Source: a virus
IMG/VR virus record: IMGVR_UViG_3300048580_000710
Location: 1 to 32,261 of that record
Strand: one strand, 5' to 3'
DNA length: 32,261 nt
How positions within the stretch are numbered: the first letter of the stretch is position 1; each line of letters begins with the position of its first letter. Below, in pieces: positions 1-32,261 of this stretch. A model generated the notes under the pieces. The model had not been told where the DNA came from. It saw only the letters and a list, made by a program, of their open reading frames with translations, and made no database searches. The translations under genes were made by a program, and so were the position numbers.

Positions 1-2
1 AG

Positions 3-94
3 GGATATTTGGTTGTAAGAAAATAACCTAAGCTTGTAAATAATTTGAGTTATTACAAATTATGGGAACGGGGTTTCGATCACCCCAACGTCCT
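3..94 (+). ncRNA. tRNA-like (or tmRNA-like) RNA 3' end, unresolved
   Basis: Positions 70-86 form a perfect T-arm: stem GGGGT/ACCCC closing the canonical seven-base loop TTCGATC. A seven-base acceptor-like strand AACGTCC (87-93) follows. Upstream, GGATATT at 3-9 pairs with that strand at six of seven positions. GGTT/AACC (11-28) could be a D-arm. An eight-bp perfect hairpin ATAATTTG/CAAATTAT (40-63) occupies the anticodon-arm place, but its eight-base loop has no sensible anticodon with U33. CCA is not encoded. It could be a degenerate phage tRNA, the 3' end of a longer RNA such as tmRNA starting before the window, or a tRNA mimic. A terminator follows at once, which supports a rightward RNA gene. 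Confidence 0.3.
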
Positions 95-101
95 CGTCTA
101 A

Positions 102-129
102 AACCCAACAGAAATGTTGGGTTTTTTTA
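102..129. terminator. Rho-independent terminator, bidirectional
   Basis: Nine-bp perfect stem AACCCAACA/TGTTGGGTT with a GAAA loop, followed by a T-run rightward and preceded by A-rich sequence leftward. It lies between the tRNA-like RNA and the end of the leftward gene, so it can serve both. Confidence 0.85.
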
Positions 130-741
130 TAAATAACCTGACACTAAATAAGATAACTTTTCAATTTCATCTATTTGTTCTTCATTTAATTTTTTTGTGT
201 CTTTTATAAATGAAACCCTTACAAAACCAAATATAGCACCTTCAATATTTTCAATCACAAAACCGTAATCACCCCTAATCCCTTTATCGGTGATATAATT
301 TTTCCATGTAGAATTTTTTTCGGTGTCACTAATATTTAACGAATATTTTTTATCTTCAAAAAAATGCATAAAGTGATCTGAAAAAGGTGTTAATAATACA
401 TCTTTAAAATCCATATTTTCTATTGAAATTCCGGATGAAACAACTTCATAAATCATACTACCTTTAGTAAATTCAACTTTTTGTCCTTTCTTATTAAAGA
501 AAACACCCCCATTATGAAGAACTGTTATGGATACCCTATCAGCATTTGTTATTTCAAGTATTTGTTGTAACTTACCAACAATCTGTTTAGATTTAGTTAT
601 ATTACGTTTTATTTTTTCAATTTTAACTCTGTTTTTATGTTTATCCATATAAACTTTAACTATGTATCCAATAGCTCCGCTAATAATCCCTAAAAGCGAT
701 ACTACAACTGATGTCGGTATGTAAAATCCAAATATTATCAT
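127..741 (-). CDS. Membrane-anchored protein with GAF-like domain
   Basis: A 204-aa protein. Residues about 8-30 are one hydrophobic transmembrane segment, followed by a basic, helical stretch (32-60) and a soluble domain from about 63 to the end. The motif DRVSITVLHNGG (68-79) and the later pattern resemble GAF-like sensory domains, in which a DRV/I-x-(F/L)HNGG segment is common. It would sit at the inner membrane with the domain in the cytoplasm. Ligand and role are unknown; signalling or a host-takeover role is only a guess. The gene is divergent from the virion gene at 808. A TATTTATA motif (leftward strand, 762-769) lies 20 nt before its ATG. The fold assignment is tentative and rests on motif appearance only. 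Confidence 0.8.
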   Translation of the reverse strand: MIIFGFYIPTSVVVSLLGIISGAIGYIVKVYMDKHKNRVKIEKIKRNITKSKQIVGKLQQILEITNADRVSITVLHNGGVFFNKKGQKVEFTKGSMIYEVVSSGISIENMDFKDVLLTPFSDHFMHFFEDKKYSLNISDTEKNSTWKNYITDKGIRGDYGFVIENIEGAIFGFVRVSFIKDTKKLNEEQIDEIEKLSYLVSGYL

Positions 742-761
742 TTATTTAATTTTCTATATCC

Positions 762-769
762 TATAAATA
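762..769 (-). promoter_or_regulatory. TATTTATA phage-type promoter motif
   Basis: On the leftward strand the sequence reads TATTTATA, 20 nt before the ATG of the GAF-like gene. It belongs to the set of identical motifs placed before other genes in this window. Confidence 0.4.
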
Positions 770-789
770 TATATAATTGAAAAGGAAGC

Positions 790-797
790 TATTTATA
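790..797 (+). promoter_or_regulatory. TATTTATA phage-type promoter motif
   Basis: TATTTATA lies 10 nt upstream of the ATG at 808; the intervening sequence is almost pure A/T, with no Shine-Dalgarno site. It is the likely late promoter of the adsorption (fibre) locus. Confidence 0.5.
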
Positions 798-807
798 TAT
801 AAAAAAA

Positions 808-2217
808 ATGGGAAAATATAGGACATATTTTAGTAAAAACAATACATTAGTAAGAAATTCTTATGTTAATACGGCAAGAAATCCAATTGCTGAGTTATAT
901 TATGGGTTTGATCAAAACCAAACAAGGACATATTCAAGATATATTTTTGATATTGATTTAACAAATGTAAATAATTTATACACAGGTAAAACATTTACAT
1001 CTTTAAATAATACAACCCATAAATTAAAAATGAAGAATTGTTCTTCATTTGATGAGTTATTTGGTGAAACAGTTGGTTCGTATAAAACAAGAGGTAATTC
1101 ATTCGATTTAATCCTATTTAAGATTTCGGGTGATACTTGGGATCAGGGTATAGGTTATGATTACGCCGATTATAAAACAGAAAGTTTAATAAGAGATCCT
1201 TTTGTTTATACAGAAACACCTTCGAATTGGTATTATAATAAGACTAATTCTTCTTGGAGTTATCCTGGTGTGTATTCAACCCCTGAAATAATTGCAACAC
1301 AACATTTTGATTTAGGTAATGAAGATTTAGATATTGACATTTCAAGTGAAATAAATAATAGATTACAAAATAAAATATTTAGTGGTGTGAGTTATGGTAT
1401 TGCCTTTACAACATCATTAGAAAACATACCATATTCAGCAACCACATTTGACGCCTCATTACAATATGTGGGATTTTTTTCTAAATACACCCAAACATTC
1501 TATCAACCTTATTTAGAAACTGTATATGACGATTTAATTCAAGATGATAGAAACTTTTTTTATAAAGGTAAGACGAATAATTTATTTCTTTACGTAAATA
1601 AAGGTGGTATTCCAACTAATTTAGATTATTCACCTATTTGTAGGATATATGATGGAAATGGAAATATATTTTCAGCATTTACTGGAACTCAAAAAACAAT
1701 TGGGGTGTATTATATTAGTATGATTATACCCGATTCATACCCATACGATTCTATATTATTTAACGATGTTTGGAGTAATTTATCAATTGGTGGCGTGTTA
1801 AAATCAAATGTTACATTAGATTTTGAGGTTAAATGTGATGAATATTATTCAATAGGTACAGGGGAATATTTACCAAAAGAATATGGTTTATCATTTAGCG
1901 GCTTAAAACGTGATGAAGTTGTTCGTAAAGGTGAAAAAAGAAAAATAATAATAAGTGTGAGAGAACCTTACGTATATGAAGTTCCGGTTTTAACTGATTT
2001 TGTTCAGTATAAAATATACGTGAAAGAAGGTCCATTAAACGAAATACTTGTTCAGGATTGGACTAATGTAAATAGAACAGCTAATATGAATTATTTTATT
2101 TTAGATAGTAATTGGTTATTACCTAATAAGTACTATTTAGATATAAGAGTAAGTTCAAACCAAGAAATAAGGGAATATAAAGAAATAACTCAGTTTTTTA
2201 TAAGACAAGAATTATAA
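808..2217 (+). CDS. Putative virion (tail/fibre-associated) structural protein
   Basis: A 469-aa protein rich in Tyr, Asn, Ser and Thr, with no signal peptide, membrane segment or enzyme motif that I recognise. Aromatic beta-type sequence runs through its whole length. The N-terminal part (NPIAELYYG, then SRYIFDIDL near residue 45) recalls beta-sandwich domains that cap or link fibres, but I cannot name a family. It is first in a rightward run of fibre genes with small gaps (20 nt to the next ATG), preceded by a TATTTATA motif. Position and composition make a tail, baseplate-periphery or fibre-attachment protein the most likely role. The gene call is firm; the function is inferred from context. 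Confidence 0.75.
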   Translation: MGKYRTYFSKNNTLVRNSYVNTARNPIAELYYGFDQNQTRTYSRYIFDIDLTNVNNLYTGKTFTSLNNTTHKLKMKNCSSFDELFGETVGSYKTRGNSFDLILFKISGDTWDQGIGYDYADYKTESLIRDPFVYTETPSNWYYNKTNSSWSYPGVYSTPEIIATQHFDLGNEDLDIDISSEINNRLQNKIFSGVSYGIAFTTSLENIPYSATTFDASLQYVGFFSKYTQTFYQPYLETVYDDLIQDDRNFFYKGKTNNLFLYVNKGGIPTNLDYSPICRIYDGNGNIFSAFTGTQKTIGVYYISMIIPDSYPYDSILFNDVWSNLSIGGVLKSNVTLDFEVKCDEYYSIGTGEYLPKEYGLSFSGLKRDEVVRKGEKRKIIISVREPYVYEVPVLTDFVQYKIYVKEGPLNEILVQDWTNVNRTANMNYFILDSNWLLPNKYYLDIRVSSNQEIREYKEITQFFIRQEL

Positions 2218-2237
2218 ACAAATAAAAAATTAAAATA

Positions 2238-4073
2238 ATGTCAAGTTTAAATAATAATTTTATAAATAATACCTTTAAATCGTTACTTAAATTAATAAAT
2301 AACGATTCATTTACAGGTAATACCACACAAACAATAAGTGATGGGTATGGAAATTCATTACCATTGTCAATATCACCAACAAGTGTGGATATTAATGCGA
2401 ATTTAACTGCAAATAAAATTGTAATTGGTAGTGGGAATACATCAGGAGATAATTCATCTGTTTTAGGTGGGTTAAATAATAACTCATCAGGTAGTTTTTC
2501 AATAATAGGCGGTGGGGAAAATAATACTAACACCAGAGAATACTCATCAATATTAGGTGGGGAAAATAATAGAATTAAAGACTCTTATTCTTCAATCGGT
2601 GGTGGGGAAAATAATACTATTTCCGGCACACTTTCATCAATTGTTGGTGGGGAAAATAATTACACCGATAAATCTAATTCATTTATTATAGGTTCTAATA
2701 TTACCGCAACAACTAATAATACAACATTTGTTAATAATTTAAGTATTGATGGTGTATTGTATGATATAACATCAAATTCAGGTAACACAGGACAAATATT
2801 AAGTGTTGGAATAAATGGTGTGTTATGGACAACCGTTGATGTGTCAGCATTAACAGGTGACTCTATAAATAAACAAACATTTTATCAATATACTTCAGAT
2901 ACCCAAACCAAATTAAATAGTAAATTAAATATATCTGATTTTAGTAGTTATTCGGCAAATACTAACACATTAATTGGAACTAAATTAAATATATCTGATT
3001 TTAGTAGTTATTCGGCGAATACTAACACATTAATTGGAACTAAATTAAATATATCTGATTTTAATTCATATAGTTCAAATACTTTAAACTATATAAATAA
3101 CACATTAAGTGCGTCTACAATATATAACTCAGTTTTAACCCCCTCATTATCTATGCCATCATCTGTTGGTGGTATATCAGCAGGAACTACCGTAAGTCAA
3201 TTAACTGGTTTAACATTTAGTAAAATATTCGATGATTTATTTTTCCCAACCACTTATCCGACATATACAATACCAACAATTACTATTGGGGGTGTTGCTA
3301 ATACAACATCTGAGGTTGGTTCAACTATAACCCCATCAATCGCAGTAAGTGCAGTTAAAAACGATGCGGGTGTTTATTCTTTATTAAGAATACTTCGTAA
3401 TGGAAGTTCAATTTATAGTTCATCACCAACACCATCATGGGTGACTGCAATACCAAATCAATTTGGTTATGTAAATCCAAATAACCCAAATTCAGGTTTT
3501 ACAATAAGTACCTACTCTGAAAGTTATGTTATACCAGCACCTTCTGTTGGAGGGACTTCATCATCAACCATATATAAATCAGACGGTGATTATAATATAG
3601 GGCTAGCAAAACCAACAAATAAAAATACCACAGATAATAGAAGTTTTGCCGTTAGATCAACATCAGCACCTCAATCAGCGTCAAATAATTTTGAATCGTC
3701 CCCATATACTTACACAGGTATTTATCCATATTTTTATGGAACATCCGCCACACTACCAACATCAGCAACAATAGCTCATGCAATATCAGGCGGGACAGCA
3801 ACGAAAGTTTTATCGTCAGCATCTGGGACTATATCTATACCATATAACACATCAGGTAATTATATTTGGGTGGCATATTTTAATAATTACACAACAAAAA
3901 CAAAATGGTATATAAGCGATTTAAATAGTGGTAGTATAAATAATAGTTTTATTACAACAGCCGCATCACAAATAATAAAAAGTCCTGATGGTTATTGGGA
4001 TGGTATCACATATAAATTACATTGGAGTGTAAACGCTACGGTAGTTAATACTCTTGAATATAGAAATAGTTAA
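2238..4073 (+). CDS. Tail fibre/adhesin with YadA-head-like repeats
   Basis: A 611-aa protein. Residues about 70-155 contain five 15-residue repeats of the type S-x-I-(I/L)-GGG-x-N-N-x-x-x-G, the left-handed beta-roll pattern of trimeric adhesin (YadA/Hia) heads. A linker containing NTTFVNNL and TGQILS follows, then three copies of a 20-residue module with LNISDFSSYSANT (225-290) encoded by a 60-bp tandem DNA repeat. Residues 300-611 form a distinct Ser/Thr/Tyr-rich beta domain, starting FDDLFFPTTYPTY and probably the receptor-binding tip. The protein is expected to trimerise. It shares modules at protein and DNA level with the next gene, 11 nt downstream. No separate fibre chaperone is seen. 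Confidence 0.85.
   Translation: MSSLNNNFINNTFKSLLKLINNDSFTGNTTQTISDGYGNSLPLSISPTSVDINANLTANKIVIGSGNTSGDNSSVLGGLNNNSSGSFSIIGGGENNTNTREYSSILGGENNRIKDSYSSIGGGENNTISGTLSSIVGGENNYTDKSNSFIIGSNITATTNNTTFVNNLSIDGVLYDITSNSGNTGQILSVGINGVLWTTVDVSALTGDSINKQTFYQYTSDTQTKLNSKLNISDFSSYSANTNTLIGTKLNISDFSSYSANTNTLIGTKLNISDFNSYSSNTLNYINNTLSASTIYNSVLTPSLSMPSSVGGISAGTTVSQLTGLTFSKIFDDLFFPTTYPTYTIPTITIGGVANTTSEVGSTITPSIAVSAVKNDAGVYSLLRILRNGSSIYSSSPTPSWVTAIPNQFGYVNPNNPNSGFTISTYSESYVIPAPSVGGTSSSTIYKSDGDYNIGLAKPTNKNTTDNRSFAVRSTSAPQSASNNFESSPYTYTGIYPYFYGTSATLPTSATIAHAISGGTATKVLSSASGTISIPYNTSGNYIWVAYFNNYTTKTKWYISDLNSGSINNSFITTAASQIIKSPDGYWDGITYKLHWSVNATVVNTLEYRNS
2921..3065 (+). repeat. 60-bp near-perfect tandem repeat inside fibre gene
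   Basis: The blocks 2941-3000 and 3001-3060 are identical except for one A/G difference, and the 20 bp at 2921-2940 match the end of each unit. The unit encodes the LNISDFSSYSANTNTLIGTK spacer, and close variants recur in the next gene (about 4360-4400, 6060-6200, 6270-6320). It is a likely site of slippage and of recombination between the two fibre genes. Confidence 0.9.
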
Positions 4074-4084
4074 AATAAAAAATT

Positions 4085-7000
4085 ATGGCAATAGTTCTTA
4101 ATGACAACATCAACATTAATTCACCTAAAGTTTTGGACAATAGGTATGGTCCATGGAATAGCATAAATGAGGCTAACACAAATATCTTATCATTACAAAG
4201 ACAAAAAGGTTTAACCGTAGGTGTTTTAAACGGTTCTTCCGTTGTTGAATATTGGTATTGTAGTGGTATCACAAATAGCGATTTAATTATTAAATCGCCA
4301 GGTAGTCTTAATGATAAATTAGATTTATCAACATTTTATGTTTACACATCAAACACAAATACATTAATTGGGACTAAATTAAATATAAGTGATTTTAATA
4401 TTTATAGTTCAACAACTAATACTTTATTAGGTAATAAATATGATAAGACAGGTGGTGTTATAACAGGTAATGTAGTAATAACAGGTAGTTTAGTTGTTAA
4501 TGGAACAGCCACAACAATTAATTCACAATCTTTAGCGATATCAAACCCAATTATATTCTTATCATCAGGTGCTACAACACCAATAAGTGATTCTGGTTTC
4601 ATAGTTAAAAGAGGGGTTGATTCAGACGCAGGTGTTCTTTGGATTGAAAACAATGATGAGTTTGTTATTGGTTATACCAATGAAGTTTATACCGGCTCAA
4701 CCGTAAATATCACACAATATGGTAATTTAAGAGTTAATCAAGTTAACCCTAAATATATTAAGGATTCAAATAATAGTACAGGAACAACTATTAATAACAT
4801 TCTATCATCAACATCGTCAGGTATTGTATGGACAAATATTAATAATAAAGTAAATACAAGTGATTTTTATTCATATACTGCATCAACAGAAAATAAATTG
4901 AATTCTAAAGTTATTGAATTGGGTGATGGTGTGAGTTCAACGTTAAGGATTGGATCTGGTGTAGCTAACAATGATAATTCTAGTGTATTAGGTGGAATTA
5001 GTAATGAATCATCTTCAAGATTTGCCACAATATTAAATGGTAAAAATAATACATCGTCAAGTTATTACTACGCAACGGTTTTAAATGGTGAAAGAAATAC
5101 ATCATCCGGCACTAATTCAGTTATAGTTAATGGTTGCTATAATGTAATAAATAGTATGGTTACGACAATTTTAAATGGTTGTAATAATACAACATTTGTT
5201 AATGGGGATTGCTCGACCATTATAAACGGTTGTAATAATTTGGTTAAAGGTGCTTATTATGGATTTATTGGTGGTGGTATTTGTAATACTGTTGATTGTT
5301 GTTATACTACAGTTAGTAATGGTTATTCAAATACTTCATCTGGTGTGTATTCAATTATAGGTAATGGTAAAAATAATGTAATTTTAAGCGATAACTCATT
5401 TATTGGTGGTGGAGCTCAAAATACAATAAGTGCTTATGGTGGGGTTAGTGGAACATTCTCATCAATAAATAATGGATTTAATAATAAAATATATGGTGAT
5501 TATTCATTTATTGGTGCCGGCACCGATAATTTAGTTTCATGTAATTATTCATTTATAGGTGGTGGTTGTCAAAACACAATATCGGGTTGTTTATCAACAA
5601 TAGGTGGTGGTAGTAATAATATAAATTCAGGTGGATATTCATTTATCGGTGGTGGTTTTTGTAACACTAATTCAGGTGGATATTCATTTATCGGTGGTGG
5701 TCAAAATAATATAAATTCAGGTAATAATTCATTTATAGGTGGTGGTAATAATAATATAAATTCATGTAATAATTCATATATAATCGGCACTAATATTATT
5801 AGCGATAAAGATTTTACAACATTTGTAAATAATTTAGATATTGAGTCAAATCTTTACGATTCAACAAATAACTCAGGAACGACAGGTCAAATACTATCAT
5901 CAACTAATACAGGTATTGTATGGACTAGCGATTACATTAATAATAATAGATTTAGTTCTTTTACCGACACTTTTTATGTTTATACGTCAACAACAAATAA
6001 TTTAATCGGCACTAAGTTAAATACTTCAATATTTACAGGTTTTACAAATAGTTTTTATTCATACACTAGTAATACTAACACATTAATTGGAACTAAACTA
6101 AATATATCCGATTTCAATAGTTATTCGGCGAATACAAACACATTAATTGGAACTAAATTAAACACAAGTGATTTTAATTCATATAGTTCAAATACTTTAA
6201 CGAATATAAATAATAATTATAACCAATTCACAGCTTTTACAAATAGTTTTTATTTATACACTAGTAATACTAACACATTAATTGGAACTAAATTAAATAT
6301 AAGTGATTTTAATAGTTATAGTTCAACAACAAAAAATATTTTAGACTCAAAGGTAATTGAGTTAGGTTCAGGTATTAATTCAACAATAAGAATAGGTAAT
6401 AATAATAACGCATCGGGTGATTATTCAACAGTATTTGGTATCAATAATAGGACAAATGGTAATTGTTCATCTATTGGTGGCGGTTGTCTTAATTTAATAA
6501 GTGGTAGTGGTGATAGTAGTTTTTCTATTATTGGTGGCGGTTGTCTTAATTTAATATCAGGATCAACATCAGCTTTCATCGGTGGTGGTAGATGTAATAC
6601 CGTAAATTCAACATATGGTGTTATTGTTGGTGGTATTCTTAACAAAGTATTTAAAAATAATTCATTTGTCGGTGGTGGTTTTCGTAATACAGCGTCAAAT
6701 TATTACTCGACAATAGTTTCCGGTGGTTATAATTCGGCTGATGGTTGCGAATCAACAATTATTGGTGGTTTTTGTAATAAAATATTATCAACATCATTCA
6801 GTTCAACAATATCGGGCGGTTATGGTAATACAACAGTTCTAGATAATTCATTTATAGGTGGTGGTAGATGTAATACCACATCGGGTAGATCAAATGTTAT
6901 TGTCGGTGGTGCAGGTAATAAAATTAGTAATGATTTTTCGTCAGTATTGGGCGGTTTTTGTAACATTATATCAGGACATTCATCAACAATATTAGGTGGG

Positions 7001-7777
7001 ACATTAAATAGAAGCCAATTTAACAATACATTAGTTGGTGGTTCAGGTAATTCCGTTTTAGATAAATCATCTAACGTTAATGGGGGTGTTTTAAATGTTA
7101 TTGGTAATTCATCAACACTTAAAAATGGTTCTTGGAATTGTCTTACATGTGTAATTACATTTAACGGCAATAATTTAAATAATTTTACCACAGGTAATAC
7201 CGTCACTTTTTTAGCATCATCAACGGAAAGAGTTAATACTTCAATAATAAGTAATATAATATTTAACACCGGAACATCATGTACGGAAATTACAGTACCA
7301 ATCTCACCTAGTGATGTTGGTGGTTGCGGATCTATTACAGGTTTAATTAATACATCAACTATTTCGGGTAATAGTAATGGTTGCTACTCAACAATTAGTG
7401 GCGGTATTTTAAATAAAATTAATGGTAATAATTCAGTAATTGGTGGTGGTAATAATAATACGACATTAGGTGATAATTCAGGTATTTTAGGTGGAAGTAA
7501 TAATTTATTAACTAATTCATCCACAAATTCATTTATCATTGGTTCAAATATTACCGGTGATACATCTAACACTACGTTTGTTGATAATTTAAATGTTAAG
7601 ACATTAATATCAACAAATCCGATAACCGTAACCGAACCTGTCACAAATATCGGCACTACCCCAACGAATTATTATGGGGATGGTGGGGTAATATTCTTAT
7701 CACAACCGTCTAAATGGTTAAAGATTAATATTGGAGGTGTTGATTATTTATTTCCTGGGTATATAGAAGGAGTATAA
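4085..7777 (+). CDS. Large tail fibre with two YadA-head-like repeat blocks
   Basis: A 1230-aa protein. The N-terminal part (1-75) looks like a virion-attachment region. Residues about 115-215 contain TGGVITGNVVITGSLVVNG and FIVKRGVDSDAG, a tail-fibre beta domain common in T4-type phages. Beta-roll repeats (S-x-I-x-GGG-x-x-N-x-x-x-G) fill residues about 297-572 and 775-1162, separated by LNISDFNSYS-type spacers. A non-repeat insertion (about 1012-1085) breaks the second block. The C-terminus, ending KWLKINIGGVDYLFPGYIEGV-like, resembles a conserved fibre end. Many repeat positions carry Cys (NGCNN, GGGCQN, GGGRCN), unusual for a beta-roll exposed outside the cell. It is probably the long fibre, trimeric. 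I infer co-transcription with the previous gene. Confidence 0.88.
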   Translation: MAIVLNDNININSPKVLDNRYGPWNSINEANTNILSLQRQKGLTVGVLNGSSVVEYWYCSGITNSDLIIKSPGSLNDKLDLSTFYVYTSNTNTLIGTKLNISDFNIYSSTTNTLLGNKYDKTGGVITGNVVITGSLVVNGTATTINSQSLAISNPIIFLSSGATTPISDSGFIVKRGVDSDAGVLWIENNDEFVIGYTNEVYTGSTVNITQYGNLRVNQVNPKYIKDSNNSTGTTINNILSSTSSGIVWTNINNKVNTSDFYSYTASTENKLNSKVIELGDGVSSTLRIGSGVANNDNSSVLGGISNESSSRFATILNGKNNTSSSYYYATVLNGERNTSSGTNSVIVNGCYNVINSMVTTILNGCNNTTFVNGDCSTIINGCNNLVKGAYYGFIGGGICNTVDCCYTTVSNGYSNTSSGVYSIIGNGKNNVILSDNSFIGGGAQNTISAYGGVSGTFSSINNGFNNKIYGDYSFIGAGTDNLVSCNYSFIGGGCQNTISGCLSTIGGGSNNINSGGYSFIGGGFCNTNSGGYSFIGGGQNNINSGNNSFIGGGNNNINSCNNSYIIGTNIISDKDFTTFVNNLDIESNLYDSTNNSGTTGQILSSTNTGIVWTSDYINNNRFSSFTDTFYVYTSTTNNLIGTKLNTSIFTGFTNSFYSYTSNTNTLIGTKLNISDFNSYSANTNTLIGTKLNTSDFNSYSSNTLTNINNNYNQFTAFTNSFYLYTSNTNTLIGTKLNISDFNSYSSTTKNILDSKVIELGSGINSTIRIGNNNNASGDYSTVFGINNRTNGNCSSIGGGCLNLISGSGDSSFSIIGGGCLNLISGSTSAFIGGGRCNTVNSTYGVIVGGILNKVFKNNSFVGGGFRNTASNYYSTIVSGGYNSADGCESTIIGGFCNKILSTSFSSTISGGYGNTTVLDNSFIGGGRCNTTSGRSNVIVGGAGNKISNDFSSVLGGFCNIISGHSSTILGGTLNRSQFNNTLVGGSGNSVLDKSSNVNGGVLNVIGNSSTLKNGSWNCLTCVITFNGNNLNNFTTGNTVTFLASSTERVNTSIISNIIFNTGTSCTEITVPISPSDVGGCGSITGLINTSTISGNSNGCYSTISGGILNKINGNNSVIGGGNNNTTLGDNSGILGGSNNLLTNSSTNSFIIGSNITGDTSNTTFVDNLNVKTLISTNPITVTEPVTNIGTTPTNYYGDGGVIFLSQPSKWLKINIGGVDYLFPGYIEGV
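4975..5800 (+). repeat. Degenerate ~45-bp beta-roll repeats, block 1
   Basis: Roughly 18 consecutive units of 42-51 bp encode S-x-I-x-GG-x-x-N-x-x-x-G. Several neighbouring units are almost identical in DNA: the segment with tcattta(t)cggtggtggt and aataatataaattca recurs at about 5635-5770, which points to recent unit duplication. Confidence 0.8.
6410..7560 (+). repeat. Degenerate ~45-bp beta-roll repeats, block 2
   Basis: A second array of the same unit type, about 20 copies, interrupted at about 7120-7345 by non-repeat sequence. The units at 6472-6500 and 6532-6560 share a near-identical stretch (ggtggcggttgtcttaattt), again pointing to local duplication. Confidence 0.78.
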
Positions 7778-7814
7778 TATTTACTAAAATAGTATTTTTT
7801 CATATATTCATTAC

Positions 7815-8699
7815 ATGAAAAAATATTCTTTATTCCATATAGAGGGTGGGTTAGGTAAACACGTAGCGGCTACCGCAGTTGCTAAATGTATTAAAAATAA
7901 TCATCCTGACAGGGAACTTTTAGTCGTATGCGCATACCCTGAAATATTTATTAACCTAAATTACGTTAACAAGGTTTTTAGGGTTGGTAACACACCCTAC
8001 TTTTATCAAGATTATATTAAAAATCAAGATACTTTAATATTTAAACACGAACCTTATTTTACGACAGATCATATTAGTGGTAAATCACCTTTAATTCAAA
8101 ATTGGTGTAAATTATACGATTTAAATTATTTAGGGGAACAACCTGAATTAGTTTTTAATGTAAGACAAATACAACATGGGTATAGGAAATGGTCAAGACA
8201 AAAACCGGTTATGATTATTCAAACAAATGGAGGTCCGTTACAACAAGATTTTCCTTATTCTTGGACAAGAGATATTCCATACCCTGTGGCGGAATCATTA
8301 GTAAACTTTTACTCTAATGATTATCATATAATACAAGTATGTAGACACGAAGATAATAAAATTTCAGGTTGTGAACATGTGATAGAGCCAATGTCAAACA
8401 TGGAATTATTTTCATTGTTATTGGTAAGTCAAAAAAGAATTTTAATTGATAGTTGCTTACAACACGCAGCCGCTGCGTTAAATAAAAAATCAACAGTGTT
8501 ATGGGTTGGTACATCACCTAGATTATTTGGGTATGATGTTCATGATAACTTTACAGCGGTTATTGACGATAATATTAAATTACCTGATAGTTATTTATTT
8601 GATTTTAGTTTTAATGGGGTATTACATGAATGTCCATTAATGGATTTTAATATTTTCGATATGGATTCAATAATTCACTCAATAAATAATCAACAATAA
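7815..8699 (+). CDS. Glycosyltransferase family 9-like (heptosyltransferase-like) protein
   Basis: A 294-aa protein, slightly short for GT9 enzymes. The N-terminus has the GGLGKHVAATAVAK loop (11-24) of the first Rossmann half. The C-terminal half carries the hallmark LIDSCLQHAAAAL (210-222; D212, H217) followed by VLWVGTSP, matching the nucleotide-sugar binding D-S-x-x-x-H-x-A-A pattern. It has no signal peptide, so it acts in the cytoplasm. Donor and acceptor cannot be read from the sequence. The stop overlaps the start of the sulfotransferase by one base (TAATG), and the gene lies between fibre genes. This suggests modification of virion proteins or of a host surface glycan. Family assignment is good; substrate is unknown. 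Confidence 0.8.
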   Translation: MKKYSLFHIEGGLGKHVAATAVAKCIKNNHPDRELLVVCAYPEIFINLNYVNKVFRVGNTPYFYQDYIKNQDTLIFKHEPYFTTDHISGKSPLIQNWCKLYDLNYLGEQPELVFNVRQIQHGYRKWSRQKPVMIIQTNGGPLQQDFPYSWTRDIPYPVAESLVNFYSNDYHIIQVCRHEDNKISGCEHVIEPMSNMELFSLLLVSQKRILIDSCLQHAAAALNKKSTVLWVGTSPRLFGYDVHDNFTAVIDDNIKLPDSYLFDFSFNGVLHECPLMDFNIFDMDSIIHSINNQQ

Positions 8700-9517
8700 T
8701 GGTAGAAAAAATATTCTTTCAAAGTAGTTTATGTAGAAGTGGTTCAACACTTCTTCAAAATATCATAGGACAAAACCCTGATTTTTATGTTACACCAACA
8801 TCAGGTGTATTAGAATTAGTATACGCAGCAAGAGCCAATTACACTAATTCACCAGAATTTAAAGCCCAAGATAGTGATTTAATGAAAAGGGGATTCGCAG
8901 CTTTTTGTAAGGGTGGTATTGATAGTTATTTTAACACAATAACCGATAAAAAATATGTAATGGACAAATCTAGAGGTTGGGGTATTCATTATGGGTTTCT
9001 AAATTCGTTTTATCCCGAACCAAAAGTTATTTGTATGATAAGAGATCCGAGATCAATATACGCATCAATGGAAAAAAACTTTAGGAAAAATCAACATTTA
9101 GATTCAGGTATTGTAGATCACGCACAAATGCAAGGGACAACAACTGAAAAAAGAATTGATATTTGGACACAAGGACAACCAGTAGGGTTAGCCTTAGAAA
9201 GATTATACCAAATAATTAGGGAGGGTATTAATAAAAAAATGTTGTTTGTTAAGTTTGAGGATTTATGTAGGCAACCAGATATTGAAATGAGAAGAATATA
9301 CACATATTTAGACTTACCATATTATCAACATGACTTTAATAATGTTGAACAAATAACTCAGGAAGATGATGCTATCTATGGTATATATGGTGATCACACA
9401 ATAAAACCTAAATTAGAACCACAAAAAAATGACTATAAAGATGTTTTAGGTGTAAACGCATCTAATTGGATTCGACAAAATTTTTCTTGGTTTTACGATG
9501 AATTTAAATATATCTAA
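8699..9517 (+). CDS. Sulfotransferase family protein
   Basis: A 272-aa protein, the usual length for PAPS-dependent sulfotransferases. Residues 6-20 hold the 5'-phosphosulfate loop (FFQSSLCRSGSTLLQ). Residues 109-124 hold the 3'-phosphate motif (KVICMIRDPRSIYASM; R115, D116, P117, S119). MDKSRGW (88-94) and the C-terminal WFYDEF also fit the family. It should transfer sulfate from PAPS to a hydroxyl or amine of a glycan or protein in the cytoplasm. It overlaps the glycosyltransferase gene by one base and is followed by a strong terminator, so the two enzymes likely work together on one acceptor. Phage sulfotransferases are known from other T4-type phages; the acceptor here is unknown. Confidence 0.87.
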   Translation: MVEKIFFQSSLCRSGSTLLQNIIGQNPDFYVTPTSGVLELVYAARANYTNSPEFKAQDSDLMKRGFAAFCKGGIDSYFNTITDKKYVMDKSRGWGIHYGFLNSFYPEPKVICMIRDPRSIYASMEKNFRKNQHLDSGIVDHAQMQGTTTEKRIDIWTQGQPVGLALERLYQIIREGINKKMLFVKFEDLCRQPDIEMRRIYTYLDLPYYQHDFNNVEQITQEDDAIYGIYGDHTIKPKLEPQKNDYKDVLGVNASNWIRQNFSWFYDEFKYI

Positions 9518-9522
9518 TAAAT

Positions 9523-9547
9523 AACCCACTAAATGTGGGTTTTTTTA
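9523..9547 (+). terminator. Rho-independent terminator
   Basis: Stem AACCCAC/GTGGGTT with loop TAAAT and a T7 tail, directly after the sulfotransferase stop. Confidence 0.85.
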
Positions 9548-9559
9548 TTTTAAATAAAG

Positions 9560-9567
9560 TATTTATA
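9560..9567 (+). promoter_or_regulatory. TATTTATA phage-type promoter motif
   Basis: TATTTATA ends 4 nt before the ATG at 9572 and follows the terminator of the preceding unit, as expected for a new transcription start. The leader would be nearly absent. Confidence 0.5.
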
Positions 9568-9571
9568 TTAT

Positions 9572-9895
9572 ATGTTTAAAATATTAATACCTTCTACAAG
9601 TGCAAATACATTAAATCAACGATTTAATAAAGTATATGTTGGTGGTATTGGTATACAAAATATAACATTAAATGGTGTTGATTATGAATTCTACCCTAGA
9701 GTTTCGGCGGATATTGATATATTTTCAATAGACAACCCTAACCCAAATATTATATTAGGAGGTTATATTATAGATGAATTCCCACAATATTTAGGTAATC
9801 CACCATTTAATAATAATAGCGAACCATTACCAGTCGAATCAATATATTGGATTGATGATGCTTTTTGGGATGATAATAATTTTTGGAACGAATAA
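9572..9895 (+). CDS. Small fibre-locus protein, paralogue of the 12475 gene
   Basis: A 107-aa protein without recognised domain. It shares a clear pattern with the 110-aa protein at 12475: NGV-type beta strand near residue 35, then an N-(I/V)-L-L/I-x-GY segment, then FP-x-YLGNP at residues 71-77. The ends differ; this one finishes in an acidic, Trp-rich tail (YWIDDAFWDDNNFWNE). No signal or membrane segment. It is 4 nt from the beta-helix fibre gene. It may be a fibre cap, attachment adaptor or assembly factor for that fibre; this is inference from position and paralogy. Confidence 0.75.
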   Translation: MFKILIPSTSANTLNQRFNKVYVGGIGIQNITLNGVDYEFYPRVSADIDIFSIDNPNPNIILGGYIIDEFPQYLGNPPFNNNSEPLPVESIYWIDDAFWDDNNFWNE

Positions 9896-9899
9896 ATAA

Positions 9900-12440
9900 A
9901 TGGGTATAAGGGTTTTAGAGACAGGTAATAATTACATTACAATACAAGAAGCTATTGATGGAACATTGGGTGGGGTTGGCTTAACCCAAGACTTAACAAT
10001 CCAAATAGACGGTGGGACGTATTATGAAAATTTAACGTTTAATGGGTTGACGCATAAAACTAGTGGTAATACTTTAACATTAATTAACTCACCAGCACAA
10101 ACAGTTATTTTAAATGGCTCCGGTGTGTCTAATAATAATATCTATATACTAAACGTAAGTAATTTAGTTTTTGATGGTATAAATGCAGAAAATTGTAATC
10201 CTGAAGATACAGGTGGTGCGAATGTTAGGATTTTGGGAACCACAGGTACTTGGGGTTTGACTGATAATATTACTTTTAAAAATTCAACTATTAGGACAGG
10301 ATATGCTGCGGTTAGATGTACTGACTATGTAAGAAATGTTACGTTTCAAAATATAACAACATCTAATTGTAGGTATGGAACATATCGTTTTGGAAAACAG
10401 CAGGTTGATTTACAAAACGTTAATTTTATTAATTGTAATATTACGACAGATGGATTACAAAATTCAGGTGCGAATCAATTCCAATTAAAAGGTATTGATG
10501 GTTTAAATATTATACGATGTAGGGTTGATGGTTCTGAAAAAATAATATTATCGCCTTGGTATTGTGATAATGTTTTAATTGATGGTTGTATTTTTGATAG
10601 ATCAGGTATTTTAAGTACTACCGGTAGACATATTTTGTTTGAGGATAGTTGTGATAATTGGGTGATTCAAAATTGTTTATTTACTAATTGTAGTCGCAAT
10701 TCCCCAATATATGGGACAAATATAACCAATTTAACGTTAAGAAATAATACGTTTATTGATGATTCGGCAAGTAAAACTGAATACTTTTTTTTAAGTAATA
10801 TTAATGGGTTTAAAACATATAATAATATATTTTTAGTTAATGGTGCTGGTACAATTGGATTTATCAGAATATCTAATTCAACCGGTAATACGATAGGGAA
10901 TAAATTCATTACTCAAAATAACATTTACCAATTTAAAAATGGTAGTCAAAGAAACATATATAACGGTACGTCGGGTGGTGTTACATTACCATCAGGTAGT
11001 GTTTCAAACGCTCAAAGTTCCGGATTAGAAATAAGTTCATTACAAGGTATATCAACAGGTAATTATTTAGGGTTTACAGATACAACTAATAATGATTATA
11101 CGTTACAAGAAAGTTCGCCAGCTAGAAATTACGCTTTATTAAGTCAAATACCTACTAAAGATATTAGAAATTATACTAGGGATATACAATCATCAGATGT
11201 TGGTGCATATGATATGAATGGTATTGCACCTATACTACCGGAATCAATTTTAACGGTATCGGTAAATGGGGTTGTTAAAACAAGTTCGTTTGGAGTCCCT
11301 GAAAACACTCAAGTTACTTTTGGGAATAACAGTACTAATGCAATTACCACTGTTTTTGAAATATTAAATTCATCTAATACAGTTATAGGTTCATCATCAT
11401 CATTTCCATACGTCTATACTTTCACTACAATAGGTAGATATAGGTTAAGAATGATATCCACAAATAACGATGGTTCCGACACATTAGATTTAATTAATTA
11501 TGTAACTGTTGATGTATTACCTACACCAATATTTACAATTTTAAATCAACCCAGATTAATTAATGGTGAAAACGCTACGTTTACAATAACAGATTCTTCG
11601 TTAAGTGGAACAACGTCAGGTGGTGGAATTACTAGTAAAGTTTGGGATGTTGTTGACGGATCCAATAATAGTTATTACCAATCAACAAACACCCCATTTG
11701 TTATTAGCGGATCAACATTATTACAAGGAAGTTACGGTGTTAAATTAACGGTTAGTAATATTATCGGTTCTGCATCATCCACATTAAATAACTCAATATA
11801 TGTAAATAGAACCCCAACAATTATTAACAACATACCTAATCAAGTTGGGACGAGAAATAATATATTTAATTACACAATACCTAATAATATATTTAGTGAT
11901 AGTGGTGATACTTTAACATACTCATTAGTATCCAACCCATCGTGGTTATCGTTAAATAATATGGTATTAAGTGGAACGCCAATAACGGCAGGATCAACAA
12001 GTGCGACTATAAGAGCTACAGATAGTAGAAATCTTTATAACCAAACATCATTTGGTATTAATATTGGTAGTGGTGAGCCACCAGTCGTAGTTAATCAACC
12101 AGCAAATAAAGGTATTCCTGTCGGAATGCAATTTTATTTTAAAATACAAGAATCCATATTTTATTCACCCGCACCATTTACAATTAGTATAATACAAAAA
12201 CCAAACTGGGTGGATTATATTTCATCAGAATTATTATTAGTTGGAGAACCAACAATAAATGATGTGGGTATTAATTATATTACAATAAGGGCTGACGATG
12301 GATTTACCCAAGCGGACTGTACGTTTACTGTAGATGTATTTAATTTTAATCAAATTAGTTCTATTAATAATGGGGATTCTAATCAAGGTATTAGAGGTAA
12401 ATTAAATAACTTAATTACTTTTATAAATAAACTAAGATAA
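9900..12440 (+). CDS. Beta-helix plus Ig-like tail fibre / receptor-binding protein
   Basis: An 846-aa protein. Residues about 1-430 have the pattern of a right-handed parallel beta-helix (repeated N-x-x-x-x-N-x-I/F and FxNCxI steps; TIQIDGGTYYENL at the start, SSDVGAYDMNG at the end), as in pectate-lyase-like tailspikes. Residues about 440-640 look like two PKD/Ig-like sandwiches. About 642-730 is a putative-Ig/cadherin-like domain (FSDSGDTLTYSL, WLSL, LSGTP). A similar fourth domain covers 735-820. The last 25 residues form an amphipathic helix. No catalytic residues can be assigned, so glycan hydrolysis or lyase activity is possible but unproven. Probably a receptor-binding or glycan-degrading fibre. 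Confidence 0.82.
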   Translation: MGIRVLETGNNYITIQEAIDGTLGGVGLTQDLTIQIDGGTYYENLTFNGLTHKTSGNTLTLINSPAQTVILNGSGVSNNNIYILNVSNLVFDGINAENCNPEDTGGANVRILGTTGTWGLTDNITFKNSTIRTGYAAVRCTDYVRNVTFQNITTSNCRYGTYRFGKQQVDLQNVNFINCNITTDGLQNSGANQFQLKGIDGLNIIRCRVDGSEKIILSPWYCDNVLIDGCIFDRSGILSTTGRHILFEDSCDNWVIQNCLFTNCSRNSPIYGTNITNLTLRNNTFIDDSASKTEYFFLSNINGFKTYNNIFLVNGAGTIGFIRISNSTGNTIGNKFITQNNIYQFKNGSQRNIYNGTSGGVTLPSGSVSNAQSSGLEISSLQGISTGNYLGFTDTTNNDYTLQESSPARNYALLSQIPTKDIRNYTRDIQSSDVGAYDMNGIAPILPESILTVSVNGVVKTSSFGVPENTQVTFGNNSTNAITTVFEILNSSNTVIGSSSSFPYVYTFTTIGRYRLRMISTNNDGSDTLDLINYVTVDVLPTPIFTILNQPRLINGENATFTITDSSLSGTTSGGGITSKVWDVVDGSNNSYYQSTNTPFVISGSTLLQGSYGVKLTVSNIIGSASSTLNNSIYVNRTPTIINNIPNQVGTRNNIFNYTIPNNIFSDSGDTLTYSLVSNPSWLSLNNMVLSGTPITAGSTSATIRATDSRNLYNQTSFGINIGSGEPPVVVNQPANKGIPVGMQFYFKIQESIFYSPAPFTISIIQKPNWVDYISSELLLVGEPTINDVGINYITIRADDGFTQADCTFTVDVFNFNQISSINNGDSNQGIRGKLNNLITFINKLR

Positions 12441-12463
12441 TTGGCAGTTTTTAAAAAACTATA

Positions 12464-12471
12464 TATTTATA
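12464..12471 (+). promoter_or_regulatory. TATTTATA phage-type promoter motif
   Basis: TATTTATA within ATATATTTATA ends 3 nt before the ATG at 12475. The spacing matches that before 16685, 30237 and 31667. Confidence 0.5.
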
Positions 12472-12474
12472 CAT

Positions 12475-12807
12475 ATGGGACAACTATATTTAGTATCATC
12501 ATTAAGTGCTGATACATCTAATTACACATACACCAGTATTATTGTTAATGGGGCTGGTCCATATAATGTAACATTTAATGGGGTTTCATTAACTTTAGCC
12601 GGACCTCAAACTATTAGTATGAATGTTATGAGTGTTGAATCAGGTAATAGTAATGTATTATTATCAGGTTATTTAACAACTTATGATTTCCCTGTTTATT
12701 TAGGGAATCCAGGTACTACCGATTATTTAGGTAGACCAATAATAAATTCAGCAGGTGGAGGTGTTTGGGCTCAAAGCGGAAATACTCAATATGCTTACTA
12801 TAAATAA
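12475..12807 (+). CDS. Small fibre-locus protein, paralogue of the 9572 gene
   Basis: A 110-aa protein. It matches the 107-aa protein at 9572 in the central strands (NVTFNGV near 41, SNVLLSGYL near 69, FPVYLGNP near 80) and in length. It ends with a Gly/Ser-rich tail (SAGGGVWAQSGNTQYAYYK) in place of the acidic Trp-rich one. The pair flank the beta-helix fibre. No enzyme motif or membrane segment. It may be a fibre accessory or virion decoration protein; the function is unknown. It has its own TATTTATA motif 3 nt before ATG and is 20 nt ahead of the next gene. Confidence 0.75.
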   Translation: MGQLYLVSSLSADTSNYTYTSIIVNGAGPYNVTFNGVSLTLAGPQTISMNVMSVESGNSNVLLSGYLTTYDFPVYLGNPGTTDYLGRPIINSAGGGVWAQSGNTQYAYYK

Positions 12808-12826
12808 AATTTAAAATAAATAATAT

Positions 12827-13876
12827 ATGGACTCAATTAGAGCGGTAGGAAGTGAATTACTTCAAGGACAAGAAAAACATAATAGATTAATTGAATTAAT
12901 GGGTATTAAGAAAACCGTTAATGAATCTAAAAAATCGGTGAATAACGAAGATTATATTATTCACGCAGCGGATGGTAAATCATACGGTATTTTCAGGGAA
13001 AACAAAAACTTCTTTGTTAAATATTCTAATAAACATACTGAAAATATCAATGAATTTGAATATATTGGTGGTTTAGTTAGAAAAACTAAAGAATTACACG
13101 AATCATATTCAGAAGCATTTAAAAGATTAAATGTGATGATTAGTGATATTAATCAAAAATATGGGGTTAAAAATGCTAAGTCGTTATTTGAAGCGGATAA
13201 ACAATATATGTTACAACCCGAAGCACCAACTTCTGAATCACCTTCTTCAACCCCAACAACAGACGTTGGGATTCCAACACCAGAATCACCGGCAACTACA
13301 CCACCAATTAACGGTGAAGTTGATGAAAACGATCCGGTTAAATTAATTCAAAGTTTAACAGGTAAATTAGGACAATCTCTTAGAGATAATATGCAAAACG
13401 AAGAGGTTGTTAATAACCAAATGATTAAATACGTATTGAATTCAGTTATATCGGCAGTTGACTTAACTAAATTAACACCTGAAGATAAAGAGGCTTTAAA
13501 TAATAAAATATTAGGTAACGAAGAACAAACTGCAACACCTGAAGGTGCTCCAACTGAAACCCCATCACCTGAAGGAAACCAATCAGCTTCATCAACAGGT
13601 AGTGAAGATCCATTCGCAGGTTTAGACCAAGCAGCAGCCCAAGCAGGTACTCAAACAGAAGGTTTAGTTGATTTGGCTGTTACGTATGAACAAGAATTAG
13701 CAATCAATAATTTACTATCTTTTTGTGAAAACAAAAATATTAAATTAAAGAAATATAAGGTTGAAACCGATAATATTATTTTTGAATCAGTAAAAGGTAG
13801 AAGGTTTGTTGTGAAGGCTGACGGTGTTTCATTATTAATGACTGAAAATAAAGAATATAAAAAATTGTTAATCTAA
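12827..13876 (+). CDS. Conserved phage protein, two domains with Pro/Ser/Thr linkers
   Basis: A 349-aa protein. An N-terminal domain (about 1-115) ends in a helical segment (EAFKRLNVMISDINQKYG). A Pro/Ser/Thr-rich linker follows (130-165), then a helical segment (165-220), a second linker rich in Thr, Pro, Glu and Gln (225-275), and a compact C-terminal domain (285-349) rich in Lys and beta strands. No signal peptide or membrane segment. The linker-domain layout suits a head or core component. It sits directly upstream of the head-morphogenesis cluster and was probably transcribed with 12475. I do not recognise the family; the role is unknown. Confidence 0.75.
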   Translation: MDSIRAVGSELLQGQEKHNRLIELMGIKKTVNESKKSVNNEDYIIHAADGKSYGIFRENKNFFVKYSNKHTENINEFEYIGGLVRKTKELHESYSEAFKRLNVMISDINQKYGVKNAKSLFEADKQYMLQPEAPTSESPSSTPTTDVGIPTPESPATTPPINGEVDENDPVKLIQSLTGKLGQSLRDNMQNEEVVNNQMIKYVLNSVISAVDLTKLTPEDKEALNNKILGNEEQTATPEGAPTETPSPEGNQSASSTGSEDPFAGLDQAAAQAGTQTEGLVDLAVTYEQELAINNLLSFCENKNIKLKKYKVETDNIIFESVKGRRFVVKADGVSLLMTENKEYKKLLI

Positions 13877-13883
13877 ATTAAAA

Positions 13884-14255
13884 ATGTATCTTTGTTATAT
13901 TAATAAATTGGGCCCTAATCATAGGAATGAATTAATATACGAGTTTATTTTTACAAATGATATTGAAAACGTAAATGGGGATGATTGGGATAGATTTCCA
14001 GCAAGTGGATATCCGGGTCTTCCCCATTCTGATTTTATGTCAAATGTGAGATTATTAAAAACTAGTAGTTTAGACTTAGAATTAGCTAAAGATAATGATT
14101 TTTTCACATTTAACGATTGTAAGTGTGGTATAATAGCCATAGGGTGGGAAGAATCCTATATTATTGATAGAATGATATTTAAGTTCGGCGATGATTTAGA
14201 CGATGTTAAAGATAAACTTTACAAAAGAGATTATTATTTAGAAGAAATAAATTGA
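13884..14255 (+). CDS. Conserved hypothetical phage protein
   Basis: A 123-aa acidic protein starting MYLCYINKLG, with the motif GDDWDRFPASGYPGLP (residues 33-48). Seven nt separate it from the previous gene. No membrane segment or catalytic motif is apparent. I do not recognise a family and propose no function. A host-type promoter look-alike (TTG, then TATCTTTG at 13887-13894) overlaps its first codons, but those bases also encode Y-L-C of the N-terminus, so no regulatory claim is made. Confidence 0.7.
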   Translation: MYLCYINKLGPNHRNELIYEFIFTNDIENVNGDDWDRFPASGYPGLPHSDFMSNVRLLKTSSLDLELAKDNDFFTFNDCKCGIIAIGWEESYIIDRMIFKFGDDLDDVKDKLYKRDYYLEEIN

Positions 14256-14282
14256 TAGAATAAAATAAAAAGTATATATTTG
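14251..14282 (+). promoter_or_regulatory. Bacteroidota-type promoter (TTG-N20-TATATTTG)
   Basis: TTG at 14252-14254 is separated by 20 nt from TATATTTG (14275-14282), matching the Bacteroidota sigma-A consensus TTTG-N19-21-TAnnTTTG. It ends 4 nt before the ATG at 14287, the same spacing as at the 22036 gene. Confidence 0.55.
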
Positions 14283-14286
14283 TAGT

Positions 14287-14808
14287 ATGAATATTATTAA
14301 AAAATCAGATTTAATGGAATTTGTTTCAGATAAGAAACAAATGTTGTTAAGTAAGAAAATGGAATCAGCCGCTGAACCTGCTGTTGCTCCACCAAAAACT
14401 AAACCTGGAACAAAACCTGGAACAAAACCAACACCATCAACACCTAAATATCCAAAACCTGCGGTAACTCCAAAACCAAAGGCTATGGCTGAACCTGCTG
14501 TTGCCCCACCAAAAATTAAACCTGGAACAAAACCAACACCATCAACACCTAAATACCCAAAACCTGCGGTAACTCCAAAACCAAAGGCTATGACTAAACT
14601 TGGTGAAGAAAAAATATCTAAAAAAGTGAAAATTAACAAAAAATATCCAAAAAAATTTGTTAAAGAACATATTAATTCGTATTTTAGCGTAGATATTATA
14701 AATGAAACAATTAACGAAGATTACTCTGTTGAGCTACAATTAGTTGGTGGTAAATCGGAATTAATTAAGTGTTTAAGAAACCTTAAAGAAGGTAATGTAA
14801 TAAACTAA
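14287..14808 (+). CDS. Pro/Lys-rich repeat protein
   Basis: A 173-aa very basic protein. A short N-terminal helix (MNIIKKSDLMEFVSDKK) is followed by two copies of an extended Pro/Lys/Ala/Thr repeat (residues about 29-102; EPAVAPPK, then KPGTKPTPSTPKYPKP, then AVTPKPKA). A small C-terminal domain of about 55 residues ends in the sequence around LRNLKEGNVIN. The repeats should form an extended, positively charged linker that could bind nucleic acid or an acidic partner such as the scaffold. A host-type promoter precedes it. Family unknown. Confidence 0.72.
   Translation: MNIIKKSDLMEFVSDKKQMLLSKKMESAAEPAVAPPKTKPGTKPGTKPTPSTPKYPKPAVTPKPKAMAEPAVAPPKIKPGTKPTPSTPKYPKPAVTPKPKAMTKLGEEKISKKVKINKKYPKKFVKEHINSYFSVDIINETINEDYSVELQLVGGKSELIKCLRNLKEGNVIN
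14371..14592 (+). repeat. Two direct repeats of 117 and 105 bp
   Basis: Copy 1 (14371-14487) and copy 2 (14488-14592) are nearly identical. Copy 1 has an extra 12 bp (cctggaacaaaa duplicated). They encode the Pro/Lys-rich module and look like a recent in-frame duplication. Confidence 0.9.
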
Positions 14809-14826
14809 GTTCAGTCACTATGTCAA

Positions 14827-16128
14827 ATGAGTAACAAAATATTTAAGAAAAAAGAAGTTTTACAATTAATAAAAGAAGATATGATTCCGTACGGAGAAAA
14901 CCCAAATAGAATTGAACGTTCCATTGAACGAAGAATTACAAACAGACAGAATCCGTTAGGTGCTAATCCAGCCTACCCTGAAGGAACACCTGAAAGTAAT
15001 TTTGAAGAAATAATGGCGTCCGATCAATTTAAAAGTTCAATTGAAAAAATTAAAACCTATGCCGGTAGAAAAAACATTCGTGTTGTAGATGGTAGGGGTG
15101 TAATCCAACTAATGGCGTTAGTTCAATTACAGATGTCATTAGTTAGAGATATGATTTCTAAAGAAAGGAATCATAAACCACAATTAGAAAAATTAGCCGT
15201 TAGGTTATTGAAGCAGGATTTCAATATCCCTGGCGAATTACAAGTTAAGGTTGAAGATGGTAAAACCATTTATTACGATGGTACATTACAATACGACATA
15301 TCTTTAACATTACCGGTTGATTTGAGTGATACTCAAACTGAAATGGAAATGGAAATGGAAGAAAATTCTGAGGAAGTAATTGAAAACATCGAAGAGTTGG
15401 ATTTAGAAGTCGCTAAAAGAAGATTCTTAAACGCTATGATGGCAGGTGCAGCATTTAAGGGACAATATATGTTCCATATGGCTGAGGATGAAATTAACGC
15501 CATTGATGATGAATTAATAACAGAATATGGATTATTGATGGCAATTACTGAATGGGCGTATTTTATGATTCCACCTGAAAGTGCAGCCGCAGCCGCATCT
15601 TCTGATGAACAAGCTGGTGGTTCCGAAAGGGTTGATTTTACAACTGAACCACCTACATTAATTTGTAGGGCTAGATCGTTTCCACTCCTTTGTCATGAGA
15701 TAGTAAAATCATATATGGAGTTTATGTCGGCTTGGGGATTACCTCAATCAGATGAAGAAGGTGCTGAATCTAAGGCTAAATATATCCTTAGTAAGGCGGA
15801 TTTTTTAGAAGCTGAGAATTGGGATTTAATGTTAGGACCAGGTTTTTGGGGTAGGTTTTTAGAAGCTATTGATGAAAACGAATTAGACATCAAGTCTAAA
15901 TTATATATTAAAATAGCTCAAATGCCACCTAGAGACTTTAATAACTTTATGAAAGAAGTGTTAAAGAAATCTGAAAGAAGTAAGCGAATGATGGTTGATT
16001 TAGCTAATGAAATTAAAGAAGCTATAACTAAAGAAGATTATGAAACAGCGATGAATTCATACGATGAAGATGAACCTGAAGATGATATTAATTTAGATGA
16101 TATTGACATATCAGACTTATTTAAATAA
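14827..16128 (+). CDS. Conserved phage protein in head cluster, function unknown
   Basis: A 433-aa acidic, mostly helical protein. A basic N-terminus (MSNKIFKKKEVLQLIKED) leads into helices. An acidic low-complexity segment has repeated Met-Glu (METEMEMEMEENSEE-like, near 175-190). There is an Ala-rich stretch (AAAAAS near 255), and the C-terminus is strongly acidic (DEDEPEDDINLDDIDISD). No transmembrane segment. It stands where portal (gp20) might be expected upstream of the protease, but it shows no portal-like features and is shorter than T4 gp20 (524 aa), so I do not call it portal. A head or neck-related structural or core role is plausible by location only. A terminator follows. Confidence 0.78.
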   Translation: MSNKIFKKKEVLQLIKEDMIPYGENPNRIERSIERRITNRQNPLGANPAYPEGTPESNFEEIMASDQFKSSIEKIKTYAGRKNIRVVDGRGVIQLMALVQLQMSLVRDMISKERNHKPQLEKLAVRLLKQDFNIPGELQVKVEDGKTIYYDGTLQYDISLTLPVDLSDTQTEMEMEMEENSEEVIENIEELDLEVAKRRFLNAMMAGAAFKGQYMFHMAEDEINAIDDELITEYGLLMAITEWAYFMIPPESAAAAASSDEQAGGSERVDFTTEPPTLICRARSFPLLCHEIVKSYMEFMSAWGLPQSDEEGAESKAKYILSKADFLEAENWDLMLGPGFWGRFLEAIDENELDIKSKLYIKIAQMPPRDFNNFMKEVLKKSERSKRMMVDLANEIKEAITKEDYETAMNSYDEDEPEDDINLDDIDISDLFK

Positions 16129-16130
16129 CA

Positions 16131-16161
16131 AAAAACCCCATATTTTAATATGGGGTTTTTT
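16131..16161. terminator. Bidirectional Rho-independent terminator
   Basis: Stem ACCCCATATT/AATATGGGGT flanked by A-run and T-run, between convergent genes ending at 16128 and 16161. Confidence 0.85.
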
Positions 16162-16589
16162 TATTTACTACGATAACATTCAATCTCATTATTTTCAGTA
16201 AATACTTTAAGTAGTGTTAAACTTTTATCTTTAACAAAGGATAAAACTTCTTCTTTGAAAGGATCTTTTGGTTCGTGATAATATAGTATAGTATCAACAG
16301 ACATGTATGATTTCTTATTTATTTCCATACCTGAACTTCTCAAATCTAAATCAACTATCCATTTTCTATCATTAAAAAATGAATTTTTAAGTGTATAATT
16401 GAGTGATTGCTTAAAATCCTTTGTTAGTTTTTTAATTAGATTTTCGTAATCTTCGTAATCTTCGAGAGGTTTAACCCATGTTGATATTTGTAAGTATATT
16501 GATATTGGGTTTTTAATATTAACAGTTCCATAACTGATTTTAAATCTATTATCGATAGGTAGATTTAATTTTTTACCTGTTTTAATCAT
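16161..16589 (-). CDS. Hypothetical phage protein, antisense in head cluster
   Basis: A 142-aa protein with mixed alpha/beta character. It opens MIKTGKKLNLPIDNR, and later has SIYLQISTWVKPLEDYEDYENL and YMSVDTILYYHEP. No recognised domain, signal or membrane segment. It is transcribed leftward between two rightward head-cluster genes and shares a terminator with the 433-aa gene, so it looks like an inserted gene with its own regulation. No TATTTATA or TAnnTTTG motif is evident in the 95 bp upstream. Function unknown. Confidence 0.7.
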   Translation of the reverse strand: MIKTGKKLNLPIDNRFKISYGTVNIKNPISIYLQISTWVKPLEDYEDYENLIKKLTKDFKQSLNYTLKNSFFNDRKWIVDLDLRSSGMEINKKSYMSVDTILYYHEPKDPFKEEVLSFVKDKSLTLLKVFTENNEIECYRSK

Positions 16590-16673
16590 ATTGTATTTTA
16601 TATTCCATTTAATTTATTAATTGATAAAATGATAAGTATTTTTAGGTAAAATAACAAATTTTGTTTTCCTTTA

Positions 16674-16681
16674 TATTTATA
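16674..16681 (+). promoter_or_regulatory. TATTTATA phage-type promoter motif
   Basis: TATTTATA ends 3 nt before ATG at 16685. It lies at the start of the protease-scaffold-capsid run and just after a leftward gene, so a promoter is needed here. Confidence 0.55.
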
Positions 16682-16684
16682 TGT

Positions 16685-17386
16685 ATGACAAAATACATTG
16701 ATTACTCTAAATTAAGAGTTCTTAAAGAGAATGAAGAAGGTTTTGGTATTATTATCGACAATACTGGTTATATTGACCCTAAGATTGAACGTAATTCTAG
16801 GTTAGTAGAATCTTACTCAATCGAACAAGATAAAGATATTATATTATACGCAATTCTTCAAAAATACGATACGGAAAATAAAAATGGTAGAATATACCCT
16901 GAGAAGGTATTAAAGGCTAACGTAGAGAAGTATCAAAAGGTTATTGATCAACATAGAGCCATATCGGAATTAAATCACCCTGAAACATCAATTATTGACT
17001 TAGAAAGAGTTTCACATGAGATTATTGAAACTTGGTGGGAAGGAAAAGAATTGTGGGGTAAATTAAAGATTTTAACTTCACCAGGGTTTAAGAAATATGG
17101 TTATGTAGGTAATTACGCACCTGATATAGCGGCAAATCTTTTATTACATGGAATTACAATCGGTATTTCATCAAGAGGTATTGGTTCATTAAAAAAAGAA
17201 GGTAATAAAAATATCGTTCAATCGGATTTTGAGTTAATTTGTTTTGACTTGGTTTCACAACCATCAACACCCGGAGCGTATTTATTTGCCGATCAATCTC
17301 TGAGTAAAGTTTATACTGAAAACATCAATAAGAATACAATAATTTCTGAAGATATAATAAAATCAATCGATAATTTCTTAATCTAA
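16685..17386 (+). CDS. 21: Prohead core protease, T4 gp21-like
   Basis: A 233-aa serine protease of the herpesvirus-assemblin/T4 gp21 type. The catalytic histidine is visible in SELNHPE (H98) and the nucleophile region in GISSRG (S162/S163), with DFELICFDLVSQPS downstream. It cleaves scaffold and capsid precursors after Glu in (L/I)-x-E sites during head maturation. I start it at the ATG at 16685; the frame can be extended upstream to a TTG at 16661, but that reads through the promoter motif. It is followed by a one-base overlap (TAATG) with a small basic protein and then by other head genes. Length is close to T4 gp21 (212 aa). Confidence 0.93.
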   Translation: MTKYIDYSKLRVLKENEEGFGIIIDNTGYIDPKIERNSRLVESYSIEQDKDIILYAILQKYDTENKNGRIYPEKVLKANVEKYQKVIDQHRAISELNHPETSIIDLERVSHEIIETWWEGKELWGKLKILTSPGFKKYGYVGNYAPDIAANLLLHGITIGISSRGIGSLKKEGNKNIVQSDFELICFDLVSQPSTPGAYLFADQSLSKVYTENINKNTIISEDIIKSIDNFLI

Positions 17387-17541
17387 TGGCAAAAGCAGGG
17401 AAAGGTGGTTCTAAATCATCATCAAGTGTGAAGATTAAATTAAACTCTAAAAAAAGTGGTAATGGTATTCACGCAAAATCAAAAACTTCAAGGAATAAAA
17501 ACTCAAAAAACTATAAAAAACCAAATATTGGTCAAGGGTAA
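17386..17541 (+). CDS. Small basic protein, possible prohead core component
   Basis: A 51-aa protein made mostly of Lys, Ser, Gly and Asn, with no hydrophobic core. It starts ATG inside the protease stop (TAATG) and ends 3 nt before the next gene, so translational coupling is very likely. The T4 head cluster also carries tiny core proteins near gene 21 (gp67 acidic, gp68 basic). This one may play the gp68-like role or bind DNA, but no sequence similarity is claimed. The tight operon spacing is the main evidence that it is real. Confidence 0.7.
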   Translation: MAKAGKGGSKSSSSVKIKLNSKKSGNGIHAKSKTSRNKNSKNYKKPNIGQG

Positions 17542-17544
17542 AAT

Positions 17545-17826
17545 ATGAAAAAAATTAAATTAACAGAAGCTGATTTAGCGAAAATAATCCAAAGAATCGT
17601 TAATGAAGGTGATTCTGAAGAACAAACAAATTATATGTTCTTCTCTAACTTGGAACAAATCAAACGTCAGTGCGAAATGTTGTTAGAGTTAGATAAAAAT
17701 ATGGTTGATAATATTATTCAAGATGGTCACGATTGGGCTGATGATCACATATCAGAAGCTAAAAACAATATGGATCAAGTATTTGATTTCTTTATGGGTA
17801 AAGTAAATAAGACTAAAAAAAGATAA
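17545..17826 (+). CDS. Small head-cluster protein with KLTEADLAKIIQRIVNE N-terminus
   Basis: A 93-aa helical protein. The N-terminal KLTEADLAKIIQRIVNEG (residues 4-21) is an amphipathic helix of a kind I recall at the N-termini of proteins in related phages. It contains LTE and VNE triplets that resemble gp21-type cleavage sites, so it may be a removable prohead-targeting peptide. The rest (about 25-93) is acidic and helical, with a basic tail (KVNKTKKR). It sits 3 nt after the small basic protein and 7 nt before the next gene. The packaging idea is inference. Confidence 0.72.
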   Translation: MKKIKLTEADLAKIIQRIVNEGDSEEQTNYMFFSNLEQIKRQCEMLLELDKNMVDNIIQDGHDWADDHISEAKNNMDQVFDFFMGKVNKTKKR

Positions 17827-17833
17827 ATGTAAT

Positions 17834-18178
17834 ATGAAAATTATTATAACGGAAGAACAACTTAAAAAAATAAAAAAGAGTGACTTTGAAGAGTTTGCAA
17901 CTAAAAGGTTTGGTGGGGCTGAAAAGATAGCCAATAACGCAAAAGAAAAGGGTGGTAATTCAATGTTAACATATCACCATTTTATAGTTAAATTACCATA
18001 TTATAAAAAAGCCTCTGAAGGTAAATTTAATTTGGATGAATCTAAAACAGAATTAAAAGAACTTTTAAATAGATTATGTGGTTTAAGTGATGACGTAAAT
18101 ATTGGTCAAGTGGATTTTCAAAAACTTGTGGGTAAGATTGAGGTTATCGGCGAATTAATTATTAAGCATAAACAATAA
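17834..18178 (+). CDS. Hypothetical head-cluster protein with ITEEQL N-terminus
   Basis: A 114-aa protein beginning MKIIITEEQLKKIKKSDFEE, a shorter relative of the LTE/ITE N-terminal signature of the previous gene. A conserved-looking middle follows (FGGAEKIANNAKEKGG, then YHHFIVKLPYYKKA), then a helical C-terminus. No membrane segment or catalytic motif known to me. It is 7 nt after 17545-17826 and followed by a terminator, closing the protease operon. Function unknown. Confidence 0.7.
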   Translation: MKIIITEEQLKKIKKSDFEEFATKRFGGAEKIANNAKEKGGNSMLTYHHFIVKLPYYKKASEGKFNLDESKTELKELLNRLCGLSDDVNIGQVDFQKLVGKIEVIGELIIKHKQ

Positions 18179-18211
18179 TAATTACAACAATATTTCCTTT
18201 TAAATAAATTA

Positions 18212-18243
18212 AAATCCAGATATTTCCAATCTGGGTTTTTTTA
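18212..18243 (+). terminator. Rho-independent terminator
   Basis: Ten-bp stem AAATCCAGAT/ATCTGGGTTT (one G-T pair), short loop, T7 tail; after the 17834 gene. Confidence 0.82.
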
Positions 18244-18249
18244 TTTATA
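18242..18249 (+). promoter_or_regulatory. TATTTATA phage-type promoter motif
   Basis: TATTTATA follows directly on the T-tail of the terminator and lies 12 nt before ATG at 18262, so a transcription stop and restart are packed into about 50 bp. Confidence 0.45.
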
Positions 18250-18261
18250 GTTAAACTACAA

Positions 18262-18507
18262 ATGTTAAATATTATGGAAGAAAAAGATTTTTATTACTTT
18301 AAGTGTGTTACAACGATGTTAATACCTGACGAAAACTCAGGTAAGGTTAAGAAAAAAAATGAGGAATTTATTGTAAAAGCAGTAAGTCCAACTGATGTAG
18401 AAACCCAAATGGTTCAATTTATGGACGGAACAGTTTATGATTGGAGTATAACAAGTGTAACAAAAACTAAGATTGAATCCCTTATACAAGACGGAAAAGC
18501 AATCTAA
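18262..18507 (+). CDS. DUF4494-like small protein
   Basis: An 81-aa protein (77 aa if it starts at the second ATG, 18274). The pattern YYFKCVTTMLIPDENSGK, then EEFIVKAVSPTDVETQMVQF, then W-S-I-T-S-V-T-K-T-K-I fits the small beta-alpha DUF4494 family of Bacteroidota and their phages. Its function is not known. It is a single-gene unit: TATTTATA motif before it and two terminators after it. Family assignment is from memory of the pattern and moderately sure. Confidence 0.75.
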   Translation: MLNIMEEKDFYYFKCVTTMLIPDENSGKVKKKNEEFIVKAVSPTDVETQMVQFMDGTVYDWSITSVTKTKIESLIQDGKAI

Positions 18508-18514
18508 AAAATAA

Positions 18515-18539
18515 AAACCCTGTAAATCAGGGTTTTTTT
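18515..18539 (+). terminator. Rho-independent terminator (first of tandem pair)
   Basis: Stem AAACCCTG/CAGGGTTT with loop TAAAT and T-tail. Confidence 0.85.
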
Positions 18540-18560
18540 ATGTCCTTTTATTTTTACAAC

Positions 18561-18587
18561 AACCCTTGTCAATCAAGGGTTTTTTTA
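18561..18587 (+). terminator. Rho-independent terminator (second of tandem pair)
   Basis: Stem AACCCTTG/CAAGGGTT with loop TCAAT and T7 tail, about 22 nt after the first. It insulates the scaffold-capsid transcription unit. Confidence 0.85.
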
Positions 18588-18637
18588 TGCTCTTTTATTT
18601 TTTTTCATTGAAAATGATGATTTATGTGAAAACCCCC

Positions 18638-18645
18638 TATTTATA
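18638..18645 (+). promoter_or_regulatory. TATTTATA phage-type promoter motif of scaffold-capsid unit
   Basis: TATTTATA follows the tandem terminators and lies 30 nt before ATG at 18676. It is the only visible promoter candidate for the scaffold and major capsid genes. The longer leader contrasts with the 3-6 nt ones elsewhere. Confidence 0.5.
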
Positions 18646-18675
18646 ATGTAACGAATAAAATCATTTTATAAAAAC

Positions 18676-19989
18676 ATGAAAAAAACAAATTCAATTATTG
18701 AAGAAGCTCTAATAGAGGCAAGTCAATTAGAGGAAGCAGTGAAAGAAGTAGGGAAGGAAGTTCTAGCGTCAGCTATGAAGCGAGAGATCGATGAGATCAT
18801 TAAAAGTTCTTTAACTGAAGAAGAAGAGGTTGAATCACCTGAAATGGATTCTATGGGTATGGAAACACCTGAAATACCAGAAACACCTGAAATGGATGAT
18901 GAAATGGATATGGAAACACCTGAAATGGATGATGAAATGGATATGGAAACACCAGAAATGGATGATGAAATGGATATGGAAACACCAGAAATGGATGATG
19001 AGGTTATGGATATGACAAACGCATCAGATTCCGATGTAATCAAAGTATTTAAAGCTATGGGTCCTGAGGATTCTATTGAAGTTACTAAAACAGAAAATGG
19101 GGTTCGCTTTAAAGATGGGGATAAAGAATATATCCTACAAATGGAAGGCGTTGAAGAAATGACTGATGAAGAACTTGACGAATATTTAGATGAGGCGACA
19201 TTAGAAAATTTCGATGATTTAGACATTGAATATGGCGATGAAGAAGATATTGATCCATCTGACAACTATGAATTTGATATGGATGAAGATTCACATGGTA
19301 TGGATGAAGATGAAGAATTCGAAGGTTGGATGAGAGAAATAATGGACGATGAAGATTCTGATGAAGTTATGTATGAAATCGAAACCAATGAAGATTCTGA
19401 TGAAGATATGATTGATGAGGATTTAGAAGATGATGAGGATGATGAGGATTTAGAAGAAGCTGCTAGAACATATGGTTTTGGTTCAAAAGACGGTTCTAGG
19501 GGTTTGAGAAAAGCAATCACACCTAACAGAAACTATTCATATAAGAATGGCGTAAAGGTTGAATCTTTAAATAGAAAACTTTCATTAGTTGAGTCAGAAT
19601 TAAAAGGTTATAAAGCTAAAAATGAAGAATACAAAAAAGCATTATCGACATTAAAAGAAAAGATGAATGAAATGGCAGTTTACTATACAAATCTTTCATA
19701 CACCAACAAATTATTTACAGAACATACAACAACCAAAAAAGAAAAATTGAATATCCTAAATAGATTTGATAGAGTAAAAAATATCAATGAATCTAAAAGT
19801 TTATTCGGAACTATTTCTAATGAATTATCAAATAAGAAATATATTTCTAACTTAGGTGATTTATCGGAAAGCGTAGATAAAAGTTTAAATTCAAGTTCAT
19901 CTAAATTAACTGAATCAGTTGTTTATGAAGATCCTAAAATTAAACAAATAAAAGAATTGATGGCTAAATTAAGTCCATCTAAAAAATAA
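18676..19989 (+). CDS. 22: Prohead core scaffold, T4 gp22-like
   Basis: A 437-aa, extremely acidic protein, longer than T4 gp22 (269 aa). An N-terminal helix (EEALIEASQLEEAVKEV) precedes four 11-residue acidic repeats ETPEMDDEMDM (69-111). A small domain (about 120-165) and a second acidic stretch follow, then a basic switch region (TYGFGSKDGSRGLRKA, near 275-290) and a C-terminal coiled coil (about 300-437). Several (L/I)-x-E triplets (IIE, LIE, LTE) could be cut by the protease. It should form the inner core around which capsid protein assembles. Position directly before gp23-like capsid, as in T4, supports this. Homology to T4 gp22 is by position and type more than by residue identity. Confidence 0.85.
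   Translation: MKKTNSIIEEALIEASQLEEAVKEVGKEVLASAMKREIDEIIKSSLTEEEEVESPEMDSMGMETPEIPETPEMDDEMDMETPEMDDEMDMETPEMDDEMDMETPEMDDEVMDMTNASDSDVIKVFKAMGPEDSIEVTKTENGVRFKDGDKEYILQMEGVEEMTDEELDEYLDEATLENFDDLDIEYGDEEDIDPSDNYEFDMDEDSHGMDEDEEFEGWMREIMDDEDSDEVMYEIETNEDSDEDMIDEDLEDDEDDEDLEEAARTYGFGSKDGSRGLRKAITPNRNYSYKNGVKVESLNRKLSLVESELKGYKAKNEEYKKALSTLKEKMNEMAVYYTNLSYTNKLFTEHTTTKKEKLNILNRFDRVKNINESKSLFGTISNELSNKKYISNLGDLSESVDKSLNSSSSKLTESVVYEDPKIKQIKELMAKLSPSKK
18880..19008 (+). repeat. 33-bp tandem repeat, four copies
   Basis: Three near-perfect units and a fourth that diverges at its end encode the 11-residue acidic repeat in the scaffold. A slippage-prone array within a structural gene. Confidence 0.9.
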
Positions 19990-20023
19990 TAAATAAAATA
20001 AAACAAATAAACAAATAACAACT

Positions 20024-21886
20024 ATGAGTAGTTTTTTATTAAAATCTGGTGAAGTAGGAAACATCGGATTAAAACAAATGAAACTTGTAAGAGAGCAAAC
20101 TATCCAAAAATGGGATAGAATGGGTTTTCTTGAAGGTTTAGATGGTCACACTAAAGATAATGTGGCTCAATTATTCGAAAATCAAGCATCGTTTTTAATT
20201 AACGAAGCAACTGCAACAGATTCGGCAGGTTCTTTCGAAACAGTGGTATTCCCTATCATTAGAAGGGTATTCTCAAAATTATTAGCTAACGAAATCGTTT
20301 CAGTTCAAGCGTTGAACATGCCGATTGGTAGAATTTTCTACTTCGTTCCTAAAATTTCTGAAAGAGTAAATCTTGGTGGTGGTGTGTTTGGTCATTCAAA
20401 TCCTTTTGGTTATCCAAATCCAGGAACAGGTGCTCAAGATACAACAACTTTCCAAACAACAAACTTGTATGATTCTTACTATGATTCAACATCTGGTTTA
20501 GATAACAACCAATTATTTGATAGATCTAAAGGTGCTTACCAAGAATTTACTTCTAACACAAATTCAGGTTTGAGACAAGTTACATTAACTACATTGTCAG
20601 CTGGTACTTCGGTATTCACTACGGTAGCTTCTAACTTAGCAACAGGTTGTACTAGATACGTAACTTTAGAAGTAACAGGTTTTACTTCAGGCGGTGCCGG
20701 TAAAATTATCGGACCAAATGGTAATGAAATGGATTCAGAAGAATTCTTAGCTTCTTTCCAAATCTTAAATAACACTAACTTATTCTGTTGTTCAGGTTCT
20801 ACAGGTGGTGTAGGTTCAGGTGCTGGACCAACTTTATCATATGCAGCTAACAACCCAATTGAATTTAGAGTTGTAACTCAAAAATATTCAAGACAAATCG
20901 TTGATTACTGGAAACAAGTACAAGGTACTTTAGGTGGACAAACAGTTCAATCATCAGCTCAAGACCTTTGTTCAGCAAACGGTTTAATGTATGTTGAAGT
21001 AGATTTAAGTTGCCCAGCAGCTATTAATTCTGATTCAGTAGATGGTTATGTTGGTACATATTTACCAGGTAATGCAGGTGAAACTATTTCTAAGTTTTAT
21101 GCTAAATGGAGACAATATAGAGAATTAGAATTTGAAGCAGCTTTAGGTGAAGTTTCTTTCGAATTAGATTCAGTAACAATCTCTGTAACAGAAAGAAAAT
21201 TAAGAGCACAATGGTCTCCTGAAATGGCTCAAGACGTAAGTGCATTCCATAACATTGACGCAGAAGCTGAATTAACAGCTATTTTATCTGAAGAAATCGC
21301 AGCAGAAATCGATAGAGAAATCTTGAGAGATTTAAGAAAAGCAGCAGCTTGGAGATTAAGATGGGATTGGAACGGTTGGAAGAGATTCGCAGCAGGTCAA
21401 GCACCATACACTCAAAAAGACTGGAACCAAACATTGATTACAGCAATCAATCAAATTTCAGCTCAAATCTTCAAATCAACTTTAAGAGGTGGTGCTAATT
21501 GGATAGTTTGTTCAGCTGAAGTTTCAGCAATCTTTGATGATTTACAATACTTCCACGTTTCAAACGCTAACCCTGAAGAAGATCAATACAATATGGGTAT
21601 TGAAAAGATTGGAACTCTTCAAGGAAGATACAAAGTGTATAGAGATCCATACTTCCCAGCTAACAAAATTTTGATTGGACACAAAGGTTCATCAATGTTA
21701 GATACTGGTTATGTATACGCTCCATACGTTCCATTACAATTAACTCCAACTATGTATAATCCGTTTACATTCGCTCCGATTAAGGGGATAATGACGAGAT
21801 ACGCGACTAAGGTGTTGAATAACAGGTTCTACGGTGTAATTACTGTTGACGGTGTAAGAACATTTAACATTGCTGAATTAAGATAA
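20024..21886 (+). CDS. 23: Major capsid protein, T4 gp23-like
   Basis: A 620-aa HK97-fold capsid precursor, longer than T4 gp23 (521 aa). Family segments are visible: FPIIRRVFSKLLANEIVSVQ near 73-92, an LDSVTISVTERKLRAQWSPE-type region with AQDVSAFHNIDAEAELTAIL near 385-425, and a C-terminal YKVYRDPYFPANKILIGHKG. A gp21-type cleavage site LINE|A lies at E61, close to the T4 site at E65, so the first 61 residues are probably removed. A Gly/Thr/Ser-rich insertion (about 155-310) accounts for the extra length. Codons are less AT-biased (many TTC, AAC, GCT) than in neighbours, fitting high expression. It is 34 nt after the scaffold gene without terminator between, and a strong terminator follows. 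Confidence 0.96.
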   Translation: MSSFLLKSGEVGNIGLKQMKLVREQTIQKWDRMGFLEGLDGHTKDNVAQLFENQASFLINEATATDSAGSFETVVFPIIRRVFSKLLANEIVSVQALNMPIGRIFYFVPKISERVNLGGGVFGHSNPFGYPNPGTGAQDTTTFQTTNLYDSYYDSTSGLDNNQLFDRSKGAYQEFTSNTNSGLRQVTLTTLSAGTSVFTTVASNLATGCTRYVTLEVTGFTSGGAGKIIGPNGNEMDSEEFLASFQILNNTNLFCCSGSTGGVGSGAGPTLSYAANNPIEFRVVTQKYSRQIVDYWKQVQGTLGGQTVQSSAQDLCSANGLMYVEVDLSCPAAINSDSVDGYVGTYLPGNAGETISKFYAKWRQYRELEFEAALGEVSFELDSVTISVTERKLRAQWSPEMAQDVSAFHNIDAEAELTAILSEEIAAEIDREILRDLRKAAAWRLRWDWNGWKRFAAGQAPYTQKDWNQTLITAINQISAQIFKSTLRGGANWIVCSAEVSAIFDDLQYFHVSNANPEEDQYNMGIEKIGTLQGRYKVYRDPYFPANKILIGHKGSSMLDTGYVYAPYVPLQLTPTMYNPFTFAPIKGIMTRYATKVLNNRFYGVITVDGVRTFNIAELR

Positions 21887-21910
21887 TCTATAAGGTTTAA
21901 CTAAAAGAAT

Positions 21911-21946
21911 AATGGGTTAGAATTAAGTTTCTAACCCATTTTTTTT
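21911..21946 (+). terminator. Rho-independent terminator after capsid gene
   Basis: Ten-bp stem AATGGGTTAG/CTAACCCATT with a T8 tail. Confidence 0.88.
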
Positions 21947-22000
21947 GTCCATCATAGAACCTATCGTCAGTATTAAAATAAATGGGTTGAATATAAAAGG

Positions 22001-22031
22001 TTTGACTTTCTTATATTTTTAACTATCTTTG
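22001..22031 (+). promoter_or_regulatory. Bacteroidota-type promoter (TTTG-N19-TATCTTTG)
   Basis: TTTG at 22001-22004 and TATCTTTG at 22024-22031 with exactly 19 nt between: a full match to the Bacteroidota housekeeping consensus. It ends 4 nt before the ATG of the endonuclease gene, so the leader would be very short. It suggests expression by unmodified host RNA polymerase. Confidence 0.7.
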
Positions 22032-22035
22032 TAAT

Positions 22036-23676
22036 ATGGAAAAGATTGATATTGAAAACTATTATAAGGAACATTCTTTCGAAGAAACTGCACTATATTT
22101 TAAAATAGGTAAGAAGAAATTAACTAACTACTTCGAACTTTTTAATATACCTAAAAAAACAAAAGGTGGTCAAAATAGATTGATTAAAAAGTATGATTTA
22201 AACGATAGATGGGATTATTATAATAATCAAATAACAGAAACTACTAAAATAAATAATGTTTGTAAAAAAACAGGTAAAGTATTAAATGATTGGTATAATG
22301 AAGGTGGTTATTTAAGTAGACATTTAAAAACTTTAAATATTGAAGTTCCTAATTTAAACGAAAGAAGAAAGTTTCAAATGGAAACTGGGTTATTATGGTG
22401 GGAACAACATTTTGATTATATTATAGAAAATTTTGAGGTGACTAAGTGTAGGTTATGTGATTTTACAAGTATGGGTACGAATAATTCTAGTGGTATTATG
22501 ACTAAACATATATCAGAATACCATAATAAATCCATATCTGATTATATAACACAATTCCCTAGTGAAGAAAAATTATGGTATAATAAGATAAAAAGAAGTG
22601 AAAAATTATCTAACGATAATTCACGTATATTATGTTTTGAGTGTAATGAATATTTTTACGGATTAACGGAAACTCATTTAAAGAGTGAACATGGAATGTC
22701 AATTAATAGTTATAAGAAAAAATGGGATACCAATATAATCTTTTCAAATGATACTGTGGGAAAATTATCCCAACAAGCCATAGAAATAAATAAAACTTCA
22801 CCAAATCATTTTACTTCCAAACCACAAATAGAATTGGGTGATTTTATTCAAAATGAACTTAAATTATCAATCATTTATAATGATAAGAAAAGTCTAAACG
22901 GTGTTGAGATAGACATACTTATACCTTCTAAAAATATCGGTATAGAGTATAATGGATTATTTTGGCATTCAGAAAAAATGGGTAAACATAAAACATATCA
23001 TCTAAATAAAACAGAGTTGTGTGAAAAAAATAATATTAAACTAATACATATTTTTGAAGATGAGTGGATGGATAAATCCGAAATCGTTAAAAACAGGATG
23101 AGACATATTTTAGGTTGTAATAAAAATAAACTATACGCTAGGAATTGTATTATAAAACAGATTGACAATAAATCTAAGAATATTTATTTAAATAAAAATC
23201 ACTTACAAGGTTCGGATAAATCAAGTATTTTATTGGGTGCGTTCCATGATGATAATTTAGTATCTGTCATGACATTTTCAAAACCTAGAAAATCTTTAGG
23301 TTATACCAATAAAAATGATGAAACCTATGAAATGGTTAGATTCGCTACTGATGGTGTAACCGGAATATCTAGTAAATTATTAAGTCATTTCATTAAAACT
23401 TATAAACCTAAAAAAATAATAACATATGCAGATAGGAGATGGAGTCAAGGTAATCTATATTTAAAAATGGGGTTTAAATTTATTGATTACACTAAACCAA
23501 ATTATTTTTATACTTTAAAATATAAAAATAGGGAGAATAGATTTAACTATCGTAAGGATATATTAGTTAATGAAGGATTTGATCCATCATTAACTGAAAC
23601 TGAAATTATGTATAATCGAGGATATGACAAAATATGGGATTGTGGTTCTTTAAAATTCGAATTAATTATTAACTAA
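22036..23676 (+). CDS. Vsr-like (EDxHD-type) homing endonuclease with zinc fingers and GNAT-like domain
   Basis: A 546-aa composite protein. Residues 1-45 look like a helix-turn-helix. Zinc finger 1 uses C138, C141, H158, H163. Finger 2 uses C200, C203, H214, H219 and resembles MucR/Ros fingers (CFECNEYF, then SEHGMSINSYKKKW). The nuclease core covers about 264-345: V-E291-I-D293-I-L-I-P, IGIE304-YNGLFWHSE, Y-H322-L, HIFEDEW, as in Vsr/EDxHD homing enzymes. Residues about 385-510 form a GNAT-like domain (VSVMTFSKPR, YEMVRFATD, ITYADRRWSQGNLYLKMGF), similar to the Mom-type domain found in some phage proteins. It is a free-standing gene with its own host-type promoter and terminator, inserted after the capsid gene. 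Its target is probably a related phage genome. Confidence 0.85.
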   Translation: MEKIDIENYYKEHSFEETALYFKIGKKKLTNYFELFNIPKKTKGGQNRLIKKYDLNDRWDYYNNQITETTKINNVCKKTGKVLNDWYNEGGYLSRHLKTLNIEVPNLNERRKFQMETGLLWWEQHFDYIIENFEVTKCRLCDFTSMGTNNSSGIMTKHISEYHNKSISDYITQFPSEEKLWYNKIKRSEKLSNDNSRILCFECNEYFYGLTETHLKSEHGMSINSYKKKWDTNIIFSNDTVGKLSQQAIEINKTSPNHFTSKPQIELGDFIQNELKLSIIYNDKKSLNGVEIDILIPSKNIGIEYNGLFWHSEKMGKHKTYHLNKTELCEKNNIKLIHIFEDEWMDKSEIVKNRMRHILGCNKNKLYARNCIIKQIDNKSKNIYLNKNHLQGSDKSSILLGAFHDDNLVSVMTFSKPRKSLGYTNKNDETYEMVRFATDGVTGISSKLLSHFIKTYKPKKIITYADRRWSQGNLYLKMGFKFIDYTKPNYFYTLKYKNRENRFNYRKDILVNEGFDPSLTETEIMYNRGYDKIWDCGSLKFELIIN

Positions 23677-23679
23677 TAA

Positions 23680-23705
23680 GGTGGGATAAACCCACCTTTT
23701 TTTTT
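23680..23705. terminator. Rho-independent terminator
   Basis: Stem GGTGGG/CCCACC with loop ATAAA and T9 tail, between the convergent endonuclease gene and the leftward 23724 gene. Confidence 0.85.
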
Positions 23706-23723
23706 GCTATTTTTTATTTTAAA

Positions 23724-24245
23724 TTAAACCTTTTCATCAAAAAAAACCTCACAATGGTCTTTTGAATACCAACCCATAATACCTTTAGCGCTATTAATTG
23801 ATTTTTCACCAAAAGCATCATTTTCCCCATATCTTAAATTAATCGACATTCTTTTAAACGCAATCTCCCAATGATAAATTGTTGTTTTCACCCAAGAACC
23901 GTGAATTTGAATAATTTCATTTCTATCACAATAACTTTCAAGATGATGCCATATATATCCTTTATCTTTTTTAAATTCTTTTCTTCTTAAAGATATAGAT
24001 TTCTTACGTTTTTTATCCCAATCAAAATAATCCTCATTATCTTTAATTTTAGCAACAGTTCCAGGTTGGAACTCGTTTATTGAACCTATAAGAAAATATT
24101 CTTGAACAATTTTAGGCATAGCATAAAATCCACGTCTAGTTGGTGGTTTATGGAAAGTAGTAGGATTAAACTCATAACCTTTTTGGGTTTTAAGATTAAC
24201 ACCACCAAATCTTACAAATACTTTTAAGTCTTTATTTTTATACAT
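23724..24245 (-). CDS. Conserved hypothetical phage protein
   Basis: A 173-aa basic protein with distinctive segments LKVFVRFGGVNL, TTFHKPPTRRGFYAMP, SLRRKEFKKDKGYIWHHL and HGSWVKTTIYHW. These aromatic and basic motifs look conserved and could bind nucleic acid or a nucleotide, but I cannot name a family. No membrane segment. It is leftward, between the endonuclease and tail-tube regions. TATATTTG (leftward strand, 24273-24280) lies 27 nt upstream of its ATG, a possible host-type -7 box without a clear -33 element. Confidence 0.7.
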   Translation of the reverse strand: MYKNKDLKVFVRFGGVNLKTQKGYEFNPTTFHKPPTRRGFYAMPKIVQEYFLIGSINEFQPGTVAKIKDNEDYFDWDKKRKKSISLRRKEFKKDKGYIWHHLESYCDRNEIIQIHGSWVKTTIYHWEIAFKRMSINLRYGENDAFGEKSINSAKGIMGWYSKDHCEVFFDEKV

Positions 24246-24272
24246 ATAGATTTAAATAAACATTATTTCATA

Positions 24273-24280
24273 CAAATATA
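24273..24280 (-). promoter_or_regulatory. Possible Bacteroidota-type -7 box (TATATTTG)
   Basis: On the leftward strand TATATTTG stands 27 nt before the ATG at 24245. The expected TTTG about 19 nt further upstream is not clear, so support is partial. Confidence 0.35.
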
Positions 24281-24405
24281 GATAAAAATAATCGTATGTA
24301 AAAAAAAATATTCATTTTTTTATTTATCGCGTATTTATTGACTATCAATGAATAAGTAGTTGTTTTTAACGAATAAACCCTTTTAAGATATGGACACGAA
24401 ACGTA

Positions 24406-24630
24406 ATGATTTTAAAAATTCAAAACAAGGTAAAAGAAAATTATCTAACTACCATACTGATGCTGGCAATGTTCTTCAATCCATTTGGTTTCGATTTGAT
24501 TTTTTTCACTATCCTCAACCTGACAGGTTCATATTGGATTACAGTTTCAATTTTTTACCTCATATCTGGGTGTTTATTCTTTTTATATTTCTACTTGTCT
24601 AAAAAAAATAAGAAAAATAGTGGTGAATGA
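24406..24630 (+). CDS. Small membrane protein, two transmembrane segments
   Basis: Up to 74 aa; internal ATGs at residue 19 and 22 are alternative starts. Two hydrophobic stretches (about 17-39 with MLAMFFNPFGFDLIFFTI, and 44-65) are followed by a basic tail (KKNKKNSGE), so the C-terminus should be cytoplasmic. A competing frame (24390-24602) is possible but gives a less coherent protein. No promoter motif just upstream; TATTTAT-like sequence lies near 24331. Location just before the tail-tube gene; role unknown, with holin-like or membrane-modifying function only a guess. Confidence 0.6.
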   Translation: MILKIQNKVKENYLTTILMLAMFFNPFGFDLIFFTILNLTGSYWITVSIFYLISGCLFFLYFYLSKKNKKNSGE

Positions 24631-24648
24631 ATATTTATGAAAACACAC

Positions 24649-24656
24649 TATTTATA
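24649..24656 (+). promoter_or_regulatory. TATTTATA phage-type promoter motif of tail-tube gene
   Basis: TATTTATA lies 32 nt upstream of the ATG at 24689, like the leader of the scaffold-capsid unit. These two highly expressed structural units have longer leaders than other genes. Confidence 0.5.
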
Positions 24657-24688
24657 TGTATAAAGATAAAAATTTAAATTAAAAAAAT

Positions 24689-25177
24689 ATGGCAGATTTA
24701 TTAAGCAAAATACCGTTACCATTTGAACCGTTAAGAAAAAATAGGTTTATCGTAAGATTTCCATCAACTTTAGGTATTAACGAATGGTATGTTACATCGG
24801 CAGCAAGACCAACAATAACAATTACCGATACAGAAGTTCCATTCTTAAATACTTCTACATATGTAGCAGGTAGATTTAATTGGGGAACAATTGACGTTAA
24901 TTTCAAAGATCCAATTGGACCTTCAGCATCACAAGCACTTATGGAATGGATTCGTTTATGTGCTGAATCAGTAACAGGTCGTATGGGTTACGCTGCTGGA
25001 TACAAGAAAGATATCGATTTAGAATTATTAGATCCACCAGGAGCTGTAGTTCAAAAATGGAGATTAGAAGGAACATTTATCACATCAGCTAATTTTGGTT
25101 CATTAGATTATAGTTCTAGTGATATTGCAGATATTGCAGTTACGTTACGTCCAGATCGTTGTATATTAGTTTATTAA
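24689..25177 (+). CDS. 19: Tail tube protein, T4 gp19-like
   Basis: A 162-aa protein, matching the length of T4 gp19 (163 aa). The family layout is present: an N-terminal strand region (PFEPLRKNRFIVRFPS), WYVTSAARPTITI, FLNTSTYVAGRFNWGTIDV, SQALMEWIRLCAE and a C-terminal region of ADIAVTLRPDRCILVY type. It polymerises as hexameric rings to form the inner tail tube of the contractile tail. No sheath (gp18) gene is next to it, unlike in T4. It forms a monocistronic unit with its own motif upstream and a hairpin terminator downstream. Confidence 0.93.
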   Translation: MADLLSKIPLPFEPLRKNRFIVRFPSTLGINEWYVTSAARPTITITDTEVPFLNTSTYVAGRFNWGTIDVNFKDPIGPSASQALMEWIRLCAESVTGRMGYAAGYKKDIDLELLDPPGAVVQKWRLEGTFITSANFGSLDYSSSDIADIAVTLRPDRCILVY

Positions 25178-25236
25178 CTTAATTATCAACCACTTAGGGA
25201 AAATTACAAAAATACATCCATCGGGATTTACAATAA

Positions 25237-25273
25237 AAAAAAGTTCCATATAAATATTTATATGGAACTTTTT
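25237..25273. terminator. Long hairpin terminator
   Basis: AAAAAGTTCCATATAAA pairs with TTTATATGGAACTTTTT around a short loop, giving a stem of about 15 bp with flanking A and T runs. It follows the tail-tube gene by about 60 nt. Confidence 0.82.
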
Positions 25274-25286
25274 AAATGCTTAGATT

Positions 25287-25412
25287 ATGATAACTTACAT
25301 AGCGAATACATTATTTATACTTTTTCTTTTGTTTTGGGTTTGGTTTATAGTATGTTCTATAATTTATAGAGATAAACCATCAAATGATTTAACTGGACAA
25401 AGTGAAAGATAA
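25287..25412 (+). CDS. Small single-span membrane protein (41 aa)
   Basis: ATG at 25287 opens a 41-codon frame. Residues about 9-27 (LFILFLLFWVWFIVCSII) are one strongly hydrophobic segment, followed by a polar tail (YRDKPSNDLTGQSER). The segment is too regular to be chance in an AT-rich spacer, but no promoter or homologue supports it. It lies between the tail-tube terminator and the 25448 frame. Function unknown. Confidence 0.45.
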   Translation: MITYIANTLFILFLLFWVWFIVCSIIYRDKPSNDLTGQSER

Positions 25413-25447
25413 AAGAAAAATGACGATTATAATACTGACTATTATCC

Positions 25448-25552
25448 ATGAACTCAAAACAAAAAAACACTAAAAAAGAAAAGTATGGTGATGAGAATTA
25501 TAATAATCTGTTAAAAGGAAAAAACACTAAAAAAGAAAAGTATATTTTATAA
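25448..25552 (+). CDS. Tiny Lys-rich protein with duplicated KNTKKEKY
   Basis: ATG at 25448 opens a 34-codon frame of hydrophilic residues. K-N-T-K-K-E-K-Y occurs twice (residues 6-13 and 25-32), encoded by two near-identical 24-bp stretches about 57 bp apart. This may be a real small protein or a decayed remnant of a duplicated sequence; evidence is weak. Confidence 0.3.
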   Translation: MNSKQKNTKKEKYGDENYNNLLKGKNTKKEKYIL

Positions 25553-25559
25553 ATTGATA

Positions 25560-25567
25560 TATTTATA
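25560..25567 (+). promoter_or_regulatory. TATTTATA phage-type promoter motif
   Basis: TATTTATA ends 6 nt before the ATG at 25574. Confidence 0.45.
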
Positions 25568-25573
25568 TGTAAT

Positions 25574-25930
25574 ATGTGTTATAAAAGAGTGATGATAATT
25601 GACGAGGATATATTATCAAATATCCTTAATTCTAAAATTATAAATAACAACCTTAAAGGTGTTATAACATATGATTTTATAGACGCTAATTTCGCATTGA
25701 ATTTTTTAACTAAAAACCAAGTAGATTTAATTGTAATTGAAAAGAGTTTAGTTAAAAGAAATATTGAAAAAATAAAAGGGTGTCAAAAAAACACCCCTAT
25801 TTTTCTTTTAACAGATAAGTTTGAAACTGAATTTTTTAAAAAATACCCAACTATTAATAATTATATTAGTAACCCAATATTAAAATCAAATACGCATATC
25901 ATAGAAAAGGTTATCTTTCAGAATCCTTAA
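25574..25930 (+). CDS. Degenerate response-regulator receiver (pseudo-receiver)
   Basis: A 118-aa protein (112 aa if started at M7, 25592) with CheY-like topology. An acidic pocket IIDED (8-12; D10, E11, D12) follows strand 1. A hydrophobic strand DLIVIEKSL (51-59) carries Glu56 where the phospho-accepting Asp normally sits. The conserved Thr is present in IFLLTDK (T80). The conserved Lys before Pro is replaced by Asn (ISNPI, N100). No output domain follows. A Glu at the Asp site can mimic phosphorylation, so the protein may be a constitutive decoy or adaptor. The fold call is by pattern, moderately sure; the function is inferred. Confidence 0.65.
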   Translation: MCYKRVMIIDEDILSNILNSKIINNNLKGVITYDFIDANFALNFLTKNQVDLIVIEKSLVKRNIEKIKGCQKNTPIFLLTDKFETEFFKKYPTINNYISNPILKSNTHIIEKVIFQNP

Positions 25931-25935
25931 TATTA

Positions 25936-26241
25936 TTATCCGATATTATTGATTGTATGTATAATATTTGTTTTCGTTTGTAAACCTATAATTTTATTTT
26001 TAATTTCACCTTCTTTAATGAATAAAAGTGTTGGAACCGACATAATTTGATACATACTGGCTAATTCCATATTTTCATTAATATCGATATAATGAACATC
26101 AATATTATCGGACATTTCTTTTGAGATTTCTTCCATCACAGGTTTTAATATTTTACAAGGACCACACCAAGCCGCACTGAAGTATAAAATACTTACCTTC
26201 CCATTATTTAAATTTAATTCGTTATTTTGTATTACTTTCAT
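25936..26241 (-). CDS. Thioredoxin (second of tandem pair)
   Basis: A 101-aa classical thioredoxin: SAAWCGPCK with C26 and C29, followed by the alpha-2 helix ILKPVMEEIS, and cis-proline in MSVPTLLFI. I start it at the ATG at 26241; a TTG nine bases upstream is also in frame. Its start overlaps the end of the preceding thioredoxin gene by 20 nt, so translation is probably coupled. Active as a cytoplasmic disulfide reductant; possible uses are support of a phage ribonucleotide reductase or a role as a polymerase processivity factor as in T7. Confidence 0.9.
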   Translation of the reverse strand: MKVIQNNELNLNNGKVSILYFSAAWCGPCKILKPVMEEISKEMSDNIDVHYIDINENMELASMYQIMSVPTLLFIKEGEIKNKIIGLQTKTNIIHTINNIG

Positions 26242-26557
26242 TATTTTCAATTTCTTTTATAATTTCAATTATTTGTTCTTTCACTAAAGAACCTTCTTTA
26301 TTCATCATTAATGTTTCATTCTTTACAAAGTAAAATGCTGGAACAATAGGAATACGAAATGTTGAATCCACAAATTCTTTATTAATATCAACATCGACAT
26401 TATAAACATCAACTGTTTCTTTATATTCTTCCGATATTTCTTCAAGTAATGGTTTCATATGATTACAAGGCCCACACCATTTAGCGGTGAAACAAATCAA
26501 ACTAGTTTTTTCTTGATTTAAATCAAACTTATTTATACCTTCTAAATTAATCATCAT
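26222..26557 (-). CDS. Thioredoxin-like protein (first of tandem pair)
   Basis: A 111-aa protein with the active site TAKWCGPCN (C28, C31), alpha-2 MKPLLEEISEEY, and cis-proline in IPIVPAFYFV. It is more diverged around the active site (His and Met after the second Cys) than its neighbour, suggesting a different partner. Its ATG overlaps the stop of the zinc-ribbon gene (ATGA), and it overlaps the second thioredoxin downstream. The two thioredoxins look like an old duplication with specialisation. Confidence 0.88.
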   Translation of the reverse strand: MMINLEGINKFDLNQEKTSLICFTAKWCGPCNHMKPLLEEISEEYKETVDVYNVDVDINKEFVDSTFRIPIVPAFYFVKNETLMMNKEGSLVKEQIIEIIKEIENNESNTK

Positions 26558-26769
26558 AATTTTAAATCAATTTCTTTTTCACATTTATTACATACTAACA
26601 ACTCATAAGGTATGAGAGCTTCCCTGCCTGTTGGGGATAATAAAGGTGATATTTTTTTAACCTTTAACAATTCTTTAAATGTTTTATTACCACATTCACA
26701 CTCATAATCCGGCTGTTCCAACACTGCTTTTGGAACGCTTACTATTTTACCATTTCCTATATTTTCCAT
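26554..26769 (-). CDS. Small zinc-ribbon phage protein
   Basis: A 71-aa protein. Two Cys pairs, C24-x-C26 and C60-x2-C63, bracket a beta-rich middle with LLSPTGREALIPYELLVC, a zinc-ribbon layout. I recall similar small proteins with an LLSPTG motif from T4-type phages but no established function. It is first in a leftward three-gene operon with two thioredoxins, with a 4-nt stop-start overlap to the next gene. Cys pairs next to thioredoxins raise the idea of redox control of zinc binding; that is inference. Confidence 0.75.
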   Translation of the reverse strand: MENIGNGKIVSVPKAVLEQPDYECECGNKTFKELLKVKKISPLLSPTGREALIPYELLVCNKCEKEIDLKL

Positions 26770-26875
26770 TATATTTATATCTATTATGTAGAATGATAAA
26801 TATAATTATCGTTAAAATAAACAATATATATTTCATATTTTTTCCAATTTTCTTTAAAAATAGAAAAATAAATCA

Positions 26876-26883
26876 TATATTTG
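26876..26883 (+). promoter_or_regulatory. Bacteroidota-type -7 box (TATATTTG)
   Basis: TATATTTG lies 21 nt upstream of the ATG at 26905. CTTTA at 26852-26856 is a weak -33 match at about 19 nt spacing. Confidence 0.45.
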
Positions 26884-26904
26884 TATAGAAAAAACAAATT
26901 TATT

Positions 26905-27483
26905 ATGAAAATATTATTTTTAGATAACGACGGTGTAATATGCCTATCAGATAATTGGGGTGGTAGAGCGAAGAAATATAGGGAATATAACAAAGAATTC
27001 CCCCACACCCCAATCAACAAATGCCCTGTTAATGTTCGTTTCGATAATTTTAATAAAAAAGCTATTAAAGTATTAAACGAAATATTAGAAAAAACCGAAG
27101 CTGAAATTGTTGTTAGTTCTGATTGGAGACGTCATGCGACATTAGAAGAATTAGGTGAGTATTATACATCTGAAGGTATAATTAAGAAACCTATCGGAGT
27201 TACACCTTACGTTGAAGATGTTGATCCGAAATACTTTAGAAGATTTAGTAATTACACACAATTAGAACAAGAAAGAGTTATTGAAATTAAGTATTGGTTA
27301 AGTTTACACCCTGAAGTAACTAATTGGGTAGCCGTTGATGATTTAAATCTCGGTATTTACGATATTTATTCAGGTGATATATTTAACGATAATGGGTTAA
27401 CTAATTTCGTCCATACCCCCTTAGAAACTGAAGGTATAAAACAAACAGGTATTAAAAATAAAATACTAAAGTACTTCAAATAA
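26905..27483 (+). CDS. HAD-superfamily phosphatase-like protein
   Basis: A 192-aa protein. Motif I is FLDNDGVI (D7, D9); motif II is VVSSDWRR (S71/S72 with W74, R75); the last acidic motif is WVAVDDL (D145, D146). SSxWR is typical of the HAD domains related to RNA-repair 'Swiss army knife' proteins and of phage HAD proteins. The start at 26905 is preferred over the in-frame TTG at 26881, since that TTG lies inside the promoter box. It could be a nucleotide, polynucleotide 3'-phosphate or small-molecule phosphatase; substrate not readable. It is a separate unit with host-type promoter and its own terminator. Confidence 0.82.
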   Translation: MKILFLDNDGVICLSDNWGGRAKKYREYNKEFPHTPINKCPVNVRFDNFNKKAIKVLNEILEKTEAEIVVSSDWRRHATLEELGEYYTSEGIIKKPIGVTPYVEDVDPKYFRRFSNYTQLEQERVIEIKYWLSLHPEVTNWVAVDDLNLGIYDIYSGDIFNDNGLTNFVHTPLETEGIKQTGIKNKILKYFK

Positions 27484-27509
27484 AAAAACCCCTATTAAGG
27501 GGTTTTTTA
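27484..27509. terminator. Bidirectional Rho-independent terminator
   Basis: Stem AAAACCCC/GGGGTTTT, flanked by A and T runs, between convergent genes (HAD-like gene and leftward 27543 gene). Confidence 0.85.
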
Positions 27510-27542
27510 TTTGTTCTGGTGAATCCAAATTAGTTTTTTGAC

Positions 27543-28325
27543 TTACACCTTAGTTCCGCAATTTGGGCAGAATTTAAACGATTCTTTCTTAATGGATTTA
27601 CCACATTCAGTACAATACTTTTTTAAGTCCTTACCTTCAATTGGTTTAGATGACATTGGAAGTATTTTATATTTCACTTCTTTTGTTGAAAAAGCGTTAA
27701 AACTACCATAAGATGTTTCAAATGATTGACTACTTGATTCACCTTTTTCAATCCTACCTGTTTCAATTGATTTATCTTGATATAATGATTCTACCGCATT
27801 TGATGTATTTGAATTCGATGTAAACCCTACGTTATTTGACGTGTATGTGATATTACCACCATAATAGCCGCCAGTGGTGGTACGACTTATAAACGGATTA
27901 TTAGTGGATGGGGTGGTTGTCCCATACCATATAGTAGGATTAAATATAGGGAGATCGTTAAAGGTGTTAGTGCTAAAATATTCGTTATAGAATTTAATTT
28001 CAATATCGCCATTACTCCTAATTGCTTCTAATGATTGTGTATTGTTTTCAATATCGTATGTTTTATATACAAACTTATTATTGGAATCAATAAATCTTTC
28101 TAAGAAAATTCTTTGACCTGGATTTACGATAATACCTGAACCAGATATTTCTTGTTCATTTAACCATATTTTGGCTAATACACGATTTGTTTTCGGATTA
28201 AATAATTCAATCTCAAATGTTTCTTCATCATTGAAGAAGAGATTATTGTAGTGATAGATTTTTGCCCTTGATTTTTTTCTTGTGACGTAAGCTTCAGGTG
28301 CAGCGTTGTTAATTGCTTGATACAT
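27543..28325 (-). CDS. Beta-rich protein with C-terminal zinc ribbon
   Basis: A 260-aa protein. The N-terminal domain (about 15-125) is beta-rich (FFNDEETFEIELFNPKTNRV, GIIVNPGQRIFLERF). The middle (about 130-190) is Thr/Ser/Asn/Gly low complexity, followed by the segment ETGRIEKGESSSQSF. The C-terminus is a double-Cys zinc ribbon: YCTECGKSI, then FCPNCGTKV. The beta domain and linker suggest a virion-surface or host-interacting protein, while the ribbon is more usual in intracellular proteins. It is last in a leftward cluster that includes the baseplate gene. Function unknown. Confidence 0.75.
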   Translation of the reverse strand: MYQAINNAAPEAYVTRKKSRAKIYHYNNLFFNDEETFEIELFNPKTNRVLAKIWLNEQEISGSGIIVNPGQRIFLERFIDSNNKFVYKTYDIENNTQSLEAIRSNGDIEIKFYNEYFSTNTFNDLPIFNPTIWYGTTTPSTNNPFISRTTTGGYYGGNITYTSNNVGFTSNSNTSNAVESLYQDKSIETGRIEKGESSSQSFETSYGSFNAFSTKEVKYKILPMSSKPIEGKDLKKYCTECGKSIKKESFKFCPNCGTKV

Positions 28326-28443
28326 TGTTTTTAATTTTTAATTATAATTTATATTACATCTACCAATCCATTTGTGTCCTTAAACACTCAAAAGCTAAAA
28401 TAGCTCGGACTAATAGAATAAAAATCTTAATCGTATTATACTA

Positions 28444-28812
28444 TTATTTTAGTGTAAGTAAATATTTTAATTGGTTTAACTCGCCAACAATTTCATCTCT
28501 TATATTTAATAAATTAGTATCATCTTCATCTAAATGTTTATCTAATTCGTTGAATATATCTATATGATGCATAACGAACTTCTGAATGTCCATATCATTT
28601 ATATTATACACTCTAATATTCCCATATCCACCATCAAAATAACATCTATCATATTTACCCATATATTCTTCCATAAACTTATCAGATAAATCAGATATTG
28701 ATTCGTATATTTTACCGTAAGCATTATGTTGAGCGTATGATTCAGTTTGCCAATGTAGAACTCTAAATTGCTCACTCATTGTCATAAAAGTTTTTAATAA
28801 TTTATCTTCCAT
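28444..28812 (-). CDS. Ferritin-like/Dps-like small helical phage protein
   Basis: A 122-aa all-helical protein. FRVLHWQTESYAQHNAYGKIYESI (in pieces, about 17-39) resembles the first ferritin-like helix pair of Dps proteins, with H20, W21 and H29. A second helix pair follows around DKFMEEYMGKY and HHIDIFNELDKHL. I recall a phage ferritin-like family (DUF5856) with this LHWQT motif. Metal ligands of true ferritins are only partly present, so iron storage is doubtful. TATTTATA ends 4 nt before its ATG. Confidence 0.75.
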   Translation of the reverse strand: MEDKLLKTFMTMSEQFRVLHWQTESYAQHNAYGKIYESISDLSDKFMEEYMGKYDRCYFDGGYGNIRVYNINDMDIQKFVMHHIDIFNELDKHLDEDDTNLLNIRDEIVGELNQLKYLLTLK

Positions 28813-28816
28813 ACAA

Positions 28817-28824
28817 TATAAATA
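28817..28824 (-). promoter_or_regulatory. TATTTATA phage-type promoter motif
   Basis: Leftward-strand TATTTATA, 4 nt before the ATG of the ferritin-like gene. Confidence 0.5.
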
Positions 28825-28833
28825 GTTAATATT

Positions 28834-30237
28834 TTAATTTATCCTTATTTTATGGTTTAAGATAAGACTATTTAGTTCAGACTTTAATTTAGTGAGTTTT
28901 TGTATCTCGTCTGTTTGATTTACATTCATGAATCCAAAACCACTATGAACATGATTTAAAAATGCGTTAATAATTATTATTAAAGCTTTAACTAATTGAT
29001 CTCCCCTAACCATAGGTTCTGTCTTATCATTTATATCACCAGTGATTTTATCAACAGTAAAACCATTATTTATTCCGTCAAAATTAATAAAACCTTTTTC
29101 AGGTATTGCGGTTTCATTTGAAAGTAAGTATAACATATCACTTAAAGCAACCATATAATTTTGATAATCTATTGTGGTGTTTATATTTTCTTCTAAAGTA
29201 TCTACTAATTGAGTTTCAATTGGTTTAATTGTTCTAAACCCTTGTGTCGTTACATTAAACACTTTAATATTACTATATTTAGTATCAGTCGCTAATGGTT
29301 TTAATAGGTAAGGAACACCAACTACAGGTTGATTTACGGTAATAATACCAGTATCTGTATTTTGATTTTTAATTTGATTATTATCAAGAAAACTAAGAAA
29401 TTGATTGATATAACTAATACCTATTGTTTGTGTATTAGCCGAAAAAGTATATGTAATGGCAGGTGTAGATATTAGATTTGTTAAATCTGTATTTATATTT
29501 ATTGTACTAGTATTCTTAGGTGTTGTTAATTTATATACGTTCACATAACCCGAATTATCGGTGTTAAGATTATATATCACAACATTATTAATTGGCTCAG
29601 GAATTCTTCTATTTACCGTAATAGGTTTAGTTTTTCTGTCTAATTTAACAGGGTTAGATGATACTTGAAATAACGAACCTTTTTTATTGAATTTTTTATT
29701 ATCACGCAAATCAACTTTACCTGATCGAATTAAAATATCATTTGGTTTAATCGTTAAATCGGTGCTTTTTCTACCTAAAATTGTAATGTTATTAATATCA
29801 GGTAATAATCCTTTTGAATATTCAAAGTTACCTAAATTAGGTAATAAATTAGTTTTTTGTGATTGTGTAAATACCCTACCCTGTGTTGCATTTTCATATT
29901 CAATATTATTAAATTGAGATATAACAGGACCAACATATTCCTTATCTAATTCAGGGTAATCAGGATTATAGAATATAACTTTAACTAACTCACCTATTTT
30001 TGGGACTACGTTAATAAGTTTAGGTAGGAATGGATTACAAATGTAAGGATCAGTTACGGTATTATCAGTCGTTCTACCTTTTTTCCAGGGTACAAAGTTT
30101 TCTACTTTATATTTATTACTATCTAAAAGAACTCTAATTCTACCCGCATTCTCAGGGTCTTTATTATCAATAACAGTTCCAAATACTATGTTTTGATTAT
30201 TTTTATCCGTACTTATACTTCTACTTTCAATACTCAT
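28834..30237 (-). CDS. Baseplate hub/spike protein with gp5-type OB fold
   Basis: A 467-aa protein. Residues about 15-115 match the N-terminal OB-fold of T4 gp5/VgrG-type baseplate proteins (VFGTVIDNKDPENAGRIRV, PKIGELVKVIFYNPDYPELD, EYVGPVIS). The centre is Thr/Asn/Ile-rich and beta-like. The C-terminal region (about 400-467) has FLNHVHSGFG and a closing helix. No lysozyme domain of the T4 gp5 kind and no clear beta-helix needle are visible, so the cell-wall enzyme must lie elsewhere. It probably forms the central hub under the tail tube. TATTTATT on the leftward strand lies 3 nt before ATG. Confidence 0.82.
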   Translation of the reverse strand: MSIESRSISTDKNNQNIVFGTVIDNKDPENAGRIRVLLDSNKYKVENFVPWKKGRTTDNTVTDPYICNPFLPKLINVVPKIGELVKVIFYNPDYPELDKEYVGPVISQFNNIEYENATQGRVFTQSQKTNLLPNLGNFEYSKGLLPDINNITILGRKSTDLTIKPNDILIRSGKVDLRDNKKFNKKGSLFQVSSNPVKLDRKTKPITVNRRIPEPINNVVIYNLNTDNSGYVNVYKLTTPKNTSTININTDLTNLISTPAITYTFSANTQTIGISYINQFLSFLDNNQIKNQNTDTGIITVNQPVVGVPYLLKPLATDTKYSNIKVFNVTTQGFRTIKPIETQLVDTLEENINTTIDYQNYMVALSDMLYLLSNETAIPEKGFINFDGINNGFTVDKITGDINDKTEPMVRGDQLVKALIIIINAFLNHVHSGFGFMNVNQTDEIQKLTKLKSELNSLILNHKIRIN

Positions 30238-30240
30238 AGA

Positions 30241-30248
30241 AATAAATA
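30241..30248 (-). promoter_or_regulatory. TATTTATT variant of the phage-type motif
   Basis: Leftward-strand TATTTATT ends 3 nt before the ATG of the baseplate gene. Confidence 0.4.
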
Positions 30249-30272
30249 TAAGTATAATATAATTAAACTAAA

Positions 30273-30416
30273 TTATTTATCTAATCTCTTTTTAAGCTCT
30301 TCTATGATTAAATCATATTCTTCTTGTAGTTGTGAAAGAACTTCTTTACCTTTATTGAAATCATTTATTATTGATTGTAATCTAATCAATAATTCTTTAT
30401 TTGACTTATTTTCCAT
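30273..30416 (-). CDS. Short coiled-coil protein (47 aa)
   Basis: A 47-aa, highly charged helical protein (KELLIRLQSIINDF, then SQLQEEYDLIIEELKKRLDK) with heptad-like hydrophobic spacing. Its ATG overlaps the stop of the upstream 109-aa gene (TAATG), so translation is coupled, and 35 nt follow before the baseplate gene. It may be a chaperone, tape-measure helper or assembly factor for baseplate; function inferred from context only. Confidence 0.68.
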   Translation of the reverse strand: MENKSNKELLIRLQSIINDFNKGKEVLSQLQEEYDLIIEELKKRLDK

Positions 30417-30745
30417 TATATAATAATACCTTTTAAACTAAAACTACCAGGGATAGTAGCTATCACAGCTGTCCCTGTTCCAGTTGGGCCTACTTGAACG
30501 GGAGCGACTATTGGTAAATCATTAGTAACTTCAATTTTAATATTCTCCCTTAATTCGTCAAAAATAGCTTTAATTCGTTCTTTTTCTAACAAAAGAACAG
30601 GGTTAGCATTACCGTTTGGTAAATCCCCTGTTGGAATCCCTAATTTATTATAAGACTCTAAAACCTTAAGCAGACATCTCGTTTCACTAATACCTTGTCT
30701 AAAGGTAGCAAAAGCGGTTATAGGTGGTGGTATTATTGAACCCAT
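30416..30745 (-). CDS. Hypothetical baseplate-cluster protein
   Basis: A 109-aa protein: a Pro-rich start (MGSIIPPPITAFATFRQG), a central helix (ISETRCLLKVLESYNKLG, then LLLEKERIKAIFDELREN), and a Gly/Thr/Val-rich, beta-like tail (VQVGPTGTGTAVIAT, ending GSFSLKGIII). No recognised family. It precedes the coiled-coil protein and baseplate hub gene in one leftward run, which suggests a tail or baseplate part. The GIY-YIG gene lies directly upstream. Confidence 0.72.
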   Translation of the reverse strand: MGSIIPPPITAFATFRQGISETRCLLKVLESYNKLGIPTGDLPNGNANPVLLLEKERIKAIFDELRENIKIEVTNDLPIVAPVQVGPTGTGTAVIATIPGSFSLKGIII

Positions 30746-30767
30746 TTCTTTAAGTCTTTATTCCCTT

Positions 30768-31667
30768 TTATATATTTTGGTTCGTAAGCACAATGCCTAC
30801 AGTTGTTAGAACACTATATTTAAATGTATAACCTAAATATGATTTTCTCCTACCTTTTAGACAATGATTTACGTTGGATACACTACCCTTAATGTAGTCG
30901 GCAACTTCTTTTTGGTTACTAAATATGGTAATAAATACCCCATTTTTATAAAGTTTTATTGGTATAATTAAACATTTTTTATTACTTATCGTAATACTAT
31001 CATTATTTTTGTAATACCCCCAATAAAAACCATAACTAAATGTTTTATTTTTTATCGCATTTGTTAAACAAGATGGGTGTTTAATATTATTTTTTTTAGC
31101 AGCATCTTTTATAGATTGATAGGATTCAATAAAACCACCATATTCATCATATTTAGCAACTCTTTTACTCACTTTTCTTACTTTATTTATTTTCATCGGA
31201 AAATTATTACCGTATGAGAATACATATCCTTGAGATTTATTATATTTACCGATACAATTCCTATATATACCTCCAGCATCTAATTTTAATTCTCTAGCAC
31301 ATTCCCTAATGCTTTTATATTCCTTAATAAAATCACCGTTTAACTTAAAGGTGAATACTTTTTTAGAGCTTCTATAATTAATAAAACCTTTACCACCTGG
31401 AGTTAAATTAAACCCATTATCAGTATGAAAAGATTTATACTCATTAATATAATATTTCTCTAAAAAATCAGCCGTTTCTTGGTTATCCACCTCATCAATA
31501 ATAGTAAAATCATAATTATTAATATTAGAATCCTCATTTAAGAGAAAATTATCGTGTTTTTTATTTTTTATTTTCCTCTTATGGTAAGAAAATCTTTCTT
31601 TCATCTCAATTGTTTGACCAATATAATTTTTACCTGATATGTGATTTATTTTATAAATATAATGCAT
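30768..31667 (-). CDS. GIY-YIG homing endonuclease with three NUMOD1-like repeats
   Basis: A 299-aa protein. The GIY-YIG domain is at 1-95: YIYKI (3-7), NYIGQT (14-19), R25, E70 in DFLEKYY, and GFNLTPGGKG. Three DNA-binding modules of NUMOD1/IENR1 type follow (about 101-150, 165-215, 230-285), each starting with K/R-x-(F/Y)-(D/L/N)-x-x-G-x-F-I and containing a S-x-(R/K)-x-A-A-like helix. The last 15 residues are an odd hydrophobic tail. It is free-standing inside a leftward baseplate cluster. TATTTATT lies 3 nt before ATG, so unlike the other endonuclease it uses the phage-type motif. Confidence 0.92.
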   Translation of the reverse strand: MHYIYKINHISGKNYIGQTIEMKERFSYHKRKIKNKKHDNFLLNEDSNINNYDFTIIDEVDNQETADFLEKYYINEYKSFHTDNGFNLTPGGKGFINYRSSKKVFTFKLNGDFIKEYKSIRECARELKLDAGGIYRNCIGKYNKSQGYVFSYGNNFPMKINKVRKVSKRVAKYDEYGGFIESYQSIKDAAKKNNIKHPSCLTNAIKNKTFSYGFYWGYYKNNDSITISNKKCLIIPIKLYKNGVFITIFSNQKEVADYIKGSVSNVNHCLKGRRKSYLGYTFKYSVLTTVGIVLTNQNI

Positions 31668-31670
31668 ACC

Positions 31671-31678
31671 AATAAATA
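31671..31678 (-). promoter_or_regulatory. TATTTATT variant of the phage-type motif
   Basis: Leftward-strand TATTTATT ends 3 nt before the ATG of the GIY-YIG gene. Confidence 0.4.
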
Positions 31679-31684
31679 GACAAT

Positions 31685-31867
31685 CTATACATTTTTTTTA
31701 TTATTATCTAAACTATTAATAATATTTTTTTTCTCAGTATAAGGGCAATGACGGCACTTTTGATTTGATTTACAACAAAAACCCCTATTTATATGATATT
31801 GTTCGGTAAAAACGACCTTACCATCTTCTAAATAGTAGTGTATTTTTTCTTCAAAATCTTTTTTCAT
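31685..31867 (-). CDS. DUF5522-like small Cys-rich protein
   Basis: A 60-aa protein with the ATG at 31867; an upstream TTG at 31882 is in frame but lies inside the TATTTATA region. The layout YYLEDGKVVFTEQYHINRG, then F-C31-C32-K-S-N-Q-K-C38-R-H-C41-P-Y matches a small family widespread in Bacteroidota (DUF5522, four Cys, possible metal site). Function unknown. Presence of a host-type household family in a phage suggests acquisition from the host. The N-terminal ATG overlaps the last base of the TATTTATA motif. Confidence 0.75.
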   Translation of the reverse strand: MKKDFEEKIHYYLEDGKVVFTEQYHINRGFCCKSNQKCRHCPYTEKKNIINSLDNNKKNV

Positions 31868-31874
31868 ATAAATA
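31867..31874 (-). promoter_or_regulatory. TATTTATA motif overlapping a start codon
   Basis: Leftward strand reads TATTTATATG: the final A of TATTTATA is the A of the ATG. If this is a promoter -10 element, the transcript would begin inside the frame, so here it may act otherwise or use a later start. Confidence 0.35.
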
Positions 31875-31882
31875 GAAGTCAA

Positions 31883-32068
31883 TTATTTAGATTCGATAAC
31901 ATTATCGAATTTACCTTCTTTCGCAGCATTAATAAAATCAGCGAATTGTTCTTTAGTCCAAGTAGTTATACCTTCAGGACCATTAGCATCGCCAAGTAAT
32001 ACTAAATCAGTATTTTCTGTATATTCTATAACGGGACAGCATTTATCTTTGCAAAATTCAATTATCAT
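31883..32068 (-). CDS. DUF397-like small protein
   Basis: A 61-aa protein. The order C-C-P-V-I-E, then D-A-N-G-P-E-G-I-T-T-W-T, then F-A-D-F-I-N-A-A-K-E-G-K-F-D follows the pattern of DUF397 (C-V-E-V, D-S-K-D-P-x-G, F-x-x-x-E-W-x-x-F, K-x-G-E-F-D), a family best known in Actinobacteria. Two extra Cys (C6, C10, C11) give it a metal-binding look. It stands 15 nt before the DUF5522-like gene in one leftward run. Function unknown; the family link is by pattern only. Confidence 0.65.
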   Translation of the reverse strand: MIIEFCKDKCCPVIEYTENTDLVLLGDANGPEGITTWTKEQFADFINAAKEGKFDNVIESK

Positions 32069-32085
32069 ATTTTTTCTTTTTAGTT

Positions 32086-32250
32086 TTAATTTATTGAATC
32101 GATAGTTATCGAATCTAAAGACATTTCTAACGAATCCGCAACCTCGATACTTGTTGAGTCTGACATTGACTCAGTTTTATTTGTTTGATTTGAGCACGAT
32201 ACGAATATTGTCGCAAAAATCACTGTTAATCCTATTATTAATTTTACCAT
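32086..32250 (-). CDS. Small predicted lipoprotein (54 aa)
   Basis: ATG at 32250, stop at 32086. Residues 1-18 form a signal peptide: MVKL, hydrophobic IIGLTVIFATI, then F-V-S before Cys19, a lipobox (F-V-S-C) followed by S-N. The mature part (35 residues) is polar and acidic, rich in Ser, Thr, Asp and Glu, and contains no fold. It would be lipid-anchored in the host envelope, where phage lipoproteins often act in superinfection exclusion. It starts a leftward run of small genes at the window edge, and its promoter region is cut off. Confidence 0.65.
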   Translation of the reverse strand: MVKLIIGLTVIFATIFVSCSNQTNKTESMSDSTSIEVADSLEMSLDSITIDSIN

Positions 32251-32261
32251 ATATTTTTTTT

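Follow-up and report, generated by a model that had tools for sequence, protein, structure and literature searches.

A coupled glycosyltransferase-sulfotransferase gene pair in a T4-like phage as a candidate module for decoration of the neighboring repeat fibre

Here, we analyzed a gene pair within a 32,261-base fragment of a virus record (hereafter, the window, i.e., the whole stretch of DNA under analysis), which comes from a T4-like phage as indicated by its gp23-type capsid and gp21-type prohead protease (Table 1). The pair encodes a GT9-like glycosyltransferase (GT) and a PAPS-dependent sulfotransferase (ST), the genes of which share a single base within the sequence TAATG: the GT stop codon TAA spans 8697-8699 and the ST start codon ATG spans 8699-8701, in agreement with the one-base TAATG overlap noted in a preliminary description of this locus. 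This arrangement likely couples translation of the two enzymes. The preliminary description further considered the two genes to be fused, which holds with respect to the coupling but not to the products, given that the stop codon separates the open reading frames (ORFs); accordingly, a bifunctional GT-ST fusion was rejected. The terminator attributed to the pair is indeed found, in the form of a stem-loop followed by a T-run (minimum free energy -12.5 kcal/mol, z -2.8).

Table 1. Features of the locus and reference genes in the window
Feature	Position	Strand	Basis
TATAAATA, T4-type late-promoter-like box, candidate operon promoter	762..769	+	Precedes the 469-aa gene
469-aa protein, encoded first in the presumed late operon	808..2217	+	No family match
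611-aa fibre, possible second substrate	2238..4073	+	Repeat/coil segments in common with the 1230-aa protein
1230-aa repeat fibre, proposed substrate	4085..7777	+	GGGxxN beta-roll repeats, 32 motif hits
GT9-like (GT-B fold) glycosyltransferase gene (GT), 294 aa	7815..8699	+	ORF, AF2 model, dN/dS
TAATG stop/start overlap, one base	8697..8701	+	Sequence; -1 overlap also in 22 distinct relatives
PAPS-dependent sulfotransferase gene (ST), 272 aa	8699..9517	+	Pfam, AF2 model, invariant columns
Intrinsic-terminator-like hairpin and T-run, closes the operon	9523..9548	+	
846-aa beta-helix and PKD fibre, downstream of ST	9900..12440	+	Pfam Beta_helix 1e-7, PKD 8e-5
gp21-type prohead protease	16661-17386		Basis for T4-like assignment
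gp23-type capsid	20024-21886		Basis for T4-like assignment

Only 37 bp separate the stop codon of the 1230-aa repeat fibre from the GT start, and on the 3′ side the pair is followed by a 107-aa ORF and then by the 846-aa ORF. Thus, the placement between two fibre groups that was originally claimed stands for the 611-aa and 1230-aa proteins upstream and the 846-aa protein downstream, but not for the 469-aa and 107-aa proteins, in which no fibre signature was detected; our proposal does not depend on the 846-aa protein. The T4 late-promoter core TATAAATA is found at 30 sites in the window against 15 expected, a number that none of 100 dinucleotide shuffles reached, and the site at position 762 is the nearest non-coding T4-late-like box upstream of the pair on this strand. 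This layout would fit a single late transcript encompassing the genes for the 469-, 611-, and 1230-aa proteins, GT and ST. Comparison with three close relatives indicates strong purifying selection on both enzyme genes (dN/dS 0.07-0.14; 0.08-0.14 for GT). Elsewhere in the window, there are two homing-endonuclease-like genes (22036-23676 and 30768-31667; PHROG 3339/559 and 314/7168, respectively), one of which sits directly after the major capsid gene.

The assignment of GT comes from structure. Its AlphaFold (AF2) model (pLDDT 93.9) matches the GT9 protein of V. parvula (3tov, Z 22.6), WaaF (1psw, 20.4), TibC (4rap, 19.5 over 261 residues), WaaC (Z ~19) and the GT9-fold subunits of the NDH-PSI complex (Z ~17), with everything else at Z of 10.9 or below, so that the predicted fold belongs with the GT9/heptosyltransferase GT-B proteins, far above other GT-B folds. 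The sequence comparisons fell short of this: the Pfam GT9 profile (PF01075) yields 12.8 bits, under the gathering cut-off of 22, the GT family profile found no match among PDB sequences, where only the structure search succeeded, and no NCBIfam model, including TIGR04414, matches the window GT, which places it outside the TibC/AAH (BAHT) family by sequence. Across 49 relatives, the invariant positions are G11-G12-x-G14-K15, D212-S213, and H217, and the invariant polar residues of the pocket are Y64, R152, D153, D212, S213, and H217; the D-S-x-x-x-H element resembles the nucleotide-binding motif of GT9 enzymes. The catalytic residue of TibC is Asp110 (PMC4358343). In the hhalign alignment (GLGK/CLGD), K15 occupies this catalytic Asp site of TibC and WaaC and is invariant in the 49 sequences. 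Because the Asp base is replaced by an invariant lysine, the mechanism or even the activity of GT is uncertain, and we call the protein GT9-like rather than a GT9 heptosyltransferase; the latter identification, which agrees with the fold but neither with the Pfam cut-off nor with the catalytic Asp, was not adopted. The GT9-like label of the preliminary description therefore holds at the level of the fold (Z ~20-22 to GT9 proteins) but not at that of the Pfam threshold or the catalytic residue. Glycosyltransferase activity is thus a prediction from comparison.

By contrast with the sub-threshold score of GT, the PAPS-sulfotransferase motifs noted earlier in the second ORF are borne out by Pfam: Sulfotransfer_3 scores 72.8 bits (cut-off 27; 6e-20) and Sulfotransfer_1 scores 40.2 bits (cut-off 22). 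The AF2 model of ST (pLDDT 91.5) is closest to the tyrosylprotein sulfotransferases (Z 18.6-19.5), with the heparan 3-OSTs at Z ~14, whereas its closest NCBIfam model, far below the cut-off, is NoeE, a sugar sulfotransferase acting on Nod factors; in a phmmer search, TPST1 ranks first (E 0.0016). Residues R13, G15, S16, and T17 as well as R115 and S123 are invariant in 44-45 relatives, including those only 25% identical, and by family analogy would represent the PAPS 5′ loop and the 3′ phosphate-binding site, respectively. The second ORF thus reads as a clear PAPS-type sulfotransferase, with a predicted acceptor. Codon 12 of the window ST (8732-8734) encodes Cys, whereas Pro occupies this position of the LPR(A/S)GST loop in nearly all relatives.

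The association of the two genes extends across related phages. ST is present, usually adjacent, in 71 of the 80 IMG/VR loci fetched by GT alone, and lies within three genes of 92 of the 100 distinct GTs from both searches, a set that includes ST-fetched loci. Of 49 junctions at which GT and ST directly adjoin in distinct relatives, 22 have exactly the same one-base overlap, and the distance matrices of the two proteins are correlated (r 0.51, compared with at most 0.33 in 1000 permutations). In marine Kyanoviridae-like contigs, where GT is 53-57% identical, ST belongs to another subfamily (~25% identity) and is located upstream of GT, so the pairing survived both replacement and re-ordering. 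Two representatives carry a SET-domain protein between GT and ST (L130:4908-5294).

These loci are also linked to fibre genes. The 1230-aa protein contains 171 Ser, 139 Thr, 193 Asn, and 52 Tyr, many of the latter within the repeat units, and shares 56% identity over 226 aa with the 611-aa protein. It aligns with the repeat fibres of the relatives, which combine LbR beta-roll domains with Peptidase_S74, the S74 intramolecular chaperone. We quantified proximity in ten long contigs and the window (1543 ORFs), counting as fibre-like any ORF of at least 300 aa with at least 36% S+T+N+G. For 11 of the 12 GT/ST clusters, a fibre-like gene is found no more than 1.5 kb away, with a median distance of 41 bp (the effective n is below 12 because the contigs are related to one another), compared with 2.6 of 12 clusters and ~7 kb under the null; none of 2000 random placements reached the observed value, and the outcome was unchanged at the stricter thresholds of 40 and 44%. 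Proximity of the APS kinase or BAHT genes alone was weak (p_count ~0.1-0.3, n 4-6). The possibility, raised in the preliminary description, that the pair is not conserved next to fibre genes is at odds with this survey, in which it is both conserved and fibre-linked.

Two close relatives (G004 and G006) each have two separate fibre loci with modification enzymes: in one, a repeat fibre is followed by GT-ST, and in the other, another repeat fibre is followed by (ST)-APS kinase-nucleotidyltransferase-DUF2061. In G004, a second, divergent sulfotransferase follows another repeat fibre on the same contig (L160:337-1155, G004:C1:32526-33344). Long genes rich in Ser, Thr, Asn, and Gly are also located close by in a marine lineage (G012) but lack the GGGxxN repeat, so this repeat cannot be the sole substrate. 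A ~106-aa protein, DUF7936/PHROG 7802 (L028:9604-9921 and an 18-member cluster, c5), is often encoded between the fibre and GT and is possibly a fibre accessory.

Related cassettes encode further enzymes; these partners, the APS kinase and the TibC homologue among them, are features of the relatives, and none was found in the 32-kb window. In 8 representatives, the genes upstream of GT encode a GT8 enzyme and, directly before GT, a heptosyltransferase of the TibC-like type (c6). The c6 proteins match TIGR04414 (E 3e-33) and TibC (PDB 4rap, E 4e-63), retain the catalytic LGD throughout, and, in most members, the CxxC...C...C iron-finger cysteines; G006 also has a TibC-like heptosyltransferase, 35 kb away. 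Because the hhalign comparison between GT and c6 is weak (probability 13%), their relatedness rests on the fold. In some relatives, GT and ST are separated by a gene for a GT25 enzyme, and in eight marine representatives (c9; L034:10529-12211 and other loci) GT is directly followed by a NodU/Nol-like O-carbamoyltransferase, for which NodU is the best NCBIfam match, far below the cut-off. Of 70 representatives, 22 carry an APS-kinase-like gene, most often right after ST and in 13 cases two genes after GT, consistent with a role in supplying PAPS. Beside phage sulfotransferases, small APS-kinase-like (c3), 136-aa NMN-adenylyltransferase-like (c4), and DUF2061 genes recur as a block (L007:8921-10004; L009:11706-13031). 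We tried c4, which adjoins the APS kinase, as a mini ATP sulfurylase and rejected this candidate, given that it matches NMN adenylyltransferases instead. The 230-aa PHROG 10255 matches c3 with its N-terminal part and c4 with its C-terminal part and thus looks like a fusion of both, so that c3 and c4 probably act together; the c3-c4-DUF2061 block is a possible minimal PAPS- or nucleotide-making unit.

A parallel arrangement is found on bacterial chromosomes. When the GT profile was searched against 84,980 species genomes, 49 loci were recovered, nearly all in Bacteroidota MAGs, in which a GGGxxN repeat protein of 400-1300 aa, often followed by an NHL-repeat protein with a T9SS sorting domain, precedes GT, the latter standing alone or fused to an FkbM methyltransferase and followed, in about a third of the loci, by ST; some bacterial members of the GT family have no ST nearby. 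Loci of the type repeat protein, T9SS NHL protein, GT(-FkbM), and ST include L250:4692-12483, L238:4912-12514, and ~27 others among L236-L284, and Bacteroidota genomes contain up to three GT copies each; the element that carries them may be a plasmid, an ICE, or chromosomal. Among the 36 loci with at least 2 kb of upstream sequence, 29 have the repeat protein upstream of GT on the same strand within 5 kb. In a survey of one family (246 genomes), GT was found in 9 genomes, the repeat protein in 6, and both in 5, in all of which the two genes share a contig (hypergeometric p ~1e-7, or 2e-6 once the centre genome is omitted); an order-level survey of 199 genomes recovered only the centre genome and adds little. 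Because 29 of 36 loci and 5 of 6 genomes link the repeat protein to GT, it is this protein, rather than host LPS, that is the likely substrate, and the Bacteroidota linkage is the strongest argument to this effect.

Taken together, these genomic associations, indirect as they are, lead us to favor, as the more probable explanation, that GT and ST form a fibre-decoration module that places a sulfated sugar on the neighboring repeat fibre. The two enzymes would be late products of the operon that also encodes the repeat fibres, with the coupled start keeping them in step, and would act in the cytoplasm of the infected cell on newly made GGGxxN beta-roll fibre. GT would use a nucleotide-sugar to glycosylate hydroxyl groups of the fibre, most likely those of Ser or Thr, with acceptor residues repeating along the strand-loop-strand surface; ST would then sulfate that sugar with PAPS as the donor or, with lower probability, a tyrosine of the fibre itself. 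Trimeric fibres assembled into virions would, accordingly, be negatively charged, sulfated (polyanionic) glycoproteins, and the relatives would elaborate the product with a TibC-like heptosyltransferase, GT8, GT25, an O-carbamoyltransferase, and an APS kinase providing PAPS, or, in the bacteria, with the FkbM methyltransferase. The benefit might lie in charge shielding, stability, protection from proteases, or the masking or tuning of receptor binding; the evidence speaks to the target of the modification and not to its benefit. As a tentative generalization, held with somewhat more reservation than assent, aquatic phages and Bacteroidota may share a hitherto unrecognized modular system in which a GT9-like enzyme using Lys in place of the GT9 Asp and ST build a sulfated glycan on GGGxxN proteins, with optional TibC-like, GT8, GT25, carbamoyl-, methyl- and PAPS-making enzymes. 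The GGGxxN targets would be tail fibres in the phages and, presumably, surface or secreted repeat proteins in the bacteria.

Between the two targets envisaged in the preliminary description, the fibres are clearly favored over a host glycan by the linkage in both phages and Bacteroidota. That the pair instead alters a surface glycan of the host (LPS, capsule, or exopolysaccharide) late in infection, blocking superinfection or the sticking of progeny to debris, would accord with the classical action of GT9 enzymes on LPS, with the carbohydrate substrates of the NoeE-like and carbamoyltransferase relatives, and with the serotype-changing glycosyltransferases of temperate phages mentioned in one report (PMC12619734). 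We nevertheless regard it as unlikely: it predicts neither the tight linkage to fibre genes nor that between GT and the repeat protein in Bacteroidota chromosomes, nor does it predict a TibC-type protein heptosyltransferase in the cassette, and it sits poorly with a late-type operon in a T4-like phage. A pair modifying host LPS would have no reason to accompany the repeat protein in phages and bacteria alike and is disfavored on this ground. In Pfam scans of representatives of the main clustered neighbors, no gtrA/gtrB-type membrane or flippase partner was seen next to the pair, the only membrane proteins being those of DUF2061. DNA hypermodification by GT was also considered and set aside, given that the neighbors are late fibre genes rather than genes of DNA metabolism and that neither enzyme has a match among DNA-modifying families.

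Other alternatives retain the fibre as the target or question the role of GT. Because the nearest solved structures to ST are protein-tyrosine sulfotransferases, the sulfate may go to tyrosine, in which case ST would sulfate fibre tyrosines directly in a TPST-like manner and GT would glycosylate other residues as a parallel modification. The lead of the tyrosylprotein enzymes over the carbohydrate 3-OSTs in the structure search, the first rank of TPST1 in phmmer, and the tyrosines within the repeat units all point this way, but similarity of fold does not fix the acceptor, the NCBIfam match is to NoeE, and the coupling of ST to GT, and to the carbamoyltransferase in marine relatives, suggests tailoring of a sugar, so that direct tyrosine sulfation appears improbable to us. 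Still less credible is the notion that the GT9-like protein has ceased to be a glycosyltransferase and has become a scaffold or targeting subunit that assists ST. The lysine at the TibC/WaaC Asp position in 49 of 49 relatives and the precedent of the NDH-PSI supercomplex, which has GT9-fold subunits devoid of a glycosyltransferase role, are compatible with such a loss; however, the pocket retains other invariant polar residues under strong purifying selection, and some bacterial GTs of the family stand without a nearby ST.

Phage genomes repeatedly carry sulfotransferases, the function of which was called unclear in 2023 (PMC10580990), and a literature search that covered few subscription papers found no earlier report of a phage GT-sulfotransferase fibre cassette. 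The fibre-decoration proposal names a concrete substrate for these enzymes, the neighboring beta-roll repeat fibre, and provides a complete logic that includes the supply of PAPS and alternative tailoring enzymes. If it is right, phages change the chemistry of their receptor-binding fibres post-translationally, with a cassette shared with the repeat-protein loci of Bacteroidota. The consequences would extend to host range, adsorption, and resistance, all of which are predicted from fibre sequences alone.

Parallels to parts of the cassette exist in several known systems. Nod factors are secreted lipo-oligosaccharides of rhizobia, and their tailoring by NoeE and NodU resembles the present case in combining a sulfotransferase with, in the marine relatives, an O-carbamoyltransferase, albeit with matches far below the cut-offs, whereas the phage genes sit with fibres. 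TPST1/2 represent the nearest solved fold to ST (Z ~19) but share only ~15% identity with it, and a peptide acceptor for ST is putative. Glycosylation of mycobacteriophage virions is established (Freeman et al. 2023, as cited in PMC12619734 and PMC10568470) and likewise involves phage-encoded glycosyltransferases modifying phage structural proteins; there, however, the glycans are reported on the C-termini of the capsid and tail tube proteins, and the text consulted mentions neither a sulfotransferase nor an APS kinase or a beta-roll repeat fibre. A parallel in gene arrangement is provided by TibC/AAH, the bacterial autotransporter heptosyltransferases (BAHT), and their adhesins TibA and AIDA-I, in which TibC heptosylates Ser of strand-loop-strand adhesins (PMC4358343). 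As in that system, the window GT gene adjoins a gene for a long, repetitive, Ser-rich, beta-structured surface protein and encodes a GT9-related fold, and true TibC-like homologues are found in the same cassettes of related phages. In contrast to TibC, the window GT has neither the catalytic Asp nor a counterpart of the N-terminal beta-barrel (residues 1-97 of TibC), and its aligned region is devoid of the iron-finger cysteines; moreover, the proposed substrate belongs to a phage tail, as a fibre protein, and the pathway includes a sulfotransferase in addition.

Follow-up and report, generated by a model that had tools for sequence, protein, structure and literature searches.

Free-standing homing enzymes must avoid destroying their carrier genome. 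In work by Sandegren in 2005, Hef reportedly cut hef-less DNA and its own DNA alike, and if this is so, a mark built into the enzyme would answer how the carriers survive. GNATs act mostly on amines of proteins and small molecules. Hef-like enzymes are listed among the free-standing homing endonucleases in a passage of PMC3296691, while passages of PMC2988022 place mobE between nrdA and nrdB and describe U5 hef as cutting nrdB. Fusions of Mom with nucleases were published in 2021, and the passages of that paper on these proteins carry a restriction-modification prediction (PMC7824862); both the domain pairing and the idea of cutting plus modifying are thus already in print in that form. The words 'homing', 'EDxHD' and 'Vsr' are absent from the main text of the same paper. 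Our literature search found no paper combining Mom, GNAT, homing endonuclease and phage. Those papers on homing endonuclease together with GNAT of which passages were checked proved unrelated, and the passages checked of PMC10448857, PMC12350094 and PMC13096335 held no Mom or acetyltransferase domain.

The window analyzed here is a 32,261-nucleotide stretch, positions 1 to 32,261 of a virus record (IMGVR_UViG_3300048580_000710), in which a homing gene sits between the major capsid gene gp23 and a gp19-like tail tube gene (Table 1). The coordinates that the initial annotation gave for this open reading frame were verified, and the frame is very probably a Hef-like free-standing homing endonuclease gene. 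The encoded protein matches phrog_3339 'homing endonuclease' (E 1e-105). By tblastn, its relatives were found at 1,014 places in 406 of 50,697 phage records, and the last 181 residues alone gave matches in 372 phage records. Depositors label the relatives 'Hef-like homing endonuclease' or 'putative nuclease/acetyltransferase protein'. No PADLOC defence model matches the window protein; the member of E. coli phage LH2 matches the PADLOC 'HEase' homing endonuclease model (E 3.4e-5). The search for related loci gave no match with the single window protein as query, while an alignment query did retrieve loci.

Two collections of family members were used. The alignment A3 (73 rows) includes the window protein and 72 relatives from viral contigs, taken out of 92 distinct available ORFs and drawn from the best 80 of 570 confirmed stretches, and thus favours members with both domains. 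Pfam matches among its rows were MTES_1575 nuclease (42), Mom (29), DUF7487 (24), Ros/MucR (18), DUF4379 (18), DUF723 (13), CapR (7) and Acetyltransf_1 (6); for the window protein on its own, Ros/MucR was the sole Pfam match above cut-off. The second collection came from separate searches with a nuclease model and a GNAT model (strong places, E under 1e-19 and under 1e-30, respectively) through 36 records, namely 12 phage records and 24 virus contigs, the latter taken from 80 fetched loci mainly by length. The 181 ORFs recovered were merged into 103 distinct ones: 94 with both domains, three with the nuclease only, two with the GNAT domain and no EDxHD nuclease, and four with a weak nuclease only. 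From the letters alone, the gene had been described as a composite homing enzyme with a helix-turn-helix (HTH), two zinc fingers, a Vsr-like nuclease and a GNAT/Mom-like domain. This architecture was read correctly, and the composite of Vsr-like nuclease and Mom-like GNAT domain is supported by profile, fold and comparative genomics.

Table 1. Features of the window and of related loci. Positions refer to the window unless another locus is named.
Feature	Position	Strand	Basis or remark
gp23 major capsid gene	20024..21886	+	Pfam Gp23 E 1.1e-73
Inserted segment, 1785 bp	21890..23674	.	16 bp instead in L282, L283, L284, L290, L343
Terminator-like hairpin between gp23 and homing gene	21911..21940	+	
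Promoter-like sequence just before homing gene, including TTTG...TATCTTTG	about 22001-22029	+	
Probable Hef-like free-standing homing endonuclease gene, 546 aa	22036..23676	+	ORF, profile and tblastn relatives
Possible HTH, residues 1-40, three short helices	22036..22155	+	model secondary structure
Zinc finger 1, C138/C141/H158/H163	22447..22524	+	sequence; residues recur in part of family
Zinc finger 2, C200/C203/H214/H219, Ros/MucR type	22633..22692	+	Pfam PF05443, 2jsp
EDxHD/Vsr-type nuclease, residues 259-365 (E291, D293, E304, H311, H322, K325)	22810..23130	+	profile and fold
Mom-like GNAT core, residues 366-495 (H389, R435, G443, S446, D466, Y475)	23131..23520	+	fold, hhalign, conservation
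Conserved C-terminal tail, residues 496-546 (R499, K507, E521, D535, G537)	23521..23673	+	conservation
Terminator-like hairpin after homing gene	23678..23698	+	empty-site relatives have one here (by eye)
173-aa gene beside homing gene	23724-24245	-	weak WHH/colicin-DNase matches, E 0.03-0.06
gp19-like tail tube gene	24689-25177		phrog_4542 E 3.9e-30
Receiver-like ORF downstream of gp19	25574-25930	+	E 0.02
Thioredoxin-like ORF downstream of gp19	25936-26250	-	by eye
Mom-like GNAT fused to GIY-YIG, behind gp23	L278 953-2455; L279 1268-2770; also L350, L352, L353		
Second family member before gp19 in close relative L343	L343 1445-3010	-	absent from window

The N-terminal region bore out the earlier description in part. 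Helices at residues 6-12, 15-21 and 26-35 are predicted by the AlphaFold2 model and are what the possible HTH is based on, residues 1-40 having no match to Pfam profiles. The residues proposed for the first zinc finger are shared by some of the family members (C138 in 38, C141 in 20, H158 in 20 and H163 in 21 of the 73 rows), and this finger of the window protein has no Pfam match at E 1. The second C2H2 finger was confirmed by Pfam ROS_MUCR (E 2.5e-6) and by the solved Ros finger 2jsp (E 0.005).

For the nuclease, the A3 profile matches 3r3p (I-Bth0305I) with E 1.2e-4. When modelled by itself, this domain reached a pLDDT of 90.2 and its best solved match was 3r3p again (E 3.0e-4, Z 12.4, 94 residues), followed by the endonuclease-like protein 3hrl (Z 12.3) and Vsr 1cw0 (Z 12.0). 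The NCBIfam XF1762 and Vsr matches were far under their cut-offs. The EDxHD-like residues that had been picked out by eye as those of a Vsr-like nuclease, E291, D293 and H322, are conserved in 68, 73 and 73 of the 73 rows, as are H311 and K325 (73 each) and E304 (72). Among the 94 two-domain members, D293, H311 and K325 are each present in all 94 and H322 in 92.

The AlphaFold2 model built on A3 (mean pLDDT 91.9, pTM 0.70) shows between residues 372 and 494 the order of strands and helices that is the GNAT order. In a Foldseek search of the PDB with the window model, the top solved structure was Mu Mom, 8bv8 (E 7.3e-7), confirming a GNAT-like region at the C-terminus; its extent, previously given as 385-510, is larger, about 366-546. 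Mom also came first in VIA-align (8bv8_A, Z 13.4, rmsd 3.9, 164 aligned, model residues 368-546), and other GNATs, including many protein acetyltransferases, tie with it at Z 13.3 downward (Z 12 to 13.3). The window protein itself has no match to the Pfam Mom model at E 1, but 29 of the 73 aligned members match it (best E 1.4e-8). Against nine sequences of Mom, hhalign returned E 6.3e-4 and 2.2e-4, with low probabilities of 28 and 45 percent. The GNAT-only profile A2 had no match in the PDB, and it was the fold, together with Pfam matches in relatives, that led to Mom.

By hhalign, R435, S446, D466 and Y475 are equivalent to R111, S124, D149 and Y159 of Mom; H389 was paired with Mom H58 by eye. 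Besides S124, we take R111, D149, Y159 and H58 to be functional residues of Mom. The title of 8bv8 calls Mom S124A inactive. Among the 94 two-domain members, H389, R435, G443 and Y475 are each found in 93, position 466 is D in 85, N in six, E in two and Q in one, and the site equivalent to Mom S124 carries S in just 69. If either D or N is accepted at position 466, 87 members have both residue sets intact; the GNAT set alone is altered in five, three of these by the change of D466 to E or Q, the nuclease set alone in one, and both sets in one. Mean pairwise identity is alike for the two domains (0.42 and 0.43, 60 of 94 sampled). The putative active-site and cofactor-loop residues are conserved almost as well as those of the nuclease. 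In 11 distant phage proteins from nine host genera (E. coli LH2 and F26, Acinetobacter Kimel, Thermus TMA, Caulobacter Cr30, Salmonella Akira, Xanthomonas phiL7, Vibrio YC and VAP7, Bacteroides DAC16 and Klebsiella RCIP0030), H389, R435, G443, Y475, D293, E304, H311 and K325 are all kept. Exceptions at other positions include D466 (N in three, S in VAP7, A in phiL7), H322 (L in TMA) and E291 (S in Cr30). The second family copy of L343 also keeps H389, R435, G443 and Y475. Since the key residues are conserved over such long distances, the GNAT domain is probably an active enzyme.

The two domains are closely coupled. Within the 36 records, 102 strong nuclease places (49 + 53) and 100 strong GNAT places (48 + 52) were detected, and 98 of the 102 nuclease places adjoin a GNAT place. 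Two weaker GNAT places, excluded from these counts, are stand-alone Mom-like ORFs without nuclease in contigs G012 (E 7e-10) and G013 (E 1.7e-9). The G012 protein (L363) is 262 aa long and has Mom-like motifs by eye. Both strong GNAT places without an EDxHD nuclease come from 500-aa proteins that lack the core of this nuclease, retain a short stretch resembling its end (by eye) and then have a GIY-YIG domain. This form, a Mom-like domain with GIY-YIG, is present in five contigs (L349-L353), with gp23 upstream in all five; the four scanned match Pfam GIY-YIG with E 9e-9, 2.6e-11, 7.1e-6 and 1.1e-6. In L351, a nuclease-Mom member sits between gp23 and the GIY-YIG form; L354 matches the GIY-YIG part only.

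Losses in the other direction were also found. In L187 (Los1) and L277 the GNAT core is lost, the nuclease is kept and a piece of the C-terminal tail remains (by eye); the protein of L275 has nothing beyond the nuclease; and in two PALS_2 proteins (L217) the nuclease is divergent and the C-terminus no longer matches GNAT. Five distinct proteins of the 36 records therefore keep the nuclease with the GNAT part lost or non-matching, and only two lost the EDxHD nuclease, both carrying GIY-YIG instead. Homing nucleases of two kinds are found fused to the GNAT domain. This domain is also losable, and since the five proteins keep their nuclease after its loss, it is not always needed. The genomes of the GNAT-deleted and degenerate proteins hold other GNAT-bearing members, a co-occurrence that is uninformative because possession of a member was the selection criterion for every record; rescue of the GNAT-less copies in trans is possible. 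The tail piece surviving in L187 and L277 may point to a role of the tail apart from the GNAT core.

In record F336, a GNAT place lies next to 10 of the 11 nuclease places if a 182-aa piece is counted, and the eleventh nuclease place, in a 379-aa frame, resembles the Los1 deletion form. BFVD holds 182-aa and 133-aa proteins that match the GNAT part only. The 182-aa protein, which belongs to F336, was considered as a GNAT standing alone and rejected: it lies in a 334-aa open frame with an intact-looking nuclease, separate from the upstream annotated gene, and its form reflects annotation or a detached N-terminus. This member (L364 2089-3507; 123138-125035 of the F336 record) is annotated as two or more genes.

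The insertion site was examined with a gp23-seeded search blind to the homing gene, which gave 69 loci. Twelve close relatives reaching past the gp23 3' end (L280-L290 and L343), with gp23 segments 87-99 percent identical to the window, are all without the gene behind gp23. In the five relatives with 16 bp at the site (Table 1), homology ends at 21889, three bases past gp23, and restarts at 23675. Five others (L281 and L285-L288) have a 546-bp segment instead, read in L281 as a 137-aa gene, and L289 and L280, with 18 bp and 105 bp at the site, also lack the next window gene. The member in L343 is a different one, on the opposite strand. Among the 44 gp23 loci with 2 kb downstream, a member lies within 1.5 kb in four (that of L343 counted) and none in 40. 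A second case of presence and absence is L315, with the gene, against L306 and L336, without it, which are about 90 percent identical nearby; there the gap contains other DNA.

The flanks of the insertion are divergent. On the left, mismatches per 100 nt toward the insertion rise as 2, 4, 7, 14 against L280 and 2, 5, 8, 14 against L282; on the right, against L282, they are 13, 18, 19, 14, then 3, 4, 8, 5, 3, 1, 2, 0. As control, L282 against L284 gives 0, 0, 1, 1 on the left and 3, 8, 3, 12, 8, 6, 0, 3 on the right. The signal is not clean: the gene-less pair L282 and L280 also rises on the left (0, 7, 11, 10), and farther upstream in gp23 the divergence of the window from L282 returns to high values, 12-20 per 100. 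Over the final 100 nt of gp23, the window has 14-16 mismatches with L280, L282-L284, L288, L290 and L343 and 20 with L281, L285-L287 and L289; measured against L282, the loci L282-L284, L288, L290 and L343 differ by 0-3 and the others by 6-11. The same residues are encoded in the last 38 gp23 codons of the window and L282. A donor of the divergent gp23 tail was sought among the gathered loci, and none was closer than the gene-less sisters. To judge from these comparisons, the flank divergence fits co-conversion during break repair; selection for silent escape from cutting would give a similar pattern.

The N-terminus is linked to the locus. The window-type N-terminal region occurs in 19 of 97 member ORFs, 18 of which are within 1.5 kb of gp23, while upstream of the nineteenth the contig extends for just 24 bp. 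Among the remaining 78 ORFs, two are by gp23 and 38 by gp19 (Fisher p 2e-16 for N-terminus against gp23 locus, relatedness not corrected for). In four of the 18 (L014, L022, L027 and L061) the gene and gp23 are tail to tail, indicating that the site is used in both orientations. Insertion is at the gp23 3' end, which is also presumed to hold the target of the enzyme. Distances of the homing gene and of gp23 correlate among 16 phages (Spearman 0.69, Mantel p 0.0005), and free jumping between distant phages was therefore not borne out. Homing by the window gene is well indicated by these patterns, and from them we infer site-specific cutting and active transfer.

Terminator-like sites in 21700-24400 number four against a shuffle mean of 0.8. 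Promoter matches in the region show no excess (22 against a shuffle mean of 20.2); the sequence just before the homing gene resembles what we take to be the Bacteroidota promoter consensus, a hint at the host. The place of the 173-aa gene is taken by other content in L281 and L285-L288 and by nothing in L289.

The following mode of action is proposed. A free-standing homing gene would live behind gp23, its zinc-finger N-terminal region would recognise a site at the gp23 3' end, and its EDxHD/Vsr-type nuclease would cut gene-less phage genomes, into which repair from the carrier would copy the gene with its flanks. The Mom-like GNAT domain would use acyl-CoA to modify bases (most probably adenine) of DNA that the same chain holds, and this modification would make carrier DNA a poor substrate, so that cutting would fall on incoming gene-less genomes. 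We lean towards DNA as the substrate of the GNAT domain; that this domain protects its carrier has slightly less than an even chance, and we place the whole chain, from homing at the gp23 site through acyl-CoA-dependent DNA modification to carrier protection, just short of an even bet as well. More tentative is a self-immunising homing gene, in which one chain would cut the gp23 site in gene-less phages and mark the carrier copy by Mom-type acylation through the same DNA-binding region, the mark-making half being joinable to EDxHD or GIY-YIG cutters at the same locus. The cut-and-protect pair suggested in the initial annotation is plausible. The GNAT part was observed to be lost or altered more often than the nuclease; a strict form of the idea predicts the opposite, and the GNAT losses count against protection being essential.

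Four other explanations were weighed. An unlikely one is a one-chain restriction-modification weapon, in which the Mom domain would modify the phage genome broadly and the nuclease would attack unmodified host or rival DNA at many sites, homing being secondary or absent. This is the reading of such fusions in the passages on them in PMC7824862, and it is favoured by genomes that hold multiple members (Los1 with 10 GNAT places, LR756500 with nine). It conflicts with the tie of the window-type N-terminus to one locus, with the presence/absence polymorphism of the gene, with the nuclease being kept after GNAT loss (three deleted and two degenerate proteins), and with the PADLOC results, in which the window protein matches no defence model and the LH2 member matches a homing endonuclease model. 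About equally improbable is an ordinary homing endonuclease whose immunity comes only from the insertion and the silent gp23 changes, the role of GNAT being minor and unrelated. Either the insertion or the silent changes might be enough to protect the carrier, and the 14-16 (or 20) mismatches with gene-less relatives at the end of gp23 agree with this; such an enzyme, however, leaves unexplained a GNAT domain whose residues are kept in nearly all members. Hef reportedly cutting its own DNA too also speaks against it.

The two remaining explanations concern the GNAT domain itself. It might acetylate a host or phage protein, or the enzyme itself, and so tune cutting or help infection. The usual substrates of GNATs, the protein acetyltransferases that tie with Mom in the fold comparison and the incomplete conservation of the S124 position (69 of 94) would all suit such a role, but the best single match is a DNA-modifying GNAT and the domain shares its chain with DNA-binding and DNA-cutting domains, a second kind of nuclease included; we consider this about as improbable as the two explanations above. 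Least probable by some way is a GNAT fold that serves as a structural or DNA-contacting part without catalysis. The tail piece that outlives GNAT deletion suggests that part of the region may be structural, whereas the putative active-site and cofactor-loop residues are conserved nearly like the nuclease. If the Mom-like half does mark DNA against the nuclease half, as we prefer to read it, the problem of self-cutting would be solved within the enzyme itself, across a family that occurs in some 400 phage records and includes Hef-type genes of T4-like E. coli phages. With single-residue mutants it would become possible to test self-protection in a free-standing homing enzyme, and the family would supply DNA-modifying enzymes with their own exchangeable DNA-binding regions.

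Compared with known systems, the nuclease is like I-Bth0305I, an EDxHD homing endonuclease, in fold and profile, the comparison being with its catalytic domain only. Mu Mom is the closest solved structure to the GNAT domain, with the same fold and aligned R, S, D and Y residues; it differs in being a 241-aa protein without nuclease and is remote in sequence. The Acinetobacter 'putative nuclease/acetyltransferase protein' belongs to the same family, has both domains and lies beside gp23 in Kimel; its name is the depositor's label, without mechanism in the record. Hef and Hef-like enzymes (U5 Hef and F-Lim of LIMEstone1) are of the same family as the window protein by profile, a likeness resting on annotated Hef-like proteins, and differ from it in N-terminus and in target gene, which here is gp23. 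The two-domain members of LH2 and F26 lie between nrdA and nrdB, the mobE/hef region as placed in passages of PMC2988022. The Mom-REase fusions of jumbo phages have the same architecture as described in passages of PMC7824862, where five 'momylating enzymes' are given for PA5oct, presumably the same as the five GNAT places detected here; these fusions were read there as restriction-modification, whereas the window member is read as a homing gene.
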